This document shows, in pieces, positions 1 to 64,000 of a DNA stretch of 64,000 nt. The stretch spans positions 62,001 to 126,000 of the forward strand of contig NZ_CP015585.1 in assembly GCF_001941945.1 (NCBI RefSeq), given 5' to 3'. Made by a program: the position numbers and the translations under genes. How positions within the stretch are numbered: the first letter of the stretch is position 1; every line of letters starts with the position of its first letter. Source of the DNA: Roseomonas gilardii (GTDB lineage: Bacteria; Pseudomonadota; Alphaproteobacteria; Acetobacterales; Acetobacteraceae). The notes under the pieces were generated by a model. That model saw only the letters and a list, made by a program, of their open reading frames with translations, searched no databases and was not told where the DNA came from.

Positions 1-150
1 GCAGCTAAACTTAAGATTTTGCAGGAAGCCGCTCGGGCAGGTTTCGTGGACGTCGAGGCGGGCCGCTTCCTTGAGCTCGAAGATGATACGATTGAAGAGC
101 TGATTGCAGATCTCGGGCGAGGGGCGCGGGAGCAGCTCCGTGGTGCGTAG
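1..150 (+). CDS. ParD-like antitoxin, C-terminal part
   Basis: Frame 1 is open from the window edge to a TAG at 148-150 and gives 49 residues rich in Ala, Glu and Asp, including AGRFLELED and IEELIADLG, ending REQLRGA. This looks like the acidic C-terminal region by which ParD-type antitoxins bind their toxin. A ParE-like ORF begins 8 bases downstream, the usual antitoxin-toxin order. The DNA-binding N-terminus lies outside the window, so the family is inferred mainly from context. Confidence 0.7.
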   Translation, partial: AAKLKILQEAARAGFVDVEAGRFLELEDDTIEELIADLGRGAREQLRGA

Positions 151-158
151 CCGGACGA

Positions 159-515
159 ATGGCTCGACTGCGGCTATCCAATTTGGCCCAAGCGGACATC
201 AGACATGTGCTTTCGTGGACAGCCGAGCGATACGGAACTCGTGCTCGCGCACGATACCAGCAGCTGGTTGCAGCGGGTCTGCGAGACTTATTAGCGGAGC
301 CGCTTCGCCCCGGCAGTATTGCCAGGCCGGAGCTCGGTGATGAGGTACGCAGCTACCATCTGCGACACAGCCGGCACAAATCCGCCGTTGGTAAGCCTCG
401 ACACCTCATCCTCTATAGGATCGTCGACCGCTCGATCGTGGAGGTGGGGCGGGTATTGCACGATGCGATGGAGCTGGACCGTCACCAGACATTCGGTCCG
501 TCGGAGAACCCTTAG
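159..515 (+). CDS. Type II toxin, RelE/ParE family
   Basis: The 118-residue protein has the ParE/RelE pattern: N-terminal LSNLAQADIRHVLSWTAERYG, a middle LGDEVRSYHLRH segment and a C-terminal beta strand HLILYRIVDRSIVEVGRVLHD. Family members of this size are gyrase poisons or mRNA interferases neutralised by the upstream antitoxin; which activity applies here cannot be read from sequence. It lies 8 bases after the antitoxin and should be cotranscribed. Such pairs commonly stabilise plasmids. It ends about 65 bases before an IS1031-type fragment and appears full length. Confidence 0.85.
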   Translation: MARLRLSNLAQADIRHVLSWTAERYGTRARARYQQLVAAGLRDLLAEPLRPGSIARPELGDEVRSYHLRHSRHKSAVGKPRHLILYRIVDRSIVEVGRVLHDAMELDRHQTFGPSENP

Positions 516-581
516 GCCCGACGTCCTTCCAACAACCAAGATTGGTGACGGTTCGCGACAATGCTGCTGATCCATCTCTCA

Positions 582-960
582 GAACCCGCTTCATAACGGC
601 TGAGGCTGGGTGAGCGGCGGGGGTTCTGCGCGTTCGGAGGGTGTCTGACGTCCTTCGAGGTGGCCCATGTGGACCCCTGCCGCCCGCGCGCAGCTTGCGC
701 GCGGCTCCCAGCCTTATGCAACGTGCCTGACCGATGCCGAGTGGGCCCTGGTCGAGCCCTTCTTGCCAAGCCCTGCAAAGACCGGACGACCCCGGTCCTG
801 GCCGATGCGGCGGGTGGTCGATGCGATCCTCTACGTGCTCCGTACCGGCTGCGCCTGGGCGCATCTGCCCCGCGACTTCCCGCCGCCCGGGACCGTGCAC
901 CGTTGGTTCCTGCGCCTCTCGCGCCGGGGCACCTTCGAGCGACTGGCGCACGCCCTCATT
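582..960 (+). mobile_element. IS5-family (IS1031-type) element, left fragment
   Basis: Begins with the terminal repeat GAACCCGCTTCATAACGG preceded by TCA, the TNA-type target of the IS1031 group. The transposase reading frame (start 667) matches the more complete copy at 61134-62045 almost base for base up to about 960, then stops matching. A short stretch resembling an IS21-type end and the ISL3 element follow. Only about 95 transposase residues remain, so the fragment is inactive. Confidence 0.85.
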
Positions 961-975
961 GTCAATCGGCACTGA
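667..975 (+). pseudogene. IS1031-type transposase, N-terminal fragment
   Basis: The first 98 residues equal the N-terminal DUF4096-like domain of the transposase at 61219 (MWTPAARAQL, LRTGCAWAHLPRDFPP) apart from one or two substitutions. The last four residues (VNRH) come from the adjoining IS end, and the frame stops there. The catalytic DDE residues are all lost. Confidence 0.85.
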
Positions 976-979
976 ATCA
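960..979 (+). repeat. IS21-like terminal sequence abutting ISL3
   Basis: The 20 bases TGTCAATCGGCACTGAATCA resemble TGTGGATCGGCATGGAATAG, which stands in the same position to the left of the second ISL3 copy (57330). TG-ended termini carrying ATCGGC-type repeats are typical of IS21-family ends. Assignment to IS21 is inference from this pattern; no IS21 genes are present. Confidence 0.4.
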
Positions 980-2625
980 GGGCTCTGACGCAATTTCGAT
1001 GGCGGTCATCGGCCTGCTGCTATGACGCGGGCCTGGAGCAGGTCGAGATTCCCTCTGCCATACATCTGGCGTTTGACCACCTTCAGCTTGTTGATCTGCC
1101 CCTCGGCTTGGGCGTTGGACCAAGCGGAGGAAATTGCGGCTCGGACGGCGACATGATCCCGGGCGAGCCCGCGCGCGAACGGGGCCAGGAGGCTGGCTGC
1201 CGCCCTGTCGAGCCAGCCATCCAACGCGGCCTCATGTTTTCGGCGGATCAAGGCGTGAAAGGCTTCGACGATCTCCCGCGCCTGGACCAGGGTAGGCACC
1301 GCGGCTTCGATAGCAGCCACCGTCACAGTCTGCGTCTTGGACAGGCTGTCACGCGCCATGGTCATCAGGCGTGCCACGGTGCGGGCCGACGGAACACGGC
1401 TCAGCCCCTCGACGTTGACCTGCTCTGACCGGCGGCGACGCGTCGCCCACTCTGCGACCACCCGCAGCGAGCCGTGGAAGCCGAGATCGCGAAGCTCGCG
1501 CCACAGCGCGGCGCCGTTGCGGGCTCCAGCCGCCCAGCGCGCGTCCAGCCAGGGGAGGTGTGCCTCGAGCGAGCTTTCCCGCGTGCGGAACACATCCGCG
1601 CGCTGGCCGCGCAGGATGCGCCGCACCGTTCCGCGGCTATGACCGGTGCACCGGACGATCTCCTTGATCGCCTTGCCCGCCTTGTGCAGCGCCAAGACCG
1701 CGGCGTTGGCGTCCTCACGTCGGAGATAACCCTCGTACTGGAGCTTCTCCGCCGCGGTCAGCAGCCGGGGGTCGACCGTGGTGGCGCCGATAGCCGCGCG
1801 CACCTGGCGCATGCAGGCTCGGGTCGCGGCCAGAAAAGCCTGGCTGGCGTTCTCCATCAGGTGCCAACGATCGGCTACCTGCATCGCATCAGGTAGCGCC
1901 CGTGCCGCGGCCAGGGCGTAGGCGCCACCGCGGTCGCGGGTCACGATCTCGATCTGCGGCTGGCCGGACAACCAGGCCTGCGCCGTTGCGGGCTCGCGGT
2001 CGGGCAAGAGGGCGATAGTGCGTCGTCGCTCCAGGTCGCAGATCAGCGTGCCGTAACGGTGGTTGCGCTTCCACGCCCAATCATCGATCCCGACCGCCTG
2101 CGGTGGCGTGAACGCTGGGCTTCCACGGCGCCGGACGACCCGCAGCAAGGTGTCGTTGCTGACCGGTAATCGCAGCCTCTGGGCGAAGCTCGCGGCCGGA
2201 CGGCCGCCAAGCGCCAGGCCGAGGTGGTGGACGATCTCGTCCAGCCGGGCCGTGCGCCGAGCCCATGGCGTCGCAGCCACGAACCGTTCGGAGAAGATGC
2301 GGCGGGGGCACAGGGCACGGTCGCAGCGGAACCGCCGGACGAGGAGCTTCAATTCCACAGGACGCCCGCTCAACGGGAGATCGGCCAAGTTCCGAGTGTA
2401 GCGGCTGTGCACTCGATGGCTGACGCCACCACAGCCGGGACAGATCCCTGCTACCGTTGATGGTCGCACCGTCATCACCACCGCTGTGCCGGTCTCGTCC
2501 ACGCTCTCCAGGACGAATCCTGGCGGGATTAAAGCTGCTGGACTGAGGTTCCTCGCCATCCTGCTGATCCCTGACTGACCAGGGAACCCAGCACGTCAAC
2601 TTCAGCAAAATTGAGTCAGAACCCC
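980..2625 (-). mobile_element. ISL3-family insertion sequence, copy 1
   Basis: The ends are imperfect inverted repeats, GGGCTCTGACGCAATTTCG at the left and, reverse complemented, GGGGTTCTGACTCAATTTTG at the right, enclosing one transposase gene. The sequence repeats without a visible difference at 57350-58995 in the same orientation. No 8-bp target duplication is seen around either copy, suggesting later rearrangement of the flanks. The 53 bases after the right end are also shared by both copies. Confidence 0.9.
1006..2559 (-). CDS. ISL3-family transposase, copy 1
   Basis: The 517-residue protein has an N-terminal zinc-finger-like domain (CPGCGG and CDRALCPRR), a helix-turn-helix region, and a DDE transposase domain beginning GIDDWAWKRNHRYGT, with VTRDRGGAYA and ADRWHLMENA downstream. 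The C-terminus NAQAEGQINKLKVVKRQMYGR carries the family's expected glutamate. It is intact and has the usual family length. It catalyses cut-and-paste or replicative movement of its own element. Confidence 0.95.
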   Translation of the reverse strand: MARNLSPAALIPPGFVLESVDETGTAVVMTVRPSTVAGICPGCGGVSHRVHSRYTRNLADLPLSGRPVELKLLVRRFRCDRALCPRRIFSERFVAATPWARRTARLDEIVHHLGLALGGRPAASFAQRLRLPVSNDTLLRVVRRRGSPAFTPPQAVGIDDWAWKRNHRYGTLICDLERRRTIALLPDREPATAQAWLSGQPQIEIVTRDRGGAYALAAARALPDAMQVADRWHLMENASQAFLAATRACMRQVRAAIGATTVDPRLLTAAEKLQYEGYLRREDANAAVLALHKAGKAIKEIVRCTGHSRGTVRRILRGQRADVFRTRESSLEAHLPWLDARWAAGARNGAALWRELRDLGFHGSLRVVAEWATRRRRSEQVNVEGLSRVPSARTVARLMTMARDSLSKTQTVTVAAIEAAVPTLVQAREIVEAFHALIRRKHEAALDGWLDRAAASLLAPFARGLARDHVAVRAAISSAWSNAQAEGQINKLKVVKRQMYGRGNLDLLQARVIAAGR

Positions 2626-2678
2626 GTTTGGACGCCGATCACCCCTCCAACAGGGTTCCTATTCCATGCCGATCCACA
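2626..2678 (-). repeat. IS21-like right terminus shared by both ISL3 copies
   Basis: On the minus strand this reads from TGTGGATCGGCATGGAATAG inward, with a second related repeat GATCGGCGTCC nearer ISL3. Multiple internal repeats at the termini are characteristic of IS21-type elements. The same bases follow ISL3 copy 2 at 58996-59048. The two copies diverge a few bases beyond the repeat. Confidence 0.45.
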
Positions 2679-2792
2679 CCACTCGCGTCATCGCTAACGT
2701 CGACCATAATGTCGGCTCGAAGCTCCCCACCTGAAGGCAAGGCAGCACAGCATCGGCACGCTCGGGAAGAAGGGCACCCAGGCAGCGCTTAC

Positions 2793-3114
2793 GGCGCGTG
2801 CCGTCCGGCAACACGATCTCGACGGAGCGCTCACCCTCCAGGGCATCGCCCGGGCAGGATGCTCCTCCAACCCGTTCCATGGCCTCGGCTCCAGGAAGGG
2901 CTGATACGACGTGGACAGGCACAAAACTCGGCGTCTCGACCACCAGCCGTCCCCGCCGCTGGGCGTCACGCCACTGCCAGATCAGGCCACGGCTGACGTC
3001 ATGCCGTCGCGCGACAACAGCAAGCCGGGCACCGGCATCAATCTCGGCCAGGATCCGGAGCTTGTCCTCCGTCCGCCAGCGCCGACGCCGCTCCACCCCA
3101 TTGATGATCTCCAT
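2793..3114 (-). pseudogene. tnpA: IS66 TnpA, 3'-truncated
   Basis: The frame starts MEIINGVERRRRWRTEDK with the transposase_8 helix-turn-helix, identical to the intact TnpA at 36837-37223, up to VLPDGTR. Beyond that it runs into unrelated DNA (2659-2792). The C-terminus is replaced, so the product is presumed non-functional. Confidence 0.85.
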
Positions 3115-3206
3115 CCCACCCGCCCGCCCTTACCGACACCCTTAAGAACATCCGTAAGATCAGAGATCACCCAAGGCTGAGAAGGCGTGACTCACCGGAT
3201 GGGTAC
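2793..3206 (-). mobile_element. IS66-family element, right-end fragment
   Basis: This is a base-for-base match to the right end of the complete IS66 at 34835-37315, covering most of the TnpA gene and the terminus that reads GTACCCATCCGGTGAGTCAC on the minus strand. It is cut at about 2793 within tnpA, where an unrelated 110-bp stretch begins. It abuts the IS5-type fragment that follows with no spacer. Confidence 0.9.
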
Positions 3207-3411
3207 CTTGCATTCCATCAAGCCGTAGCCGCAAGCTGCCAATCCCCTACGACAGGGCGCTCTACCGGCAGCGCCATCGCATCGAGAACATGTTCGGCAG
3301 GCTCAAGGACTGGCGCCGCATCGCCATGCGCTACGACCGATGTGCACACACCTTCATGTCAGCCATCTGTCTCGCAGCAATCATACTCTTCTGGATTAAC
3401 GAGTCCTGAGC
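3207..3411 (+). mobile_element. IS5-family element, 3' end fragment
   Basis: The last 205 bases match 27315-27519 exactly and encode the transposase C-terminus (RKLPIPYDRALYRQRHRIEN, FGRLKDWRRIAMRYDR, ending FWINES) plus the terminal repeat GTCCTGAGC. The catalytic Glu region is present but the rest is gone. It ends at a CTAG whose TAG, on the other strand, is the stop codon of the adjacent glycosyltransferase. Confidence 0.9.
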
Positions 3412-5448
3412 CTAGGCCACATCCCTGACAACGCGCGGCGGAAACGCCAATTGCCATTCGCCGCCAGGAACCAGCCCCAGGTTAGGGCTATGGAAGGGGT
3501 CCGCAGCACAGACATCTGCCCATCTCTCGCGCATGCGTCGAACCTCCTGGTCCTGAAAGGAGCTGCGCTCCCCCGCGTAGTGCGAGCCATAGGTCTGCAG
3601 CTCGTGGTGATAAAGTTCGGCCTGCGGCGCGTAGATGACAGAATGCCCTGCTTCACCCACCCTCAATGCGAAGTCCACGTCGTTGAAGGCACTGGGATAG
3701 CCCTCGTCCAGTCCGCCCACCTGCTCGAAGGCGCTCCGCCGCACCAACATGCAGGCGGCAGTCACGACCGACAATTCCTGTGCCAGGATAGCGCGGGACA
3801 TGTAACCGGCATCTGTCCCCGACAGGAAGCGATGAGCATGGTCGCACAGGCCAGCAAGTCCCATGATGACGCCGCCATGTTGTACTCTTCCATCCGGATA
3901 CAGCAGCCTAGCACCTACGATGCCGACCTGAGGATCTTCCATGAAAGCCGTCATCCAGCGCAACCAGTCACGCTTGATAGGAGATACGTCGTCGTTAAGC
4001 AGGAGGATGTAGTCTCCCTCCGTCCGCGCCGCGACATGGTTGTTTGCCGTGGAGAAGTTGAACCGGGATGCCCTCAACTCCGATACGGTCACATTGGGAT
4101 GGCGGGTGAGCCGGTCGCACGCATTGCGCTGCGCATCATCGAGCGGTCCAGCCTGCATAACGATGACATTCAGGTCAAATCTGGAATAATCCGTGCCATC
4201 CAGAATTGCCTGGATGCAGGTCAGCGAATGCGGCTGCCGTAGCGTCGAGGGCACGATGACGGTGATCCGCGGCTCCAGCTGCCGCTTCTCTCGAATATTG
4301 AAAGTCAGCGGCCAGGTGGCGATGGGGGCAATTGCGGGGCCGCCATGTTGCAGGTGGTCTTCGACGATTGAGGCGAGCACGTCGGGTGGTGCCGCTTCTG
4401 CGTCGAAGCGGCGATGAGAGAGCAGGTAGGGAATGCGCACGCTGAACGGCTGCGGGTTCCGCCGGTATCTTGCAAGCCAGAGCGACATCCGCAGCGCCTC
4501 CGCCCAGCCGGCGCCGGCAGGCACGTGGTCGAGCAAGGTGGCTCGCCGTGCCAGCCACAGGCCCCGCGTTAAAGTGCCTGGAAGCATCGCCACATGGCTG
4601 GGCGTCGGCTTGAACTTGGGCGAATGGCGCGTTCCGTCGGCGGCGATCTCATCCTCATCCGCGATAATGATATCCGGGTGGCCGAGCTGCGCGATCTGCT
4701 CCGCCGCGGCCAAGCTGGCGTGAGGGGGCAGAACTTCGCCGGCTTGCAGAATGCCGATGTAATCGGCATCGAGCGCCGCAATGGACTCTGCGAGCGATGC
4801 GCCGTCTGCCTCGTCGAAAACGGCAAAAGGCACCTTGCCCCATTGCGCTTCCAGGCTGCCAAGAGTCGCTGAAAGGGCTTCGGAGGAGGGTTCGCGTGCA
4901 AAGACCAGAACAGCGATAGAAGGTCTGTCCGGCAGGGCAGCGAAATCGTCACGCACCCAACTGTCGAAGACGGCGATCCATGTTGCGTAGTCCTGGGGCG
5001 GGGCATAGAAGTCCTGGCTCTCAGCGCCCAGGAACTTTCGCAGGCTGTGCAGAAACAATCCGGGACGAAGCGGGCTGTTTCGCAGTAACGCCATTAGCGC
5101 CTGAGGTGGCGTGCGCAGCAGCAGGCGCAGTGATGCAGGACCGCGTCCCATGGGATGGAAGACTGGCGGCTCCGCCCGCACGACACCCACGGCGACCCCG
5201 ATGGCAGAGAGGCGCAGTTGGCTGGCCTCGGCTGGGATGAAGCAAAGCAGCTCGTGCCGGTCGCCCAGGGCGGCCAACGCATTCAGGAACAGATCCTTCG
5301 TGACCGGTCGCCCCTGCGCGTCGAAGGCCGTGACGTAGAGCATGGTCTGCCCCTGCAGGCCGGAAGTCCGGAAGCTGACCCTGCTCCATGACCCACGCGC
5401 CCGTGGGTCGATCGGGGCTTTCCAGAGAAGCTTCGGCCGGCGGCTCAC
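3412..5448 (-). CDS. GT2-family glycosyltransferase, last gene of glycan operon
   Basis: The C-terminal half (about residues 392-640) is a GT-A glycosyltransferase family 2 domain: ITVIVPSTLR, LLLNDDVSPIKRDW carrying the nucleotide-sugar/metal motif, and FNDVDFALRVGEAG near the acceptor site. It resembles rhamnosyl- or galactosyltransferases. The first 390 residues are poorly recognisable. I place the start at a GTG at 5448 because it overlaps the epimerase stop as GTGA; an ATG at 5511 is possible. The stop TAG lies inside the CTAG at which an IS5-type element ends, so the true C-terminus may or may not be original. Confidence 0.85.
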   Translation of the reverse strand: MSRRPKLLWKAPIDPRARGSWSRVSFRTSGLQGQTMLYVTAFDAQGRPVTKDLFLNALAALGDRHELLCFIPAEASQLRLSAIGVAVGVVRAEPPVFHPMGRGPASLRLLLRTPPQALMALLRNSPLRPGLFLHSLRKFLGAESQDFYAPPQDYATWIAVFDSWVRDDFAALPDRPSIAVLVFAREPSSEALSATLGSLEAQWGKVPFAVFDEADGASLAESIAALDADYIGILQAGEVLPPHASLAAAEQIAQLGHPDIIIADEDEIAADGTRHSPKFKPTPSHVAMLPGTLTRGLWLARRATLLDHVPAGAGWAEALRMSLWLARYRRNPQPFSVRIPYLLSHRRFDAEAAPPDVLASIVEDHLQHGGPAIAPIATWPLTFNIREKRQLEPRITVIVPSTLRQPHSLTCIQAILDGTDYSRFDLNVIVMQAGPLDDAQRNACDRLTRHPNVTVSELRASRFNFSTANNHVAARTEGDYILLLNDDVSPIKRDWLRWMTAFMEDPQVGIVGARLLYPDGRVQHGGVIMGLAGLCDHAHRFLSGTDAGYMSRAILAQELSVVTAACMLVRRSAFEQVGGLDEGYPSAFNDVDFALRVGEAGHSVIYAPQAELYHHELQTYGSHYAGERSSFQDQEVRRMRERWADVCAADPFHSPNLGLVPGGEWQLAFPPRVVRDVA

Positions 5449-6434
5449 GGTGCGACCCTCACGCCATGGCCAGCATGGGTGATGGCCGGAGGCTCGACGC
5501 TCCGGAGCCACTCCGCCGTCTCGGCAAGGCCTTGCATCCAGTCGCGGCGCACCGTCCAGCCGAGTTCCCGCCGGATCAGCGCCGTATCAAGAACATTGGC
5601 AGGCACATCCACGACGCGGCCAGCCTTGTGCAGGATCTCGGCGCCTTGCAGTCCCAGCACTGCATCGATGGAGGACACGACATCCAGCACCGTGCGGCCC
5701 TTGCCTGAACCGACATTCATCACCGAATGCGGCCCATCATAGAGGGCAGCCAGCAGCATGGCGTCCACAAGGTCGGCGACATGCAGGAAATCCCGGGTCA
5801 CACTGCCATCGCCCCAGACCTCCACCGGCTGGCCAGCTAGCCGCCGCGAGATCAGTGTCGCGATCAAACCTTGGCCCCGGCCTGGTGCCTGGTAGGGGCC
5901 ATAAGGATTCGAGGCTCGCAGCACGACGGCACGGATGCCATGGCGATGCGCCATCAGTCCGAGATGCTTTTCCACCAGCAGCTTGTGAATGCCATAGACC
6001 GAGATGGGATCGGTCGGATGATCCTCAGCGATCGGAACATGGCGCGGCACGCCGTATACAGTGCCCCCGGAGGATATGAAGACAATCCGCTTCACCCCTG
6101 CCATCCGGCAATGTTCGAGTAGTTCCAGCGACTGTGCTGCGTTTGTCCGCAGATCTGTTACCGCGTCACGCTCCGCCGCCGCAGGGATGCTGCCACCCAG
6201 CAGGTGGAATACCACCTCCACGCCATCCAGCGCATCAGACAAGGCGCCGTGGTTCCCAAAGTCGGCGGAGATCCAGGATAAAGGCGGCAACGCAGCAGGG
6301 TAAAGAGGAGGGCGGCCGAAGCCGCGCACCGATGCACCAGCCGCCGCCAGCGCGCGGCACAGGTTCGTGCCAATAAAGCCCCCCGCACCAAGGACGAGAC
6401 AGGTCTTGCCGGCAAGGGCCGCCAACATATTCAC
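5445..6434 (-). CDS. NAD-dependent nucleotide-sugar epimerase/dehydratase
   Basis: Extended short-chain dehydrogenase of 329 residues. The Rossmann motif GAGGFIG lies at residues 16-22, a FISSGGTVYG strand follows, and the catalytic YGIHK (YxxxK) is near residue 146. It belongs to the UDP-glucose 4-epimerase/GDP-mannose dehydratase-like group; the substrate cannot be told from the sequence. It overlaps the upstream glycosyltransferase by 4 bases and the downstream one by GTGA, showing translational coupling in the operon. It may supply a second sugar besides rhamnose. Confidence 0.9.
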   Translation of the reverse strand: MNMLAALAGKTCLVLGAGGFIGTNLCRALAAAGASVRGFGRPPLYPAALPPLSWISADFGNHGALSDALDGVEVVFHLLGGSIPAAAERDAVTDLRTNAAQSLELLEHCRMAGVKRIVFISSGGTVYGVPRHVPIAEDHPTDPISVYGIHKLLVEKHLGLMAHRHGIRAVVLRASNPYGPYQAPGRGQGLIATLISRRLAGQPVEVWGDGSVTRDFLHVADLVDAMLLAALYDGPHSVMNVGSGKGRTVLDVVSSIDAVLGLQGAEILHKAGRVVDVPANVLDTALIRRELGWTVRRDWMQGLAETAEWLRSVEPPAITHAGHGVRVAP

Positions 6435-7696
6435 CGCCCGTTCAGCAGAAAGCTGACCATCTCTCCGGCCATGCGCTCAAAGGTAAAGCGGCTTCCAACT
6501 TGCTGGCCCTGCGAGGCCAGTCGCGCACGCAGCTCCGGATCCCGTGCCAGCCGGGCAATGGCCTCGGCGAGGTCAGCAGGATCGCCCTTTTCGAAGAGCA
6601 GGCCCGAATGTCCGTCCTCCACGATCTCAGGGTTACCGCCAGCGCGGGACGCGATGGTCGGAATGCCGCAGGCCAGCGCGTGAATCAGGGTCAGGGAGAA
6701 TGGCTCGTACCGGGAGGGGAAGAGATAGATGTCGTGCGCGTCGAACAACGCAGGCAGCTCGGCTTCCGGCACGACCGGTCGCATCTCGATATCGGCACTG
6801 CGGCCGCTGCCTGCCACCACCTCGGCCAGGCGTTGCATGTAGGCGGTGTCCTGACCGTCGCCCACCACCGTCAGCGTGACCCGATCGACGCCCAGCGCCC
6901 GTGCGTCGAGCAGGGCGAGGGCCTCCACGGTGGTGTCGGCGCCCTTGAGGTCCACCAGTCGCCCCGCGAACAAGAGGCGAAGATGCCCGGCTTCCACTAG
7001 GTGCGTGCGATTCGGCGCGGGTGTGACGGAAGGCGGCTGACGCACGCCGTTATGGATAACGCGATGGGAACGGAAGTGAGAGCCGCCAGCAGCATAGAAG
7101 TCGCGCATGAAGTGGGAGCCGAAGATGGCCTCCAGCTTCCGCTTGGGCGTCATGCCGGCAAGGCGCTGCAGCCGGCGCTTCATCTGTCCGGCCATGACCC
7201 GCCAGGCAGCCGGCATGGGTGGCGGCAGGAAGGGCGCCGTGCCATGCACCACGTCGCGGAAGAAGGCGCTGACGAACGCCGGATTCCGCATCACCAGCAG
7301 CCAATTATCCGTCAGCATCAGGACGGAGCGATAAGGGCTGGCCTCCAGCGCCTGAAGCAGGCTGACATCGAGAAAGAAGAGGTTCCAGGCGAAGACGACG
7401 TCCGGCCGCACCTCTGCCAGCACGCGCTGTAGCGCCTCTAAGTTGCGCGCGTTGACCGCCGCACGATCCTCGGCCGAGCCAGGGAAGGGCGTATAGATGT
7501 CCGGTCCTGTCAGTAGTTCGAGTTCCCGCAGCACGCGTTGCCCGGGGTAATCGGCCACCTTGCCGCCGTAGCCGCTGGTCAGCACCGTCACCTCATGCCC
7601 TTGCGCCGCCAGCTCGGAAGCAACCTCGTGGCAAAGGCGCTCGTATCCACCGATCACATTCGGCGGGTAGAGGTTACTGAGAAACAGGACGCGCAT
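6431..7696 (-). CDS. GT4-family glycosyltransferase
   Basis: 421 residues from an ATG at 7696 that overlaps the preceding stop (TGATG); an upstream frame extension to 7861 overlaps that gene and is unlikely. The N-terminus MRVLFLSNLYPPNVIGGYERL is a classic GT-B group 1 start with the glycine-rich acceptor loop. The C-terminal domain has LLFAGRLVDLKGADTTVEA and PSRYEPFSLTLIHALACG. In the usual E-x7-E motif the second Glu is His here, which is unusual for GT4 and may alter donor use. Likely cytoplasmic and part of glycan assembly. Confidence 0.9.
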   Translation of the reverse strand: MRVLFLSNLYPPNVIGGYERLCHEVASELAAQGHEVTVLTSGYGGKVADYPGQRVLRELELLTGPDIYTPFPGSAEDRAAVNARNLEALQRVLAEVRPDVVFAWNLFFLDVSLLQALEASPYRSVLMLTDNWLLVMRNPAFVSAFFRDVVHGTAPFLPPPMPAAWRVMAGQMKRRLQRLAGMTPKRKLEAIFGSHFMRDFYAAGGSHFRSHRVIHNGVRQPPSVTPAPNRTHLVEAGHLRLLFAGRLVDLKGADTTVEALALLDARALGVDRVTLTVVGDGQDTAYMQRLAEVVAGSGRSADIEMRPVVPEAELPALFDAHDIYLFPSRYEPFSLTLIHALACGIPTIASRAGGNPEIVEDGHSGLLFEKGDPADLAEAIARLARDPELRARLASQGQQVGSRFTFERMAGEMVSFLLNGR

Positions 7697-8658
7697 CACA
7701 CCCACTCCAGCATGCGGGCACGGAAGGAAGCATCGGCCAACAGCGGACTGGTATCCAGCCGTCCGCCACCGTTCCGGCGCAGATAGGCCATGCAAGGCCC
7801 AACGGCGACGGTCAGGTCGTGCCGCTTCAGCACGGCCTCCGTAGCGGCTGCGGTATCCCAATCAGGTTCAGGCGCGCCAGGGCGATCCCAGAGGAGGGTC
7901 AGATAGGCGGCGACACAAAGAGCCCACTCGACACGGACCTTGCGGTGGTCTTCCGAGATGGTGTTGCTGCCATGCAGGCGGTAGCGCAGCATTATATCGT
8001 CCGACATCGCGATGCTCTGGCCTAGCGCCAGAAGGCGCAACGCGAAGTCGAGGTCGTGCGCGTAACGCAACGCGGCAAACTCTCCCACCTGTGGCAGGGA
8101 AGCGCGGCGTATGAGAAAATTCGATGTCGTCATCAGCACATTCGCGTTCACCAGGGTGGTACCGAAATCCGCACCCGCCTGATGGAATGCCCTGGCCTCC
8201 TGGTACCAGTTGTTGTCGATGGCCGCTCCTGAGCCATTCATGAAGGCGATGCCGGAGGCCGCCATTGCCGCATCGGGCCGTGCGTCCAGCAGCAGCACCA
8301 GCGTATCCAGCCGGCCAGGCAGCCAAGCGTCGTCCGAGTTCAAGATGGCGACGAACTCGCCACCACAGTCGCGAATTCCGGCGTTGATGGTGGCATGCGC
8401 GCCCTGATTGGCCTGCGTGCGAAAGCGAATTCGCGCATCGCGTCGCGCCAGATCCTGCATCACGCGCTCCGAATCGTCGGTGGAGCCGTCGTTGATCACG
8501 ATGACTTCCCGTACCACATCACCCTGCGCCAGCACGCTCTCGATGGCGGTGCCGATATAAGCGGCATGGTTATAGAGCGGCACCACAACGGAAACCCGCC
8601 CTGCCCCGGCCTTTGGCTTCTCTGCTGGCTGGCGCCTGAACAAACCGAACAGCGTCAG
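7696..8658 (-). CDS. GT2-family glycosyltransferase
   Basis: About 320 residues with the GT2 core VSVVVPLYNHAAYIGTAIES, VIVINDGSTDDSERV and the metal-binding LNSDDAWLPGRLD, then ALRYAHDLDFALRLLALG. Family members transfer a hexose from a nucleotide sugar to a lipid-linked acceptor at the membrane face. The start is uncertain: the frame stays open upstream inside the preceding gene, and near the junction only CTG (8658 or 8652) or TTG (8643) codons exist, with a GGAGG just upstream. A rare start codon coupled to the upstream TGA is the best reading. Confidence 0.85.
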   Translation of the reverse strand: MTLFGLFRRQPAEKPKAGAGRVSVVVPLYNHAAYIGTAIESVLAQGDVVREVIVINDGSTDDSERVMQDLARRDARIRFRTQANQGAHATINAGIRDCGGEFVAILNSDDAWLPGRLDTLVLLLDARPDAAMAASGIAFMNGSGAAIDNNWYQEARAFHQAGADFGTTLVNANVLMTTSNFLIRRASLPQVGEFAALRYAHDLDFALRLLALGQSIAMSDDIMLRYRLHGSNTISEDHRKVRVEWALCVAAYLTLLWDRPGAPEPDWDTAAATEAVLKRHDLTVAVGPCMAYLRRNGGGRLDTSPLLADASFRARMLEWV

Positions 8659-11600
8659 ATCCTCCGCTGCGCCAGGCGGCGCGCCAGGCCGGGCGGCACC
8701 CGTGTCACCAACGGCGCCGGCTCCGGCCGCACCGCCAACTGAGCAGGACCACTCAACAGCACGGCATGTTCTCCCAGGAAGCGGTCCAGTTCTGCCGGGC
8801 TGCGCACCGTGACGATGGTGTCCGTCCCGGCATAAAGCGCCGGCTGCGCCACCTTCAGCCAAGCATGGCCACTCTGCTCGCAAGCCAGGAAGTAGAGGCG
8901 CTCGATGGCATGGGCCGGGGTATGGTCGAGCTGAGCACCCTCAGCCGGGAAGTCGTCAAAGGAAAGGTTGAGGTCCAACAGAGGCTTGAGGGCGGCGGGA
9001 CGCGCCCAGAACATCGAGCCTGACGGGAAGTCCAGGGCCCGTGTCGGCGAGAGCTCGATCCCCATGCGTCGCGCCAGATCCTGCGCCACGTCAAAATTGC
9101 CATTCCAGCCCAGCCAACGGCGGATGGATTCATAATGCTGCGGCGCCACCATGCCGAGCTTCGGTAGCCGCGCGAAGGCATCAAAAATACTGGAGACCAC
9201 TTCCTGGGAACCAAGCAGATTCTCGAACAGGAAGCCGCGCCAGGGCGCCAGGAAGGACGCGTGCTCGGACTTCTTGGAATGCAGATGCAGCACCAGGTCG
9301 TACTTGGCATAGACATCGGCGAAACCCACGAGCTTAGGCGCGATATCGCGGCCACGGTTCGGCGTCACCCGGATGTCGAGATTCCCGCCGGTCCAGTCCG
9401 CGAAGGCCGGACGGATGGCAGCTGCCTTTCGCTCCGTGTCGGTGGACAGGAACAGGTCGGCCGGAATCGGCAGGTTGCGCAGGTAACCCCGCACTTCCAA
9501 CGCGATATCCGGGTGGAAGAGGTGGCAGATGACCGCCACGCGCGGCGCGGGAGCGGCGAGCGGTGGGAAGTCGAAGGGCAGGCAGAGGCTGAAATCGGAT
9601 TCTGACGGCCGGCTGGTCGGTGGCTCCTGCTCCTCGGGCGGCGGCGGGGGCAGGCGGCGCTCCGCCTCGGCCAGCCCCTCCGGGCGGCGTCGCACCAGCG
9701 GCATGGCAGCCACCAGGTCGCGCACCGTGCTGCTGAAGGCCTCCGGGGCGCATTCCCGGCGCACCCGTGCCAGTGCCTTCTCTCGCACATGCTCCCACAA
9801 GGCGCGGTCACCATGCAGGCGCGCGCAGGCAGCGGCGAAGGCGGCCGCATCGTCGGCGATCAGAACCTCCTGCCCGTCCTGCCATTCCAACTGGTTCGCA
9901 ATCAGCGAGGTCACCACCATCGGGATGCCCAGCATGGCTGCCTGATGCACCTTGTGCGGAATGCCGGCGCCCAGGCGGCTCGGCACCACCATCACCCGTG
10001 CATCGGCCAGGGCATCACGCAGATCCGCCACCATGCCCTTCAGTTCCAGTGCGTCGCCATCCAGCGCACGTACGCTGGGCGCCTGGGCCTGGCCTATCAC
10101 CGTCAGCTGCGTTTCGGCTCCCAGGGCGCGGCGGAGGCGCGGCAACACATCGTTCGCGAACCAGCGCACCGCATCGGCATTGGGCGCGTCGTCGGACTGG
10201 ATGGCACCCAGGAACACGATGCGGCTGCGGTCTTCGAAGCCGTCTGGCAGCGGCTCGTCATCCAGCGCATGCCCAAGGATATGGACATCCTTCGCGCCAT
10301 AGGTTTCCAGGGTTTCCCTCTCAGCCGGAGAAACCGAGATGACGGAATCCGCCAACCGGGTCAGCGCGACTTCATTGGCCACCATGGCATGGCGCTCATC
10401 CTCGGCCGGCGGGCTGCCCTGGGCGAGGCGGCGCTGCAGGGTGCGGGTAACGAACAGCGCCTCAGCATCATAGATCACGCGGGCATTGCCGATCAGGTCG
10501 CGGTCGGAGCCCACAGCCTGCTCAAAGAATGCCATGTTCGGTGGGCGGCAGACGATGATACCGTCGAAATGCCCACGCCTGGCGTTGAGATAGGTACGCA
10601 GCTGCGAGGCCTCAGCGCGGATCAGCACCTCGATGCGCTTGTCCAGCGCGCAGCGGACGCCGTGCCATGTTTCCTCATGGCGATGGATGGGAAACAGCGC
10701 GACCTGGGCGCCGGCCTTCACCAGTTCATGCAGCAGGCGATTGGCACGAGGGTAGCCGGTACCCAATTCCACTTTCGGCACGCGATCTTCGATCACCAAC
10801 ACGCGGGGGCCGGCCGAGCGCGCCGTGCGGGCGGCCAGCACATTGGCCGGGTCCAGCGAGAACTGCCCTTCCAGCCATGCACGATGGGTTTGGGTGAAGA
10901 TGCGATGGTTGGCCGCCTGCAGGGCCAGCGCCTCGGAGGAACTCGAGGAACTCCCAAATTCATAGTGGATGATCGCCACATCCGGGTCGAAGACCACCCG
11001 GCGCCCGCTTTCCCACAACCGGAGGCAATAGTCGGTCTCTTCATAATAAGCCGGCGCATAGCGCTCGTCGAAGCCGCCCAGCTCTCGCCAAGTCTCCATC
11101 GGTGTCAGCAGGAAGGCGCCGGAGCAATAGTCCACATCCCGCTGGAACATGACATCGACATCGTTCGGGTCCTGCCCCCGCCCGTAGCCAGAAGCGGCGC
11201 CATTACGCCAGATGATGGAGCCGGCCTCCTGTAGCGTGCCGTCTGGCAGGATGATGCGCCCGCCCACGGCGCCGATATCCGGTGCGGAGTCCAGCGTGAG
11301 CAAGGCTGCCTCGACCGCGCCTGGCAGCAGTTGCGCATCGTTGTTCAGGAGCAGGAGCGTGCGCCCGGTGGCTGCACGTGCGGCGTGGTTCACGCCCTTC
11401 AGGAAATGCAGGTTGGTTTCACTGCGGATGATGGTAGCGCCTTCGATCCTGTCCAGCAGCGCCACCGTGCGATCGGTGGAATTGTTGTCGTGGATCAGAA
11501 CCTCGACGCTCGGCCCTTGCCCGGACAGGGTCTCCATGATGGAGCAAAGGCAGCCGAAGGTAAGTTCCGCTTGGTTGTAGAGCACCAGCACGATGCTGAC

Positions 11601-13100
11601 GTCCGGCCGCTCCGCGCGAGGCAGCCGCAGCGTCGCTGAACTGGCCAGGAAGGCGTCCAGCCGTGCCGACAACGTGGCGCGCATGGCGGCTTTGGCGGAA
11701 GGAACCAGCGCTGCCTCCTCCACCGCCGCCGCCGCGGCTTCGGCCGCGGCGGCCGGGATCGTGGGTGCTGCCGGCGGCAGCGCGGAAGGGTTGCCGCGCA
11801 GGCTCTCGCCACGCAGCAGGCGCATACCGACCCGCAAGGGCCGCGTCAGCCGCCAGGACGTGGAATTGACATACTGGTTGTGAACCGCCGTCACCGCATT
11901 CTGCACGTCCAGCTGCAGGCGGTGCAGCGCTTGCGCCAGTTCCTCGCGCTCAGCCCGGACTCGGGCGAGCTGCGCCTCGAAATCCTGTCGCTGGCTCTCC
12001 TGTCCTCCCAGCTTGGTTTCATAGCCATGCCGCTGGTGGGCGAGATCTGCCGCCAACTGCATCGCCAGCCTGTCGCGCTCGTCGATCAGGCGGTCGCGCG
12101 TCGCCAGTGCTGCGGCGCGGGCCTCGGCTGTTCTGGACAGGGTGGCCAGCATCGCGTCTTTCGCCGCGAGCTTCTCACGTTCCGTCTCCAGCAGCCGCTC
12201 GCGCCAGGCGGCCTCCGTCTGCGCGGCCGCCAGCGCAGCCTCAGCCTCTGCAAGCTGCGCACGCAGGTGATCCAGTTCGGCCGCGCGGTCAGCCAGCCCG
12301 GCCAGGGCATGGATCTGACCGGTCAGATCCGCGATATAACGGTCCTTGCCTAACACCTGCTGCTGCAGCGCCAGGATATCAGCCTGCCGCTGAAAGGCTT
12401 CGCCCCGCGAGGAAATCCGGCGGCGGAAAGCGGCCGCATCCTCGGCTCCCAGGGAGAAGAGCGCCCGCAGGGCTGGCGCCTGTTCAGGACCGACGCCCAG
12501 CACGCCCAGCCCGTTGGAATGCGTGAAGGCGAAGGAGGGGTAGAGGCGCGACAGTTCCTCCCACAGGCGCCAAACGCCAAAGCTGCGCTCCCGCACGTTG
12601 ATGTCATGGAACAACACCACCGCGCAGCGGGACAGGGCCGACGCCCAGGTGTCGAAGTCATGCCGCACCGCGTCATAGCTGTGCAGGCCATCGATATGCA
12701 GAAGGTCGATGCCGCCCTCAGCACCGCCTTCCGGGAAATAGCCCCGCGCATCGTCGAAGGTATTGCGGATCAGGGTGGAGAACTGGGCGAAATGCGCCGC
12801 ATTGAAGTGCGCCACATCGCTGTAGACCTCTTCGCCATAGAAGCCCGCATGCTCGTCGCCCTGCCAGGTATCCACGGCGAAGGCGCGCGCCCCGGGGCAG
12901 AGCACATCCAGTGCCTGGCAGAAGGCGAAGTAGGAATTGCCCGTATGAGTGCCCAGTTCCACCAGAGTGGCGGGCCGCAGCGCCTTCACCAGCCAGAAGG
13001 CAAAGGGGACATGCCCGGCCCAGGCATTTGGCTGCACGATCCGCACAGGGTCCCAGGCCAGTTCAGCACCCAGGTCAAGCTCATCTAGTCCCGTCGCCAT
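8655..13100 (-). CDS. Multidomain methyltransferase-GT2-GT4-RgpF glycan assembly protein
   Basis: 1481 residues from an ATG at 13100. About residues 1-200 form a class I methyltransferase (LVELGTHTGNSYFAFCQ; LHIDGLHSYDAVRHD). Residues 245-430 are a long Ala/Gln/Glu-rich coiled coil. Residues 498-760 are a GT2 domain (VSIVLVLYNQ, LIHDNNSTDRT, LLLLNNDAQLL, YYEETDYCLRLWESG). Residues 765-1130 are a GT-B domain (YDAEALFVTRTLQRR; VVPSRLGAGIPHKVHQAA). Residues 1187-1423 are an RgpF-type rhamnan synthesis domain (VAVICHLFHPDIA, NRGRDIAPKL, LHLHSKKS, DFPSGSMFWARP). One chain could cap, measure and extend a rhamnan-like polymer; order of action is inference. It follows the rml genes, consistent with rhamnose as donor. 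Confidence 0.9.
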   Translation of the reverse strand: MATGLDELDLGAELAWDPVRIVQPNAWAGHVPFAFWLVKALRPATLVELGTHTGNSYFAFCQALDVLCPGARAFAVDTWQGDEHAGFYGEEVYSDVAHFNAAHFAQFSTLIRNTFDDARGYFPEGGAEGGIDLLHIDGLHSYDAVRHDFDTWASALSRCAVVLFHDINVRERSFGVWRLWEELSRLYPSFAFTHSNGLGVLGVGPEQAPALRALFSLGAEDAAAFRRRISSRGEAFQRQADILALQQQVLGKDRYIADLTGQIHALAGLADRAAELDHLRAQLAEAEAALAAAQTEAAWRERLLETEREKLAAKDAMLATLSRTAEARAAALATRDRLIDERDRLAMQLAADLAHQRHGYETKLGGQESQRQDFEAQLARVRAEREELAQALHRLQLDVQNAVTAVHNQYVNSTSWRLTRPLRVGMRLLRGESLRGNPSALPPAAPTIPAAAAEAAAAAVEEAALVPSAKAAMRATLSARLDAFLASSATLRLPRAERPDVSIVLVLYNQAELTFGCLCSIMETLSGQGPSVEVLIHDNNSTDRTVALLDRIEGATIIRSETNLHFLKGVNHAARAATGRTLLLLNNDAQLLPGAVEAALLTLDSAPDIGAVGGRIILPDGTLQEAGSIIWRNGAASGYGRGQDPNDVDVMFQRDVDYCSGAFLLTPMETWRELGGFDERYAPAYYEETDYCLRLWESGRRVVFDPDVAIIHYEFGSSSSSSEALALQAANHRIFTQTHRAWLEGQFSLDPANVLAARTARSAGPRVLVIEDRVPKVELGTGYPRANRLLHELVKAGAQVALFPIHRHEETWHGVRCALDKRIEVLIRAEASQLRTYLNARRGHFDGIIVCRPPNMAFFEQAVGSDRDLIGNARVIYDAEALFVTRTLQRRLAQGSPPAEDERHAMVANEVALTRLADSVISVSPAERETLETYGAKDVHILGHALDDEPLPDGFEDRSRIVFLGAIQSDDAPNADAVRWFANDVLPRLRRALGAETQLTVIGQAQAPSVRALDGDALELKGMVADLRDALADARVMVVPSRLGAGIPHKVHQAAMLGIPMVVTSLIANQLEWQDGQEVLIADDAAAFAAACARLHGDRALWEHVREKALARVRRECAPEAFSSTVRDLVAAMPLVRRRPEGLAEAERRLPPPPPEEQEPPTSRPSESDFSLCLPFDFPPLAAPAPRVAVICHLFHPDIALEVRGYLRNLPIPADLFLSTDTERKAAAIRPAFADWTGGNLDIRVTPNRGRDIAPKLVGFADVYAKYDLVLHLHSKKSEHASFLAPWRGFLFENLLGSQEVVSSIFDAFARLPKLGMVAPQHYESIRRWLGWNGNFDVAQDLARRMGIELSPTRALDFPSGSMFWARPAALKPLLDLNLSFDDFPAEGAQLDHTPAHAIERLYFLACEQSGHAWLKVAQPALYAGTDTIVTVRSPAELDRFLGEHAVLLSGPAQLAVRPEPAPLVTRVPPGLARRLAQRRI

Positions 13101-13216
13101 GCGGCAGCCACTCCCTGCCCGCGGCCCGCAGCGATGGCTCCGGGCCCGGGACTGTTCAAGTATAAGGGGCGCATCCTGTTTTTGACACCCCAGGCTGGCT
13201 CCGGGGGCGGAGGCTG
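13101..13216 (-). promoter_or_regulatory. Possible internal promoter before the multidomain gene
   Basis: This 116-bp gap is the longest inside the rml/glycosyltransferase operon. On the minus strand it contains TTATACT, close to a -10 box, with TGTCAA about 17 bases upstream as a weak -35. The low-GC patch stands out from GC-rich flanks. It may be a secondary promoter; no terminator was seen. Confidence 0.3.
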
Positions 13217-14638
13217 CTAGAAGCCGATCCGCTGCAGCAGGCCATCCAGGCGGTCGCGCCAGCTCGTGATCGACAGATGGGTCTGCGCATGGGTCAGCCC
13301 ACCAATCGACAGCCGGTTCCACAGCAATTCGTCAGTATACGCCTCGCAGAGGCGGCTGGCGAAGGCCGCTGGATCGCTGGTCACCAGCACACCCGCATTC
13401 TCCGACAGCGACATGCCTTCAGCGGCGACCGGCGTGGCGATGCAGGGCACCCCCGCCGCAAGGCTGGAAGCCACCTTGCCTTTGGTGCCTGCACCGAAGC
13501 GCAGTGGAGCGATGCTCAGCCGCAGGCCCTCAAACCACGGGCCGATGTCCGGCATGTGCCCTAGCGCCCGCACCCGGCCCGGTGCGCCTTTCAGCAACTC
13601 CGCCGGGAAGTCGGCGCCCACAATCGTGAACTCCAGCTCCGGCAGCTCCCGCAGCACCAAGGGCCAGATCTCAGCCAGGAAGTAGCGCACCGCATCCACA
13701 TTAGGGGCATGGGCAAAGCCGCCGATGAAGCCGATGCCGGTGCGCTGCGCGAAGGGATTGGCAGGCGGTGCCAGAGGGCGCGCCAACGGCATCTCCACCA
13801 CCAATGCATCCGGGATCTCGCTGGCGAGAAACTCCAGTTCGGCCTTAGAGACAACAATGGTAGCGTCGCTGGCGCGGATGATCTGTTCTTCCCGCTGCCG
13901 CACCTGCAGGGCCACGGCCAAAGCCGCCTCGTCCTCCATCAGCCGTGCCCGACGTTCCTCGCGGAGGAAGTTCAGGTCGATGGTGTTGAAGACGATGCGG
14001 GCATGCCGCGCGTCCCGCAGCGCAGGCTCCAGAAAGCGGCCGCCGCAATAGACCCGGCAGAGAACGCAAAGGTCCAACTCATGTCCGTGCCTTGTGAGAT
14101 AGTCTTCCACCGAAGGCGCATCGGAGGGCAGCAAGCAGCGGATGCCGGCGCGGATCAGGGCGTCGCGCTGCAGGCAAGGCTCCACATGCTCGCGCGCCGC
14201 CGCCAGGATGGTGTCGAAGCCCAGATCCTGCAGTGCATGCGCCAACTGCACGATGTCCACGGACCCGGAGTCTCGGTCCGGCTGCGGCCAATGGTCATCG
14301 ATGATGATGGCGCGGCCGCGGGAGGCAGCGCCCGCTGGCTTGGCCGCCAAGGTGCCAGTGGCAGGCGACATGCCGCCGCCGCCGCGCAGCCGCCTGATGG
14401 TTCCGCGCAACCCTGCCGGCAGGTGGTGATAGACCCGCCGCAGGCTCTGACGCACGTGGTACGCTGGCTTGCCCTGCAACTGCTGGATCTGAGCGCGCAG
14501 GGCCAGGATCTCGGCCGCGGCATCGGCCAGCCGGCCACGGTCACGACGCATCTGCGCTGTCAGGATCACAGCCGGGATCTGCGACGGGTCGTTGGCGGTG
14601 CGCGAGTCCGACTGTTCAGGTGGCGAGGTCGATAGCAT
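13217..14638 (-). CDS. GT4-family glycosyltransferase with N-terminal coiled coil
   Basis: 473 residues. A short N-terminal helical stretch (RGRLADAAAEILALRAQIQQ) precedes a GT-B fold. The acceptor half begins RAIIIDDHWPQPDRDSGSVD, typical of glycosyltransferases found with O-antigen methyltransferase genes, and the donor half has TGIGFIGGFAHAPNVDAVRY and LRFGAGTKGKVASSLAAGVP followed by AAEGM. These are group 1 donor-site features. It lies 75 bases after rmlA in the same operon. The likely role is addition of a sugar to the rhamnose-containing polymer in the cytoplasm. Confidence 0.88.
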   Translation of the reverse strand: MLSTSPPEQSDSRTANDPSQIPAVILTAQMRRDRGRLADAAAEILALRAQIQQLQGKPAYHVRQSLRRVYHHLPAGLRGTIRRLRGGGGMSPATGTLAAKPAGAASRGRAIIIDDHWPQPDRDSGSVDIVQLAHALQDLGFDTILAAAREHVEPCLQRDALIRAGIRCLLPSDAPSVEDYLTRHGHELDLCVLCRVYCGGRFLEPALRDARHARIVFNTIDLNFLREERRARLMEDEAALAVALQVRQREEQIIRASDATIVVSKAELEFLASEIPDALVVEMPLARPLAPPANPFAQRTGIGFIGGFAHAPNVDAVRYFLAEIWPLVLRELPELEFTIVGADFPAELLKGAPGRVRALGHMPDIGPWFEGLRLSIAPLRFGAGTKGKVASSLAAGVPCIATPVAAEGMSLSENAGVLVTSDPAAFASRLCEAYTDELLWNRLSIGGLTHAQTHLSITSWRDRLDGLLQRIGF

Positions 14639-14713
14639 GGCGGGGAACCAATGGTTTGATGGCTTATGGCCGGTGAAGCATGCACGGTTGGGCAGGAGCG
14701 TCCCCGCCAGTGT

Positions 14714-15583
14714 TCAGCGCTGCCCGATCAGCCCTTCAAGATAGGCGCCATAGCCGCTCTTGTTCAGCCTCCGGGCCAGGGCGCGCAGCGCGTCATCATC
14801 GATGAAGCCGCAGCGCCAGGCGATCTCCTCCGGCGAGGCGACCTTGGTGCCGGTGCGCTTCTCGATGGCGCGGACGTACTCGCCGGCTTCCAGCAGGCTG
14901 TCATGCGTGCCGGTATCCAGCCAGGCATAGCCGCGGCCGAGGCGGATCACGTTCAGCGAGCCTTCCTCCATGTAGAGGCGGTTGAGGTCGGTGATCTCCA
15001 GCTCGCCGCGCGCGGAAGGCTTGAGGCTGCGCGCCAGGGCGGGAGCGCGGCCATCGTAGAGGTAGAGGCCGGTGACGGCCCAGTCCGAGCGCGGCCTCGC
15101 CGGCTTTTCCTCCAGCGAGATGGCGCGGTGGTTCTCGTCGAATTCCACCACGCCGTAGCGCTCCGGGTCGGCCACGCGGTAGGCGAAGACGGAGGCACCC
15201 TTGTCGCAGGCACGGGCCTCGGCCAGCCGCTCCTCCAGGCTGTGGCCGTGGAAGATGTTGTCGCCCAGCACCAAGGTGGAGGGACCGCCGGCCAGGAATT
15301 CCTCGCCCAGGATGAAGGCCTGCGCCAGCCCGTCCGGCCGGTCCTGCTGCACGTAGCTGAGCTGGATGCCCCATTGCTCGCCGGTGCCGAGCAGCCGCCG
15401 GAACAACGGCAGGTCATGCGGGGTGGAGATGATCAGGATCTCGCGGATGCCGGCCAGCATCAGCACCGAGAGCGGGTAGTAGATCATCGGCTTGTCATAG
15501 ACCGGCAGCAACTGCTTCGAGACCGCCAGCGTCGCCGGATGCAGCCGCGTGCCGCTGCCGCCCGCCAGGATGATGCCCTTCAT
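14714..15583 (-). CDS. rmlA: Glucose-1-phosphate thymidylyltransferase
   Basis: 289 residues, the family length. The nucleotide-binding signature [20 protein letters not shown] is at residues 6-25, followed by [27 protein letters not shown] and [18 protein letters not shown], all diagnostic of RmlA. It makes dTDP-glucose from dTTP and glucose 1-phosphate, the first step to dTDP-L-rhamnose. I start at ATG 15583 (MKGIILAGG) rather than the in-frame ATG at 15601, which would overlap rmlD. Confidence 0.97.
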
Positions 15584-15597
15584 GGTCGTTGCTTCCG

Positions 15598-16497
15598 TCA
15601 AGAATCTTGCTTCTGGGGACCGATGAGTGTGTCGAGGCAGCGGGACAGCGACTGGCGCCAGTCGGCCGCCTCGATGCCATGGATGCTGGCGATGCGCCCG
15701 CAGTTCAGGCGGCCATCCGCCGGGCGGCGGGCGGGTGTGGGATATTCGGCGGTGGTGATGGCGGAAAGCCGCGGCGCCTTCTGCCCGCGCGCGGCGGCGC
15801 CGGCGAAGATGGCCTCGGCGAAGCCGTGCCAGGTGGTCCAGGGCTTGCCGGTCAGGTGAAAAACACCGAAGGCCGGGTCGCCCGCCGGGGCGGCGGCCAG
15901 CCGGGGCAGCATGCGGGCCATGGCATCCGCCAGATCGGCCGCGAAGGTGGGGGCGCCACGCTGGTCGGCGACCACCGAGACCGCCTCGCGCTCCCGCCCC
16001 AGGCGCAGCATGGTCTTGACGAAGTTGCTGCCATGCGGGCTGCAGACCCAGGCGGTGCGGATAATGGCGCTGCGGGCATTGGTGGCCAGCACGGCGCGCT
16101 CGCCGGCCAGCTTGGACTCGCCATAGACGCCCATGGGGCCGGTGGGCGCGTCCTCGTCGTAAGGCGCGCCGCCATCGCCGGAAAACACGTAATCCGTCGA
16201 GACATGCAGGAAGGGCAGGCCCCGCGCCGCGGCGGCGGCGGCCAGCATGCCGGCGCCGATGGCATTCACCGCGAAGGCGAGGTCGCGCTGGCTTTCGGCC
16301 TTGTCCACGGCGGTATAGGCGGCAGCATTGATGATGGCCTCCGGCGCCACCTGCTCCACCGCGCGGCGGATGGACTCCGGTTCGGTCAGGTCCAGTTCCG
16401 GCGCCTCCAGCGCCACCACCTCATGGCCGTCGCGCGGCAGGCGCTCCAGTAGCTCGACCGCCAGCTGGCCAGTGCGTCCGGCAACCAGGACACGCAT
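15598..16497 (-). CDS. rmlD: dTDP-4-dehydrorhamnose reductase
   Basis: 299 residues. It begins [20 protein letters not shown] with the nucleotide-binding GRTGQL, followed by [24 protein letters not shown] and the catalytic YGESKLAGE, the RmlD hallmarks. It performs the NADPH-dependent last step to dTDP-L-rhamnose. The ATG at 16497 overlaps the rmlB stop as TGATG, and rmlA follows after 14 bases. A longer frame to 16656 is only the open upstream extension inside rmlB. Confidence 0.97.
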
Positions 16498-17576
16498 CAG
16501 GCGGCACCCGCCGCCTGGGCCGGGGAGGCTTGCAGCAGGCCGAGACGCTGGCCGGAATAGACCTTCTCCCGCAGCGGCCGCCACCAGGCCTCGTTGGCCA
16601 GGTACCAGGCCAGGGTGCGCTCGATGCCTTCCTCGAAGGTCACGGCGGCGCGCCAACCCAGTTCGCGCTCGGCCTTGGCAGGGTCGATGGCATAGCGGCG
16701 GTCATGGCCGGGGCGGTCCGGCACGAAGGTGACCAGCTCCCGGCGCGGCGCGGCGGCGGGGCGCAAGCGGTCCAGCGCGTCGCAGATGGCATGCACCACC
16801 TGCAGATTGGTGCGCTCCGCCCGGCCGCCGATGTTGTAGGTCTGCCCCGGCACGCCGCGCGTCACCGCCGCTACCAGGGCGCGCACATGGTCCTCGACGA
16901 AGAGCCAGTCGCGGATATTGCCGCCATCGCCATAGACCGGCAGCGGCTTGCCCTCCAGCGCGTTCAGCGTGACCAGCGGGATCAGCTTCTCGGGAAAATG
17001 GAAGGGGCCGTAGTTGTTGGAGCAGTTGGTGACGATGGTGGGCAGCCCATAGGTCTCGTGCCAGGCGCGCGCCAGGTGGTCCGACCCCGCCTTGCTGGCC
17101 GAATAGGGCGAGCGCGGGTCATAGGGCGTGGCTTCCGTGAAGGCGCCGGTGGGGCCGAGCGAGCCGAAGACCTCGTCGGTCGAGACATGCAGGAAGCGGA
17201 AGCGCCCGCGCCGCGCCTCGTCATAGCCAGCCAGCAGCGCCCGGGCGGCCTCCAGCAGCGCGAAGGTGCCCATCACATTGGTCTGGATGAAGGGGGCGGC
17301 GGAGGCGATGGAGCGGTCCACATGGCTCTCGGCCGCGAGGTGCATCACCGCATCGGGGGCGAAATCCGCGAAGGCCCGGCGCATGGCATCGGCATCGCAG
17401 ATATCGGCCTGCAGGAAGGCGAAGCCGGGCCGCCCCTCGCAGGCCGCCAGGGTGCGGCGGTCCCCCGCATAGGTCAGCTTGTCGATCACCAGCACCTCCT
17501 GCCCGAGGTCGAGGACAAGGTGCCGGACCAGGGCCGAGCCGATGAAGCCGGCGCCGCCGGTGACGATGAGACGCAT
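16497..17576 (-). CDS. rmlB: dTDP-glucose 4,6-dehydratase
   Basis: 359 residues starting [20 protein letters not shown], with the NAD-binding TGGAGFIG at 6-13, the active-site strand [12 protein letters not shown] and catalytic [26 protein letters not shown] and [16 protein letters not shown] are RmlB signatures. It converts dTDP-glucose to the 4-keto-6-deoxy intermediate. It starts 10 bases after the rmlC stop and overlaps rmlD by one base. Longer upstream starts run into rmlC. Confidence 0.97.
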
Positions 17577-17586
17577 GCGGGGGTTC

Positions 17587-18192
17587 TCAGAAAAAGCCGG
17601 GAAGGTCATGCAGGCGGGGATGGACGCGGTCCTTGGCGGAGAGCACAGGGCCATCGGGCAGCTCGGGCCAGGGCAGTGCCAGGTCAGGGTCGTCCCAGGC
17701 GAGGCCGCGGTCGCATTCGGGGGCGTAATAGTCGGTCACCTTGTAGGCGACCTCTGTATCCGGCTCCAGCGTCACGAAGCCATGCGCGAAGCCGGCGGGG
17801 ACATAAAGCTGCTCGGCGCCCTCGGCGGAGAGCTTGCAAGCCACGTGCCGGCCGAAGCTCGGCGAGGCGCGGCGCAGGTCCACGATCACGTCCAGGACGG
17901 CGCCCCGCAGCACGCGCACCAGCTTGGCCTGGGCGTGCGGCGGCAGTTGGAAGTGCATGCCGCGCAGCGTGCCGGGCGTGGCCGAAAGGGAATGGTTGTC
18001 CTGCACGAAATGGTCGGTCACGCCGACCGCCTCGAAATCCCGCCGGCTGTAGGTTTCCATGAAGAAGCCGCGATGGTCGCCGAAGCGTCGCACCTGCAGC
18101 AAGAGCGGCCCCGCGATCTCGAAGCCCTGCGCGGAAACGTTGCCACTGACCCGCGGCTCGCCCGGTAGGACTTCAGGTCTCGAGTTCAACAC
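17587..18192 (-). CDS. rmlC: dTDP-4-dehydrorhamnose 3,5-epimerase
   Basis: The cupin core reads [40 protein letters not shown], and [19 protein letters not shown], with catalytic His/Asp residues present. It epimerises C3 and C5 of the keto sugar. I choose a GTG at 18192 (201 residues) because GGGAG sits seven bases upstream; ATGs at 18237 and 18255 would add an N-terminal tail unlike the family. It is the first gene of the operon, which is unusual because rmlB or rmlA more often leads. Confidence 0.95.
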
Positions 18193-18398
18193 TCTTTCAC
18201 TCCCGTCATAGCAAGTTAGACTCAGTTCGAGAAGCATAGGTGCAGAAAGCACCACTATAAAGTTCAGAAGCCGCGTTCAAAAGCTGCAGGGTCGCCAGAA
18301 ATCCAGGTTGAGGATGCCCTAGTTTACCTGCCCCAAGGACAAGGGGCATCAACAGCAGTGAAACGGACTAGGACCATAACCGCTTGGCAAGTGCGTGG
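18193..18398 (-). promoter_or_regulatory. Leader/promoter region of the glycan operon
   Basis: About 200 non-coding bases upstream of rmlC, with locally lower GC. A stem TGCCCC/GGGGCA (18329-18348, loop of 8) could be an operator or attenuator hairpin. The region is cut at 18399 by the IS pair, so part of the original promoter may now lie beyond 20687. Confidence 0.4.
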
Positions 18399-18402
18399 CT
18401 AG

Positions 18403-19260
18403 AGGCTGTTATGGACCTGTGGGTAGGTAACGATCAGGCTGTGGGGCATGAGTGCCCGCAAGCCGTACCCCTCTGACGTTTCCGATGATGAATGGGCGCT
18501 GGTTGCGCCCTACCTGACCCTGCTGCCGGAGGACGCCGGACAGCGCGAGCATGCGCTGCGCGAGGTGTTCAACGGCCTGCGCTATGTGATCAAGACCGGG
18601 GCGCCCTGGCGCTGGATGCCCAACGACCTGCCGCCCTGGGCTGCGGTCTATCAGCAGGCGCAGCGCTGGCTGGCGGCTGGTTGCTTCGAGGCTCTGGCCG
18701 AGGATCTGCGCACTGTCCTGCGCCTGGCTGCTGGCCGCAAAGCCCAGCCCAGCGCTGCCATCCTGGATAGCCGGACGCTCCGCTCGACGCCGGAGAGCGG
18801 CGCGCGGGCCGGGTATGACGGCGCCAAGCGGAAGCAGGGTGCCAAGTTGCATCTGGCGGTCGACACGCTGGGCCATCTGCTGGCGTTGCATGTGACCGCC
18901 GCCAATGCGGACGATCGTGGCGAGGTTGGGCGGCTGGCCCAGGCGGTGCAGGCCTCCACCGGGCAGAGCGTCGAACTGGCCTATGTCGACCAGGGCTATA
19001 CCGGCGCGCGGGCGGCTGATGCGGCCAGGGCGAACGGCATTGAGCTGGAGGTGGTGAAGCTACCCGAGGCCAAGCGTGGCTTCGTGCTGCTGCCACGGCG
19101 CTGGGTGGTCGAGCGATCCTTTGCCTGGGCAACACGTTTTCGACGACTGGTGAAGGACTATGAGCGCTACGCCAGCACCCTTGCCGATCTCCACCTCGTC
19201 GCCTTCGTCTGCCTCATGCTCAAACAGGCCGCTCTACTCGCGGCAGGTCCATAACAGCCT
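18403..19260 (+). mobile_element. IS5-family insertion sequence with CTAG target
   Basis: Terminal repeats AGGCTGTTATGGACC (left) and its exact inverted partner (right end 19260) are flanked by CTAG at 18399-18402 and 19261-19264, a 4-bp target duplication of the YTAR type. One intact transposase gene lies inside. The right CTAG is shared with the next element. Confidence 0.93.
18448..19254 (+). CDS. IS5-family transposase
   Basis: 268 residues. It has the N-terminal DUF4096-like domain (YPSDVSDDEWALVAPYLTLL, LRYVIKTGAPWRWMPNDLPP) then a DDE domain: ILDSRTLRSTPESG, LHLAVDTLGHLLALHVTAAN, AYVDQGYTGARAADAAR, and the Glu in RRWVVERSFAWATRFRRL. The length and all catalytic blocks indicate a functional gene. 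It is the only complete IS5-type transposase in the window without a frameshift or insertion. Confidence 0.95.
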   Translation: MSARKPYPSDVSDDEWALVAPYLTLLPEDAGQREHALREVFNGLRYVIKTGAPWRWMPNDLPPWAAVYQQAQRWLAAGCFEALAEDLRTVLRLAAGRKAQPSAAILDSRTLRSTPESGARAGYDGAKRKQGAKLHLAVDTLGHLLALHVTAANADDRGEVGRLAQAVQASTGQSVELAYVDQGYTGARAADAARANGIELEVVKLPEAKRGFVLLPRRWVVERSFAWATRFRRLVKDYERYASTLADLHLVAFVCLMLKQAALLAAGP

Positions 19261-19264
19261 CTAG

Positions 19265-20682
19265 CACTACTTTGGCAAACTTGGTTCAGGCGGTGTGCTG
19301 ATCCATTTGCGGCAGTGGGGGCATCTCGGCAGCGTTCGGGCGCGGAGTAGGTAGGCGACGAGGGCGGCCCGCACGGCGGGCAGGCTGGGCTGCGGTGGTG
19401 GCCCGGCTCGCCTTTTTCCCCCGCTTTGCCTCGGTCAGACGACGGTGCTGCAGGAACGCAAAGGCCAGCATCGTCATCAGCGCGTGTCGGTGCAGTCCAG
19501 TCCAGGATCGCCCCTCGAAGTGGTCGAGGCCGAGTTCCTCTTTGAGTTGCTGATGCGCCTGCTCGCAGGTCCAGCGCGCCTTGATGGCGGTCGCCAGAGC
19601 CTTGAGGCCCGTGTCGGCGGGCAGGTTGGAGAGGTAGTACTTCGTCTCGCCCGAGGCGCGCCGTTCGCCCACCACCCAGGCCTCCTCGCCCGGCAGGTGC
19701 TGCGCAGGCCTGCCACCAATCTGCTGGGCCTTACCGTCCGCGACGCGGATGCGCAGGGCCGCGAACCGGGCGGTGAGGCGCCCCTTGGTGCCGCGGCGCC
19801 AGGTGATGGCGCGCCACAGGGCGCCGGCGAGAGCCTCCTCGGCTGAACGGGAGAGCTGATCGGGCTCTTGCAGGCGGCGCCGACTGCCAGGAGGGGGTGC
19901 GAGCAGCCCGACGTCGAGAGGGTAGACCTTGAGGATGCGCGGGATCCCGACGGCCCAAGCCAGCCCACGCTCGCTCAAGCTTTGGCGGAACGAGGCGCTG
20001 ACACCGTATCCCGCATCGGCCAGCACAGTGCCGAACCGCGCCCCTGCCGCCACGACCCGATCCAATTCGGCGAGCGCGAGCTCGGGCTTGGTGCGGGGCG
20101 TCCTCCAGGGCTCTGGCACACCGGCCTTGTCGAGGCGGGGCGGATCGCCGGTCCATGTCTCGGGCAGGAACAGGCGCAGAGCGACCGGGACCGGCACCTC
20201 GGCGCGGGCCAGGGTCAGCGAGACCAGCGTCTGGCAGTTGGCGTTCTTGCCGAGCACTGTGGCGTATTGGGGAGCGACGCCGACCGAGCCGCGTCCCTTC
20301 TTGGGCAGCGCCGTGTCGTCGATGACGAGATTGGCGTCCAGCCCACCCACCAGCCGGTCCGCCTGAGCCACCAGCGCCGCCTCCAGCGGTTTCATGTCCC
20401 AGCTCCCGCCAGCGATGAAGTGGTGCAGGGCGTCGTGGCTCGGCAGGCCCAGGCGCTCGGCCATGGGCTGGATGCTCTTGCGCTCGCCTGGTCCGATCAG
20501 GCCTGCGACGTAGAGCGGGCACATCGCCCGTCGCGCCGGATGCCCAAGCCTCTCCAGGAACGGCGCCAGCCAGCGCTCCAGCTCACCCCGCCAACCCGTG
20601 CCCGACACCATGACCGCCTCCGATCACACCAGATCAGAGCGCCCTGCCAGCAGTCCAGTTCCGATAGTCTGCCAAAGTAGTG
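19265..20682 (-). mobile_element. IS701-family insertion sequence with CTAG target
   Basis: Ends are CACTACTTTGGCAAACTTGG and, inverted, CACTACTTTGGCAGACTATC. CTAG stands immediately outside both ends (19261-19264 and 20683-20686), matching the YTAR target known for IS701-family elements. It encloses one transposase gene on the minus strand and is complete. Confidence 0.93.
19286..20611 (-). CDS. IS701-family transposase
   Basis: 441 residues. The DDE_5 domain shows LVIDDTALPKKGRGSVGVAP (first Asp), FGTVLADAGYGVSASFRQSL (second Asp) and RWTCEQAHQQLKEELGLDHF (Glu), as expected of IS701 transposases. The C-terminal tail is Arg/Pro-rich. There is no internal stop, and the ends of the element are intact, so it may be active. 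Confidence 0.95.
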   Translation of the reverse strand: MVSGTGWRGELERWLAPFLERLGHPARRAMCPLYVAGLIGPGERKSIQPMAERLGLPSHDALHHFIAGGSWDMKPLEAALVAQADRLVGGLDANLVIDDTALPKKGRGSVGVAPQYATVLGKNANCQTLVSLTLARAEVPVPVALRLFLPETWTGDPPRLDKAGVPEPWRTPRTKPELALAELDRVVAAGARFGTVLADAGYGVSASFRQSLSERGLAWAVGIPRILKVYPLDVGLLAPPPGSRRRLQEPDQLSRSAEEALAGALWRAITWRRGTKGRLTARFAALRIRVADGKAQQIGGRPAQHLPGEEAWVVGERRASGETKYYLSNLPADTGLKALATAIKARWTCEQAHQQLKEELGLDHFEGRSWTGLHRHALMTMLAFAFLQHRRLTEAKRGKKASRATTAAQPARRAGRPRRLPTPRPNAAEMPPLPQMDQHTA

Positions 20683-20773
20683 CTAGAGCGGACTGCGGTC
20701 CGACGGCGCCAGCGCCTCACCGCTTGAACTTGGCAGTAAATTTCCGTCTGGCCTTGGTCACCATCGGATCACC

Positions 20774-21624
20774 GGTTCCGTTGCGAGCTTGCGGAGCCTC
20801 CCCGGCCAGGTACAAACCTTGCATGGCGAGACGGCGGCGAGTGGCCTCGGTAGGGCCGGATCAGTCCTTCAAAGGTCGGCAGTTCAACGCCGAGGTGATC
20901 CTCTGGGAGGTCCGCTGGTACCTGATGTTTCCGGTCAGCTACCGCGATCTCGGGCTGATGCTCGCCGACCGTGGTGTGGATGTCGCGCACACCACCCTCT
21001 TCCGCTGGACCCAGAGCTACGCGCCGGAAATCGAGAAGCGGATCCGGTCGCATCTGCGGCCGAGCAACGGCTCTTGGCGGGTCGACGAGACCTACGTCCG
21101 GGTGAAGGGGCGCTGGATGTACCTGTACCGTGCCGTTGACAGCCGCGGTCAGACGATCGACTTCCTGCTCTCGGCCAAGCGGGACGCCGAGGCCGCGAAG
21201 CGCTTCTTCCGCAAGGCGCTGGGGCAGCCGCATACGGTGAACCCTCGCACTATCACGGTGGACAAGAACCCGGCCTACCCCTGCGCCATCGAGCAGCTAA
21301 AAGAGGACGGCGAGCTGTGGCGCTTCTCCCGCCTACAGCAATGCAAGTTTCTCAATAACATAGTGGAACAAGACCACCGGCGCGTGAAACGCCTGGTCAG
21401 ACCTGGGCTTGGCTTCGGCAGTTTCCATACGACACGACGAACACTGGCGGGCTACGAGGCGATGGCGATGATCAGGAAGGGGCAGGTTCGGGATATCGGC
21501 GGACGTGACATGAGAGCCCAGGCCGGGTTCGTCGCCGCACTGTTCAAGGTGGCGGCGTGACATGACCTGATCAGGGGCGTCTTCGCCCCTGTTCGCGGTC
21601 AGCCTCAAACTTTGCAACGGAACC
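20774..21624 (+). mobile_element. IS6-family insertion sequence, copy A
   Basis: Ends GGTTCCGTTGCGAGCTTGCG at the left and, inverted, GGTTCCGTTGCAAAGTTTG at the right bracket one transposase gene. No 8-bp target duplication is visible (GGATCACC versus ACCCCGCG), as happens after cointegrate-type recombination between IS6 copies. A diverged relative lies at 62413-63252. Confidence 0.88.
20823..21560 (+). CDS. IS6-family transposase
   Basis: 245 residues from an ATG at 20823. FNAEVILWEVRWYLMFPVSY and DRGVDVAHTTLFRW form the N-terminal part. The DDE core is SWRVDETYVRVKGRWMYLYR, ITVDKNPAYP and KFLNNIVEQDHRRVKR, the standard IS6/IS26 pattern. An open extension to 20598 has no typical start signal and overlaps the IS701 end. 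IS6 transposases form cointegrates and can join replicons. Confidence 0.95.
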   Translation: MARRRRVASVGPDQSFKGRQFNAEVILWEVRWYLMFPVSYRDLGLMLADRGVDVAHTTLFRWTQSYAPEIEKRIRSHLRPSNGSWRVDETYVRVKGRWMYLYRAVDSRGQTIDFLLSAKRDAEAAKRFFRKALGQPHTVNPRTITVDKNPAYPCAIEQLKEDGELWRFSRLQQCKFLNNIVEQDHRRVKRLVRPGLGFGSFHTTRRTLAGYEAMAMIRKGQVRDIGGRDMRAQAGFVAALFKVAA

Positions 21625-21639
21625 ACCCCGCGCCTGTAC

Positions 21640-21960
21640 GGCCGCGATAGTAGGCCCGCTGCCCTGTTCCGACTCCTGCAGCGTGATTCCCCCCGCGTAC
21701 CTAGGGCTGCACGTCATCGCGCGCTGCGTGCCCTGGACCACCACGCGGTCCCCGGCCGAGAAGCCGGCGCTGACAAGCCACTGGTTGCCTATGGCCTGCT
21801 TCGCTTCGATGACCTGTTGGCGCACGGTGCCCTGCTCATAGGCCACCAGCGTCGTAGCCACGCCGCGCGCATTGTGGGTGACAGCGAAATCTTCTGCTTC
21901 ACGAACAGCTTCGCCATCCAAGCACAGCGCGAAAGGAACCACAGCCCAACTGATGGGATC
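21640..21960 (-). pseudogene. RND efflux periplasmic adaptor, C-terminal fragment
   Basis: A minus-strand frame reads AVTHNARGVATTLVAYEQGT then IEAKQAIGNQWLVSAGFSAG and DRVVVQGTQ, which matches the last beta-barrel and membrane-proximal region of AcrA/MexA-type membrane fusion proteins. Nothing resembling the lipoyl or hairpin domains remains, and the pump and channel genes are absent. It is cut by the IS6 element on its 3' side. I read it as a relic of an operon lost by IS activity. Confidence 0.65.
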
Positions 21961-22006
21961 CGAAAACCGGGTCAGCCCGCCAACGGCAATCAATCAACAA
22001 TCTGAT

Positions 22007-23950
22007 CTACTGCTTCGCCGGAACAGGCTTAGGGGTAGCCGTGATGACAGCGAAGTCGCTGGTGATAATGCCATTGGCCATGGCCCGGTCTTCCATTTCA
22101 AACAGCTGCTGGAGAAAGGCATTGTCCTGAGGTGATAGAAAATCAAAATTCTGCGCAATACCGCCCAATGCAATATGCGCCAAGCTGCCACCCAACGGCC
22201 TGTATTCGATAATATCGAAGTAGGGTTCCAGAGCCGTGACCAGATCGGCGGACCGGATCGCTTCACTAGGGTCGGCAGCGATCATCTCGGCAATAAACGG
22301 GCGCCGCAGATTTTCCTTCGGCTGCCCGTTCGGCTGCCGGCGCAGGCGTGGCGGCAGGCTGTCGAGAAACGCATTGGCCAGCCGCAACTGCTCATCGGTC
22401 CACTGAAACCGGGTCGGCCCGACGAATTCGTGCAGATGGAAAATCCCACCAGGCCGAAGGGCACGCTGAACAACCGTGTACAACGCCTCCAGCCGCTCAA
22501 CATGGTGTACTGAAGAGTGGGCGAAGACCACGTCCAGCGACGCTGGCGGCAGTTCAATGGCTTCCAGGTCCGCCACGTGGTACCGGAGGTTCTCAAAGCC
22601 TTGCTGCTCAGCCAGCCGGCGAGCTTCCACGATGGCTCCTGCAGCGATGTCATAGCCATCGATATCGCGGACCAAGCCACGGGCAGCCAGATCCCGTTCC
22701 AATCCACCGAAGCCACAGCCGATTGAAAGCGCGCGAGCGATAGGAAACCGCCAGCCACGAGCCTTTAGAAGCTCGGCGAGGTGCGCATAGGCATCATCCT
22801 CTGCATTGCCAGAGGCGAGAATGTTGGAACGCGCTCGAACAGCCGGATGCGCCATCCAATACCACCCCAGATCCTCGGCCTGATCTTCCGGGCTGACCGA
22901 CCAAGTTTCGTTGACTCGATTGGCACCCCCCGCGATGCCGTTGAACCATGCTGCAGGCACGGGCGCCATGCGGTTGGCGTAGGTGCGCTGCGGGTCGAAA
23001 GGGGGCCTACCTTCTTTCCAACCGTAGGTCATATAGTGCCACAGGCCCGAGGGGCAGACGCCGTCACGAACGGCATTGGCAACATCGGGAAAAGCGTTGA
23101 GATACCATGCCTCGTCGAAGCCGGTCACGATGGCCGCATCGGTGGCTGACTGCTGGCCAGCGGACGGCGGCATAAGAATATCTCTCCGCTCGAACAATGG
23201 CACTGGACCGTTCCCGGTAACCTCGGGGGCACGACGAAGTACCAGCACATCTTGGTGTCGGTCCCAGCCCCGTTCATGATAGGACTGGAGGCACAAGCTG
23301 CTGCCAGCAAATAGTGTTTCGTACCAGGATCGCGTTCCCAGGGAGATACCGTAGGAAGCATCATCGCCATCGTAGCCACGATAGGCATAGCCATCGACGA
23401 GATATTGCGAGAGCAGCCCGCGCGCTCCATCCTCGCTCAGCCCATAGGTCGTCGTACGCAGCTGTGTGGCGACAAATTCGCCATGGCTAGTGATCACCAA
23501 GCGCGAGTCCGGCCCCATATGCCGGGCAGCGAAGTCGAGGAACTGGCGTGTCTGATGTTCGGGTAGACGTGTCAGCAGGGAGCCCACCCAGATCAAGTCG
23601 AAGGTGCCACCGAGCTTCAGGTCACGGAAGTCCGGCGTGCAATGCACGCCGCGGGCTCCGAACGCGGCAGCAGAGAAGTCCACGCCTTCCTGGTCGAAAT
23701 CGCAGACTGTGATCGCGGCTTCTGGGTAGCGGGCACGCAGCATGCGCGTCACTTGGCCGAAGCCGCTTGGAAGGTCCAGGATGGTGCGGGGCGCCGCCGT
23801 GCCGATCATTGCCGCTTCAATGACGTTCAAGGCGGACAGACCAAGCGAAAGGTAGTGGTCGGACGAACCTTTGAACATGCTGTCCAAAGGAGAAACCTCT
23901 GCTACCAGGTCAGGAAAGGCAAAACCCGAGGGCAACGTCAAGGCAAGCAT
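22007..23950 (-). CDS. Tandem SAM-dependent methyltransferase protein with surface-glycan-type linker
   Basis: 647 residues. The first class I methyltransferase domain spans about 40-230 (ILDLPSGFGQVTRMLRARYP; FDLIWVGSLLTRLPE). The second spans 400-560 (ALSIGCGFGGLERDLAARGL; VVFAHSSVHHVERLEALYTV). The linker, around residues 277-320, contains FDEAWYLNAFPDVANAV, LWHYMTYGWKEGRPP, a PDV...HY...G..EGR repeat that recurs in glycosyltransferases and cell-surface proteins of alphaproteobacteria. Targets are probably sugars or lipids of the nearby glycan; this is inference. Same strand as the rml operon, separated from it by three IS elements. Confidence 0.85.
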   Translation of the reverse strand: MLALTLPSGFAFPDLVAEVSPLDSMFKGSSDHYLSLGLSALNVIEAAMIGTAAPRTILDLPSGFGQVTRMLRARYPEAAITVCDFDQEGVDFSAAAFGARGVHCTPDFRDLKLGGTFDLIWVGSLLTRLPEHQTRQFLDFAARHMGPDSRLVITSHGEFVATQLRTTTYGLSEDGARGLLSQYLVDGYAYRGYDGDDASYGISLGTRSWYETLFAGSSLCLQSYHERGWDRHQDVLVLRRAPEVTGNGPVPLFERRDILMPPSAGQQSATDAAIVTGFDEAWYLNAFPDVANAVRDGVCPSGLWHYMTYGWKEGRPPFDPQRTYANRMAPVPAAWFNGIAGGANRVNETWSVSPEDQAEDLGWYWMAHPAVRARSNILASGNAEDDAYAHLAELLKARGWRFPIARALSIGCGFGGLERDLAARGLVRDIDGYDIAAGAIVEARRLAEQQGFENLRYHVADLEAIELPPASLDVVFAHSSVHHVERLEALYTVVQRALRPGGIFHLHEFVGPTRFQWTDEQLRLANAFLDSLPPRLRRQPNGQPKENLRRPFIAEMIAADPSEAIRSADLVTALEPYFDIIEYRPLGGSLAHIALGGIAQNFDFLSPQDNAFLQQLFEMEDRAMANGIITSDFAVITATPKPVPAKQ

Positions 23951-24337
23951 CGGCCACCGTCATTTCGTTCTGCATGCTTTACCATCCGTCCCCAGATCGA
24001 TCCAGCGGAAACGATGGCCGACGAAAAGGCTGCTCTGCCCGCTAGGTTCAGGACCCATTAATTCGGGCTAGCCATTGAACTGTTCGGCTGATTCCATGGT
24101 GGCTGGAGTTGCTGTCATGGCTGACTTATTCTGGCTGACAAAGGCGCAGATCCGGCGGATCACGCCCTATTTCCCGCTCTCGCACGGGATGCCGCGGGTG
24201 GACGACCAGCGTGTGGTCAGTGGCATCCTTCATGTCATCCGCAATGGGCTGCGTTGGCGCGATGTGGAGTGGCCCCCAATTCGACCGGACACCGGGCGTA
24301 GCCATGAGGGCCTAGGCTTACGCCTGGGCATACGCCT

Positions 24338-24739
24338 ATGCCGAACGATCCGACGCGCGTTGAAATCATCACCGGCCGCGAGCGCCGGCGCCGCTACAAT
24401 GCCGAGCAGAAGCTCCGGCTGGTCGAGGAGACCATGCAGCCAGGGATGACGGTTTCGGCCGTGGCCCGCCTGCACGGTGTCTCGCCGAGCCTGCTGTTCG
24501 GGTGGAGGCGGCGCATGAGCGAGGGCGGCAAGGCCGCGATCCAGGCCGATGACGAGGTGGTCGCCGCGGGGCGGCTGCGCGAGCTGGAGGGCCGCATCTG
24601 TGACCTGGAACGGCTGCTGGGGCGCAAGACCATGGAGGTGGAGATCCTGCGGGAGGCGTTGAGCGTCGCCCGGGGGAAAAAGCCCGTCTGGCAGTTGCCG
24701 TCGCCACCACTGGGCGGTTCCGGTGAAAGTCGTGGCTGA
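24338..24739 (+). CDS. IS2-group OrfA (DNA-binding subunit)
   Basis: 133 residues beginning MPNDPTRVEIITGRERRRRY, with a helix-turn-helix (PGMTVSAVARLHGVSPSLLF) and a leucine-zipper-like tail (LRELEGRICDLERLLGRKTM). OrfA binds the terminal repeats. orfB overlaps its end by 17 bases in the +1 frame, so an ordinary -1 slip would not fuse them; coupling through the overlapping GTG is more likely. Confidence 0.92.
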   Translation: MPNDPTRVEIITGRERRRRYNAEQKLRLVEETMQPGMTVSAVARLHGVSPSLLFGWRRRMSEGGKAAIQADDEVVAAGRLRELEGRICDLERLLGRKTMEVEILREALSVARGKKPVWQLPSPPLGGSGESRG

Positions 24740-25565
24740 CACCCTGGGTGTGGCCCGCTCCAACCTGGTCGAGCAACTCCGTGGCAACTCCAAGCCCCGG
24801 GGCCGCTACCAGCGCCAGGGTGACCACGAACTGCTGGCGGCCATCCGCCAACTCACCGATGCCCGGCCCACCTACGGCTATCGCCGGATCACCGCCCTGA
24901 TGAACCGCGCCCGCCGGGCCTCCGGCGCCGAGACCCTGAACCACAAAAGGGTCTACCGGCTGATGCTGCAGGGCGGGCTGCTCCTGCAGCGCCACGGCAC
25001 CCGGCGGCCAATCCGGGCCCATGAGGGCACGGTGATCGCGCCGGCCTCGAATCTGCGCTGGTCCTCGGACGGGCTGGAGATCCCGTGCTGGAACGGCGAA
25101 GTCGTCCGCCTGGCGTTCGCCATCGACACCCACGACCGCGAGGTCATGGCCTGGGTCGCCACCACCGGCGGCATCAGCGGCGAGATGATCCGCGATCTCA
25201 TGCTGGCCTGTGTTGAGCAGCGGTTCGCGGCCCTCCGGGCGCCCCATCCCGTGCAGTGGCTGGCTGATAATGGATCGGCCTATGCCGCCCACGATACGCG
25301 AGACTTCGCCGTCGCGCTGAACCTCGTGGCCTGTTTCACACCCGTCCGTAGCCCCGAGAGCAATGGCGTCAGCGAGGCCTTCGTGAAGACGCTCAAGCGC
25401 GACTACGCCCGCATCCATCCCTGGCCCGATGCTGCCACCGTCCTCCAGCAACTCCCAACCTGGATCGAAGACTACAACGAGGTCCATCCCCACAAAGGCT
25501 TGCGAATGCGCTCACCCCGTGAGTTCATCCGCGCCCAGTCTCAACCAGCCCCGTGTCCGGTTTGA
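24723..25565 (+). CDS. IS2-group OrfB (integrase-type catalytic subunit)
   Basis: 280 residues from a GTG. It contains HTH_21-like TYGYRRITALMNRARRASG and an rve core: RWSSDGLEIPCWNGEVVRLA with the first Asp, WLADNGSAYAAHDTRDFAV with the second, and SNGVSEAFVKTLKRDYARIH with the Glu. The length and motifs match IS2 OrfB. Complete and probably functional. Confidence 0.93.
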   Translation: MKVVADTLGVARSNLVEQLRGNSKPRGRYQRQGDHELLAAIRQLTDARPTYGYRRITALMNRARRASGAETLNHKRVYRLMLQGGLLLQRHGTRRPIRAHEGTVIAPASNLRWSSDGLEIPCWNGEVVRLAFAIDTHDREVMAWVATTGGISGEMIRDLMLACVEQRFAALRAPHPVQWLADNGSAYAAHDTRDFAVALNLVACFTPVRSPESNGVSEAFVKTLKRDYARIHPWPDAATVLQQLPTWIEDYNEVHPHKGLRMRSPREFIRAQSQPAPCPV

Positions 25566-25846
25566 TGGGGGCAACTCCACGATGCGCCCTCCGACTACGG
25601 CCCGCATAAGACGCTCTACAACCGCTTCGTCCGCTGGAGCCGCCTCGGCGTCTTCAACCGCATTTTCGCCGGGTTGGCGGGACGGGCCGGTGAGCCGGAT
25701 CGCTTGATGATCGACGCTACTCACCTCAAGACGCGCCGGACGGCGGCCAGCTTGCTCAAAAAGGGGCTGTTCCCCGCCGTATCGGCCGCACCAAAGGCGG
25801 CCTGAACTCCAAGCTGCATGGCCTTGCCCCACTTTCACGGACACTG

Positions 25847-26722
25847 TTACGCGGCTGATGCCGCTGTTTGGAATGTCGCTGCCTTCTGCTCGGGGGTGAG
25901 ATAGCCGAGCGCCGAATGCAGGCGGCGTCGATTGTAGAAGCCCTCCAGATACTGGAACACGTCGGCCCTGGCCTCGTCGCGAGTGAGGTAGTCGCGCTGC
26001 TCGACGAGTTCGCCCTTCAGGGTGGCATAGAAGCTCTCCATCGGCGCGTTGTCCCAGCAGTTCCCCTTGCGGCTCATCGAGCAGAGCATGCCGTGCTCGG
26101 CGAGCCGGCGGCGATAGCCATGGGCGGCATATTGCACGCCGCGATCCGCATGGTGCAGGAGGCCAGGGGCGGGCCGTCGGCAGGCGATCGCCATGTCGAG
26201 TGCGGCCAGGGCGAGTTCGTGGCCGAGGTGGTCCGCCATGGCCCAGCCGACCACGCGGCGCGTGCACAGGTCCAGCACCACGGCCAAGTACAGCCAGCCC
26301 TCGGCGGTCCACAGATAGGTCAGATCGGCCAGCCAGACCCGGTCGGGCGCGGCGGCCGTGAAGTCGCGATCGAGCAGGTTGGGGGCGACCGGGAAGGCAT
26401 GCCGGCTGTCGGTGGTGCACCGGAACCGGCGACCACGCCGTGCCGACAGCCCCATGCCGCGCATCAGCCGCGCCACCCGCTTGCGGCCAACCCGCCGTCC
26501 TTGGGCGCGCAGCGCGGCATGCACGCGCGGGCTGCCGTAGCGGCCACGGCTGTCGGCGTGCGTGGCCCGGATCTCGGCTGCGAGGACCCGGTCGGCCGCC
26601 GCCTGCCTGCTCTCCGGCCGGCGAGCCCAGTCGTAGTAGCCGCTGCGGCTCACGCCCAGCACCTCGCACAGGATGGCAACCGGAAAGACGGCGACGTGAT
26701 CGCGAATGAAGCCATAGCTCAC
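25847..26722 (-). CDS. IS3-family OrfB transposase
   Basis: 291 residues. HTH_21 motif RYGSPRVHAALRAQGRRVGR, then the rve domain with VWLADLTYLWTAEGWLYLAV (Asp), LLHHADRGVQYAAHGYRRRL (Asp) and CWDNAPMESFYATLKGELVE (Glu). The ATG overlaps the orfA stop by ATGA, giving coupled translation or a -1 fused product. Complete. Confidence 0.95.
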   Translation of the reverse strand: MSYGFIRDHVAVFPVAILCEVLGVSRSGYYDWARRPESRQAAADRVLAAEIRATHADSRGRYGSPRVHAALRAQGRRVGRKRVARLMRGMGLSARRGRRFRCTTDSRHAFPVAPNLLDRDFTAAAPDRVWLADLTYLWTAEGWLYLAVVLDLCTRRVVGWAMADHLGHELALAALDMAIACRRPAPGLLHHADRGVQYAAHGYRRRLAEHGMLCSMSRKGNCWDNAPMESFYATLKGELVEQRDYLTRDEARADVFQYLEGFYNRRRLHSALGYLTPEQKAATFQTAASAA

Positions 26723-27117
26723 CTCCGGTCCGTCGCCTGGCCGAAGATGAGCGCCGCTCGCTTTAAGATGTCGCGCTCCATGCGCAACCGCTCGACCTCG
26801 CGCCGCAGCCGCCCGATCTCGGCCGCCTGCTCGGCCGGGCTCGGGCCGACGCGACGCGCCGGCGCCGCCGGTGGTGTCGGAACCGCCAGCGCCGGCGCGC
26901 CGCTCCCCACCGCCGTGCCCGTCGGCGCCCAGCGCAGCCAGCTGCGCACCAGCCGGTCCGGTAGGCCCAACTCGGCCGCCACCTGCGATACCGACCGCCC
27001 ACCGCGGACCGCTGCCACCGCCTCCAGCTTGAACGCCTCCGGAAAGAACCGGCGCTTTCCGCTACCCTCTGCCATCCGTACCTCCAGGCCCTTCAGCCTA
27101 TCAGAGGTGTCCGTCAC
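26719..27117 (-). CDS. IS3-family OrfA
   Basis: 132 residues. The helix-turn-helix FPEAFKLEAVAAVRGGRSVS with QVAAELGLPDRLVRSWLRW is followed by a Pro/Ala-rich spacer and a coiled coil (EIGRLRREVERLRMERDILK). It ends RAALIFGQATDRR, the family's usual pre-frameshift sequence. A start at the later ATG (residue 15) is also possible. Confidence 0.92.
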   Translation of the reverse strand: MTDTSDRLKGLEVRMAEGSGKRRFFPEAFKLEAVAAVRGGRSVSQVAAELGLPDRLVRSWLRWAPTGTAVGSGAPALAVPTPPAAPARRVGPSPAEQAAEIGRLRREVERLRMERDILKRAALIFGQATDRR

Positions 27118-27519
27118 AGCGGGACAGGGCCAGCACGCTGTCTGCGACGGAAAAGGCCGACCACTGATCCTGCTGTTGTCCGAGGGCCAGATGAGTGATC
27201 ACAAGGGCGCCGCGCTGATGCTGCCGAACCTGCCGCCAGCCAAGGACCTGCTCGGCGACAAGGGATATGACAGCAACCGCTTCCGCCAGGCCCTGATCAA
27301 ACGTGGCATCGAGCCTTGCATTCCATCAAGCCGTAGCCGCAAGCTGCCAATCCCCTACGACAGGGCGCTCTACCGGCAGCGCCATCGCATCGAGAACATG
27401 TTCGGCAGGCTCAAGGACTGGCGCCGCATCGCCATGCGCTACGACCGATGTGCACACACCTTCATGTCAGCCATCTGTCTCGCAGCAATCATACTCTTCT
27501 GGATTAACGAGTCCTGAGC

Positions 27520-28170
27520 CTAGGCCGGGCTTCGGCCGTTGCGGACCCTGTCCACGCCCGCCAGCGCGAACCAATGCTCCCAGTTGGCGCATATCCGGTC
27601 CTCGTGCAGCAGGATGCAGCCCGCGAGGCTCTCGGCAGACACCAGCCCGCCCGCCTCAGCCAGATAGGCGGGGCTGCAGACCGGTGTCAGCGTCTCTTCC
27701 AGCATTAGCTCCGCCAGGACGCGCCGATAGCGCTCGCTGCCGTAGCGCAAGGCCACGGCAACCTGGCCGGCGCTCGGGTCGACGTTGAGGTCGGTGACGT
27801 CGAGGTGGATGTTCGAACTCCGGGTGCCGTGCCTTCAGCCGGTGCAGGCGCGGCGCCAGCCACTTGCTGGCGAAGGACAGGCCGGTGCTGATGGTCAGAC
27901 GCGTCACCCGGTTCTGCGCCCGCACGCACTCGGCCTCCCGCGTCAGGTCGGCCAGCAGGCGCGTCACGGCCACCAGGAACTCGGCGCCCTCGTCGGTCAG
28001 CACGATGCGACGCGTCAGGCGCCGGAACAGCGGCACGCCAAGGTGCTGCGCCGGCGTCTTGATGTGGCGGCTGACCGCGCCATGGGTGATGTGCAGCTCC
28101 TCCGCGGCCAGCGTCATGCTCAGCCGCCGTCCGGCCGCCTCGAAGGCGCGCAAGGTCTGCAAGGGAGGAA
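27520..28170 (-). pseudogene. LysR-family (GcvA-like) regulator, broken at both ends and frameshifted
   Basis: The N-terminal helix-turn-helix is recognisable (LPPLQTLRAFEAAGRRLSMT, LHITHGAVSRHIKT), but the codon just before LPPL is TAG, so the start is lost. The frame shifts near 27815, between RHPEF and NIHLDVTDLNVD, and continues as VALRYGSERYRRVLAELMLE. The protein then ends prematurely at the CTAG that borders the IS5-type element. About 215 residues remain of an expected 300. It cannot encode a normal regulator. Confidence 0.85.
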
Positions 28171-28491
28171 GCTAGTCGAACATCTGGAGCGCTACGCGTG
28201 AGTGATACTCACGCATTGTGTGATGACAAATGGTTTGTCGGCAAGTTGCGCCGCCCCTAGTCACGGTGGGCCGCCAAGGTGACGGCGCTTCTTTATCCGC
28301 ATGGTGGTGTCTTCGACGCCATGACCGACGAGAACGCGGTGCTCTTTGGCGCGAAGAGTGAGCGGGAGTTCCGCGCTGTGCTTGACGCGATCCGCCAAGC
28401 GCTCCGAGGTACTGAGCCAGTACAGTCTTACGACCTCTAAGCTCCGGCCCCTGCGTCAACTTTCCTAGCGGCGTCTGCCTCAGTCACGAGT
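28171..28491. other. Gene-poor segment with palindrome and a possible small ORF
   Basis: The segment holds GCGTGAGT-GAT-ACTCACGC at 28196-28214, a perfect 8-bp inverted repeat of operator type. A plus-strand frame from about 28277 (GTG) or 28321 (ATG) to TAA at 28438-28440 gives MTDENAVLFGAKSEREFRAV and ends VQSYDL; it looks coding in composition but may be the tail of a lost gene. I recognise neither. Confidence 0.35.
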
Positions 28492-28716
28492 GTGGAGATG
28501 GCCTCAGCAGCATGGCTGGCTAGATCCTGGGCAGAAGGCCAATTCGGCTGGGACCGCTTCGAGCAGGCCGCCATCGCAAACGGTTGGATCGTCACAAGAG
28601 GCGTCGGCGTCATGAAGCTCCGGAATCGGGACACGGATGAAGATGTCGGAGCTTTCTCGGTCAATGACGCAGTTGCGCACCTACTCGAATTCTACGTACG
28701 GAAGATCAGGCAATGA
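28492..28716 (+). CDS. Small hypothetical protein
   Basis: 74 residues from GTG (or 72 from ATG at 28498). The sequence is balanced, soluble and not low complexity: AWLARSWAEGQFGWDRFEQA, VTRGVGVMKLRNRDTDEDVG, then AVAHLLEFYVRKIRQ. No domain is recognised. It precedes the gamma-glutamyltransferase gene by about 110 bases on the same strand. Confidence 0.45.
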   Translation: MEMASAAWLARSWAEGQFGWDRFEQAAIANGWIVTRGVGVMKLRNRDTDEDVGAFSVNDAVAHLLEFYVRKIRQ

Positions 28717-28827
28717 CTCAACGCCGTGCAACGTGGAGCACAGCATGGGATGGATACCATGTTCACCGATACCAGGACATCAGTGATCCGTTCGACCCAG
28801 TCCAACAACCGACAGAGAGGTGATGCT

Positions 28828-30435
28828 ATGGCGTCTGCTGCACACGCAATGGAAGAGAGCAGTTCTGGCATGGTGGCGAGTGCACATCAGTGCGCGTCGC
28901 AGGCTGGCTGCAAAATCCTAGAGGCTGGTGGCAGTGCCTTCGACGCCGCCGTAGCGGTGGCCGCCGCGTTGAACGTCGTCGAGCCCTACATGTCCGGTCT
29001 GGCAGGCATGGGCTTCGCCACCATGTGGGTCGCGGCGGAAGCGCGGGTCCGGGTGCTCGACTTCGTGCCGCCGATCCCGCTATCCTTCCCGGTGGGGCGC
29101 TTCACCTCACGCGAGGAACTGCTCTCCGGCCCAGCCGCGGTGGCCAGCCCGGGCAACCTCGCGGGCTGGTGCGCGCTGCACCAGGCTTATGGCCGCCTGC
29201 CGCTGCCCCAGGTGCTGGCGCCGGCAATCACCCTCGCTGAGCAGGGATTCGAGTTCTCCCCCTTCGGAATCGAGGAGGTCGCGGAATTCGCTCCGGGCCA
29301 TGTGGCCACTCCGGGCACGGGCGAGGCCTTCTCGGCTGCCTTCCCCTTCCACACGACGCTCCGGGCGGGGGACCAGGTGCAGGCACCGATGCTCGCCGCC
29401 ACGCTGCGGCAGGTGGCGGAAGGCGGCGCCGACGTGTTGTACCGGGGCGAGCTTGGGTCGCGCATGGTCGCCTTCCTGGCGGAGCAGGGCGGCACGCTGA
29501 CCCTCGACGACCTCGCCTCGGTCTCGCCCATCTGGCGGGACCCGCTCTCCGCCACCTATCGCGGCCTGCGCATCCATGTGCCGCCGCCGCCCTGCGAGGA
29601 CTTCCAGTTCCTGCTGACGCTGCGCCTACTTGAGGGCTTCGACGTAGCGGCGCTGGAGCCGCTCTCGGTCGAGCACCTCGACCTTGTCATCCGCGCCATC
29701 CGCCTCGCCGCCGGCGTGCGGATCGCGGACAACAGGCCCGACGAGGCCCGGCTGCGCGCGATCCTCTCCGATGAAAACGTCCGGCTGCTCCAGGACCGGC
29801 TGCGGGTGGGCGACGGCCTCCAGGGTCCGACGGAGCAATGGACCAGCGAGCCGCCGCCCGGCGCCGATCCGGGGCACACCACTTCCTTCTCCATCGCCGA
29901 TCGCGAAGGCAACCTCGTCTGCATCACCCAGAGCCTGGGTTCGGTCTTCGGCAGCGGAGTGGCGGTGCCAGGTACCGGGGTCCTGCTCAACAACTTCCTG
30001 TACTGGGCGGACGTGCAGCCTGGCAGCCCCAACCTGGCCCGGCCCGGCCAGCCGCTCGCGATGTGCATGGCGCCCAGCATCTCGACGCGGGATGGCAAGC
30101 CCTGCCTCGCTCTGGGAACCCCGGGCAGCTACGGCATCCTGCAGACCCAGGCGCAGGCGCTCGTCAGCCATCTGGATTTTGGGCTTGATTTGCAGGCGGC
30201 GATCAATGCGCCGCGCGCCCGGCTCTGGGATGGACGGCTGGTGGAGATCGAGAACCGGGTGGCGCCCGAGGTGGTGGCCGCCCTGCGCGAGAGAGGCCAT
30301 GACGCCCGACCCTTTCCCTCCGCCTTCACCATGCACGTTGGCGGCATGCAGGCGATTGGGCGTGATCCCCGTACGGACCACCTCAGTGGCGCGGCCGATC
30401 CGCGGCGGAACGGAGCCGTGATGGCTGCTCGCTGA
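28828..30435 (+). CDS. ggt: Gamma-glutamyltransferase-family protein
   Basis: 535 residues from ATG 28828, preceded by AGAGG eight bases upstream; the frame is open to 28726 but without a good start. The N-terminal half has VASAHQCASQAGCKILEAGG and SAFDAAVAVAAALNVVEPYM. The autoprocessing/nucleophile region PGHTTSFSIADREGNLVCIT lies near residue 350, and the oxyanion-type GSVFGSGVAVPGTGVLLNNF follows. It cleaves or transfers gamma-glutamyl groups after self-cleavage. No convincing signal peptide is seen, so it may be cytoplasmic and act on gamma-glutamyl metabolites rather than glutathione. Confidence 0.92.
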   Translation: MASAAHAMEESSSGMVASAHQCASQAGCKILEAGGSAFDAAVAVAAALNVVEPYMSGLAGMGFATMWVAAEARVRVLDFVPPIPLSFPVGRFTSREELLSGPAAVASPGNLAGWCALHQAYGRLPLPQVLAPAITLAEQGFEFSPFGIEEVAEFAPGHVATPGTGEAFSAAFPFHTTLRAGDQVQAPMLAATLRQVAEGGADVLYRGELGSRMVAFLAEQGGTLTLDDLASVSPIWRDPLSATYRGLRIHVPPPPCEDFQFLLTLRLLEGFDVAALEPLSVEHLDLVIRAIRLAAGVRIADNRPDEARLRAILSDENVRLLQDRLRVGDGLQGPTEQWTSEPPPGADPGHTTSFSIADREGNLVCITQSLGSVFGSGVAVPGTGVLLNNFLYWADVQPGSPNLARPGQPLAMCMAPSISTRDGKPCLALGTPGSYGILQTQAQALVSHLDFGLDLQAAINAPRARLWDGRLVEIENRVAPEVVAALRERGHDARPFPSAFTMHVGGMQAIGRDPRTDHLSGAADPRRNGAVMAAR

Positions 30436-30627
30436 CGCAACCTCCTATGTCCGCTTTGCCGTAGTCAGCGCTCGGGAGCGGACGGGCGGCTTTCGGCCAA
30501 CCCCGCTATTGCAGCACGATAAACCTTGGCTTGGCGTGCCTACGGCGGCAGCAGGACCAAACTACCTTGATCGGCCATGTTGATCGCCCCTCCCCTTGCC
30601 CCACGGCCTGGCGTGCGGATCGGCCCA
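30436..30627. other. Intergenic region between convergent ggt and repA
   Basis: Non-coding gap between two converging genes. I see no strong terminator, iteron series or ORF in it. Confidence 0.5.
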
Positions 30628-31905
30628 TTACCGCCAGTCGGAGGCCGGTGCCTTCCTGACGCGGGCTGTCGCCTGATCCAGCGTGGTGATCTCGCCGTCC
30701 CAGACCAGGTCGATCAGATCCCGGTTCGCCATGATCCACGCCGAGACCCTGGTGTATTCCGCCTGCTGCAGCCCGCCGGTGATCTGCAGGACCAGAGGCT
30801 CCAGCGTCAGCAAGGTCATGCGGTCGGGCTCGAACCGCGTGCCGGGCGTGACGGCGACCACCGGGGGTTCATCGCCCTGCCCGCGCCGGAGCCAGATCAC
30901 GCCCGAAAGGCCGGTCAGGTGCGACCGGAGACCGATGGGCTGTGACCCGCCATGAGCGGGTAACGGCGCCACGGGTGGGCTGCCCGGTCGCGACGCTGGA
31001 TGAACGGAGCTTTTCTGCGAAGACGGCGGCAACGCCACCGGCGCAAGGCCTGGCGCTGACCCAGCAGCCTCTTCCCGCGGCGGCCGCTGTCCCTGCTGGC
31101 CGGCGTCGGCGTCCGGCGTGAAGCCGACCGTGATGCCGTCCTCATCAGCAGCCAGGGCGATCGCGTGGTCCGCCGCGAAAACCATGCGTAGTGCGTCCTC
31201 AAAGGCCTCTCGGAACGTCTTGGGGTCCTGGTGTGGGCCGCCGAAGCGGTCAAGCAACTCAGGCCAGGGCACCGTGATGGCCTGTCCGGCTGGCTGGTGG
31301 TGCAGCACCTGCCGGATCCAGCCGTGCGCATCGAGCGCCAGGGCTTCTGTCATGAGGGCCGCGACGATCCGCCGCTCCAGCGGCACGGCGTGTTGCATCA
31401 GGCTGGCCAGGAAGCGGCCGCTGAGGCGAAGACGCGGCCGCCATACGGCCTCGGGCCGGCGCCACTGACCCCGGGCATCGAACACCGCCAGGGCATGGTC
31501 CTCGCCGCAGGTCAGGCTGACTTTCGCGGCGGCCAGGCGTTCCAATTGGCTTCCGAGTTCCTGCAGGACGGGCTCCATGGCCGGCAAGCCCATCTCCAGG
31601 GCCAGGGCCGCGATGTCTGGCCCGAGTTCCAGCACTGCGTTGCCCGTGCGCACCGCCTTGTCACACAGGTGCATCAGCAGGCGGCGCAGGCACCATCCGG
31701 ACGGCAGCGTCTGATCCGGCATTGCCATCTCGATGGCCAGAGCCGTGTCATCCACGTCATGACGCCAGGATCCGACCGATGACGAAAACGGCAGCGCCGT
31801 CCGGCAGAAAGCAGGGTGGTACCAGATCCAGCGCAGATCAGAGCCTGCCCCTGCTGGGGTCAAAGCAAGGGCAGGTGGCGCAGACAACGTCATGAAAAGA
31901 ATCAT
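30628..31905 (-). CDS. repA: Plasmid replication initiator, RepA_C family
   Basis: 425 residues. The core LPSGWCLRRLLMHLCDKAVR TG..LELG, WRPRLRLSGRFLASLMQHAV PLE, ALALDAHGWIRQVLHHQPAG and TVPWPELLDRFGGPHQDPKT F follows the RepA_C plasmid initiator pattern (R-L-L... EAVRT; F...HPVP; D.Y.WL; W..L...FG). It should bind the origin and start plasmid replication. A Pro/Ser-rich linker at about 275-320 joins a C-terminal extension of unknown role. The ATG at 31905 is preceded by GAGAGG, which lies inside an inverted repeat (31914-31928), suggesting translational or autoregulatory control. Confidence 0.75.
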   Translation of the reverse strand: MILFMTLSAPPALALTPAGAGSDLRWIWYHPAFCRTALPFSSSVGSWRHDVDDTALAIEMAMPDQTLPSGWCLRRLLMHLCDKAVRTGNAVLELGPDIAALALEMGLPAMEPVLQELGSQLERLAAAKVSLTCGEDHALAVFDARGQWRRPEAVWRPRLRLSGRFLASLMQHAVPLERRIVAALMTEALALDAHGWIRQVLHHQPAGQAITVPWPELLDRFGGPHQDPKTFREAFEDALRMVFAADHAIALAADEDGITVGFTPDADAGQQGQRPPREEAAGSAPGLAPVALPPSSQKSSVHPASRPGSPPVAPLPAHGGSQPIGLRSHLTGLSGVIWLRRGQGDEPPVVAVTPGTRFEPDRMTLLTLEPLVLQITGGLQQAEYTRVSAWIMANRDLIDLVWDGEITTLDQATARVRKAPASDWR

Positions 31906-32492
31906 CCAGTCGACCTCTCATGGAGAGGCCGATCTCAAGGAGCACGAAGACAATGCAGCGGAGAAGGGCCGAGCAGGCTTGTGAACAAGATAATACCCCG
32001 TGTGCGCTCCACAAGAACCACGCCCTTTCTCCACAACCCCCGAATGAGAGGCACCATGGCCGCTCCACGCTGCTTGAAGCCAGAAAATGAGGCCTTCCTG
32101 AGTCGCTTTGCCGGCCCGGCTGGCTGGCAGCTGACCGCGCGGACCAGCAGGAAGAAGCCATCTCCCAACGCGTGCACTGCGCGGGGTACCTGCTTCGCAT
32201 GCGTGGCGAACACCAGTTCACCGACGCATGCCTTACGGCTCTCCTCGGCCACTGAACCTCCGATCGGTGATGGCAAGCCAGGCCGCGTCAGCGAGCAGGT
32301 GCAACGGCTGTACATCGAGGACCGCCTGTCCAAGGGGGAACCCATTGAGGACCACATCCCGGCGCAGGGATAGCCGACGGTCGCCGGTGGACAGGCAGCG
32401 GGTTGCCCGGCGTCGGGGGGAGCGCCATGGTTCGTTGCCCGTTCCCTGCTCCGTCGGCACGGTTCGGTATAACAAACGTGGAGGGAGTTGAG
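31906..32492. other. Region between repA and the binding-protein gene; fragments of small ORFs
   Basis: Contains the repA leader and two weak coding signals on the plus strand: MKRIIQSTSHGEADLKEHED (31890-31982) and a frame from ATG 32056 (MAAPRCLKPENEAFLSRFAG) ending QRLYIEDRLSKGEPIEDHIP AQG at 32373. In the middle of the second, another frame reads better (ADQQEEAISQRVHCAGYLLR MRGEHQFTDACLTALLGH), suggesting an indel-damaged gene. No clear iterons were found by eye. Confidence 0.35.
31914..31928 (-). promoter_or_regulatory. Inverted repeat covering the repA ribosome-binding site
   Basis: CCTCTC-ATG-GAGAGG is a perfect 6-bp inverted repeat. On the minus strand its second arm GAGAGG is the best Shine-Dalgarno sequence for repA, eight bases before the ATG. 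A hairpin here would hide it; a protein dimer could equally bind the palindrome. Confidence 0.5.
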
Positions 32493-33521
32493 ATGATGAG
32501 GCGCATGTCCGCGGTGATCGCCCTGGTGGCCACCGCCCTTTGCAGCGGTGCCCCGCAAGCCCGGGCTGGCGCGACGCTGGAAGCGGTGAAGGCGCGCGGC
32601 ACCCTGAACTGCGGCATCCACACTGGCATCGCTGGCTTCGCGCGCCCCGATTCCCGCGGTGTCTGGCAGGGCTTCGACGTCGATTTCTGCCGCGGTCTCG
32701 CCGCCGCCCTCTTCAACGACCCGAATAAGGTCCGCTTCACGCCCCTGTCCACGCCGCTGCGGTTCACCGCCCTTTCCTCGGGTGAGGTGGATGTGCTGTT
32801 CCGCACGAGCACCGCCACCATGCTGCGCGACACGAGCCTCGGCATCCGCGCGGTCACGCCGAACTTCTATGACGGCCACGGCTTCATGGTGCGTGCCGAC
32901 GCCAAGATCGGGAAAGCCACCGACATGGGCGGCGCCACCGTCTGCCTGCTCCAGGGCACCACCAACGAACTCATCACGGCGGACTTCTTCCGCACCAACA
33001 ACCTGCCCATGACGCCCGTGCTGTTCGAGCGGGCCGACCAGGCGGCCGAGGCGTTCCAAACAGGACGGTGTGACGCCTACGGGACCGACGCCTCCCTGCT
33101 GGCGGCCGCGCGATCCTCGATGCGGAACCCGTCGGACTGGACCATCCTGCCCGAGCGCTTTTCCAAGGAACCCTACGGCCCCTATGTCCGTCGGGGCGAC
33201 GACGAGTGGTACGACATCGTCCGCTGGTACGTGAACGCGGTGATCCAGGCGGAGGAGAGCGGCGTCACCCAGGCCAACGTCGAGGAGGTGCGCCGCACCA
33301 CCACCAATCCCGACACGCGCCGCCTCCTGGGCGTCACGCCCGAGCTCGGCCAGGCCATCAAGCTGGACCCCCTCTGGGTGGTGAACGTCGTGAAGGCGGT
33401 CGGCAACTACGGCGAGATCTACGGCCGTCACATGGGTCCGGCCAGCCCCGTGGGCCTGCCACGTGGCGTCAACGAGCAGTGGACGCGCGGCGGCCTGCTC
33501 TACGCCCTGCCGATGCGCTGA
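32493..33521 (+). CDS. Amino-acid ABC transporter substrate-binding protein (AapJ-like)
   Basis: 342 residues from the ATG at 32493, after a strong GGAGGGAG. A signal peptide MMRRMSAVIALVATALCSGA ends near PQARA. The mature part begins ATLEAVKARGTLNCGIHTGI and has GFDVDFCRGLAAALFND, LSSGEVDVLFRTSTATMLRD and DAYGTDASLLAAARSSM, the SBP_bac_3 pattern of general L-amino-acid binding proteins. No permease or ATPase gene is near, so it must pair with a transporter encoded elsewhere. Neighbours (gamma-glutamyltransferase, FAD amine oxidase) suggest amino-acid or amine scavenging. Confidence 0.93.
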   Translation: MMRRMSAVIALVATALCSGAPQARAGATLEAVKARGTLNCGIHTGIAGFARPDSRGVWQGFDVDFCRGLAAALFNDPNKVRFTPLSTPLRFTALSSGEVDVLFRTSTATMLRDTSLGIRAVTPNFYDGHGFMVRADAKIGKATDMGGATVCLLQGTTNELITADFFRTNNLPMTPVLFERADQAAEAFQTGRCDAYGTDASLLAAARSSMRNPSDWTILPERFSKEPYGPYVRRGDDEWYDIVRWYVNAVIQAEESGVTQANVEEVRRTTTNPDTRRLLGVTPELGQAIKLDPLWVVNVVKAVGNYGEIYGRHMGPASPVGLPRGVNEQWTRGGLLYALPMR

Positions 33522-33607
33522 TGAACCAAGGCGTCAAAAGCTAAGGGCAACTGGACCGCGGCTCGCGGTGTAGGCTGCCGCGGCAGACACGTTGATGGTG
33601 GACAGTG

Positions 33608-34729
33608 ATGAGGTACGTATCGGTTGTGGGTGGCGGCATCGCCGGACTGCTGACGGCCTGGGCGCTCAGCCGTCGCGGTGTGCGGGTGACGGTGTTCGAA
33701 CAAGGGCCACTGCCTAACCCGCATTGCTCCTCCTTCGACGAGCACCGGATCATCCGCCACGCCTACGGCGCGATGCCCGCATATGCGCGCCTGATGCCCG
33801 GGGCGTTCTCGCTCTGGGACCGTCTCTGGGGCGACATCTTCCCGGCGGGGCAGCAGCGTGGCTACCTCGAGACCGGTCTCACCTACGTGCTGCGTGGCGA
33901 CAATGGTTGGTACGACATCACCGCCCAGTCGCTCGACGAGCTAGGGGTCGCGTACGGGGACGTGCCCCTGGACGCCGTGCCAGGACGTTACCCCATGCTC
34001 AACTGCGACGGTGTTACCCGCGTGGTCGAGACGGGCGGCGCGGGCGTGCTGTTCCCGTCCATCATCATGACCGCTCTTGTGGCCGCGCTGCCCGGTATGG
34101 GCGTCCAGTTCGTGCCGTCGTGCAAGATCAGCGCCGTCAACGCTGATGCAGGGGAAGTGGTGGCCAATGGCGAGCGGCACCGGGCCGACGCCGTTGTGGT
34201 CGCCGCCGGTGCCTGGGTGGACCGCTTGGTCCCCGCGCTCAAGGGGATTGCCGTGCCATCGCGCCAGGCTGTGGTCTACCTGGCACCACCCTCCGACCTG
34301 GCCTCAGCCTGGGCCACGGCGCCTGCCATCATCACGCGCGACTTCTCCGGCGATATCGGGAGCACTTACACCTTGCCGCCGCGCCAGGGCATGCGGCTCA
34401 AGGTTGGCGACCACCTGTTCTCGCGCCGGGGCGATCCGGATGACGATCGCGTCGCACGGTCGGAGGATCTGGAGGTGCTGTCGGCCGCCCTGCCGCTCGT
34501 CTACCGCGACTTCGAGCGCTACACCGTGCTCGAGCGCCGTGCCTGCTTCTACACGGTGACGGAGGACGAGCGCTTCATCGTCCGTCCCACCGGTGATCGC
34601 ACCTGGGTCGTCAGCGCTTGTTCTGGCCATGGCTTCAAGCTGGCACCCGCGATGGCGGAAGCGGTCGCGCAGGCGCTGACGGGGGAACGTGACGCCGCAG
34701 GCATTTCTGCCTGGGCCGCCCCCGCCTGA
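33608..34729 (+). CDS. FAD-dependent oxidoreductase, DAO/sarcosine oxidase family
   Basis: 373 residues starting MRYVSVVGGGIAGLLTAWAL with the FAD-binding GGGIAGL at residues 8-14 and an acidic end of the second strand (VTVFEQG). VVVAAGAWVDRLVPALKGIA and the C-terminal FIVRPTGDRTWVVSACSGHG FK complete the DAO fold of MTOX/sarcosine-type amine oxidases. It would oxidise an N-substituted or primary amino acid, making H2O2. It lies 86 bases after the binding-protein gene on the same strand. The usual C-terminal covalent-FAD Cys may be the Cys in SACSGHG; this is tentative. Confidence 0.88.
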   Translation: MRYVSVVGGGIAGLLTAWALSRRGVRVTVFEQGPLPNPHCSSFDEHRIIRHAYGAMPAYARLMPGAFSLWDRLWGDIFPAGQQRGYLETGLTYVLRGDNGWYDITAQSLDELGVAYGDVPLDAVPGRYPMLNCDGVTRVVETGGAGVLFPSIIMTALVAALPGMGVQFVPSCKISAVNADAGEVVANGERHRADAVVVAAGAWVDRLVPALKGIAVPSRQAVVYLAPPSDLASAWATAPAIITRDFSGDIGSTYTLPPRQGMRLKVGDHLFSRRGDPDDDRVARSEDLEVLSAALPLVYRDFERYTVLERRACFYTVTEDERFIVRPTGDRTWVVSACSGHGFKLAPAMAEAVAQALTGERDAAGISAWAAPA

Positions 34730-34865
34730 CCGGGTCTTCATCAGGGTAGGTGGCAGTACCAAGCGCGGCGCATGGGCACCCAGCCGAGCTTTCATGGGTG
34801 TACGGATCGATGTCCGCTTCAGGATAGGTGAACAGTATCCATGCGGTGACGGCCGCGGTTGACGC

Positions 34866-36437
34866 TCAGGCGGCGGCAGTCGCGGGCGCTCGGGAACGCT
34901 GCCACTTCCAGGGCAGGAGCTCGTCGAGCCTGGAGGCGGGGTGATCGGCGATACGGGCGAGCACATTGGCGAGCCAGGCACGCGGGTCGATGCCGTTCAG
35001 CTTCGCGGTGGTGATCAGGGCGTAGATCATTGCAGCCCGCTCGCCGCCACGGTCACTGCCCGCGAACAGCCATGCCTTTCTGCCAAGGGCCACGCCGCGG
35101 AGGGCGCGCTCGGCGGCGTTATTGGTGAGGCAGATCCGGCCATCGCTGAGGAACTGAGTGAATGCGGCCCAACGCTTGAGCGCATAGTCCAGCGCCTTGG
35201 CCAGATCGTTGTGACGCGACAGCCTGCCCCTGGTCTCCAGCATCCAGGCATGGAGATCAGCGACGAGTGGGGCGACGACGCTCTGCCGGTGCGACAGGCG
35301 TTCGGCCGCCGGACACCGGTTCACGGCCCGCTCGGCCTCGAACACCCGGTCGATGCGGCGCACGGCCTCGGCAGCCAGCGGCGCGCGGGCGACCTCCGCC
35401 AGTTCGAACACCTTGCGCCGGAAATGCGCCCAGCACGCCGCCTCCATGATCGGTCCGGGCTTGCGGCCGGGCAGGTAGAGATCACCAAACCCAGCATAGG
35501 CATCTGCCTGCAGGATCCCCGTATAGGAGGCCAGGTGCCGCTTGGGGTGCTCGGCGGTGCGGTCGCGCGAGAAGTAGAACACGGCCGCCGGTGGCGCGGG
35601 GCCAGCAAAGGGCTGGTCGTCCCGCACATAGGTCCAGAGGCGGGCGGTGACCGTCTTGCCGCGCGCGAGCAGCGGTACGGTGGTGTCGTCCCCGTGCAGG
35701 CGCTCGGCGGCCAGAACATGCGCCTCGATGAGGGCATGGAGGGGTGAGAGCACTGCCGCCGCGGTGCCGACCCAGTCCGCCAGGGTGGAGACGCTCAGCT
35801 CCACGCCCTCACGGGCATAGCTCTCGCTCTGCCGGTTCAGCGGCAGGTGCTGGCCGAACTTGGCCTCCAGGACCATGGCGAGCAGGTTCGGCCCGGCACG
35901 TCCGCGGGCGATCGGATGGAACGGCGCGGGCGGCTGGGTGATCACCTCGCACTGACGGCAGGAGAACTTCTCCCGCACGGTCTGGACGACCTTCCACGAG
36001 CGCGGGATCACCTCCAGGGTCTCGGTCACGTCCTCACCGAGCTTGGACAGTTTGCCGCCGCAGCAGGGGCAGGCGGCGGGTGACGGGAGCAGCACCCGTT
36101 CGCGCGGCAGGTGGGCAGGCAGAGGACCGCGCGACGGCTTGCGCGGCGGTGCTCCGGGCCAGGTTCCAGCCGGGTTCTCCGCTCGCGTCGCATCCTCGGC
36201 TGCTGTGGCGACCAACTCGCCGAGTTCCAGCTCCAGCTGATCCAGCAGCTTACGGCCGCGCTCGGAGGAGGCACCGAACTTGTCGTGTCGCAGCTTGGCG
36301 ATCACCAGCTTGAGGTGCGTGATCATCGCCTCGGCGCCGGTGGCACGGGCCTCGGCCGCGAGGCGCGCCTCCCGCTCAGCCGCCAGGGCCGCGCGCAGGG
36401 TCTCGACGTCGTCAGGGTCAGCCGCGGCGGGCGTCAT
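34866..36437 (-). CDS. tnpC: IS66 transposase TnpC
   Basis: 523 residues, the family length. N-terminal leucine-zipper-like helix (VETLRAALAAEREARLAAEA), zinc-binding domain (PSPAACPCCGGKLSKLGEDV), and the DDE core with AERLHGDDTTVPLLARGKTV, LQADAYAGFGDLYLPGRKPG and LTNNAAERALRGVALGRKAW. This is the catalytic subunit of IS66. Complete. Confidence 0.97.
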   Translation of the reverse strand: MTPAAADPDDVETLRAALAAEREARLAAEARATGAEAMITHLKLVIAKLRHDKFGASSERGRKLLDQLELELGELVATAAEDATRAENPAGTWPGAPPRKPSRGPLPAHLPRERVLLPSPAACPCCGGKLSKLGEDVTETLEVIPRSWKVVQTVREKFSCRQCEVITQPPAPFHPIARGRAGPNLLAMVLEAKFGQHLPLNRQSESYAREGVELSVSTLADWVGTAAAVLSPLHALIEAHVLAAERLHGDDTTVPLLARGKTVTARLWTYVRDDQPFAGPAPPAAVFYFSRDRTAEHPKRHLASYTGILQADAYAGFGDLYLPGRKPGPIMEAACWAHFRRKVFELAEVARAPLAAEAVRRIDRVFEAERAVNRCPAAERLSHRQSVVAPLVADLHAWMLETRGRLSRHNDLAKALDYALKRWAAFTQFLSDGRICLTNNAAERALRGVALGRKAWLFAGSDRGGERAAMIYALITTAKLNGIDPRAWLANVLARIADHPASRLDELLPWKWQRSRAPATAAA

Positions 36438-36492
36438 GCTGGAAGTGAATCAGGGACAGCCGCGCTTTGCCAGCACAGTCCTCCGCTGAGGG

Positions 36493-36840
36493 TCAGCCCG
36501 CGGCCTGAGGTCTGTAAGTCAGTTGCGGGTTCCGCCAATCGATGCCGTCAAGCATGTAAGCCAATTGCGCAGCGGAGATCGGCGCGACATCGCCTGCGGT
36601 CGTGGGCCAGAGGAAGCGTCCTCGTTCCAGCCTCTTGGCGTAGAGGGACATGCCGAGCCCGTCGTGCCACAGGATCTTGAGCAGGTCGCCGCGCTTGCCC
36701 CGAAAGACATACAGATCGCCCGCGTGCGGATCACGTCCGAGCGCCTCCTGCACCTGCAGGGCCAGACCATTCATGCCGCGGCGCATATCCGTATGCCCGA
36801 CTGCGAGCCAGACGCGGACACCAGAGGGAACCGGGATCAC
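36493..36840 (-). CDS. tnpB: IS66 accessory protein TnpB
   Basis: 115 residues: VPSGVRVWLAVGHTDMRRGM NGLALQVQEALGRDPHAGDLYVF, then KILWHDGLGMSLYAKRLERG RFLWP, the Orf2/TnpB signature. It overlaps tnpA by 4 bases (ATGA-type). Required for IS66 transposition, with unknown exact role. Confidence 0.96.
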   Translation of the reverse strand: MIPVPSGVRVWLAVGHTDMRRGMNGLALQVQEALGRDPHAGDLYVFRGKRGDLLKILWHDGLGMSLYAKRLERGRFLWPTTAGDVAPISAAQLAYMLDGIDWRNPQLTYRPQAAG

Positions 36841-37223
36841 CCGCGGAGCACCAACAGCAGACGGCGCAGGGCAGCCGCCCCGATGTTCTCAGCCACGCGC
36901 AGGCGCGTGCCGTCCGGCAACACGATCTCGACGGAGCGCTCACCCTCCAGGGCATCGCCCGGGCAGGATGCTCCTCCAACCCGTTCCATGGCCTCGGCTC
37001 CAGGAAGGGCTGATACGACGTGGACAGGCACAAAACTCGGCGTCTCGACCACCAGCCGTCCCCGCCGCTGGGCGTCACGCCACTGCCAGATCAGGCCACG
37101 GCTGACGTCATGCCGTCGCGCGACAACAGCAAGCCGGGCACCGGCATCAATCTCGGCCAGGATCCGGAGCTTGTCCTCCGTCCGCCAGCGCCGACGCCGC
37201 TCCACCCCATTGATGATCTCCAT
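36837..37223 (-). CDS. tnpA: IS66 DNA-binding protein TnpA
   Basis: 128 residues beginning MEIINGVERRRRWRTEDKLR, with the helix-turn-helix ARLAVVARRHDVSRGLIWQW. The C-terminus has the usual basic patch and ends LRRLLLVLRG. It is the intact parent of the fragment at 2793-3114. Confidence 0.95.
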   Translation of the reverse strand: MEIINGVERRRRWRTEDKLRILAEIDAGARLAVVARRHDVSRGLIWQWRDAQRRGRLVVETPSFVPVHVVSALPGAEAMERVGGASCPGDALEGERSVEIVLPDGTRLRVAENIGAAALRRLLLVLRG

Positions 37224-37363
37224 CCCACCCGCCCGCCCTTACCGACACCCTTAAGAACATCCGTAAGATCAGAGATCACCCAAGGCTGAGAAGGCGTGAC
37301 TCACCGGATGGGTACGCTCTACCTCGCCTTCATGGAGGCGAAGCTCGCAATGCTCCTTCCGAT

Positions 37364-38260
37364 CTACATCTTCCCATCGCGCATGGCTGCCGCAAGCTGA
37401 TCGACGTTATAGCGGAACATGGCCGCGTAGGTCGGTGCCGGCCCATCTGGAGGCGACAGAGCCTCGACGTAGAGCTCGCCGCCTGGCTTCGCTCCAGTGG
37501 CGCGGGCAATCTGCTGCACAAGACGCGAGTCGTTGCTGTTCTCAAAGAAGTAGGCGCGGACATGCTCGCTCCTGATCTGCTCGATCAGCTTTGCCATCTG
37601 CTGCGCAGACGGTTCGCTCTCGGTCGAGATGCCGAGCGGGGACAGGAAAGTGACCTTATAGCGGTCAGCGAAGTAGCCGAAGGCGTCATGCGTGGTCAGC
37701 ACCTTGCGCCGGGCGAGCGGAATGGCTTCCATTGTCCGCCGCGCGTAATCGTCGAGTTGCTCAAGCTGTCGCGCATAGCGGTCGCCGTTTTCCTGATAGG
37801 CTGCGGCCCCGGCGGGATCCGCGGCTGAGAGCGCGCGAACGATGTTGTGCACGTAGATCACGCCGTTGGCTGCGCTGTTCCAGGCATGGGGGTCGGTGAC
37901 CTTCCTGCCGTCCTCCTCCATGCGCAGCGTCCGGATCCCGTCCGAAGCCACGACAGGTTTGCCGGCGTAGCCGGAGGCGGAGATCAGCCGATCCATCCAG
38001 CCTTCAAGTCCGAGGCCGCTGACGAACACGATATCAGCCGCTTTCAGGTGGCGTGCATCATCGGGCGAGGGTTCGTAGACATGGGGGTCTCCATTCGGCC
38101 CGACCAGACTGACCACATGCACGCGTTCGCCGCCGACCTGGTGCACCATGTCTGCGAGCACGGTGAAGCTCGCCACGGCTTCCAGTGTCTTAGCCAGGGC
38201 GGGCTGTGCGAACGCCATCACGGCCAGCGCCGCACCAACCATCAGATATCGTCTTTTCAT
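37364..38260 (-). CDS. Metal ABC transporter substrate-binding protein (ZnuA/SitA type)
   Basis: 298 residues. Signal peptide MKRRYLMVGAALAVMAFAQP-ALA. Metal ligands of cluster A-I are visible: His in NGDPHVYEPSPDDARHLKAA, His in KVTDPHAWNSAANG, His/Asp-containing VLTTHDAFGYFADRYKV, and Asp in YFFENSNDSRLVQQIARATG. There is no His-rich zinc loop, which favours Mn2+ or Fe2+ over Zn2+, but this is not decisive. It follows the permease gene by 16 bases. The operon is separated from other genes by the IS66 element downstream. Confidence 0.93.
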   Translation of the reverse strand: MKRRYLMVGAALAVMAFAQPALAKTLEAVASFTVLADMVHQVGGERVHVVSLVGPNGDPHVYEPSPDDARHLKAADIVFVSGLGLEGWMDRLISASGYAGKPVVASDGIRTLRMEEDGRKVTDPHAWNSAANGVIYVHNIVRALSAADPAGAAAYQENGDRYARQLEQLDDYARRTMEAIPLARRKVLTTHDAFGYFADRYKVTFLSPLGISTESEPSAQQMAKLIEQIRSEHVRAYFFENSNDSRLVQQIARATGAKPGGELYVEALSPPDGPAPTYAAMFRYNVDQLAAAMRDGKM

Positions 38261-38276
38261 GAAGGTGTTCCTTGGG

Positions 38277-39110
38277 TCAGCCCGCGAGGTGCGGGCGCGG
38301 GATCAAACGGCGCAGCCATCCGCGCGGGCCGAACAGCAACGACAGGGCGTAAAACAGTCCGGCCGTCAGCACGATCGACGGGCCGGAAGCGAGGCCAAGA
38401 TGAAAGGAGACGATCAGTCCGATGAACCCGGACGCCATGGCCATGCACGCCGCGGTGGCCGCCAGCCCAGGTAGGCTGCGGGCCCAGAGCTGCGCGGCCG
38501 CTGCTGGCAGCATCATCAGCCCGACCGCCATCAAGGTCCCGAGCGCCTGAAAGCCTGCGACAAGGTTGATGACCAGCAGCGCCAAGAACAGCAGGTGGTA
38601 CAGCGAGCCGTGCCCATCCACCGCGCGCAGGAAGCCCGGATCGAAGCATTCCACCACAAGTGGCCGATAGACGACGGCGAGCACCAGCAGCGTGAAGGAT
38701 GAGATCGTGCCCACCAGGTACAAAGCCGGTGCGTCGATGGCGAGGATGGTGCCGAACAGCACATGCAGGAGGTCGATGTTGGAGCCGCGCAGGGAAACGA
38801 TCAGCACACCCGCGGCGAGGGAGATCAGATAGAAGCTGGCAAAGCTGGCATCCTCGCGCAGGGCCGTGGTGCGGGTCACCACACCGCCAAGGCTCATCGC
38901 CGGCAGCGACAGTCCGGCCAGCAGATAACCGATGGCCGCACCCGGGAGCACGGCGTGGCTCATTGCGTCTCCGACCAGGCTCATGCGGCGCAACATGAGC
39001 AGCACGCCGACCGGCCCGGAGCCGAGCGCCAGGGCCATGCAGGCGACCAGCGCGCGCCGCATGAAGCCGAACTCCACGAAGGGCTGAGCCACGGCCTGGT
39101 AAAGGGTCAT
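38277..39110 (-). CDS. Metal ABC transporter permease (ABC-3 family)
   Basis: 277 residues from ATG 39110, with about eight hydrophobic helices. Family motifs are VGVLLMLRRMSLVGDAMSHA VLPGAAIGYLLAG near the N-terminus and LMAVGLMMLPAAAAQLWARS in the middle. It would move Mn2+/Fe2+/Zn2+ across the inner membrane. The ATG overlaps a TGA (ATGA), implying a coupled upstream gene, normally the ATPase, yet no ATPase is found upstream (39111-39335). Confidence 0.93.
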   Translation of the reverse strand: MTLYQAVAQPFVEFGFMRRALVACMALALGSGPVGVLLMLRRMSLVGDAMSHAVLPGAAIGYLLAGLSLPAMSLGGVVTRTTALREDASFASFYLISLAAGVLIVSLRGSNIDLLHVLFGTILAIDAPALYLVGTISSFTLLVLAVVYRPLVVECFDPGFLRAVDGHGSLYHLLFLALLVINLVAGFQALGTLMAVGLMMLPAAAAQLWARSLPGLAATAACMAMASGFIGLIVSFHLGLASGPSIVLTAGLFYALSLLFGPRGWLRRLIPRPHLAG

Positions 39111-39335
39111 GCCGCCACTCCGGGGCGGGCGCAGAGCGGGCACAGGTTCGGCTGAACAGGTTTGCCGGAATCATCTTTTTCGGCCTGGCGTTCAAGTTGG
39201 TAGCATCGCACCGCTGACCTGTGCACCGCACCGGGGCCGTCATCTGGGAGCCGTGGCGGGGCGGCATTCTCCTTCAGAGCATCCAGGGTCCGGCGGAGTG
39301 GGGCCGGGTGCCCCACTCCAGACAAGTCCCTTGGG
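39111..39335 (-). other. Gap upstream of metal permease, ATPase missing
   Basis: The frame ending NLCPLCARPGVAA-stop overlaps the permease start but has no Walker motifs and does not resemble an ABC ATPase. The region also carries the downstream end of the cyd operon. It may be a deletion scar. Confidence 0.4.
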
Positions 39336-39485
39336 TCACGTCGTCATTCCAGCGCTGCGCATGAGCAGTCGGAACAGCAACGCGGCAATCGCGAGACCTC
39401 CGACGCTCAACGTCCAGATCAGGACCAGCCAGCCGACCCGCTGCGACCAGAGCCGGAGGGACGGAGAGGAGTGGCTCAGCCTCAA
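39336..39485 (-). CDS. DUF2474 small membrane protein of cytochrome bd operon
   Basis: 49 residues from a TTG that overlaps the cydB stop (TTGA). After LSHSSPSLRLWSQR comes one hydrophobic helix VGWLVLIWTLSVGGLAIAAL LFRLLM. Single-helix DUF2474 peptides are known downstream of CIO-type cydAB genes, analogous to CydX. Likely an oxidase-associated subunit; the role is inferred from position and shape. Confidence 0.7.
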   Translation of the reverse strand: MRLSHSSPSLRLWSQRVGWLVLIWTLSVGGLAIAALLFRLLMRSAGMTT

Positions 39486-40489
39486 TGGTATCCCTCGCCG
39501 GCTTTCACCTTGCCGCGGAAGACGTAGTACGACCACGCGGTGTAGGCGAGAATGAACGGGATGATAAACAGGGCGCCGATCAGCGCGAAGCCCATGCTCT
39601 GCGGCGGCGCCGCGGCGTCCCAGATCGAGATCCCGGGCGGAATGATATTGGGCCACAGGCTGATGGCGAGACCGGTGTAGCCCAGGAACAGCAGCAGCAG
39701 AGACAGGAGGAAGGGCGCGGCGTGACTGTCGCGGCCGAGCGCCTTCCACAGGCCGATCGCCGCCACCAGCACCAGCACGGGCACCGGCGCGAAGAACAGC
39801 AGGTTCGGCAGCGCGAACCAGCGGGCCGCGACCTCGGCATGCGCCAGGGGGGTCCAAAGGCTGACGACCAGGATGGCCACGAGCAGGGCGATCATCACCG
39901 GCCGCCCCAGGGCCCGCATGCGGGCCTGGAGTTCGCCTTCGGTCTTCATCACCAGCCAGCTGGCACCCAGGAGCGCGTAGGCGACCGGGAGGGCAAGGCC
40001 GGTGAACAGGCTGAAGGGCGTGAGCCAGCCGAACAGGCCCCCCACATAGGCCCCGCTCTCAAGCGGAAACCCGTTGATGAAGGCGCCCAGCGCAGCCCCT
40101 TGCGAGAAGGTGGCGATGTAGGACCCCCAGGCGAAAGCCTTGTCCCAGAAGGGCCGGTGCGCCTCGTCGGCCTTGAAGCGGAACTCGAAGGCGACGCCGC
40201 GCCAGATCAGGCCGGCAAGCATCAGCACGAGCGGGAGGTAGAGAGCACTCAGGATGGTCGCATAGGCCAGCGGAAAGGCGGCGAGCAGCGCCGCCCCGCC
40301 CAGCACCAGCCAAGTCTCGTTTCCGTCCCAGACCGGTGCCACGGTGTTGACCATCGTGTCCCGGTCGCCCCGATCCGCCACGAAGGGGAACAGGATCCCG
40401 ATCCCCAGGTCGAAGCCGTCCATGACGACATACATCATCAGCCCGAAGCCGATGATGATCGCCCAAATGAGGGGAAGGTCGATGCCCAT
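39482..40489 (-). CDS. cydB: Cytochrome bd-type ubiquinol oxidase subunit II
   Basis: 335 residues; ATG 40489 follows GAGGAGG with good spacing, better than GTG 40495. LPLIWAIIIGFGLMMYVVMD GFDLGIGILFPF and VAPVWDGNETWLVLGGAALL AAFPLAYA are the subunit II signatures; eight or nine membrane helices. With CydA it forms the quinol oxidase that reduces O2 with high affinity and is often cyanide-insensitive. It starts 12 bases after cydA. Confidence 0.97.
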   Translation of the reverse strand: MGIDLPLIWAIIIGFGLMMYVVMDGFDLGIGILFPFVADRGDRDTMVNTVAPVWDGNETWLVLGGAALLAAFPLAYATILSALYLPLVLMLAGLIWRGVAFEFRFKADEAHRPFWDKAFAWGSYIATFSQGAALGAFINGFPLESGAYVGGLFGWLTPFSLFTGLALPVAYALLGASWLVMKTEGELQARMRALGRPVMIALLVAILVVSLWTPLAHAEVAARWFALPNLLFFAPVPVLVLVAAIGLWKALGRDSHAAPFLLSLLLLFLGYTGLAISLWPNIIPPGISIWDAAAPPQSMGFALIGALFIIPFILAYTAWSYYVFRGKVKAGEGYH

Positions 40490-40501
40490 GATCACACCTC
40501 C

Positions 40502-41911
40502 TCAGACGATGGCCGGATCGATGTCGTCGGGTGCGGCCGAGAGCGGCCGCGCCGGGCGCAGCACCTGGCCCTTGTCCTGCGCGTGGTCGTCGCCGACCGT
40601 CGGACCCTTGGCGACCAGCTTGATCATGTAGCTGATGCCGGTGCCGAAGACCGCGCAGTACATGACGAGGAACACGGCCAGGGTCGCCGAGAGCGCGAGG
40701 GCCGAATGGTTCGACACCGCATGCTCGGTCCGCATGACGCCATAGACCACCCAGGGCTGGCGTCCGATCTCGGTGGTGAACCACCCGGCCAGGATGGCGA
40801 TCAGGCCGCTCGGTCCCATCAGCATCGCGAAACGCAGGAAGAGCCTGGAGCCATACAGCCTGCCGCCACGGCGCAGCCACAGGCCCCAGACGCCCAGCAG
40901 CAGCATCAACATGCCGAGGCCCACCATCACCCGGAACGACCAGAAGACGACGGTGGAGTTGGGACGGTCCTCCGGCGCGAACTCGCTGAGGCCCCGGAAC
41001 TGGCCGTCGAGGCTGTGGGTGAGGACCAGGCTGCCGAGGCGGGGGATCTCCACCGCGTAGCGTGTCGTCTCCGCCGCCATGTCGGGCCAGCCAAACAGGA
41101 TCAGCGGCACACCCTGTCCTGGCTCGTTCCGCCAGTGCCCCTCCATGGCGGCGATCTTCGCCGGCTGATGCTCCAGGGTGTTCAGGCCATGAGCGTCGCC
41201 GACGGCGATCTGGATGGGCGCCACGACGAGCACCATCCACATCGCCATCGAGAACATGGTGCGCACGGCCGGTGCGTTCCGCCCGCGCAGCAGGTGCCAG
41301 GCCCCCGAGGCACCGACGAACAGCGCCGTCGAGAGATAGGCGGCGATGGTCATGTGCACGAGGCGGTAGGGGAAGGACGGGTTGAAGATGACCTTCAGCC
41401 AATCGACCGGCACGACGCGGCCGTCGATGATCTCAAAACCCTGCGGCGTCTGCATCCAGCTGTTCGAGGCCAGGATCCAGGTCGCGGAGATCAACGTGCC
41501 GAGGGCGACCATCAGCGTTGCGAAGAAGTGGAGGCCTGGACCGACCTTGTTCCAGCCGAACAGCATGACGCCGAGGAAGCCGGCCTCCAGGAAGAAGGCG
41601 GTCAGCACCTCATAGGCGAGCAGCGGGCCGGTGATGCTGCCGGCGAAGGAGGAGAAGTAGCTCCAGTTGGTGCCGAACTGGTAGGCCATGACCAGCCCGG
41701 AGACGACACCCATGGCGAAGTTGACGGCAAAGATCTTCGACCAGAAATGATAGAGGTCCCGAAAGAGGCCGTCCTTCTTCCAGAGCCAGAGGCCCTCCAG
41801 CACCGCGAGGTAACTGGCAAGCCCGATGGTGATCGCCGGGAAGATGATGTGGAAGGAGACGGTGAAGCCGAACTGGATGCGGGCCAGCTCGAGCGCGGTC
41901 AGTCCGAACAT
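40502..41911 (-). CDS. cydA: Cytochrome bd-type ubiquinol oxidase subunit I
   Basis: 469 residues, shorter than E. coli CydA, as in the short-Q-loop CIO branch. Haem ligands are visible: His21 in FGFTVSFHIIFPAITIGLAS, the His in PSFPYRLVHMTIAAYLSTAL and the Met in QPWVVYGVMRTEHAVSNH. GVVSGLVMAYQFGTNWSYFS is also conserved. Strong GGGAGG before ATG 41911. The operon lies directly downstream of the MocR regulator on the same strand. Haem demand links it to the divergent hemA. Confidence 0.97.
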   Translation of the reverse strand: MFGLTALELARIQFGFTVSFHIIFPAITIGLASYLAVLEGLWLWKKDGLFRDLYHFWSKIFAVNFAMGVVSGLVMAYQFGTNWSYFSSFAGSITGPLLAYEVLTAFFLEAGFLGVMLFGWNKVGPGLHFFATLMVALGTLISATWILASNSWMQTPQGFEIIDGRVVPVDWLKVIFNPSFPYRLVHMTIAAYLSTALFVGASGAWHLLRGRNAPAVRTMFSMAMWMVLVVAPIQIAVGDAHGLNTLEHQPAKIAAMEGHWRNEPGQGVPLILFGWPDMAAETTRYAVEIPRLGSLVLTHSLDGQFRGLSEFAPEDRPNSTVVFWSFRVMVGLGMLMLLLGVWGLWLRRGGRLYGSRLFLRFAMLMGPSGLIAILAGWFTTEIGRQPWVVYGVMRTEHAVSNHSALALSATLAVFLVMYCAVFGTGISYMIKLVAKGPTVGDDHAQDKGQVLRPARPLSAAPDDIDPAIV

Positions 41912-42044
41912 GACAAACCTCCCTGGCCTGCGCCCGCGACGCCATGCTGCTGACGCGACGATGTCCGGTGAGAGAGACGCGGCGAGGGCAGCACGACGGC
42001 GGCCCTCTGAAGAAAAGACACGGCTGTCAATCCTTTGTCCGAAA

Positions 42045-43424
42045 CTACACGACCGCCCTCGTGGTGAGGGAGGGTTGTGACAGGAGGCTCACGAGCTGGG
42101 TCAGTCCGTCCTCCAGCACGCCGCGATCGGGCGCGACGCCGAGCGAGATCCGCACGGCCTCGATGGGATGCATTGTCACGGCAAAGGCGGCGCTCGGAAC
42201 GATGGAGACGCCGGCACGATCGGCGTGATCGGCGAAGTCCGAGGCGCGCCAGTGTTCGGGCAGCTGGAGCCAAAGGTGATGCCCGTGCGGATCGGCGGCA
42301 AAGCGGAGGTCTGTCAGGATCGTCGCCGCGAGCTTCTGACGCTCGACGTTCTCAATGCTGATGGCGCGGCTGAGCTGGTCCAGGGTGCCGTTGGCAATCC
42401 ACCGGCTGGCCAGGGCTGACATGAGCGGTGGCGCCATCAGGACGGTGGTGCGCAGAATGCCGGCAAGCCTGAGAGCACCAGCGGCGCTCGGCGCGGCCAC
42501 ATAGGCGACGCGCAGGGCGGGCGTGGCGCATTTGGACAGCGTGGCGATGTGCCAGGTGATATCACCGGCGAGCTCCGCCATCGCGACGGTCCGCTCGGGT
42601 CGCAGCGGCGCGTAGGGATCATCCTCAATGATGGCGACCTTATGCTTGCGGGCGAGCGTCGCGATCGCGCGGCGCCGGTCCTCGGGCAGGGTGACCGTGG
42701 TGGGATTGTCGATGCTCGGGATCAGGTAGAGCGCCTTGGGCGCCTTCTCCCGGCAGGCCTTCTCAAATGCGTCAGGACGGATGCCGTGCTCGTCCATGGC
42801 GAGTGGCTCCAGGACGAGCCCCCGCTGGGCGGCCACCGCCTTGAAGCCGGGATAGGTCATCGCCCCAGCCACGACCACGTCGCCCTTCTGCAGCAGAAGC
42901 TCGCAGATGGCGAACAGGGCGCACTGCGCGCCGCCCGTGACCACGACCCGATCCCCGGTCAGGCCGGGCAGGCGAGGCGCGAGCCAGCAAGCGGCGGCAT
43001 GCCGGTCCTGGGCCGCGCCAGTGCTCTCCTGATAGTGGAGACTGAGCATCCCGCGCGGGCTGTCGAGGATTCCCACGATGCCCTGGGGGAAGATCTTCTT
43101 GAAATCGGCCACGGAGGGCTGCGGCGGGATGTTCATGCTGAGGTCGATCAGCGGCGCGGGCTCGACGGCGGGACCGCTACCCTTGGGCCGCTCGCTGACA
43201 TAGGTGCCGCGCCCGGCCTGGGCCTCGATGAGGCCCCGCCGGCGCGCCTCGTTGAAGGCCCGGGTTACCGTGGTCAGGTCAACGTCGAGTGCTTCGGCGA
43301 TGGCGCGCTGTGGTGGCAGCCGCTCACCCCGCGCGACCCGGCCGGACCTCACGTCCGTCTCGAGCGCCTCCACGATCCCCAGGTACTTCATGCGAGCGCC
43401 GTCGTTCAGCCACGGGTGCCACAT
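42045..43424 (-). CDS. MocR-type regulator (GntR helix-turn-helix fused to PLP aminotransferase domain)
   Basis: 459 residues. A winged helix lies at about 12-80 ([40 protein letters not shown]). The fold-type I aminotransferase domain follows: [52 protein letters not shown] and the PLP-lysine region [19 protein letters not shown]. Such proteins sense PLP adducts of amino compounds and are often transcribed divergently from their target. Here the divergent target is hemA, whose enzyme uses PLP and glycine. Two palindromes lie between the two genes. Confidence 0.93.
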
Positions 43425-43437
43425 CGCGCCCTCACTT

Positions 43438-43458
43438 TGTATGGTCTAATGCCATACA
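43438..43458. promoter_or_regulatory. Operator-like palindrome 1, MocR/hemA intergenic region
   Basis: TGTATGG-N7-CCATACA is a perfect 7-bp inverted repeat, followed by TTA. It ends 14 bases upstream of the regulator's ATG, the position expected for autoregulation. A related box lies 78 bases away and the half-site GCCATACATTA recurs at 47191-47201. Confidence 0.7.
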
Positions 43459-43515
43459 TTACTAGCATAGGCGGGTTGAGGATGGAAGCAGATCTCGCGG
43501 CATGCAGGGGTTCAT

Positions 43516-43536
43516 TGTATGCTTCTATGGCGTACA
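43516..43536. promoter_or_regulatory. Operator-like palindrome 2, upstream of hemA
   Basis: TGTATGC-N7-GCGTACA, 6 of 7 paired positions, again followed by TTA. It shares the spacing and outer bases of box 1 and lies 80 bases before the hemA start, suitable for control of the hemA promoter. Confidence 0.65.
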
Positions 43537-43615
43537 TTATGGTCCGGGGCGTAGCCGCCTGCCAGGGCGCGGGTGACCACCCCGACGGCCCAACCCTGCC
43601 CGAAAGTGCCGAAGA

Positions 43616-44839
43616 ATGAACGTCGACGCCGCTCTCCAGAGCCTGGTCACCGAGATGAAGCAGGACGGTCGCTACCGCACCTTCATCGAGCTGGAGCGCC
43701 TCGCCGGCGCCTTCCCGGTGGCCCTTTGGCACCACCCGGATGGGGGCACGCGACGCGTGACGGTCTGGTGCAGCAATGACTATCTCGGCATGGGTCAGCA
43801 CCCCGATGTCCTCGCCGCCATGCACCAGGCGATCCACCGCTGCGGCGCCGGCACGGGCGGTACCCGGAACATCTCGGGGACCAACCGCCAGCATGTGGCG
43901 CTGGAGGCCGAGCTGGCCGAGTTCCACGGCAAGGAGGCGGCGCTGATCTTTACCTCCGGCTGGATCTCGAACCTGGCCGCCTTGGGCACGCTGGGCCGGC
44001 TGCTGCCCGGCTGCGCCATCTTCTCCGACGCGCTCAACCACAACTCGATGATCGAGGGCATCCGCCGCTCGGGGGCGGAACGCTTCATCTTCCGACACAA
44101 CGACGTGGCCCATCTGGACCAGCTGATGGGGAGCATCGATCCCGAGCGGCCAAAGATCGTCGCCTTCGAGAGCGTCTACAGCATGGATGGCGACATCGCG
44201 CCCGTCGCGGCGATCTGTGACGTCGCCGAGAAGTACGGTGCGATCACCTACCTCGATGAGGTGCATGCGGTCGGGCTGTACGGCCCAGGCGGCGGCGGGA
44301 TCGCCGAGCGTGAGGGGATCGCCCACCGGCTAACCCTGATCGAGGGCACGCTGGCCAAGGCCTTCGGAGTGATGGGAGGCTATGTCGCCGGCCCCGCCCT
44401 CATGATGGACGCGATCCGGAGCCTGGCTGACAGCTTCATCTTCTCGACCTCGCTCGCCCCTCATCTGGCGGCAGGCGCGCTTGCCGCGATCCGGCACGTG
44501 AAGGCCCATCCGGAGATCCGCGCCCGCCAGGCCGAGAACGCCAGCACCCTCAAGTCGATGATGAAGGCGGCTGGCCTGCCGGTGCTCGACACGCCCACAC
44601 ACATCCTGCCGGTGATCGTGGGTGAGGCGCATCTGTGCCGTCGGATCAGTGAGCTGCTGCTCGAGCGGCACGGCATCTATGTCCAACCGATCAACTACCC
44701 CACGGTGAAGCGTGGCGAGGAGCGGCTGCGCATCACGCCGACCCCGTTCCACACCACGACGCAGATGCGCGATCTCGTCGATGCGCTGGTCTCTGTCGGC
44801 GAAGAGGTCGGCTGGACCCCTGTGCGCCGGGCTGCCTGA
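43616..44839 (+). CDS. hemA: 5-aminolevulinate synthase
   Basis: 407 residues, the family length. [40 protein letters not shown], the PLP-contacting [20 protein letters not shown] and the Schiff-base lysine in [17 protein letters not shown] near residue 247 are all present. [21 protein letters not shown] is typical of ALAS. It condenses glycine and succinyl-CoA to ALA, the first haem precursor, in the cytoplasm. It is probably an extra copy beside a chromosomal one; divergent from the MocR gene and followed after 31 bases by an MFS gene. Confidence 0.97.
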
Positions 44840-44870
44840 TCCCTGCCTCAACCCGACAGGGAGCAGTGCC

Positions 44871-46409
44871 TTGACTGTTCACCACCCCAGTGAGAGCCGC
44901 GCGATCAACCCGCTGCCCATCCTGCTCACCGCCTCGACGGGCTGCGCGATGACGGTGCTCGACACCAACATCGTGGCCATCGTGCTGCCGACGATCGCGC
45001 GCGACTTCCGGGCGAGCTTCGCCGAGATCGAGTGGGTGATCAGCACCTACGTCCTGTGCTTCGCCTCCCTGCTTCTGCCGGCGGGCGCCATCGCGGATCG
45101 GTTCGGACGGCGGCGGGTGTTCCTCTCGGGCATCGGCGCCTTCGCGGCCGCCTCCCTGCTGTGCGGACTGGCACCCTCGGCGACGGCGCTCTGCCTCGCC
45201 CGGGCCCTCCAGGGTGCCAGCGCCGCCTTTCTGCTGGCCCCAGCCCTGGCGGTTATCGGCCACACCTTCCACGGCGAGGCCGAGCGCAATCGTGCCTGGT
45301 CGATCTGGGGTGGCATGATGGGCCTGACTATGGTCCTGTCACCCGTGCTGGGTGGCCTGATCGCGCACGCCCTCGGTTGGCGCTGGGCCTTCTACGTCAA
45401 TGTCCCGATCTGCGCCGCGCTCGCGGCGGCCACCCTTCTGCTGGTGCAGGAATCCAGGGACGCCGCGGCGCGCAGGCTCGACCCGGCCGGGATCCTGTCC
45501 TTCTCCGCCGCCATGTTCGGGCTGACCTGGGGGTTGATCAATGGCCAGGCGCATGGCTGGACCTCCCCGAGTGCCCTGACCGGCTTCGCCGTGGGGATCT
45601 GCGGCGGCGGCGTCTTTGTCACCGCCGAGCGCCTGCAGGAGCGGCCCATGCTAGACCTGGGCCTGTTCCGCCTCCCGCGCTTTGTCGGCGCCGTCTGGGC
45701 CATGTTCGCCTACGCCGCCTGTGCTCAGGTGATGGCCTCCCTTCTGCCGCTCTTCCTCCAGAACGGCCTCGGCCGCACGGCGCTGCAGGCCGGCATCGCC
45801 ATGCTGCCCTTCGCGCTCGCGATGCTCACCTTTCCTTATGTGGGCCGGGCCCTCGGCCGCCACCTCAGCTCGGCCGGCGTCCTCACCACCGGCCTGATCG
45901 TTGTGGGCCTCGGCAACGGGCTGACCGCCTGCGGCGCCAGCCTCGGCATCGGGTGGACGGTCATTCTTGGCATGGCAATCCTGGGCAGTGGGGGCGGCCT
46001 GCTGAACGGTGAGACCCAGAAGGCGATCATGAGCGTGGTGCCCCACGAGCGCGCGGGCATGGCATCCGGGATCAGCACCACCGCGCGGTTCTCGGGCATT
46101 CTCCTGGGGTTCGCGACGCTCAGCGGTGTCCTTGCCACGGTGGTCCGATGGACGCTCGCTGAGCCGGGCCGTTTCGCGCCGGGCTTTGCGGACTCGGTCG
46201 CGGCAGGCGACCTGCCGAACGCGGTGGCTGGGCTGGCCGGCATCGAGCGCGCCCGAGCGATCGAGCACGCCCATGCCGCCTATTCGGCCGGCTTTTCCGC
46301 AGCCCTCGCGGCGGCGGGGGTGGTCGCGGTGATCTCCGCCGTGATCGTCAGCCGGCTGTGCAGGGCCGGCGTTCCCGCGAGCCAGGACACGCTACGCCGC
46401 AAGGCGTGA
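44871..46409 (+). CDS. MFS transporter, DHA2 (14-helix) family
   Basis: 512 residues from TTG 44871, with GGGAG seven bases upstream; an open extension into hemA is ignored. Motifs: MTVLDTNIVAIVLPTIARDF in helix 1, GAIADRFGRRRVFLSGIGAF (motif A) and LARALQGASAAFLLAPALAV IGHTF. About 14 hydrophobic segments fit the DHA2 drug/proton antiporters of the EmrB/QacA type. Close coupling to hemA suggests export of ALA, a porphyrin or a toxin aimed at haem synthesis; substrate is unknown. Confidence 0.92.
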   Translation: MTVHHPSESRAINPLPILLTASTGCAMTVLDTNIVAIVLPTIARDFRASFAEIEWVISTYVLCFASLLLPAGAIADRFGRRRVFLSGIGAFAAASLLCGLAPSATALCLARALQGASAAFLLAPALAVIGHTFHGEAERNRAWSIWGGMMGLTMVLSPVLGGLIAHALGWRWAFYVNVPICAALAAATLLLVQESRDAAARRLDPAGILSFSAAMFGLTWGLINGQAHGWTSPSALTGFAVGICGGGVFVTAERLQERPMLDLGLFRLPRFVGAVWAMFAYAACAQVMASLLPLFLQNGLGRTALQAGIAMLPFALAMLTFPYVGRALGRHLSSAGVLTTGLIVVGLGNGLTACGASLGIGWTVILGMAILGSGGGLLNGETQKAIMSVVPHERAGMASGISTTARFSGILLGFATLSGVLATVVRWTLAEPGRFAPGFADSVAAGDLPNAVAGLAGIERARAIEHAHAAYSAGFSAALAAAGVVAVISAVIVSRLCRAGVPASQDTLRRKA

Positions 46410-46572
46410 TCTACATCCCGCCTCGCCTCAGCGCCCGCCGTTCACGCTGTGCGGGCGCCCTGCCGGCCGAGAGCAGCGCGGAACTGCACGAGGCTGGGCT
46501 GGGCGTCATCATCGCGGCGAGACACGCAGCCCGGGATCGAGGCTGACGGCCAGGATGGTTCGGCATGCTCAC
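46410..46572. other. Gap between convergent MFS and HbpS-like genes
   Basis: Convergent 3' ends. Inverted GC-rich segments are present but no clear terminator with a T-run, and no gene is recognised. Confidence 0.4.
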
Positions 46573-47049
46573 TCAATGAGGCAGAGCGGCACGGCCGGCT
46601 TCGGCGATGGCGACGTCATGCTGCGGCGTCTCCGCCGACACGCCCACGGCGCCGACGACCTGTCCACCTGCAACCAGCGGCAGGCCGCCAGCCATCATCA
46701 CGAAGTGCGCGGTGATGGCTGCAGGCCGTTGGCCATTGATCGCCTCCTCGAAGACGCTGGTCGGACGCCGGAACATGGCCGCCGTTCGGGCCTTGCCCGC
46801 GGCGATCTCCGCGGCGGCTGGCCCGGCCCCGTCCAGGCGTGCCATCGCGATCAAGGCGCCCCCCGCATCCGCGACGGCGATCGCGCCATGCCAGTCCTGC
46901 CGCCGCGCCTCAGCCTCGGCCGCCGAAAGGACGGTCCGGGCCGCCTCCAGGGTGAGGACGGGCTGGCTGGGCAATTCCGCCGCGAAGACCGTGCCGGGCA
47001 CAATGGCCGGCAGGATCGCCAGCGCGGCGAGCGAGAGACGACGGGACAT
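46573..47049 (-). CDS. Secreted GlcG/HbpS-family haem-binding-like protein
   Basis: 158 residues with signal peptide MSRRLSLAALAILPAIVPGT VFA. The GlcG/HbpS (DUF336) domain shows HGAIAVADAGGALIAMARLD GAGPAAAEIAAGKARTAAMF and AGGLPLVAGGQVVGAVGVSA. Relatives bind haem, cobalamin or corrinoids, or are of unknown use. A Thr instead of the more usual His or Lys occurs near RRPTS, so haem binding is not assured. The promoter carries three half-sites like those before hemA, which ties it to the same regulator. Confidence 0.85.
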   Translation of the reverse strand: MSRRLSLAALAILPAIVPGTVFAAELPSQPVLTLEAARTVLSAAEAEARRQDWHGAIAVADAGGALIAMARLDGAGPAAAEIAAGKARTAAMFRRPTSVFEEAINGQRPAAITAHFVMMAGGLPLVAGGQVVGAVGVSAETPQHDVAIAEAGRAALPH

Positions 47050-47130
47050 GACGAACTCCTGGCGAGGTGGGAGAGATCGGGACAGCGGACAACGGCCCCA
47101 GCCTTGGCTGGCCCGGTATCCAGGCCGTCA

Positions 47131-47201
47131 AGCCATACAAGCCAAAACTGGAGCCATACGCAAGCCGGACGTTATCCAACCATGGCGAGCTAATGTATGG
47201 C
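47131..47201. promoter_or_regulatory. Three GCCATAC half-sites upstream of the HbpS-like gene
   Basis: GCCATACA at 47132-47139 and GCCATACG at 47153-47160 are direct repeats 21 bases apart (two helical turns). TAATGTATGGC at 47191-47201 is the exact inverse of GCCATACATTA in the MocR/hemA palindrome. MocR regulators such as GabR bind direct repeats, so this arrangement is plausible for the same protein. Confidence 0.6.
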
Positions 47202-47294
47202 TCAACTGTGTGGCTGAGGAGTTGCTGCGAAGTACCCAATGCGTCGATCGTCTCGGATCTTGTTGTGGTTCGAGCGACATCGTAGAAGCCCGGC

Positions 47295-47609
47295 ATGTCG
47301 AAGAAATTCCTTACCGACGTCATCCAGCAATCGTCAGGTCTGACGGGCGTTGCCTCGGGACAAGTGGCAGCGGATCTGATCGCAGCCATCAAGGCCGAGA
47401 TCATCGAGACCGGGCGATTCTCCCTCCCCGACTTCGGCTCGTTCACGGTGCGGGAGACGCCGAAGCGCAGTGCGCTCAATCCGCGCACCGGCGAGAAGGT
47501 CGCCGTGAAGGCCGGCGCTACTGTCAAGTTCAAGCCATCGCCGTCTCTGAAAGAAGCGGCCTTTGCCGGCGTCAAGAAGGCGAAGCGGAAGGCTGCCAAG
47601 GCAGGCTAG
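47295..47609 (+). CDS. HU/IHF-family DNA-binding protein
   Basis: 104 residues. GRFSLPDFGSFTVRETPKRS ALNPRTGEKVAVKAGATVKF is the HU beta-arm signature with the Pro at its tip; the C-terminus has a lysine-rich tail (KKAKRKAAKAG). It packs or bends DNA and may assist plasmid replication or recombination. It converges on, and overlaps by 4 bases, the truncated helicase gene. Confidence 0.93.
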   Translation: MSKKFLTDVIQQSSGLTGVASGQVAADLIAAIKAEIIETGRFSLPDFGSFTVRETPKRSALNPRTGEKVAVKAGATVKFKPSPSLKEAAFAGVKKAKRKAAKAG

Positions 47610-48906
47610 GACGACCGCACCGAAGCTGGCCGCCCGACGGGCGGTTTCCACTCGCTCCGCTGCCGCGCGGACCAGGCGTACCGGGCATCGTCCTCGAGCA
47701 GATGGAGATGGTCGGCGAGGCGGTTGCGCTCCATCCAGCCGATCGCCGCCTGCAGCTCCGCGAGGGTCATCTGCGCCCGGCTCTTGTTGCCGCTGACCCG
47801 CTTCAGGCAGGCATTGTAGCGGTGATACAGGCCAGGACCGGCGACGCCGCCTCGTAAGCCCGCTCGTCCTGCCTCGTCCTCAACCGCCTGAGCCGCCACC
47901 ATCTCACCCAGCCGCGCCCGGAGCCGCCGTTCGGCGACCGAGGGAGGCTCGAGCATCTCGCCCTGTGCCTCCTCCTGCTCCGGCCGCCGCATGGCTAACT
48001 CCGGACCTGGTCGCAGTGTGTCGAAACGCATGGCAAGGGCGTTGGAGGCGAGGGGGGTGATCCCCTCCTTCGGCGGCGGCAGCTGGTCCCGCAGCCAGAG
48101 CGGCAGCGCATCCTGGCCGCGGCGGGGCTTCGGCCGCCTGGCGAGCGTGCCCTGCTCCGTCTCCATGCGGCGGCGGAACTGCGCGAAGAGCGGGTCGTCC
48201 GGGTGGAACACCAGGGCGCGCTGATCTCCATAAGGCCCGGCATGCGGGTCCACCCGCGTCGCCCGGGCCACCATCTGCTCCAGCCAGGGACGCGAGCGGA
48301 TATGCGTCAGGGCCGCGACGACGGCGACTTCCGGCGCGTCCAGCCCCTCATAGGCCATGGCGACCGTGACCAGGATCGAGGGCTCCGCCCGTAGCCGGAA
48401 GGCGGCGAGGACCTCGTGGGCCCGCGGGGTGTCGGAGGTCGCAATCTGCGCCACCTCCTCCGCCTGGGCGGGCGGGATCCAGCGACGGATCACCTCGAGG
48501 TAGTGCTTGGCGGCGGCCTGATCCGGCGCCACCACTAGCAGTTTCCCTAGGCCTCGTGCAGCCTCGCCCGGGGCCAAGCCACGGTGCTCCCGGCGGCGGG
48601 ATCGCAGGTCCCGGACCGCCAGAAAAGTCTCGCGGAGCAACGCCTCGGCGAAACCGGTGCGCAGCGCCGTGAAGAGGGCAGGGCGCGTGGTCTCCTCGGG
48701 ATAGGCCCCGGCGAGGCGATGCGGGCCCAGTTCGACGCCCTCCTCGTCGCGCCAACTGGCTTCGCCATCCAGCGCCCCGAAGGTGACGGGCAGCACGGCT
48801 TTTTCGGCCAGCGCCTGCGCGCGCGAATAGCCAATCACAGCCCAACCAGGGGCGTCGAGTTCGACCTCGCGGGTGCGAGCCTTCGGTCCCTTGCGGTAGG
48901 GCACGC
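47606..48906 (-). pseudogene. Superfamily II helicase, N-terminally truncated
   Basis: The frame encodes a helicase C-terminal half: KLLVVAPDQAAAKHYLEVIR RWIP, ILVTVAMAYEGLDAPEVAVV, and motif VI-like RSRPWLEQMVARATRVDP. It continues with a long Arg/Gln-rich tail. The Walker A and DExx motifs are missing because the 5' part is replaced at about 48907 by a transposase fragment. The remaining frame has no start of its own. Confidence 0.75.
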
Positions 48907-49238
48907 ACAGCGAACATGAGGGCGTGCGCGAGCTGGTGCGCGGCGAGATGCAGACGCCCCTATTCAAGCGGTCGATGCGGCTGCGTCGGGGCGTCGAGCG
49001 GGTGTTTGCCGATGCCAAGGGTAAGCGGGGGTTAACCCGTTTGCACCTTCGCGGCCTGCGCGGTGCCGAGGAAGAGTTTCTGTTGGGCGCGGCCATTGCC
49101 AATCTCGTGCTATTGGCCCGTTCTGACGCACGACCGGCACGGACCCGCCGCCGGCCCCCGGTGCCGGAACGGATCGACCACATGGCCCGGATCAGTCGGG
49201 GCCGGTTCGAGCAATCCTACTACGCGACGATCTTCTGA
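48907..49238 (+). pseudogene. IS1182-type transposase, C-terminal fragment
   Basis: HEGVRELVRGEMQTPLFKRS MRLRRGVERVFADAKGKRGL and GAAIANLVLLAR match the last third of IS1182-family transposases, including the catalytic-Glu region VERVFADAKG. The rest of the element and both ends are gone. It interrupts the helicase gene, which reads in the opposite direction. Confidence 0.75.
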
Positions 49239-49244
49239 CGCTGG

Positions 49245-49811
49245 TTAGCCGGGTTCGCGCTCGGCCGCAGGGAAGTGGCGATAGAAGGTGGAACGGCCGA
49301 CCTGTAGCAGCTTCGCGACCTTCGCGGGTTTGTCGCCGGCCTTGAGCAGCTTGCGGGCGGTGTCGAGCATGTCGGGCGTCATGACCGACTTGCGGCCTCC
49401 GCCCGTACCGCCCTTTGCGCGCGCCGCTGCCAAACCGGCAATCGTCCGCTCCTTTATAAGTTCGCGCTCCATTTCCGCGACGGAGGCGAGGATATGGAAC
49501 AGCAGCCGGCCGGATGGGGTGGCCGTGTCGAACCCGTCCGTCAGGGACCGGAAATCAATTTTGCGAGCGGACAAGTCGGCCGCCAGTTCGATTAGGCCCC
49601 CAATCGAACGGCCCAGGCGATCGAGCTTCCATATCACGAGCGTATCGCCAGCCCGCACGAAATTGAGAGCTTCGGTCAGACCGGGACGTTTCAACTTCGC
49701 GCCACTCACCTTGTCGGTGAACAGCTTCTCGCACCCGGCCTTGGTCAGCGCATCGGTTTGTAACGTCAGGTCCTGATCGGCGGTCGAGACACGCGCATAA
49801 CCAACCAGCAT
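49245..49811 (-). CDS. Serine recombinase, Tn3-type resolvase
   Basis: 188 residues. The catalytic domain opens MLVGYARVSTADQDLTLQTD with the nucleophile Ser in RVST, and has LVIWKLDRLGRSIGGLIELA and RLLFHILASVAEMERELIKE RT. A helix-turn-helix closes the chain (KPAKVAKLLQVGRSTFYRHF). It resolves cointegrates or inverts DNA at a res-type site, perhaps in 49812-50015, where short TATTTyGGGAA repeats occur. No Tn3 transposase is present. Confidence 0.95.
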   Translation of the reverse strand: MLVGYARVSTADQDLTLQTDALTKAGCEKLFTDKVSGAKLKRPGLTEALNFVRAGDTLVIWKLDRLGRSIGGLIELAADLSARKIDFRSLTDGFDTATPSGRLLFHILASVAEMERELIKERTIAGLAAARAKGGTGGGRKSVMTPDMLDTARKLLKAGDKPAKVAKLLQVGRSTFYRHFPAAEREPG

Positions 49812-50015
49812 GAGTCCCGTTATCCCATCTCAAACAGCGAATTTCGAGACTCATATTTCGGGAACATATTTTGGGAAAGCCTCGGCAGGGATACAGCGGA
49901 TATTTATGTCGGTGCCGGTCGTCCCGTTGGAGGTCCTTTGCGGGAAGGCTCCCAGACACCCGATCGTTGTTCCGTTAGAGTCGGATGGACACGACGGCGG
50001 TGCAGGAACAGATCA
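49812..50015. other. Possible recombination site next to resolvase
   Basis: The segment is AT-richer than its surroundings and holds related words CATATTTCGGGAAC and CATATTTTGGGAAA near 49850-49878. Resolvase sites lie beside tnpR, so it is a candidate, but no full three-subsite res was made out. Confidence 0.3.
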
Positions 50016-50915
50016 TCACGATCCGGCGCGACCAGGCCGGTCAAGCTCTCGCTGTTCCGCGAAGGCCGCGCACAGAAAATCGACAAATGCGGACAGCTTG
50101 GGGCTGCGCAACCGCCGCGACCGGTGGAGAACCCAAATTTCGGCCGGACGGTCGGCCGACCGCCCCCAGCAGGTTAGCCGCCCTTCAACGAGGTCGGACG
50201 CCACTACTGAGCGCGGGAGCAGGGCGGCGCCGGTGCCGGCCAGCACCGCCTGTCGGGCCGCGAGGATAGAGGTTGTCCACAAGACCGGCTGCGGTCGGAA
50301 ATCTCTGTGTCTGTCTTTCTCTTGAACGGTCCAGGGTCGTTCTGTCGCGACGCTCGACAGGACGACGGCTGGGACAAGTATCTCCCCAACCGTAGAGGTT
50401 GGGGGGCATGGTCCGGACGCAACCAGCAGCATGTCGTCTCGGTAGAGCAGACGCCCTACCAGCTCGTCGTTCGCGTCCGGATTTACCCGGACCACGGCAT
50501 CGAAGCCCTCTTGAAGCGGGTCGATCACCCGGTTCTCGCTGACGATCTCTAGGATCATTTCGGGATAGCGTCTGGTGAAGGTGGCCGCGATCGAGCCCAT
50601 ATGAAAGTCGGTAAACAGGGTCGGCGCGCTGACGCGCAAGCGCCCACGGGGATGGGCAAAGCCGCCCGCAAGAGACCGCCCCGCCTCGTCGAGTTCAGTT
50701 AGCAGCGCGCACGTGCGTTCGAAGAGTGCGACGCCCTCGTCGGTCAATCGGAACAGGCGGGGGCCGCGCTCTACGAGAGGGACACCCAACGCCTCCTCTA
50801 ATTGGCGCAGGCGGCGCGACAACGTCGTCTTGGGCACGGCTGCGGCCCGGCTAGCTCGCCCGACGCCACCATGCTCGGCAATCTGCTGAAAGGCGGTGAG
50901 CGCTACGAGGTCCAT
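50016..50915 (-). CDS. LysR-family transcriptional regulator
   Basis: 299 residues from ATG 50915 (MDLVALTAFQQIAEHGGVGR); ATG 50945 is an alternative. The helix-turn-helix is ASRAAAVPKTTLSRRLRQLE EALGVPLVERGPR, followed by the effector domain GRLRVSAPTLFTDFHMGSIA. It is divergent from the reductase gene at 51026, its probable target. Between them lie a perfect palindrome TGGACC-AAA-GGTCCA and a weaker GTGCCA-N4-TGGCAC. Confidence 0.93.
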   Translation of the reverse strand: MDLVALTAFQQIAEHGGVGRASRAAAVPKTTLSRRLRQLEEALGVPLVERGPRLFRLTDEGVALFERTCALLTELDEAGRSLAGGFAHPRGRLRVSAPTLFTDFHMGSIAATFTRRYPEMILEIVSENRVIDPLQEGFDAVVRVNPDANDELVGRLLYRDDMLLVASGPCPPTSTVGEILVPAVVLSSVATERPWTVQEKDRHRDFRPQPVLWTTSILAARQAVLAGTGAALLPRSVVASDLVEGRLTCWGRSADRPAEIWVLHRSRRLRSPKLSAFVDFLCAAFAEQRELDRPGRAGS

Positions 50916-50957
50916 ACGTGCCACTGGTGGCACACTGCGGATCATATCGTCCACTAC

Positions 50958-50972
50958 TGGACCAAAGGTCCA
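50958..50972. promoter_or_regulatory. Palindromic operator between LysR and reductase genes
   Basis: TGGACCAAAGGTCCA is a perfect 6-bp inverted repeat with a 3-bp centre, placed in the divergent promoter. LysR proteins bind interrupted palindromes at this location. The binding protein is inferred from position only. Confidence 0.6.
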
Positions 50973-51025
50973 ACCATTAAGTGCCGCGATCAAGGCGTCC
51001 ACCCACGAGGCAGCAGGAGACGATT

Positions 51026-51889
51026 GTGACGATTTTGGTGATTGGCGGTACCGGGAAGATCGGCTCGTTCGTCGTGGAAGAGCTCGTTCGGCGCAACGCG
51101 GACGTGAGCGTGCTCGGCACGAAAGCCTCAGGCAACGCAATTAGCGGTGGCGCACGCTACATCCGGGGCGATACGCTCGACGTCGATTTCGTGCGCGAAC
51201 TGCTCGCTTCGGTCAGTACCGTGTTCCTGCTCAACCCTGCTACCGACGACGAGCTTGCAAGGGCGTTGCTGGTGCTCGGCTTGGCCGAGGAAGCGGGCAT
51301 CGAGCGCTTCGTCTATCTCTCGATGATGGGCGCAGACACGTTCAAGAACTCCTCGCGCGCAGCGGCCAAGTTGATGACGGAGCACGTTATAGCGGAGCGC
51401 GGTCTGCCGACGACGATCCTGCGGCCTAATGCCCTGTTCCAGAACGACGTACTGTTGCGCGACGCGATCCTCAACGACCATGTCTACGCCACTCCGCTGG
51501 GCGACATCGGCGTGACGTTGCTGGACGGGCGTGACCTCGGCGAGGTTGCGGCGCTCGAACTGCTACGGCGGGAAGAAGCGGCCTCCCCTTTGCCCTCGGT
51601 GACGATCGAGGTCGTCGGGCCCGAGACCTTCAAAGGGAGCGACATGGCTGCATTGTGGTCTGACGTGCTCGGCGAGCCGATACGCTATATGGGTGACGAC
51701 CTCGGATCGGTCGAACTGTCGATGCGTCAGGCAATGTCACCTTCGGCCGCCTACGCCATCAAGCAGGTCTTTGTAGGCATCCTTTCCCAGGGTGTGCTCG
51801 GACAGCCTGGAGCTGCGGCCGATCTAGAGAAGCTGCTTGGCCGCCCCCTGCGGAAGTATCGAGCGTTCGCGACGGAGTTGGTGGCCTGA
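51026..51889 (+). CDS. NmrA-like NAD(P)-binding reductase
   Basis: 287 residues from GTG 51026 with AGGAGA upstream. The N-terminus VTILVIGGTGKIGSFVVEEL has the GGTGKIG nucleotide-binding loop, then FVYLSMMGADTFKNSS and LPTTILRPNALFQN. It lacks a clear YxxxK, as do NmrA/quinone reductase 2-like members (NAD(P)H:quinone or redox-sensor proteins). Controlled probably by the divergent LysR protein. The pair resembles quinone- or electrophile-response modules. Confidence 0.9.
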   Translation: MTILVIGGTGKIGSFVVEELVRRNADVSVLGTKASGNAISGGARYIRGDTLDVDFVRELLASVSTVFLLNPATDDELARALLVLGLAEEAGIERFVYLSMMGADTFKNSSRAAAKLMTEHVIAERGLPTTILRPNALFQNDVLLRDAILNDHVYATPLGDIGVTLLDGRDLGEVAALELLRREEAASPLPSVTIEVVGPETFKGSDMAALWSDVLGEPIRYMGDDLGSVELSMRQAMSPSAAYAIKQVFVGILSQGVLGQPGAAADLEKLLGRPLRKYRAFATELVA

Positions 51890-52046
51890 GTTGCGGCTTG
51901 TTCGAGCACTGGCCGGTGGGTGAGGCACCTGATCGTCTCGTTCCCAGTATACCATCCCATGCGAGACGGGATCGAGAAACCTTGGGGTTTCATTTCGCCC
52001 TCAACCGGACCGGCTACCAGCGCGCATTTTTCAACAGCCCCGACCG

Positions 52047-52122
52047 TTTTGCGAGGGGTGAAGCCTTCGCCTGGAAATCGCCCGTCCGATGGCATAGTAT
52101 CCATCTGAAAACCCCTCGCAAA
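52047..52122. repeat. 12-bp inverted repeat upstream of serine recombinase
   Basis: TTTGCGAGGGGT (52048-52059) recurs inverted as ACCCCTCGCAAA (52111-52122), 51 bases apart and about 55 bases before the recombinase gene. The second arm reads outward as GGTTTGCGAGGGGTTTTCAG. It could be a res subsite pair or a transposon end. Confidence 0.5.
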
Positions 52123-52177
52123 CCTAACCGTCGTAAACTAGCGGTCGGTTACGGGTTGTTGGAGACAAAGGGAGCGA

Positions 52178-52804
52178 ATGGCGCAGCTCGTCGGATATGC
52201 CCGCGTCTCAACGGCGGACCAGAAGGCCGCCGGCCAGCTCGACGCGCTCAAGGCCGCTGGCTGCGAACGTGTCTTTGAGGAAACCGCGTCGGGTGCGCGA
52301 GCTGGGCGCCCGATCCTCAAAGCTGCGCTCGACTACATGCGCGAAGGTGACACCCTCGTTGTTTGGCGCCTCGATCGGCTTGCGCGCTCGTTGCCGCAGC
52401 TCATCGAGACTGTCGGCACGCTCAAGAAGCATGGGGTGGGGTTACGATCGCTGTCCGAACAGATCGACGCCAGCAACGCGGCCGGCGAGCTGATCTTTCA
52501 TATGTTCGGCGCTCTGGCGCAATTCGAGCGCGCCTTGATCCGTGAGCGGACCAAGGCCGGACTAGATGCCGCACGGGCTAGAGGAAGGACGGGCGGGCGG
52601 CCTCGGCGGCTGACGGAAGCCGACATAGACACGGCGCGCACGTTGCTAGAAGCAGACCCGCCGGTGCCCTTCTCGGAAGTGGCCCGGCGCCTAAAGGTCG
52701 GTCCCTCGACGCTTTACAACTACTTCCCGGCCGCTAGCCGGCGCCCGCGTGGAAAGGCTTACGCGGGGGAACCGGAGCTGCTGTTAGCGCCGCCTGCTGC
52801 ATAG
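52178..52804 (+). CDS. Serine recombinase, resolvase/invertase family
   Basis: 208 residues. LVGYARVSTADQKAAGQLDA LKAAG carries the Ser nucleophile in RVST; TLVVWRLDRLARSLPQLIET and ALAQFERALIRERTKAGLDA complete the catalytic domain. C-terminal helix-turn-helix VPFSEVARRLKVGPSTLYNY F. It is related to, but clearly distinct from, the recombinase at 49245 and points away from it. It may act on the inverted repeat upstream. Its stop overlaps the korA-like 3' end. Confidence 0.95.
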   Translation: MAQLVGYARVSTADQKAAGQLDALKAAGCERVFEETASGARAGRPILKAALDYMREGDTLVVWRLDRLARSLPQLIETVGTLKKHGVGLRSLSEQIDASNAAGELIFHMFGALAQFERALIRERTKAGLDAARARGRTGGRPRRLTEADIDTARTLLEADPPVPFSEVARRLKVGPSTLYNYFPAASRRPRGKAYAGEPELLLAPPAA

Positions 52805-53091
52805 GCGGCGCGCGCTTCCTCGGCCATCCGCTCAACCTGGGCCGCCAGCTCGGGCGGCAAGAACACATCGACGCGGCGCCAGTCGGCCGGAAACTCCTTC
52901 ATTGCTTCTTCAACGCGCCGAATGATGCCGTTGACGCGCTGCCGGCTGGTGCCGTGCTGCGTAGCAACCTCAACGGGCCGCATCCCGTCCACAAAGACGG
53001 CGCGAGCGACGTTGTAAGAGTCGATCGTGAGGCGGCGTAAGCGAGGCTGTAGCGCCTCGAACTCGGCCGCAGTCATTCTGCCTTCTGCCAT
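52759..53091 (-). CDS. KorA/TrfB-like plasmid repressor
   Basis: 110 residues from ATG 53091. MTAAEFEALQPRLRRLTIDS YNVARAVFVDGMRPVEVATQ HG with TSRQRVNGIIRRVEEA follows the TrfB/KorA layout (helix-turn-helix near residues 38-60, then VDVFLPPELAAQV for dimerisation). KorA proteins control replication and maintenance genes of IncP-like plasmids. A motif shared with the DUF932 gene promoter lies about 40-60 bases upstream. The 3' end overlaps the recombinase gene by 46 bases in the opposite direction. Confidence 0.75.
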   Translation of the reverse strand: MAEGRMTAAEFEALQPRLRRLTIDSYNVARAVFVDGMRPVEVATQHGTSRQRVNGIIRRVEEAMKEFPADWRRVDVFLPPELAAQVERMAEEARAAYAAGGANSSSGSPA

Positions 53092-53128
53092 GCGCGATCC
53101 CTCGCCCGCTCTTTCCGCGCCGTCAATA

Positions 53129-53152
53129 GCTGTAAACAATACATATTCCGCT
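53129..53152 (-). promoter_or_regulatory. Conserved backbone box upstream of korA-like gene
   Basis: On the minus strand TTGTTTACAGCTATTGACGG CG; the corresponding stretch before the DUF932 gene (about 54996-55019) is GTGTTTACAAGTATTGACGG CG. Seventeen or more bases agree. It lies where a promoter/operator is expected and may be the target of the KorA-like protein. Confidence 0.5.
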
Positions 53153-53177
53153 GTTGACGAACAAGCGTGCGCGGCGG

Positions 53178-53606
53178 TCATTGGACACCTAAGCGACGTA
53201 GGGCGGTTGCGATGCCCGCATATGTCGCGGGATGGATACGGTCGCGCGTCGGCAGCTCTGCAAGGTCTAGGACATAATCGCCGCAGCTCGCCGCCACGGC
53301 CTCCACCTGGGCGGCTGCGCCTCGATGGTAGGGGAGCAGCCACACCACGCGCGCAGCCTGTATCTTGCGCCTTGTCGCCCAAAGGCTCGCCGTCAATCCG
53401 GGTCGGGTTGGGTCGTTCGTCCCGATCCCGACGATAGCGAAGCGGGCCGGCGGCGCCGGCAGCCTCCAGCGTGCCACCTCGGCCGATCCTGCACCAACCC
53501 GGGCGACGATGGGGCAAGGGAGCGCGGCCCGCCGATTAAACGCCTGGGCGGCATCCTGGGCGGTGCTGTCGCCCACAAAGAGGCAGGCGAGGGCGGCGGC
53601 AATCAT
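53178..53606 (-). CDS. SGNH/GDSL-hydrolase-like protein
   Basis: 142 residues from ATG 53606. Block I is ACLFVGDSTAQDAAQAFNRR with the Ser of GDS, block III is IVGIGTNDPTRPG, and the C-terminal Asp/His block is LPTRDRIHPATYAGIATALR RLG. These are SGNH hydrolase hallmarks in a very short chain. Such enzymes deacylate esters, sometimes in cell-wall or glycan metabolism. It overlaps the upstream hypothetical gene by 4 bases, so both are translated together. Confidence 0.7.
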   Translation of the reverse strand: MIAAALACLFVGDSTAQDAAQAFNRRAALPCPIVARVGAGSAEVARWRLPAPPARFAIVGIGTNDPTRPGLTASLWATRRKIQAARVVWLLPYHRGAAAQVEAVAASCGDYVLDLAELPTRDRIHPATYAGIATALRRLGVQ

Positions 53607-53980
53607 GCGAACAACTCCCCCTGTCGAAACTCGGCCGGCTCGTCGCCTTCTGTGCCCTGCCAAACGATCCCGTCGCCCTGGTAGATCGTGAGGAAGCCGC
53701 GCCGGTCCTGCTCGGGCCTGGGCCGTCGATCTGGCTCGTAGTTGTAACAGGCGCTCCGGCCCGTCGCCCGCCAATAGTCATAAGCCGATCCGTCGTGCGG
53801 ATCGGGCGCCTTCCAATGATGGCAGCGAGAGCAAACGGCACCCGCTGGCATGGGGGCATAAGCGGGAAGGGCAGGGCGGTTGTGGCCGATCGGTGCCGGC
53901 TGCGCGTCCAGCAGCTCGGCCACGCTGTCACTCGCGGCGAGCTGCGCGCGGCGCTGCTTTCGGGTTGGATGGGGGTGCAT
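53603..53980 (-). CDS. Hypothetical plasmid protein with CxxC and Cys-rich core
   Basis: 125 residues. It begins MHPHPTRKQRRAQLAASDSV and has AGAVCSRCHHWKAPDPHDGS AYDYWRATGRSACYNYEP, which could bind a metal with three Cys and two His. I do not recognise the family. The 4-bp overlap with the SGNH gene and the shared strand with DUF932 upstream suggest one plasmid operon. Confidence 0.65.
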   Translation of the reverse strand: MHPHPTRKQRRAQLAASDSVAELLDAQPAPIGHNRPALPAYAPMPAGAVCSRCHHWKAPDPHDGSAYDYWRATGRSACYNYEPDRRPRPEQDRRGFLTIYQGDGIVWQGTEGDEPAEFRQGELFA

Positions 53981-54070
53981 CGCTTGACCTGGCTAGACGA
54001 CGATCGCGGTTCAGCCGCGATTCTGGGAAGCGGAAGGGGCGCGGCCTGGGCCGCGCCCCGCTCGGGGCCG

Positions 54071-54895
54071 TTAGGCCCGGAGCTTCCGCATTTCCTCGGC
54101 CAGCACCCACAAGGCACGATTGACCTTCACGTTCTGGTCGATGCCGTTGATGGGGCGGGTTGTCACGCGCTTGCCGGTGCGGTTGCGCCCGTGAACGCCG
54201 CCCTTCGTCATGTTCTCCTGAACCCGGTTAAACGTGGTCCAAAGGTCGCCGCTGCGATCCTCGTAACGCTTCGCCTGTAGGAGCTGCTCGGCCTCAATCG
54301 GTGCCGGGTTCTCATCGTCGTAGCGAAGCGCGAGGGCGGCACGAGCAAACGCGGCCTGTTCCGGCGCCGGCAGGGCAAGGGCCTTCATCGCCTCAGCCTG
54401 CTCGGTCGCCTTCTCGAAACCATCAAGGACGGTATAGGCGCCCTCGATAACCTGCCCGATCACATCACCCTTATGGGGCACACGGAAGTCCGCGAGCGTG
54501 TCACCGCAGACCATCCCGTTTTGACAGACAAAGCGGAACATGCCGGCGAGCATCTGATAGCTGCTCGTTCCGTCGTGGCTGTTCAACAGGATGATTTCGT
54601 TAGCCTCGCGGCCGGCGATTTGGTTCGCGTGGCGAAGCCGGATCATGTGCTTGGTGTGTTCGCGCTTATCGAGGTTCCGCACCTTCGTTTGGCACGCCAT
54701 GAAAGGCTGAAAACCCTCTTTGCGAAGGCCCTGCAAAACCTCGATCGTCGGAATGTAGGTGTAACGCTCCGAACGGCTGTCGTGGGGCGCTTGGGCGAAG
54801 ATGGACGGCACAACGCGCGCAATCTCGTCGTCGGTCAGGGGCGACGCCGACCGGATGGCGGGGGACTTAGCGGCGAAACGGCTGGAAAGCTGCAT
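54071..54895 (-). CDS. DUF932 domain protein
   Basis: 274 residues from ATG 54895. The DUF932 pattern includes YIPTIEVLQGLRKEGFQPFM, REHTKHMIRLRHANQIAGRE ANEIILLNSHDGTSSYQMLA GMFRFVCQNGMVCGDT and GDLWTTFNRVQENMTKGGVH GR. These proteins are common on plasmids and phages and have no established role. Its promoter carries the box shared with the korA-like gene, and it is divergent from the higBA pair. Confidence 0.88.
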   Translation of the reverse strand: MQLSSRFAAKSPAIRSASPLTDDEIARVVPSIFAQAPHDSRSERYTYIPTIEVLQGLRKEGFQPFMACQTKVRNLDKREHTKHMIRLRHANQIAGREANEIILLNSHDGTSSYQMLAGMFRFVCQNGMVCGDTLADFRVPHKGDVIGQVIEGAYTVLDGFEKATEQAEAMKALALPAPEQAAFARAALALRYDDENPAPIEAEQLLQAKRYEDRSGDLWTTFNRVQENMTKGGVHGRNRTGKRVTTRPINGIDQNVKVNRALWVLAEEMRKLRA

Positions 54896-54995
54896 AGGGG
54901 TCACTCCTGCATGTGTCACCGGAGCCTTGCGGTTGCCGCCGCGTCGGGTCCGGGTCGGCTCTACCGAACCAACACAGGAACAATAGCTTAGCAGT

Positions 54996-55019
54996 CCTAC
55001 GCCGTCAATACTTGTAAAC
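54996..55019 (-). promoter_or_regulatory. Conserved backbone box upstream of DUF932 gene
   Basis: Minus-strand GTGTTTACAAGTATTGACGG CG, matching the box at 53129-53152. It sits in the divergent DUF932/higB region, about 100 bases before the DUF932 ATG, next to an AT-rich tract. Confidence 0.5.
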
Positions 55020-55051
55020 ACTTTGAATTATTTTATTTACGATTGCTATCC

Positions 55052-55069
55052 TGTATCGGTTTTGATACA
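55052..55069. promoter_or_regulatory. TA operator palindrome before higB-like gene
   Basis: TGTATC-GGTTTT-GATACA is a perfect 6-bp inverted repeat nine bases before the toxin's GTG. Antitoxins of this type repress their own operon by binding such a site. Confidence 0.6.
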
Positions 55070-55077
55070 CTCACCCC

Positions 55078-55395
55078 GTGAAGCCGATTACGTTCTTAGG
55101 CGATAGTCTCGCTCGGCTCCGGGACTTCCCGGAGGATGCTCGATCGGAGGCAGGCTTTCAGCTTCGCGCCGTCCAGGCCGGAGACGATCCGGCCGATTGG
55201 AAGCCCATGAAAACCGTTGGGCCGGGCGTGAGGGAGGTAAGGGTCAGGGAGGCGTCGGGAGCCTTCCGCGTGCTGTATCTCGCAACACTGCCGGATCGTG
55301 TCTTGGTCCTGCACGCTTTCGAGAAGCGGACCCAGCAGACATCGCAAAAAGACATCGAGATTGCCGCTAAGCGGCTCCGGGCATGGAAGGAATAG
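55078..55395 (+). CDS. HigB-like toxin (RelE/Gp49 family)
   Basis: 105 residues from GTG. MKPITFLGDSLARLRDFPED ARSEAGFQLRAVQAGDDPAD W, VREVRVREASGAFRVLYLAT and HAFEKRTQQTSQKDIEIAAK RL match the phage-derived Gp49/HigB toxins, which are ribosome-dependent mRNA interferases. Toxin-first order with an XRE antitoxin 4 bases later is the HigBA layout. An operator palindrome precedes it. Confidence 0.92.
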   Translation: MKPITFLGDSLARLRDFPEDARSEAGFQLRAVQAGDDPADWKPMKTVGPGVREVRVREASGAFRVLYLATLPDRVLVLHAFEKRTQQTSQKDIEIAAKRLRAWKE

Positions 55396-55399
55396 GGCG

Positions 55400-55681
55400 A
55401 TGGAAGCGCAAACCTTTGGTGACGTTTTCGACGCAATCGCGGACACGCCGGCCGAAGCCGCCAGCATGAAGGCGCGGGCCGATCTGCTCGCCGCCCTGGT
55501 CGCGCGAGTTAGGACCTGGGAGGTTACGCAAGAGGTCGCGGCCGGACGCCTGGGTGTCACACGGCCCCGCCTCAACGATCTGCTTCGAGGCAAGCTCGGC
55601 AAGTTCAGCTTGGACGCGCTTGTCGATCTGACGACCGCTGCCGGCCTGACACTGCAAATCCGCATCGCTGACGCGGCCTGA
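55400..55681 (+). CDS. HigA-like XRE-family antitoxin
   Basis: 93 residues from ATG 55400. MKARADLLAALVARVRTWEV TQEVAAGRLGVTRPRLNDLL RGKLGKFSLDALVDLTTAAG LTL is an XRE helix-turn-helix of the HigA-related kind with the start of a beta-strand tail. It neutralises the upstream toxin and should bind the palindrome at 55052. A stem-loop follows the stop codon. Confidence 0.92.
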   Translation: MEAQTFGDVFDAIADTPAEAASMKARADLLAALVARVRTWEVTQEVAAGRLGVTRPRLNDLLRGKLGKFSLDALVDLTTAAGLTLQIRIADAA

Positions 55682-55683
55682 AA

Positions 55684-55717
55684 GGGAGGATGGGTTTGCA
55701 CCGTGCAAATCCTCCCC
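55684..55717 (+). terminator. Stem-loop after higBA
   Basis: GGGAGGAT...TTTGCAC-CG-GTGCAAAT-CCTCCC can fold into a long hairpin immediately after the antitoxin stop. No T-run follows, so it is either a rho-independent terminator of weak type or an RNA-stabilising hairpin. Confidence 0.55.
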
Positions 55718-56195
55718 CTTCACCCCGCCCCTTGTTCGACGCGCGCCGCAGGCGAAGGAGAACCCCTCGACCGAAGGGCGAGGGGCGTTGATAGACGCCC
55801 CTCGTCCCGACACCATCAGAACCGCCGGGGCAGGGGGTGGGGGTCAACTGGCCTTCACAGGGACCCGCCTGCACGGAGCGGCGCGCAGCGACGCGGAGGA
55901 AGGTGGGTGGAAGGCCGGTTGGCGCCCGCGCCCTGGTCTGGCCCCCCTTCTTTCCGCCAGTCGGATCGTCACCCGAAGGGCCAAGACCCCGCTTGGGGGC
56001 TTGGGGAGCGAAGCGACTAGAGCCGCGGTGCCGCGCAGCGGCAGGCGCCGAACCCTTTGGCTTCAAAACCCCTGTAAATCGGGCTTCGATCTGCTATGTG
56101 TTGTCCCGCGTCTCCTGCATGGACCAACGCACCAATCGAGGCCCGGAGGGTTGCCGCCCGCCGGGCCTCATTTGCGTCCGGCTAGTTTCGACCAC
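55718..56195. other. Non-coding plasmid region
   Basis: About 480 bases with no convincing gene on either strand; frames that are open read as low-complexity Arg/Pro/Ala. It contains several GC-rich short inverted repeats. A transfer or replication origin is possible but nothing specific was identified. Confidence 0.4.
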
Positions 56196-56690
56196 CTAAC
56201 CCCGAATGGTGATCTCAACGGCAGACGGATCGACGCCGAACGTCGCAGCAAGTGCCGCCTTAGCCTGGGTGATGGTCATTCCCTGGATCGGCTGCGCCGT
56301 CGTGGAGCTGGCTTCCAGCTCCGGCATGGGCTTCCAATCAAGGGCGTCGAAGTCGATGTGCCCGTCGTAGTCCTCGACGGTGTAGAAGCGCACCGGGTTC
56401 CGGCCTTCCCATTGGTCGCCAACGTTGACCGTCGCGTACTCGCTGAACAGGATCAGCCACCGGCCATCGTGGTCGGTGGACTCCACCACGTCGGACACCT
56501 TGCCGACGATGAAGGCCGAACCGTGGGCCTCGTTGCCCTCCGCTTCCCGCGTGTTCGCATTGCGGCAACAGACCGCATACTTGCACCCCTTCGCCCGGTT
56601 GCGATCGAGCGCCCACGACTGCGTTCCACCTACCGCTAGGATGGTTTCGACCGACTTATAGGTTAGAACCTGAACGACATTTCCCGACAT
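56196..56690 (-). CDS. Hypothetical plasmid protein
   Basis: 164 residues with a good ATG (MSGNVVQVLTYKSVETILAV GG). The central part AHGSAFIVGKVSDVVESTDH DGRWLILFSEYATVNVGDQW EGRNPVRFYTVEDY looks like a compact mixed alpha/beta domain, followed by an acidic linker and a C-terminal helix (TITQAKAALAATFGVDPSAV EITIRG). I do not recognise the family. Its upstream region holds an array of AGGTAT repeats, implying strict repression or a link with replication control. Confidence 0.7.
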   Translation of the reverse strand: MSGNVVQVLTYKSVETILAVGGTQSWALDRNRAKGCKYAVCCRNANTREAEGNEAHGSAFIVGKVSDVVESTDHDGRWLILFSEYATVNVGDQWEGRNPVRFYTVEDYDGHIDFDALDWKPMPELEASSTTAQPIQGMTITQAKAALAATFGVDPSAVEITIRG

Positions 56691-56723
56691 GCTTGCCTCC
56701 TACCGCAGCCCGACCGGCTGTGC

Positions 56724-56788
56724 CAAGGTATATGCAAGGTATACGATACATTGTCAACAGGTATCCTATACCTCGGCATACCTTTGCC
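56724..56788. repeat. Iteron-like AGGTAT repeat cluster
   Basis: Tandem 11-mers CAAGGTATATG (56724-56734) and CAAGGTATACG (56735-56745) are followed by a perfect palindrome AGGTAT-CCT-ATACCT (56759-56773) and an inverted relative GGCATACCTTTGCC (56775-56788). The cluster lies between the truncated repC and the hypothetical gene and is AT-richer than its surroundings. Confidence 0.7.
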
Positions 56789-56814
56789 ATCCGCGCCGGG
56801 TCTTACGCCGGGGC

Positions 56815-57328
56815 CTAGTGCAACCGGTCTTTCAGCTTGTCGGCCAGCCCGAACAACGTCCGGTCCAGGCGCAGCGTCCCGCCTCGATGCAGCTCCACCA
56901 TTTTCCGCAGCAACCCGCCGGGATTCCCAACCTCGCCGGCAGCTCGGCGCGCGTCGATCGCGGCCAGCGTCACAAGGGCCTCAAGTCGGCCTAGCGCCTC
57001 GCACGCCTGCCCCCATGCGTGCTGCGAGATTCCCAATTCGGACCGAACCAACGTGCTTACGTCCAGCAGCTCCGACCACGTCGGCGCGGGCTTGGTGATC
57101 CACGTTGCGAAGCTCGGGGCAATCTGAACGACGAACCCCGGCGACACGTTGAAGCCCCGGAGCGCGCTTTCCTGCCTTCCTTCCCTCTTGCCCGTCTCTA
57201 CTGGTGCCGCTTGGTCTGCCCTCGGCCGGATGGCGATGACCTGGTTGTCTGCCTTAGCAAAAGCTCCGGGCCGACTAGGCCCGTCCGCTTTTGTATTCGC
57301 TTTAGCGATAAGAGGCTGGTTTGTAGGT
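56815..57328 (-). pseudogene. RepC-like plasmid replication initiator, 5'-truncated
   Basis: The frame keeps a C-terminal region: APTWSELLDVSTLVRSELGI SQHAWGQACEALGRLEALVT LAAIDARRAAGEVGNPGGLL RKMVELHRGGTLRLDRTLFG LADKLK. This matches the RepC C-terminus (LGIS...W..AC..MG; NPGGYLR). The gene is cut on its 5' side by the IS21-like terminus at 57330, removing the DNA-binding N-terminal domain. It marks a second replicon, now inactive unless the rest lies elsewhere. Confidence 0.65.
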
Positions 57329-57349
57329 GTGTGGATCGGCATGGAATAG

Positions 57350-58995
57350 GGGCTCTGACGCAATTTCGATGGCGGTCATCGGCCTGCTGCTATGACGCGG
57401 GCCTGGAGCAGGTCGAGATTCCCTCTGCCATACATCTGGCGTTTGACCACCTTCAGCTTGTTGATCTGCCCCTCGGCTTGGGCGTTGGACCAAGCGGAGG
57501 AAATTGCGGCTCGGACGGCGACATGATCCCGGGCGAGCCCGCGCGCGAACGGGGCCAGGAGGCTGGCTGCCGCCCTGTCGAGCCAGCCATCCAACGCGGC
57601 CTCATGTTTTCGGCGGATCAAGGCGTGAAAGGCTTCGACGATCTCCCGCGCCTGGACCAGGGTAGGCACCGCGGCTTCGATAGCAGCCACCGTCACAGTC
57701 TGCGTCTTGGACAGGCTGTCACGCGCCATGGTCATCAGGCGTGCCACGGTGCGGGCCGACGGAACACGGCTCAGCCCCTCGACGTTGACCTGCTCTGACC
57801 GGCGGCGACGCGTCGCCCACTCTGCGACCACCCGCAGCGAGCCGTGGAAGCCGAGATCGCGAAGCTCGCGCCACAGCGCGGCGCCGTTGCGGGCTCCAGC
57901 CGCCCAGCGCGCGTCCAGCCAGGGGAGGTGTGCCTCGAGCGAGCTTTCCCGCGTGCGGAACACATCCGCGCGCTGGCCGCGCAGGATGCGCCGCACCGTT
58001 CCGCGGCTATGACCGGTGCACCGGACGATCTCCTTGATCGCCTTGCCCGCCTTGTGCAGCGCCAAGACCGCGGCGTTGGCGTCCTCACGTCGGAGATAAC
58101 CCTCGTACTGGAGCTTCTCCGCCGCGGTCAGCAGCCGGGGGTCGACCGTGGTGGCGCCGATAGCCGCGCGCACCTGGCGCATGCAGGCTCGGGTCGCGGC
58201 CAGAAAAGCCTGGCTGGCGTTCTCCATCAGGTGCCAACGATCGGCTACCTGCATCGCATCAGGTAGCGCCCGTGCCGCGGCCAGGGCGTAGGCGCCACCG
58301 CGGTCGCGGGTCACGATCTCGATCTGCGGCTGGCCGGACAACCAGGCCTGCGCCGTTGCGGGCTCGCGGTCGGGCAAGAGGGCGATAGTGCGTCGTCGCT
58401 CCAGGTCGCAGATCAGCGTGCCGTAACGGTGGTTGCGCTTCCACGCCCAATCATCGATCCCGACCGCCTGCGGTGGCGTGAACGCTGGGCTTCCACGGCG
58501 CCGGACGACCCGCAGCAAGGTGTCGTTGCTGACCGGTAATCGCAGCCTCTGGGCGAAGCTCGCGGCCGGACGGCCGCCAAGCGCCAGGCCGAGGTGGTGG
58601 ACGATCTCGTCCAGCCGGGCCGTGCGCCGAGCCCATGGCGTCGCAGCCACGAACCGTTCGGAGAAGATGCGGCGGGGGCACAGGGCACGGTCGCAGCGGA
58701 ACCGCCGGACGAGGAGCTTCAATTCCACAGGACGCCCGCTCAACGGGAGATCGGCCAAGTTCCGAGTGTAGCGGCTGTGCACTCGATGGCTGACGCCACC
58801 ACAGCCGGGACAGATCCCTGCTACCGTTGATGGTCGCACCGTCATCACCACCGCTGTGCCGGTCTCGTCCACGCTCTCCAGGACGAATCCTGGCGGGATT
58901 AAAGCTGCTGGACTGAGGTTCCTCGCCATCCTGCTGATCCCTGACTGACCAGGGAACCCAGCACGTCAACTTCAGCAAAATTGAGTCAGAACCCC
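57350..58995 (-). mobile_element. ISL3-family insertion sequence, copy 2
   Basis: Appears identical to 980-2625 in length, ends and sequence, and in the same orientation. Its left flank is TGTGGATCGGCATGGAATAG, a relative of that of copy 1; its right flank is the same 53 bases. Confidence 0.92.
57376..58929 (-). CDS. ISL3-family transposase, copy 2
   Basis: 517 residues, same as the protein encoded at 1006-2559 with no difference seen. It has the N-terminal CPGCGG zinc finger, the DDE domain beginning GIDDWAWKR and the C-terminal NAQAEGQINKLK. Two identical genes imply recent duplication of the element. Confidence 0.95.
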   Translation of the reverse strand: MARNLSPAALIPPGFVLESVDETGTAVVMTVRPSTVAGICPGCGGVSHRVHSRYTRNLADLPLSGRPVELKLLVRRFRCDRALCPRRIFSERFVAATPWARRTARLDEIVHHLGLALGGRPAASFAQRLRLPVSNDTLLRVVRRRGSPAFTPPQAVGIDDWAWKRNHRYGTLICDLERRRTIALLPDREPATAQAWLSGQPQIEIVTRDRGGAYALAAARALPDAMQVADRWHLMENASQAFLAATRACMRQVRAAIGATTVDPRLLTAAEKLQYEGYLRREDANAAVLALHKAGKAIKEIVRCTGHSRGTVRRILRGQRADVFRTRESSLEAHLPWLDARWAAGARNGAALWRELRDLGFHGSLRVVAEWATRRRRSEQVNVEGLSRVPSARTVARLMTMARDSLSKTQTVTVAAIEAAVPTLVQAREIVEAFHALIRRKHEAALDGWLDRAAASLLAPFARGLARDHVAVRAAISSAWSNAQAEGQINKLKVVKRQMYGRGNLDLLQARVIAAGR

Positions 58996-59048
58996 GTTTG
59001 GACGCCGATCACCCCTCCAACAGGGTTCCTATTCCATGCCGATCCACA

Positions 59049-59381
59049 CCACGCTTCGTATCGGCGGTAAACACCGATCCGCCGAGGCCGAAGGGTGAAT
59101 CTGTAGAGTTTCGCTGAGAACTGGGTTCTCCCGCAAATCCCGCGCTGCTGAGTGGCAGGAGGATGTTCGGAGGGGCAGGAGAGGCGCTGGTCTGTCACTG
59201 GCGGTGAGACCGTCCCCGGTCGCGTCCTTGCTGCTATCCTCTTCCATGGCGTGGTCACCACCGGCGCGCCAACGCCGGGCATAGCTCGTTGAACAAGCCG
59301 GAGACTACGCCACCCCTTTTCCCACCACAGCCGCGACAGCACCGCTGCTGGCTTGCTGTGGCAATCACGGGAGGGCAGGCC
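59049..59381. other. IS junction region
   Basis: About 330 bases between the IS21-like end and an ISL3 fragment. A stem TCGGCGG/CCGCCGA lies at 59058-59087. No gene is recognised; the sequence is probably scar DNA or the leader of the ISL3 fragment. Confidence 0.35.
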
Positions 59382-59549
59382 ATGCGGTCTGGGATCGGCG
59401 TCGCGTCATTGGTGCCCGCCGAGCTCGCGGTGGACAGCGTCGTCCAGGGCGAAGGTGGGATCGTCGTCGCGTTCCATGGAGTAGCGACGAAGGCTGTCTG
59501 TCCGCTGTGCGGCACTATCTCGGAGCGTGGTCACGGCCGGGCATTGCCA
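59382..59549 (+). pseudogene. Second, different ISL3-type transposase, N-terminal fragment
   Basis: LVPAELAVDSVVQGEGGIVV AFHG followed by AVCPLCGTISERGHGR is the ISL3 zinc-finger start (xVPxGLxVxxV...CPxCGxxSxRxHSR). It is not a copy of the intact ISL3 transposase here. It is cut at about 59539 by the IS6-type element. Confidence 0.65.
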
Positions 59550-60371
59550 AGTTGAGCGGCAGTAGCCGCAGAGAGCGAGCTGGGCGAAGCTGGCCGGATG
59601 ACGCCTGACCCCGCCACCTACCCTGGCTACCGCTTTCCGGCGGAGATCATCAGCCACGCCGTCTGGCTGTATCACGCATTTGGCCTGAGCCTGCGGGATG
59701 TGGAACTGATCCTGGCAGAGCGGGGCATCACCGTCACGCACGAGAGCATCCGGAGCTGGTGCCGGAAGTTCGGTTCGGAGTTTGCGGCCAGGCTGCGGCG
59801 GCGCCGACCGAAGCCGGGCGACACCTGGCACCTGGATGAGGTGTTTCTACGCATCAATGGCGTGCTGCATTATCTCTGGCGCGCGGTGGACCAGCACGGC
59901 GTGGTGCTGGACATCCTTGTTCAGGATCGGCGGAACGGGGGTGCAGCCAAGCGGTTCTTCAAGCGCCTGCTCGCGAGCATGAGGTACAAGCCACAGCGGT
60001 TGGTCACAGACGGGTTGAAGAGCTACGGCGTGGCGCAGCGCGAGATCCTACCCGAGGTCCGGCATCGGAGCAGCCGCTATCTCAACAATCGGGCGGAGAA
60101 CTCGCACCGGCCGACCCGGCGACGAGAACGGCAGATGCAGCGGTTCAAGTCGGCCGGGCAGGCTCAGCGGTTCCTCTCAGCCCACAGCATGATCTACGGC
60201 CATTTCCGTCCTCGCCGGCACTTGATGACGGCCGGTGAGTACCGGCGCGCTCGGGCCAAGGCCTTTCGGATCTGGCGGCAGGAAACCTGCGCCGAGGCAG
60301 CATCCTGATCCTGCCGCACCCTCAGTCACGCGGCCGAACTCGCCCCCTCGCTAAACAACTTGCCAATGCCC
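59539..60371 (+). mobile_element. IS6-family insertion sequence, type B
   Basis: Ends GGGCATTGCCAAGTTGAGCG and, inverted, GGGCATTGGCAAGTTGTTTA enclose one transposase gene. No 8-bp duplication (TCACGGCC versus GGTGCCGA). The end sequence differs from the other two IS6 copies, so it is a separate element. Confidence 0.88.
59598..60308 (+). CDS. IS6-family transposase, type B
   Basis: 236 residues. PGYRFPAEIISHAVWLYHAF GLSLRDVELILAERGITVTH then TWHLDEVFLRINGVLHYLWR AVDQ (Asp), PQRLVTDGLKSYGVAQREI (Asp) and SRYLNNRAENSHRPTRRRER QMQRFKS (Glu) are the standard IS6/IS240 sequence. Complete. Confidence 0.95.
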   Translation: MTPDPATYPGYRFPAEIISHAVWLYHAFGLSLRDVELILAERGITVTHESIRSWCRKFGSEFAARLRRRRPKPGDTWHLDEVFLRINGVLHYLWRAVDQHGVVLDILVQDRRNGGAAKRFFKRLLASMRYKPQRLVTDGLKSYGVAQREILPEVRHRSSRYLNNRAENSHRPTRRRERQMQRFKSAGQAQRFLSAHSMIYGHFRPRRHLMTAGEYRRARAKAFRIWRQETCAEAAS

Positions 60372-60427
60372 GGTGCCGACCGGCCGTAACCGCCAGACGG
60401 CGAGACCCTTGTCAGGATCGCGCCTCA

Positions 60428-60478
60428 CCGCCGTGGTCCCCCCGGCCGGGCTACGCCCGACCTACGGGACCACGGCGG
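60428..60478. repeat. 13-bp perfect inverted repeat
   Basis: CCGCCGTGGTCCC (60428-60440) pairs with GGGACCACGGCGG (60466-60478) across 25 bases. Just downstream TTCTCATCCTGATyGCC occurs twice in tandem (about 60482 and 60508). The whole lies between two IS relics and could be an old IS end or strong terminator. Confidence 0.6.
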
Positions 60479-61133
60479 CGATTCTCATCCTGATCGCCGG
60501 GCCGTTCTCATCCTGATTGCCGCGCAGCACTCCTTGGGCTGGTCGGATCTGGGCGCTGCCTTTCCTGTCCGCGCTGGCGCCCTCGGAGCGGTTCTGCCGC
60601 GAACGGGGGCAGAGGCACAAGAAGCTCACCGACTGGGCCCGCCAACTGATCCTGCAGGCCCGCCGCTGGCTTCCAGAGCGAGACATCGTGCTGGTCGGCG
60701 ACAGCGGCTTTGCTGCCCTGGAACTCTTGGCTGCCCTGACCCGGGACAGGATCACCGGGGTCACGCGCCTGCGGCTCGATGCCGCGCTCCACGATCCGGC
60801 GCCACCCCGGCTGCCCGGCACCAATGGTCGGCCCCGGACCAAAGGGGCGCGGCGGCCCAACCTGTCGGAGGTGCTGGTCGGTGCCGATACGCGTTGGCAG
60901 CGTGTCGTGATCCCAGGCTGGTATGGTGAGGGCGAACGCAACATCGAGATCTGCTCGGCCACTGCCGTATGGCGTCATAGCGGAATGCCGATCCTGCCGA
61001 TCCGCTGGGTCCTGATCCGCGATCCTCATCGCCGGTTCGAGCCGCAGGCCCTGCTGTGCACTGATCCTGATCGGACGCCCGAGCAGATCCTGTGTTGGTT
61101 CATCCAGCGCTGGCAGCTGGAGGTGACCTTTCA

Positions 61134-62045
61134 GAACCCGTTTCATAACGGCTGAGGCGGGGTGAGCGGCGGGGGTTCTGCGCGTTCGGAGGGTGTCTGA
61201 CGTCCTTCGAGGTGGCCCATGTGGACCCCTGCCGCCCGCGCGCAGCTTGCGCGCGGCTCCCAGCCTTATGCAACGTGCCTGACCGATGCCGAGCGGGCCC
61301 TGGTCGAGCCCTTCTTGCCAAGCCCTGCAAAGACCGGACGACCCCGGTCCTGGCCGATGCGGCGGGTGGTCGATGCGATCCTCTACGTGCTCCGTACCGG
61401 CTGCGCCTGGGCGCATCTGCCCCGCGACTTCCCGCCGCCCGGGACCGTGCACCGTTGGTTCCTGCGCCTCTCGCGCCGGGGCACCTTCGAGCGACTGGCG
61501 CACGCCCTCATCATGGCCGACCGCGAGCGGGTCGGCCGAGAGGCCTCACCGACAGCGGCGGTGTTGGACGCCCAATCCGTCCGCTCGGGCGGTGTCGGCG
61601 TGAAAGGTGTCCGCGGCTACGATGCCGGGAAGAAGGTGACGGGCCGCAAGCGCCACGCCCTGGTGGACACGGACGGTAGGCTCCTGCTCGCCGCCATCTC
61701 GCCCGCCTGCCTGCATGACAGCCGAGGGGGTGCGGCCCTCCTGGCCATGTCGCGCCGCCCTTGGCCGTTCCTGGCCCGCTGCTTCGCCGACCGCGCCTAC
61801 GCCGGTCCGCGTGTCGCCCGAGCCTCCCCCGTCGCCGTTACCATCATCGGCAGCGCACCCGGCCAGAAAGGCTTCGCCGTGCAACCCAGGCGCTGGGTGG
61901 TCGAGAGCAGCTTCGCTTGGTTCGGCCGCTGCCGACGCCTCGCTCGCGATCACGAGGCCACCGTCGTTCCGCCGTCGCCTTCTTCACCCTCGCCGCCGCC
62001 ATGATCCTCGTCCGGCGTCTGGCTCAGCCGTTATGAAACGGGGTC
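61134..62045 (+). mobile_element. IS5-family (IS1031-type) element, nearly complete
   Basis: Ends GAACCCGTTTCATAACGGCT and, inverted, GACCCCGTTTCATAACGGCT; flanking TCA at 61131-61133 and 62046-62048 is a 3-bp TNA duplication, diagnostic of the IS1031 group. It interrupts the DDE transposase described separately. 912 bp. Confidence 0.93.
61219..62004 (+). CDS. IS1031-type transposase with C-terminal frameshift
   Basis: 261 residues: DUF4096-like N-terminus (LPSPAKTGRPRSWPMRRVVD, LRTGCAWAHLPRDFPP), then AVLDAQSVRSGGVGVKGVRG YDAGKKVTGRKRHALVDTDG and RRWVVESSFAWFGRCRRLAR DHEATV. The chain ends VPPSPSSPSPPP. The other frame after 61968 encodes RSAVAFFTLAAAMILVRRLA QPL, the expected family C-terminus, so one C has probably been lost in ACCGTCGTTCC. 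All catalytic residues precede the shift; activity is uncertain. Confidence 0.85.
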   Translation: MWTPAARAQLARGSQPYATCLTDAERALVEPFLPSPAKTGRPRSWPMRRVVDAILYVLRTGCAWAHLPRDFPPPGTVHRWFLRLSRRGTFERLAHALIMADRERVGREASPTAAVLDAQSVRSGGVGVKGVRGYDAGKKVTGRKRHALVDTDGRLLLAAISPACLHDSRGGAALLAMSRRPWPFLARCFADRAYAGPRVARASPVAVTIIGSAPGQKGFAVQPRRWVVESSFAWFGRCRRLARDHEATVVPPSPSSPSPPP

Positions 62046-62412
62046 TCAGGAAACCAGGGTGCATCTCGGTGTCGAGACCCAGCGGCAGCGGTCGGAGCTC
62101 GCCATCGCCCGCACGACGCCATGCCTGCTTGGGCTATTCTCGCTTGTCACCCTCCTGGCTGCCCAGCTCAGAGCCTCAGAACGCAATACCGCGGCAAGCA
62201 GCGTCTGGTATCACAAGGAACGTCCGACCTTCAGCGATACTCTCGCCGCCGTGCGACGTCACATCTGGTGCGAGCAAGATTTCCTCACATCCCGGCACAG
62301 CGGTCACAGCACAAAACCCCGGCGAGCGCTCCAGCACGTCTGGGCTTACGTCCTTTGTCACGCCGCCTGATGGCCAAAGTCGAGGTAAGAGGCGATGCCC
62401 TGTGGAGAGTAG

Positions 62413-63252
62413 GGGTTCTGTTGCATCGTTTGCGGGTCGAGGCGATCGCAGCCATGCTGGGACATGGCAAGACGGCGACTGGCGACACTTCGGGCGGATC
62501 TGACCTTCAAAGGCCGGCAGTTCACCGCCGAGGTGATCCTCTGGGCAGTTCGTTGGTACCTCATGTTCCCGATCAGCTACCGCGACCTCGAGCTCATGCT
62601 GCAGGACCGCGGTGTTGCCATCGCACACACCACCATCTTTCGCTGGGTCCAGGCCTATGCACCGGAACTGGAGCGACGGCTCCGGCCCTATCTGCGTATG
62701 TCCAACGGGTCGTGGAGAGTCGATGAGACCTATGTTCGGGTGAAAGGCCGCTGGATGTACCTGTATCGCGCGGTCGACAGCCGTGGTCAGACCATCGACT
62801 TCCTGCTCTCGGCCAAGCGCGACGCGAAGGCTGCAAAGCGCTTCTTTCGCAAGGCGCTGCGGCAGCCGCACACGGTAAACCCGCGCACGATCACAGTGGA
62901 CAAGAACCCAGCTTACCCGTGCGCCACGGCGGAGATGAAGGCAGACGACGAGCTGTGGCGCTTCGCCCGGCTACGACAATGCAAGTTTCTCAATAACATT
63001 GTGGAACAAGATCACCGGCGCATGAAACGCTTGGTCAGACCAGGGCTTGGCTTCGGCGGTTTCGATACGGCGCGGCGAACACTGGCAGGCTACGAGGCGA
63101 TGGCGATGCTCAGAAAGGAGCAGGTACACGAGGTAGGCGGACGAGACATGCGGGCCCAAGCCAGCTGTGTGGCCGAGTTGTTCCAGGTCGCCGCCTAATC
63201 CGAAACCTACCGCGGCCATTTGCGACTTGCTGCGAACTTTGCAACGGAACCC
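62413..63252 (+). mobile_element. IS6-family insertion sequence, copy C
   Basis: Ends GGGTTCTGTTGCATCGTTTG and, inverted, GGGTTCCGTTGCAAAGTTCG. A close relative of the element at 20774-21624 but with many substitutions. No 8-bp duplication seen (GAGAGTAG versus GTCAGGAC). It abuts the creatininase gene end. Confidence 0.88.
62464..63198 (+). CDS. IS6-family transposase, copy C
   Basis: 244 residues. FTAEVILWAVRWYLMFPISY RDLELMLQDRGVAIAHTTIF RW, then SWRVDETYVRVKGRWMYLYR, ITVDKNPAYP and NNIVEQDHRRMKRLVRPGLG. The DDE residues match the copy at 20823, with scattered differences. Complete. Confidence 0.95.
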   Translation: MARRRLATLRADLTFKGRQFTAEVILWAVRWYLMFPISYRDLELMLQDRGVAIAHTTIFRWVQAYAPELERRLRPYLRMSNGSWRVDETYVRVKGRWMYLYRAVDSRGQTIDFLLSAKRDAKAAKRFFRKALRQPHTVNPRTITVDKNPAYPCATAEMKADDELWRFARLRQCKFLNNIVEQDHRRMKRLVRPGLGFGGFDTARRTLAGYEAMAMLRKEQVHEVGGRDMRAQASCVAELFQVAA

Positions 63253-63253
63253 G

Positions 63254-64000
63254 TCAGGACGCCTCGTGCAGGCTCCGGATGATGGCGATGAGCTGTTGCA
63301 TCACCGCCTCGGTGATGCGCCGCCCCTTGTCGGAACTGGCCAGAGAGGCATCGCCCAGCACGCCGGTGCCGTTGGACATCGCCCTGATGGTGCGGAACAG
63401 CGAGGCACGGCCGGAGATCAGCATCTCGGAATCCGCCCAGGGGAAGGTGGGCACGTAGTTCTGCCCGGCGATCAACGCCGTACGCACCGTATCCGGGACG
63501 GCGTGCATCATGATCGCCGTCTCGAACTCACAGGCATGGCCGACGCCGCCGAACCCGGATTCCCGGATCCGCTCCAGCTCCGCCGCCGCCATGCGCCACC
63601 ATGTCAGAAACACGATGCGGCAGTCCGGATGGGCAGCACCGAATTTCTCCAAGATCACCTGGCCGATCGCTTGGTTTCCGCCATGGCTGTTAACAAGCAC
63701 GATGTTGCGGAAGCCATGCGCAACCATGGATTCCAGCATGTCGCAGACATAGGCCAGCAGTGTCTCGTGCCGTACCGTCAGCGTACCCGGGAAATCCATG
63801 TGGTGGGCGGAGCAGCAGACCTTGACTTGCGGCAGCACCAGGACCGAGCTACCCAGCGCCTCATCCAGCTTCTGCATGAAGAAGCCCCCAATGGCGGAAT
63901 CCGTGCTGAGCGGCAGGTGTGGTCCGTGTTGCTCGATCGAGGCGAGGTTCAGGACGACCGGCGTCGTGCGGCTCGTCCGGTCCAGTTCGGGCCAAGTCAG
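63254..64000 (-). CDS. Creatininase-family amidohydrolase, partial at window edge
   Basis: The frame stays open to the window's right edge; 248 residues are visible. Metal ligands typical of the family are present: SIEQHGPHLPLSTDSAIGGF (Glu/His/Asp), VLVNSHGGNQAIGQVILEKF (His) and GHACEFETAIMMHAVPD (Glu). Members hydrolyse cyclic amides (creatinine) or mature peptide cofactors; substrate is unknown here. The stop codon lies 2 bases from the IS6 end, so the last residues may have been altered by that insertion. Confidence 0.9.
   Translation of the reverse strand: MTWPELDRTSRTTPVVLNLASIEQHGPHLPLSTDSAIGGFFMQKLDEALGSSVLVLPQVKVCCSAHHMDFPGTLTVRHETLLAYVCDMLESMVAHGFRNIVLVNSHGGNQAIGQVILEKFGAAHPDCRIVFLTWWRMAAAELERIRESGFGGVGHACEFETAIMMHAVPDTVRTALIAGQNYVPTFPWADSEMLISGRASLFRTIRAMSNGTGVLGDASLASSDKGRRITEAVMQQLIAIIRSLHEAS

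Follow-up and report, generated by a model that had tools for sequence, protein, structure and literature searches.

The window, meaning the whole stretch of 64,000 nucleotides that was analysed (C3:62001-126000), lies on C3, a contig of 265 kb in a genome of five contigs and 5.41 Mb. Among plasmids it is matched best by Roseomonas mucosa pTT14-3, at ~98% identity, so that the host is probably R. mucosa or a very near relative. Within it, a gene for a MocR-type regulator adjoins the two genes of a bd oxidase and is followed by hemA, a transporter gene and a gene for an HbpS-like protein. The features that the analysis deals with are as follows:

39482..40495, minus strand: cioB/cydB, bd oxidase subunit II
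40502..41911, minus strand: cioA/cydA, bd oxidase subunit I
42045..43424, minus strand: MocR-type regulator, 459 aa, GntR HTH plus aminotransferase fold, with the LSK lysine motif
43438..43458: mocR-hemA operator palindrome 1, TGTATGGTCTAATGCCATACA, conserved before mocR in orthologues
43516..43536: mocR-hemA operator palindrome 2, TGTATGCTTCTATGGCGTACA
43616..44839, plus strand: hemA, 5-aminolevulinate synthase (TIGR01821, above cut-off)
44871..46409, plus strand: MFS transporter, DHA2-like
46573..47049, minus strand: HbpS-like gene (PF03928), 158 aa
47133..47139, minus strand: direct box 2, TGTATGG on the HbpS sense strand
47154..47160, minus strand: direct box 1, CGTATGG on the HbpS sense strand
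47191..47201, plus strand: inverted box, TAATGTATGGC, the 11-mer of the first-pass annotation
47295-47609, divergent from HbpS: HU-like gene

The plasmid MocR matches PF00392 (3.8e-15) and PF00155 (1.4e-18), that is, a GntR HTH fused to a fold-type-I aminotransferase, and the PLP-lysine motif TLSKC...PALR is present and aligned across homologues, so that PLP binding is predicted. Because the gap between cioA and mocR holds no boxes, the two genes are probably co-transcribed, and the oxidase itself is predicted from the annotation of its relatives to be of the CIO type. The HbpS-like protein gives a PF03928 profile match of 7.3e-32 that spans positions 1–126 of 128, the full domain; its N-terminus is hydrophobic and by eye resembles a signal peptide, which suggests that it is probably secreted, and haem binding or degradation is suggested by the family name. 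Between this gene and the HU-like gene lie 245 bp (47050-47294), in which no terminators were found and no sigma-70-like promoters were recognised, the latter being a point that we counted against the explanation developed below. On the far side of the HU-like gene, a 525-aa frame without a Pfam match, whose counterpart in pTT14-3 is annotated as a DEAD/DEAH helicase, passes at ~48.9 kb into an apparent transposase fragment and then a resolvase-like gene, and this stretch (47606-49811) is possibly an insertion scar.

The first-pass annotation had reported that an 11-mer from palindrome 1 recurs inverted before the HbpS-like gene, with two GCCATAC copies exactly 21 bases apart, and both observations hold: all 11 bases are found at 47191-47201, and the GCCATAC copies stand on the plus strand at 47132-47138 (direct box 2) and 47153-47159 (direct box 1). 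GCCATACATTA has only two sites in the whole 5.41-Mb genome, one in the mocR-hemA operator (43451-43461, plus strand) and one in the HbpS upstream region (47191-47201, minus strand). Because the reversed control of the 11-mer also occurs once in the whole genome, a match somewhere in the genome is unsurprising; the count by itself is unremarkable, and it is the placement that is remarkable. When the 245-bp region was simulated 20,000 times with a first-order Markov model, the 11-mer arose in 2 runs, in line with the annotation's opinion that a chance match there is unlikely, while at least three GTATGG/CCATAC hexamers arose in 5 runs and the direct pair at 21 bp in none. A genome-wide count of box clusters had been proposed as a check, and we obtained these statistics by pattern searches and from a 420-kb sample of the same genome. 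In that sample, three hexamers within 75 bp were present upstream of HbpS only, and the same was true of a direct hexamer pair at 21 bp; genome-wide, CGTATGG-N14-TGTATGG before HbpS was the sole match to TGTATGG-N14-TGTATGG at ≤1 mismatch. The inverted box lies 40 bp upstream of the direct pair. A complete hemA-type palindrome (TGTATG-N9-CATACA, ≤2 mismatches) is absent before HbpS, and a palindromic layout of the hemA type was thus ruled out for this site, which consists of a direct repeat and an inverted box instead.

The 11-mer had been described as a half-site of palindrome 1, a description that we replace with a broader one. In 20 promoters of alphaproteobacterial MocR, ALA-synthase, CioAB and DUF983 clusters, with the window left out, there were 57 TGTATG/CATACA boxes against ~3.5 expected, and the profile derived from 60 boxes outside the window is (A/T)TGTATG(G), by which the box at 47191 scores 17.7 and that at 47133 scores 14.4. 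Since the box is enriched in promoters of MocR clusters and CCATACATTA is found again in other loci (e.g. L098 and L019), TGTATGG / CCATACATTA is, from sequence comparison, a generic box of the regulator family with its flank and is not peculiar to palindrome 1. The pTT14-3 plasmid has another base at 47201, so that the outermost G of the 11-mer is not kept there, and the core of the box is intact. The mocR-hemA intergenic region itself holds two 21-bp palindromes of the form TGTATG-N9-CRTACA, the two best such sites of the genome, and orthologues of 64–73% identity (Sinorhizobium, Agrobacterium, Kozakia, Rhizobium) have a similar palindrome ahead of mocR, at about −34 to −37. Among 385 genomes of the class, exact TGTATG-N9-CATACA matches had no tested cluster gene within 1.5 kb, except for the window's own. 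An isolated palindrome is therefore not diagnostic, whereas the direct repeat is.

A search for mismatch-free TGTATG-N15-TGTATGG gave 14 matches across 200 family genomes and 4 across 15 from the genus, of which 5 and 3, respectively, fell in the short gap between MocR and a divergent DUF983 gene. With the R. mucosa plasmid L092 added, there are nine Acetobacteraceae MocR/DUF983 loci with the 21-bp direct repeat, and their common footprint is ATTGTATGTAT-N10-ATTGTATGGCAAG. The site before HbpS matches TGTATG-N15-TGTATGG, the operator of the L092-type MocR, with one mismatch, which falls in box 1, and its flanks differ from the nine-locus consensus; this mismatch and these flanks we counted against our explanation. 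The 21-bp direct repeat, on which the first-pass annotation touched only briefly, is the strongest evidence for an operator before HbpS, and not the 11-mer.

Gene order points in the same direction as the boxes. Few genomes have an HbpS orthologue (5 of the 15 searched in the genus), and with a cut-off of 1e-38 the window's own HbpS stood alone among the 385 genomes of the class. The close orthologues examined (72–87% identity) adjoin MocR and DUF983, and some of them CioAB as well. HbpS stands beside MocR in L092, L093/L106, L098, L105, L107 and L108, and in four of the nine direct-repeat loci (L092, L105, L107, L108) it comes next after DUF983. The HbpS-like genes of more distant relatives, one from Rahnella (59%) and one carried by a Microvirga plasmid (54%), have other neighbours. 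In an R. gilardii locus, an MFS transporter that is 71% identical to the window's transporter downstream of hemA lies directly upstream of HbpS. Because orthologues in other loci are linked to MocR, DUF983 and the MFS gene, membership of HbpS in this gene set is supported by synteny as well as by the boxes. The operator might also be thought to serve the divergent HU-like gene, with HbpS as a bystander, since both genes border the region that holds the boxes, which stand 94–162 bp ahead of the HU start; we regard this as very improbable, because a comparison of the cluster loci showed the HU gene solely in the 98%-identical pTT14-3, whereas several other loci link HbpS to MocR and to boxes. 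Little credence, likewise, is given to the idea that short A+T-containing words have recurred by chance in a G+C-rich genome, or that the site is a non-working remnant of a MocR-DUF983-HbpS operon that has since been lost. To judge from the control, about one occurrence of the 11-mer per genome is to be expected, and box 1 and the flanks depart from consensus, but against this stand three boxes, their exact 21-bp spacing, the rarity of the direct pair and of three boxes in the simulations, and a gene that is independently linked to MocR.

Thus, we predict that a MocR-type operator, made up of two direct boxes and one inverted box, lies in the HbpS promoter, and that HbpS belongs to the same MocR regulon, a membership that is well supported because the boxes are rare in the genome and enriched in MocR clusters, the 21-bp repeat is conserved and the linkage of HbpS with MocR is recurrent. 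Of the annotation's prediction that HbpS belongs to the hemA regulon, membership is upheld by the box enrichment, the repeat and the linkage, whereas control by the same regulator as hemA is only likely, since the genome has a second MocR with the same core helix (C2:644575-645939). The core recognition helix [VI]D[LF]TT[VI][TS]RA[FY] is common to all MocRs compared, including both resident ones, and this near invariance was counted in favour of the operator. The L092-type MocR, which owns the 21-bp repeat elsewhere, is absent from the genome, whose MocRs are just 43–46% identical to it, and the known sites of the window MocR's own group are palindromes or alternating boxes; both points were counted against. 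The contig scan of the genome with MocR gave one distant match only. The C2 locus (L109, about 7800-9970) has DUF983, with just ~47 residues of CioA detected downstream, and looks like a remnant cio locus.

The boxes could be a working operator whose main user is the C2 MocR, or both MocRs, since the C2 protein shares the core recognition helix and has 90% identity to the MocR encoded in the HbpS-containing cluster of R. gilardii. The promoters of the C2 MocR and of its R. gilardii relative have a different box layout, however, and the plasmid MocR (42045-43424) is encoded 3 kb from HbpS and has the 11-mer in its own operator, so that we hold use by the C2 MocR to be possible and rather unlikely. 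The plasmid MocR is the likeliest user of the boxes.

According to the survey of MocR regulons by Suvorova and Rodionov, two direct boxes with one inverted box are the most frequent operator structure (32% of MocR regulons) and spaced direct repeats are typical (PMC5320631). The HbpS site has this commonest layout, which we counted in favour of the operator. Unlike the present case, neither hemA nor cyanide is mentioned in the survey's main text, and the TGTATGG motif may have been listed earlier in its supplements (PMC5320631). In Pseudomonas pseudoalcaligenes CECT5344, mocR adjoins the cio cluster, and production of the cio proteins is constitutive in a MocR mutant, for which the paper cites unpublished proteomics and a growth phenotype (PMC8567248); such repression of the cio cluster was counted in favour of a repression model. 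The CECT5344 cluster includes SerC, HisC, ArgD, DapA, CysI, Nit4 and MocR (PMC11049912). As in Pseudomonas (PMC8567248, PMC11049912), mocR stands beside cioAB in the window, and SerC, HisC, DHDPS-family, sulfite-reductase-like and nitrilase genes of the Pseudomonas list are mirrored in alphaproteobacterial clusters, closely so in Agrobacterium sp. T29. The window cluster differs in adding a dedicated ALA synthase, an MFS transporter and the predicted secreted HbpS-like protein, and in the operator boxes described here from sequence. The T29 plasmid cluster (L094, 4242-27651) bears orthologues of the window's MocR and HemA; it comprises MocR, a nitrilase, CioAB, SerC, an aminotransferase, a DHDPS-family gene, HemA, a sulfite-reductase-like protein and HisC, with TGTATG boxes before mocR, hemA, SerC and a carboxymuconolactone-decarboxylase gene. 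MocR/HemA/CioAB clusters in Alloyangia pacifica (L097, 2571-15185) and Methylorubrum extorquens AM1 (L099) adjoin Nit6803-type nitrilase genes and a second MocR.

Pseudomonas aeruginosa MpaR is a MocR-type protein able to mediate a cyanide response (PMC10790758). Like the window regulator it has a predicted PLP pocket, and the gene under its control encodes a terminal oxidase and belongs to a cluster induced by cyanide; unlike our model it is an activator, with the putative site ATCTGAT and ccoN4, not cioAB or hemA, as its target (PMC10790758). The window HbpS shares the family PF03928 / DUF336 with HbpS of Streptomyces reticuli (PMC3754957) and is apparently secreted, whereas its linkage to MocR, CioAB and DUF983 sets it apart, and functions within PF03928 vary, e.g. 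the formaldehyde sensor EfgA (PMC8153426). Literature searches on HbpS with cyanide, on DUF983 and on cyanide in Roseomonas yielded nothing direct.

By analogy with these systems we infer the direction of control, the cyanide signal and the haem-related role of HbpS, and the MocR-HbpS gene set is probably cyanide-responsive. The direct boxes, 21 bp or two helical turns apart, would be bound together with the inverted box by the PLP-dependent plasmid MocR, which would most likely repress mocR-cioAB, hemA-MFS and HbpS. Cyanide, or its PLP adduct on MocR, would lift this repression, and the released cell would make the cyanide-insensitive bd oxidase, with HemA giving extra ALA for haem, while secreted HbpS may bind, protect or otherwise handle haem or iron in the envelope. 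Taken as a whole, a MocR-type operator before HbpS, membership of HbpS in the mocR-cioAB and hemA-MFS regulon, and cyanide-relieved repression by the plasmid MocR make up an explanation that we consider quite probable.

The prediction would extend a regulon of a known kind, that of the MocR-cio clusters, by a secreted member that was not expected there, HbpS, whose operator layout is also that of a sister MocR group. For the MocRs of alphaproteobacterial CioAB/ALA-synthase clusters, our comparisons provide a defined box, TGTATGG, and a regulon open to experiment, and they tie a predicted secreted HbpS-family protein to a probable cyanide-tolerance programme on Roseomonas plasmids, some from human skin or clinical isolates. 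If this is confirmed, it would give HbpS and DUF983 a functional setting. More speculatively, Roseomonas accessory plasmids might carry a MocR-controlled, cyanide-responsive module for respiration and haem, in which the secreted HbpS-like protein would be a dedicated member for handling or sensing haem or cyanide, and the direct-repeat operator of another MocR subfamily would have been captured by the resident MocR.
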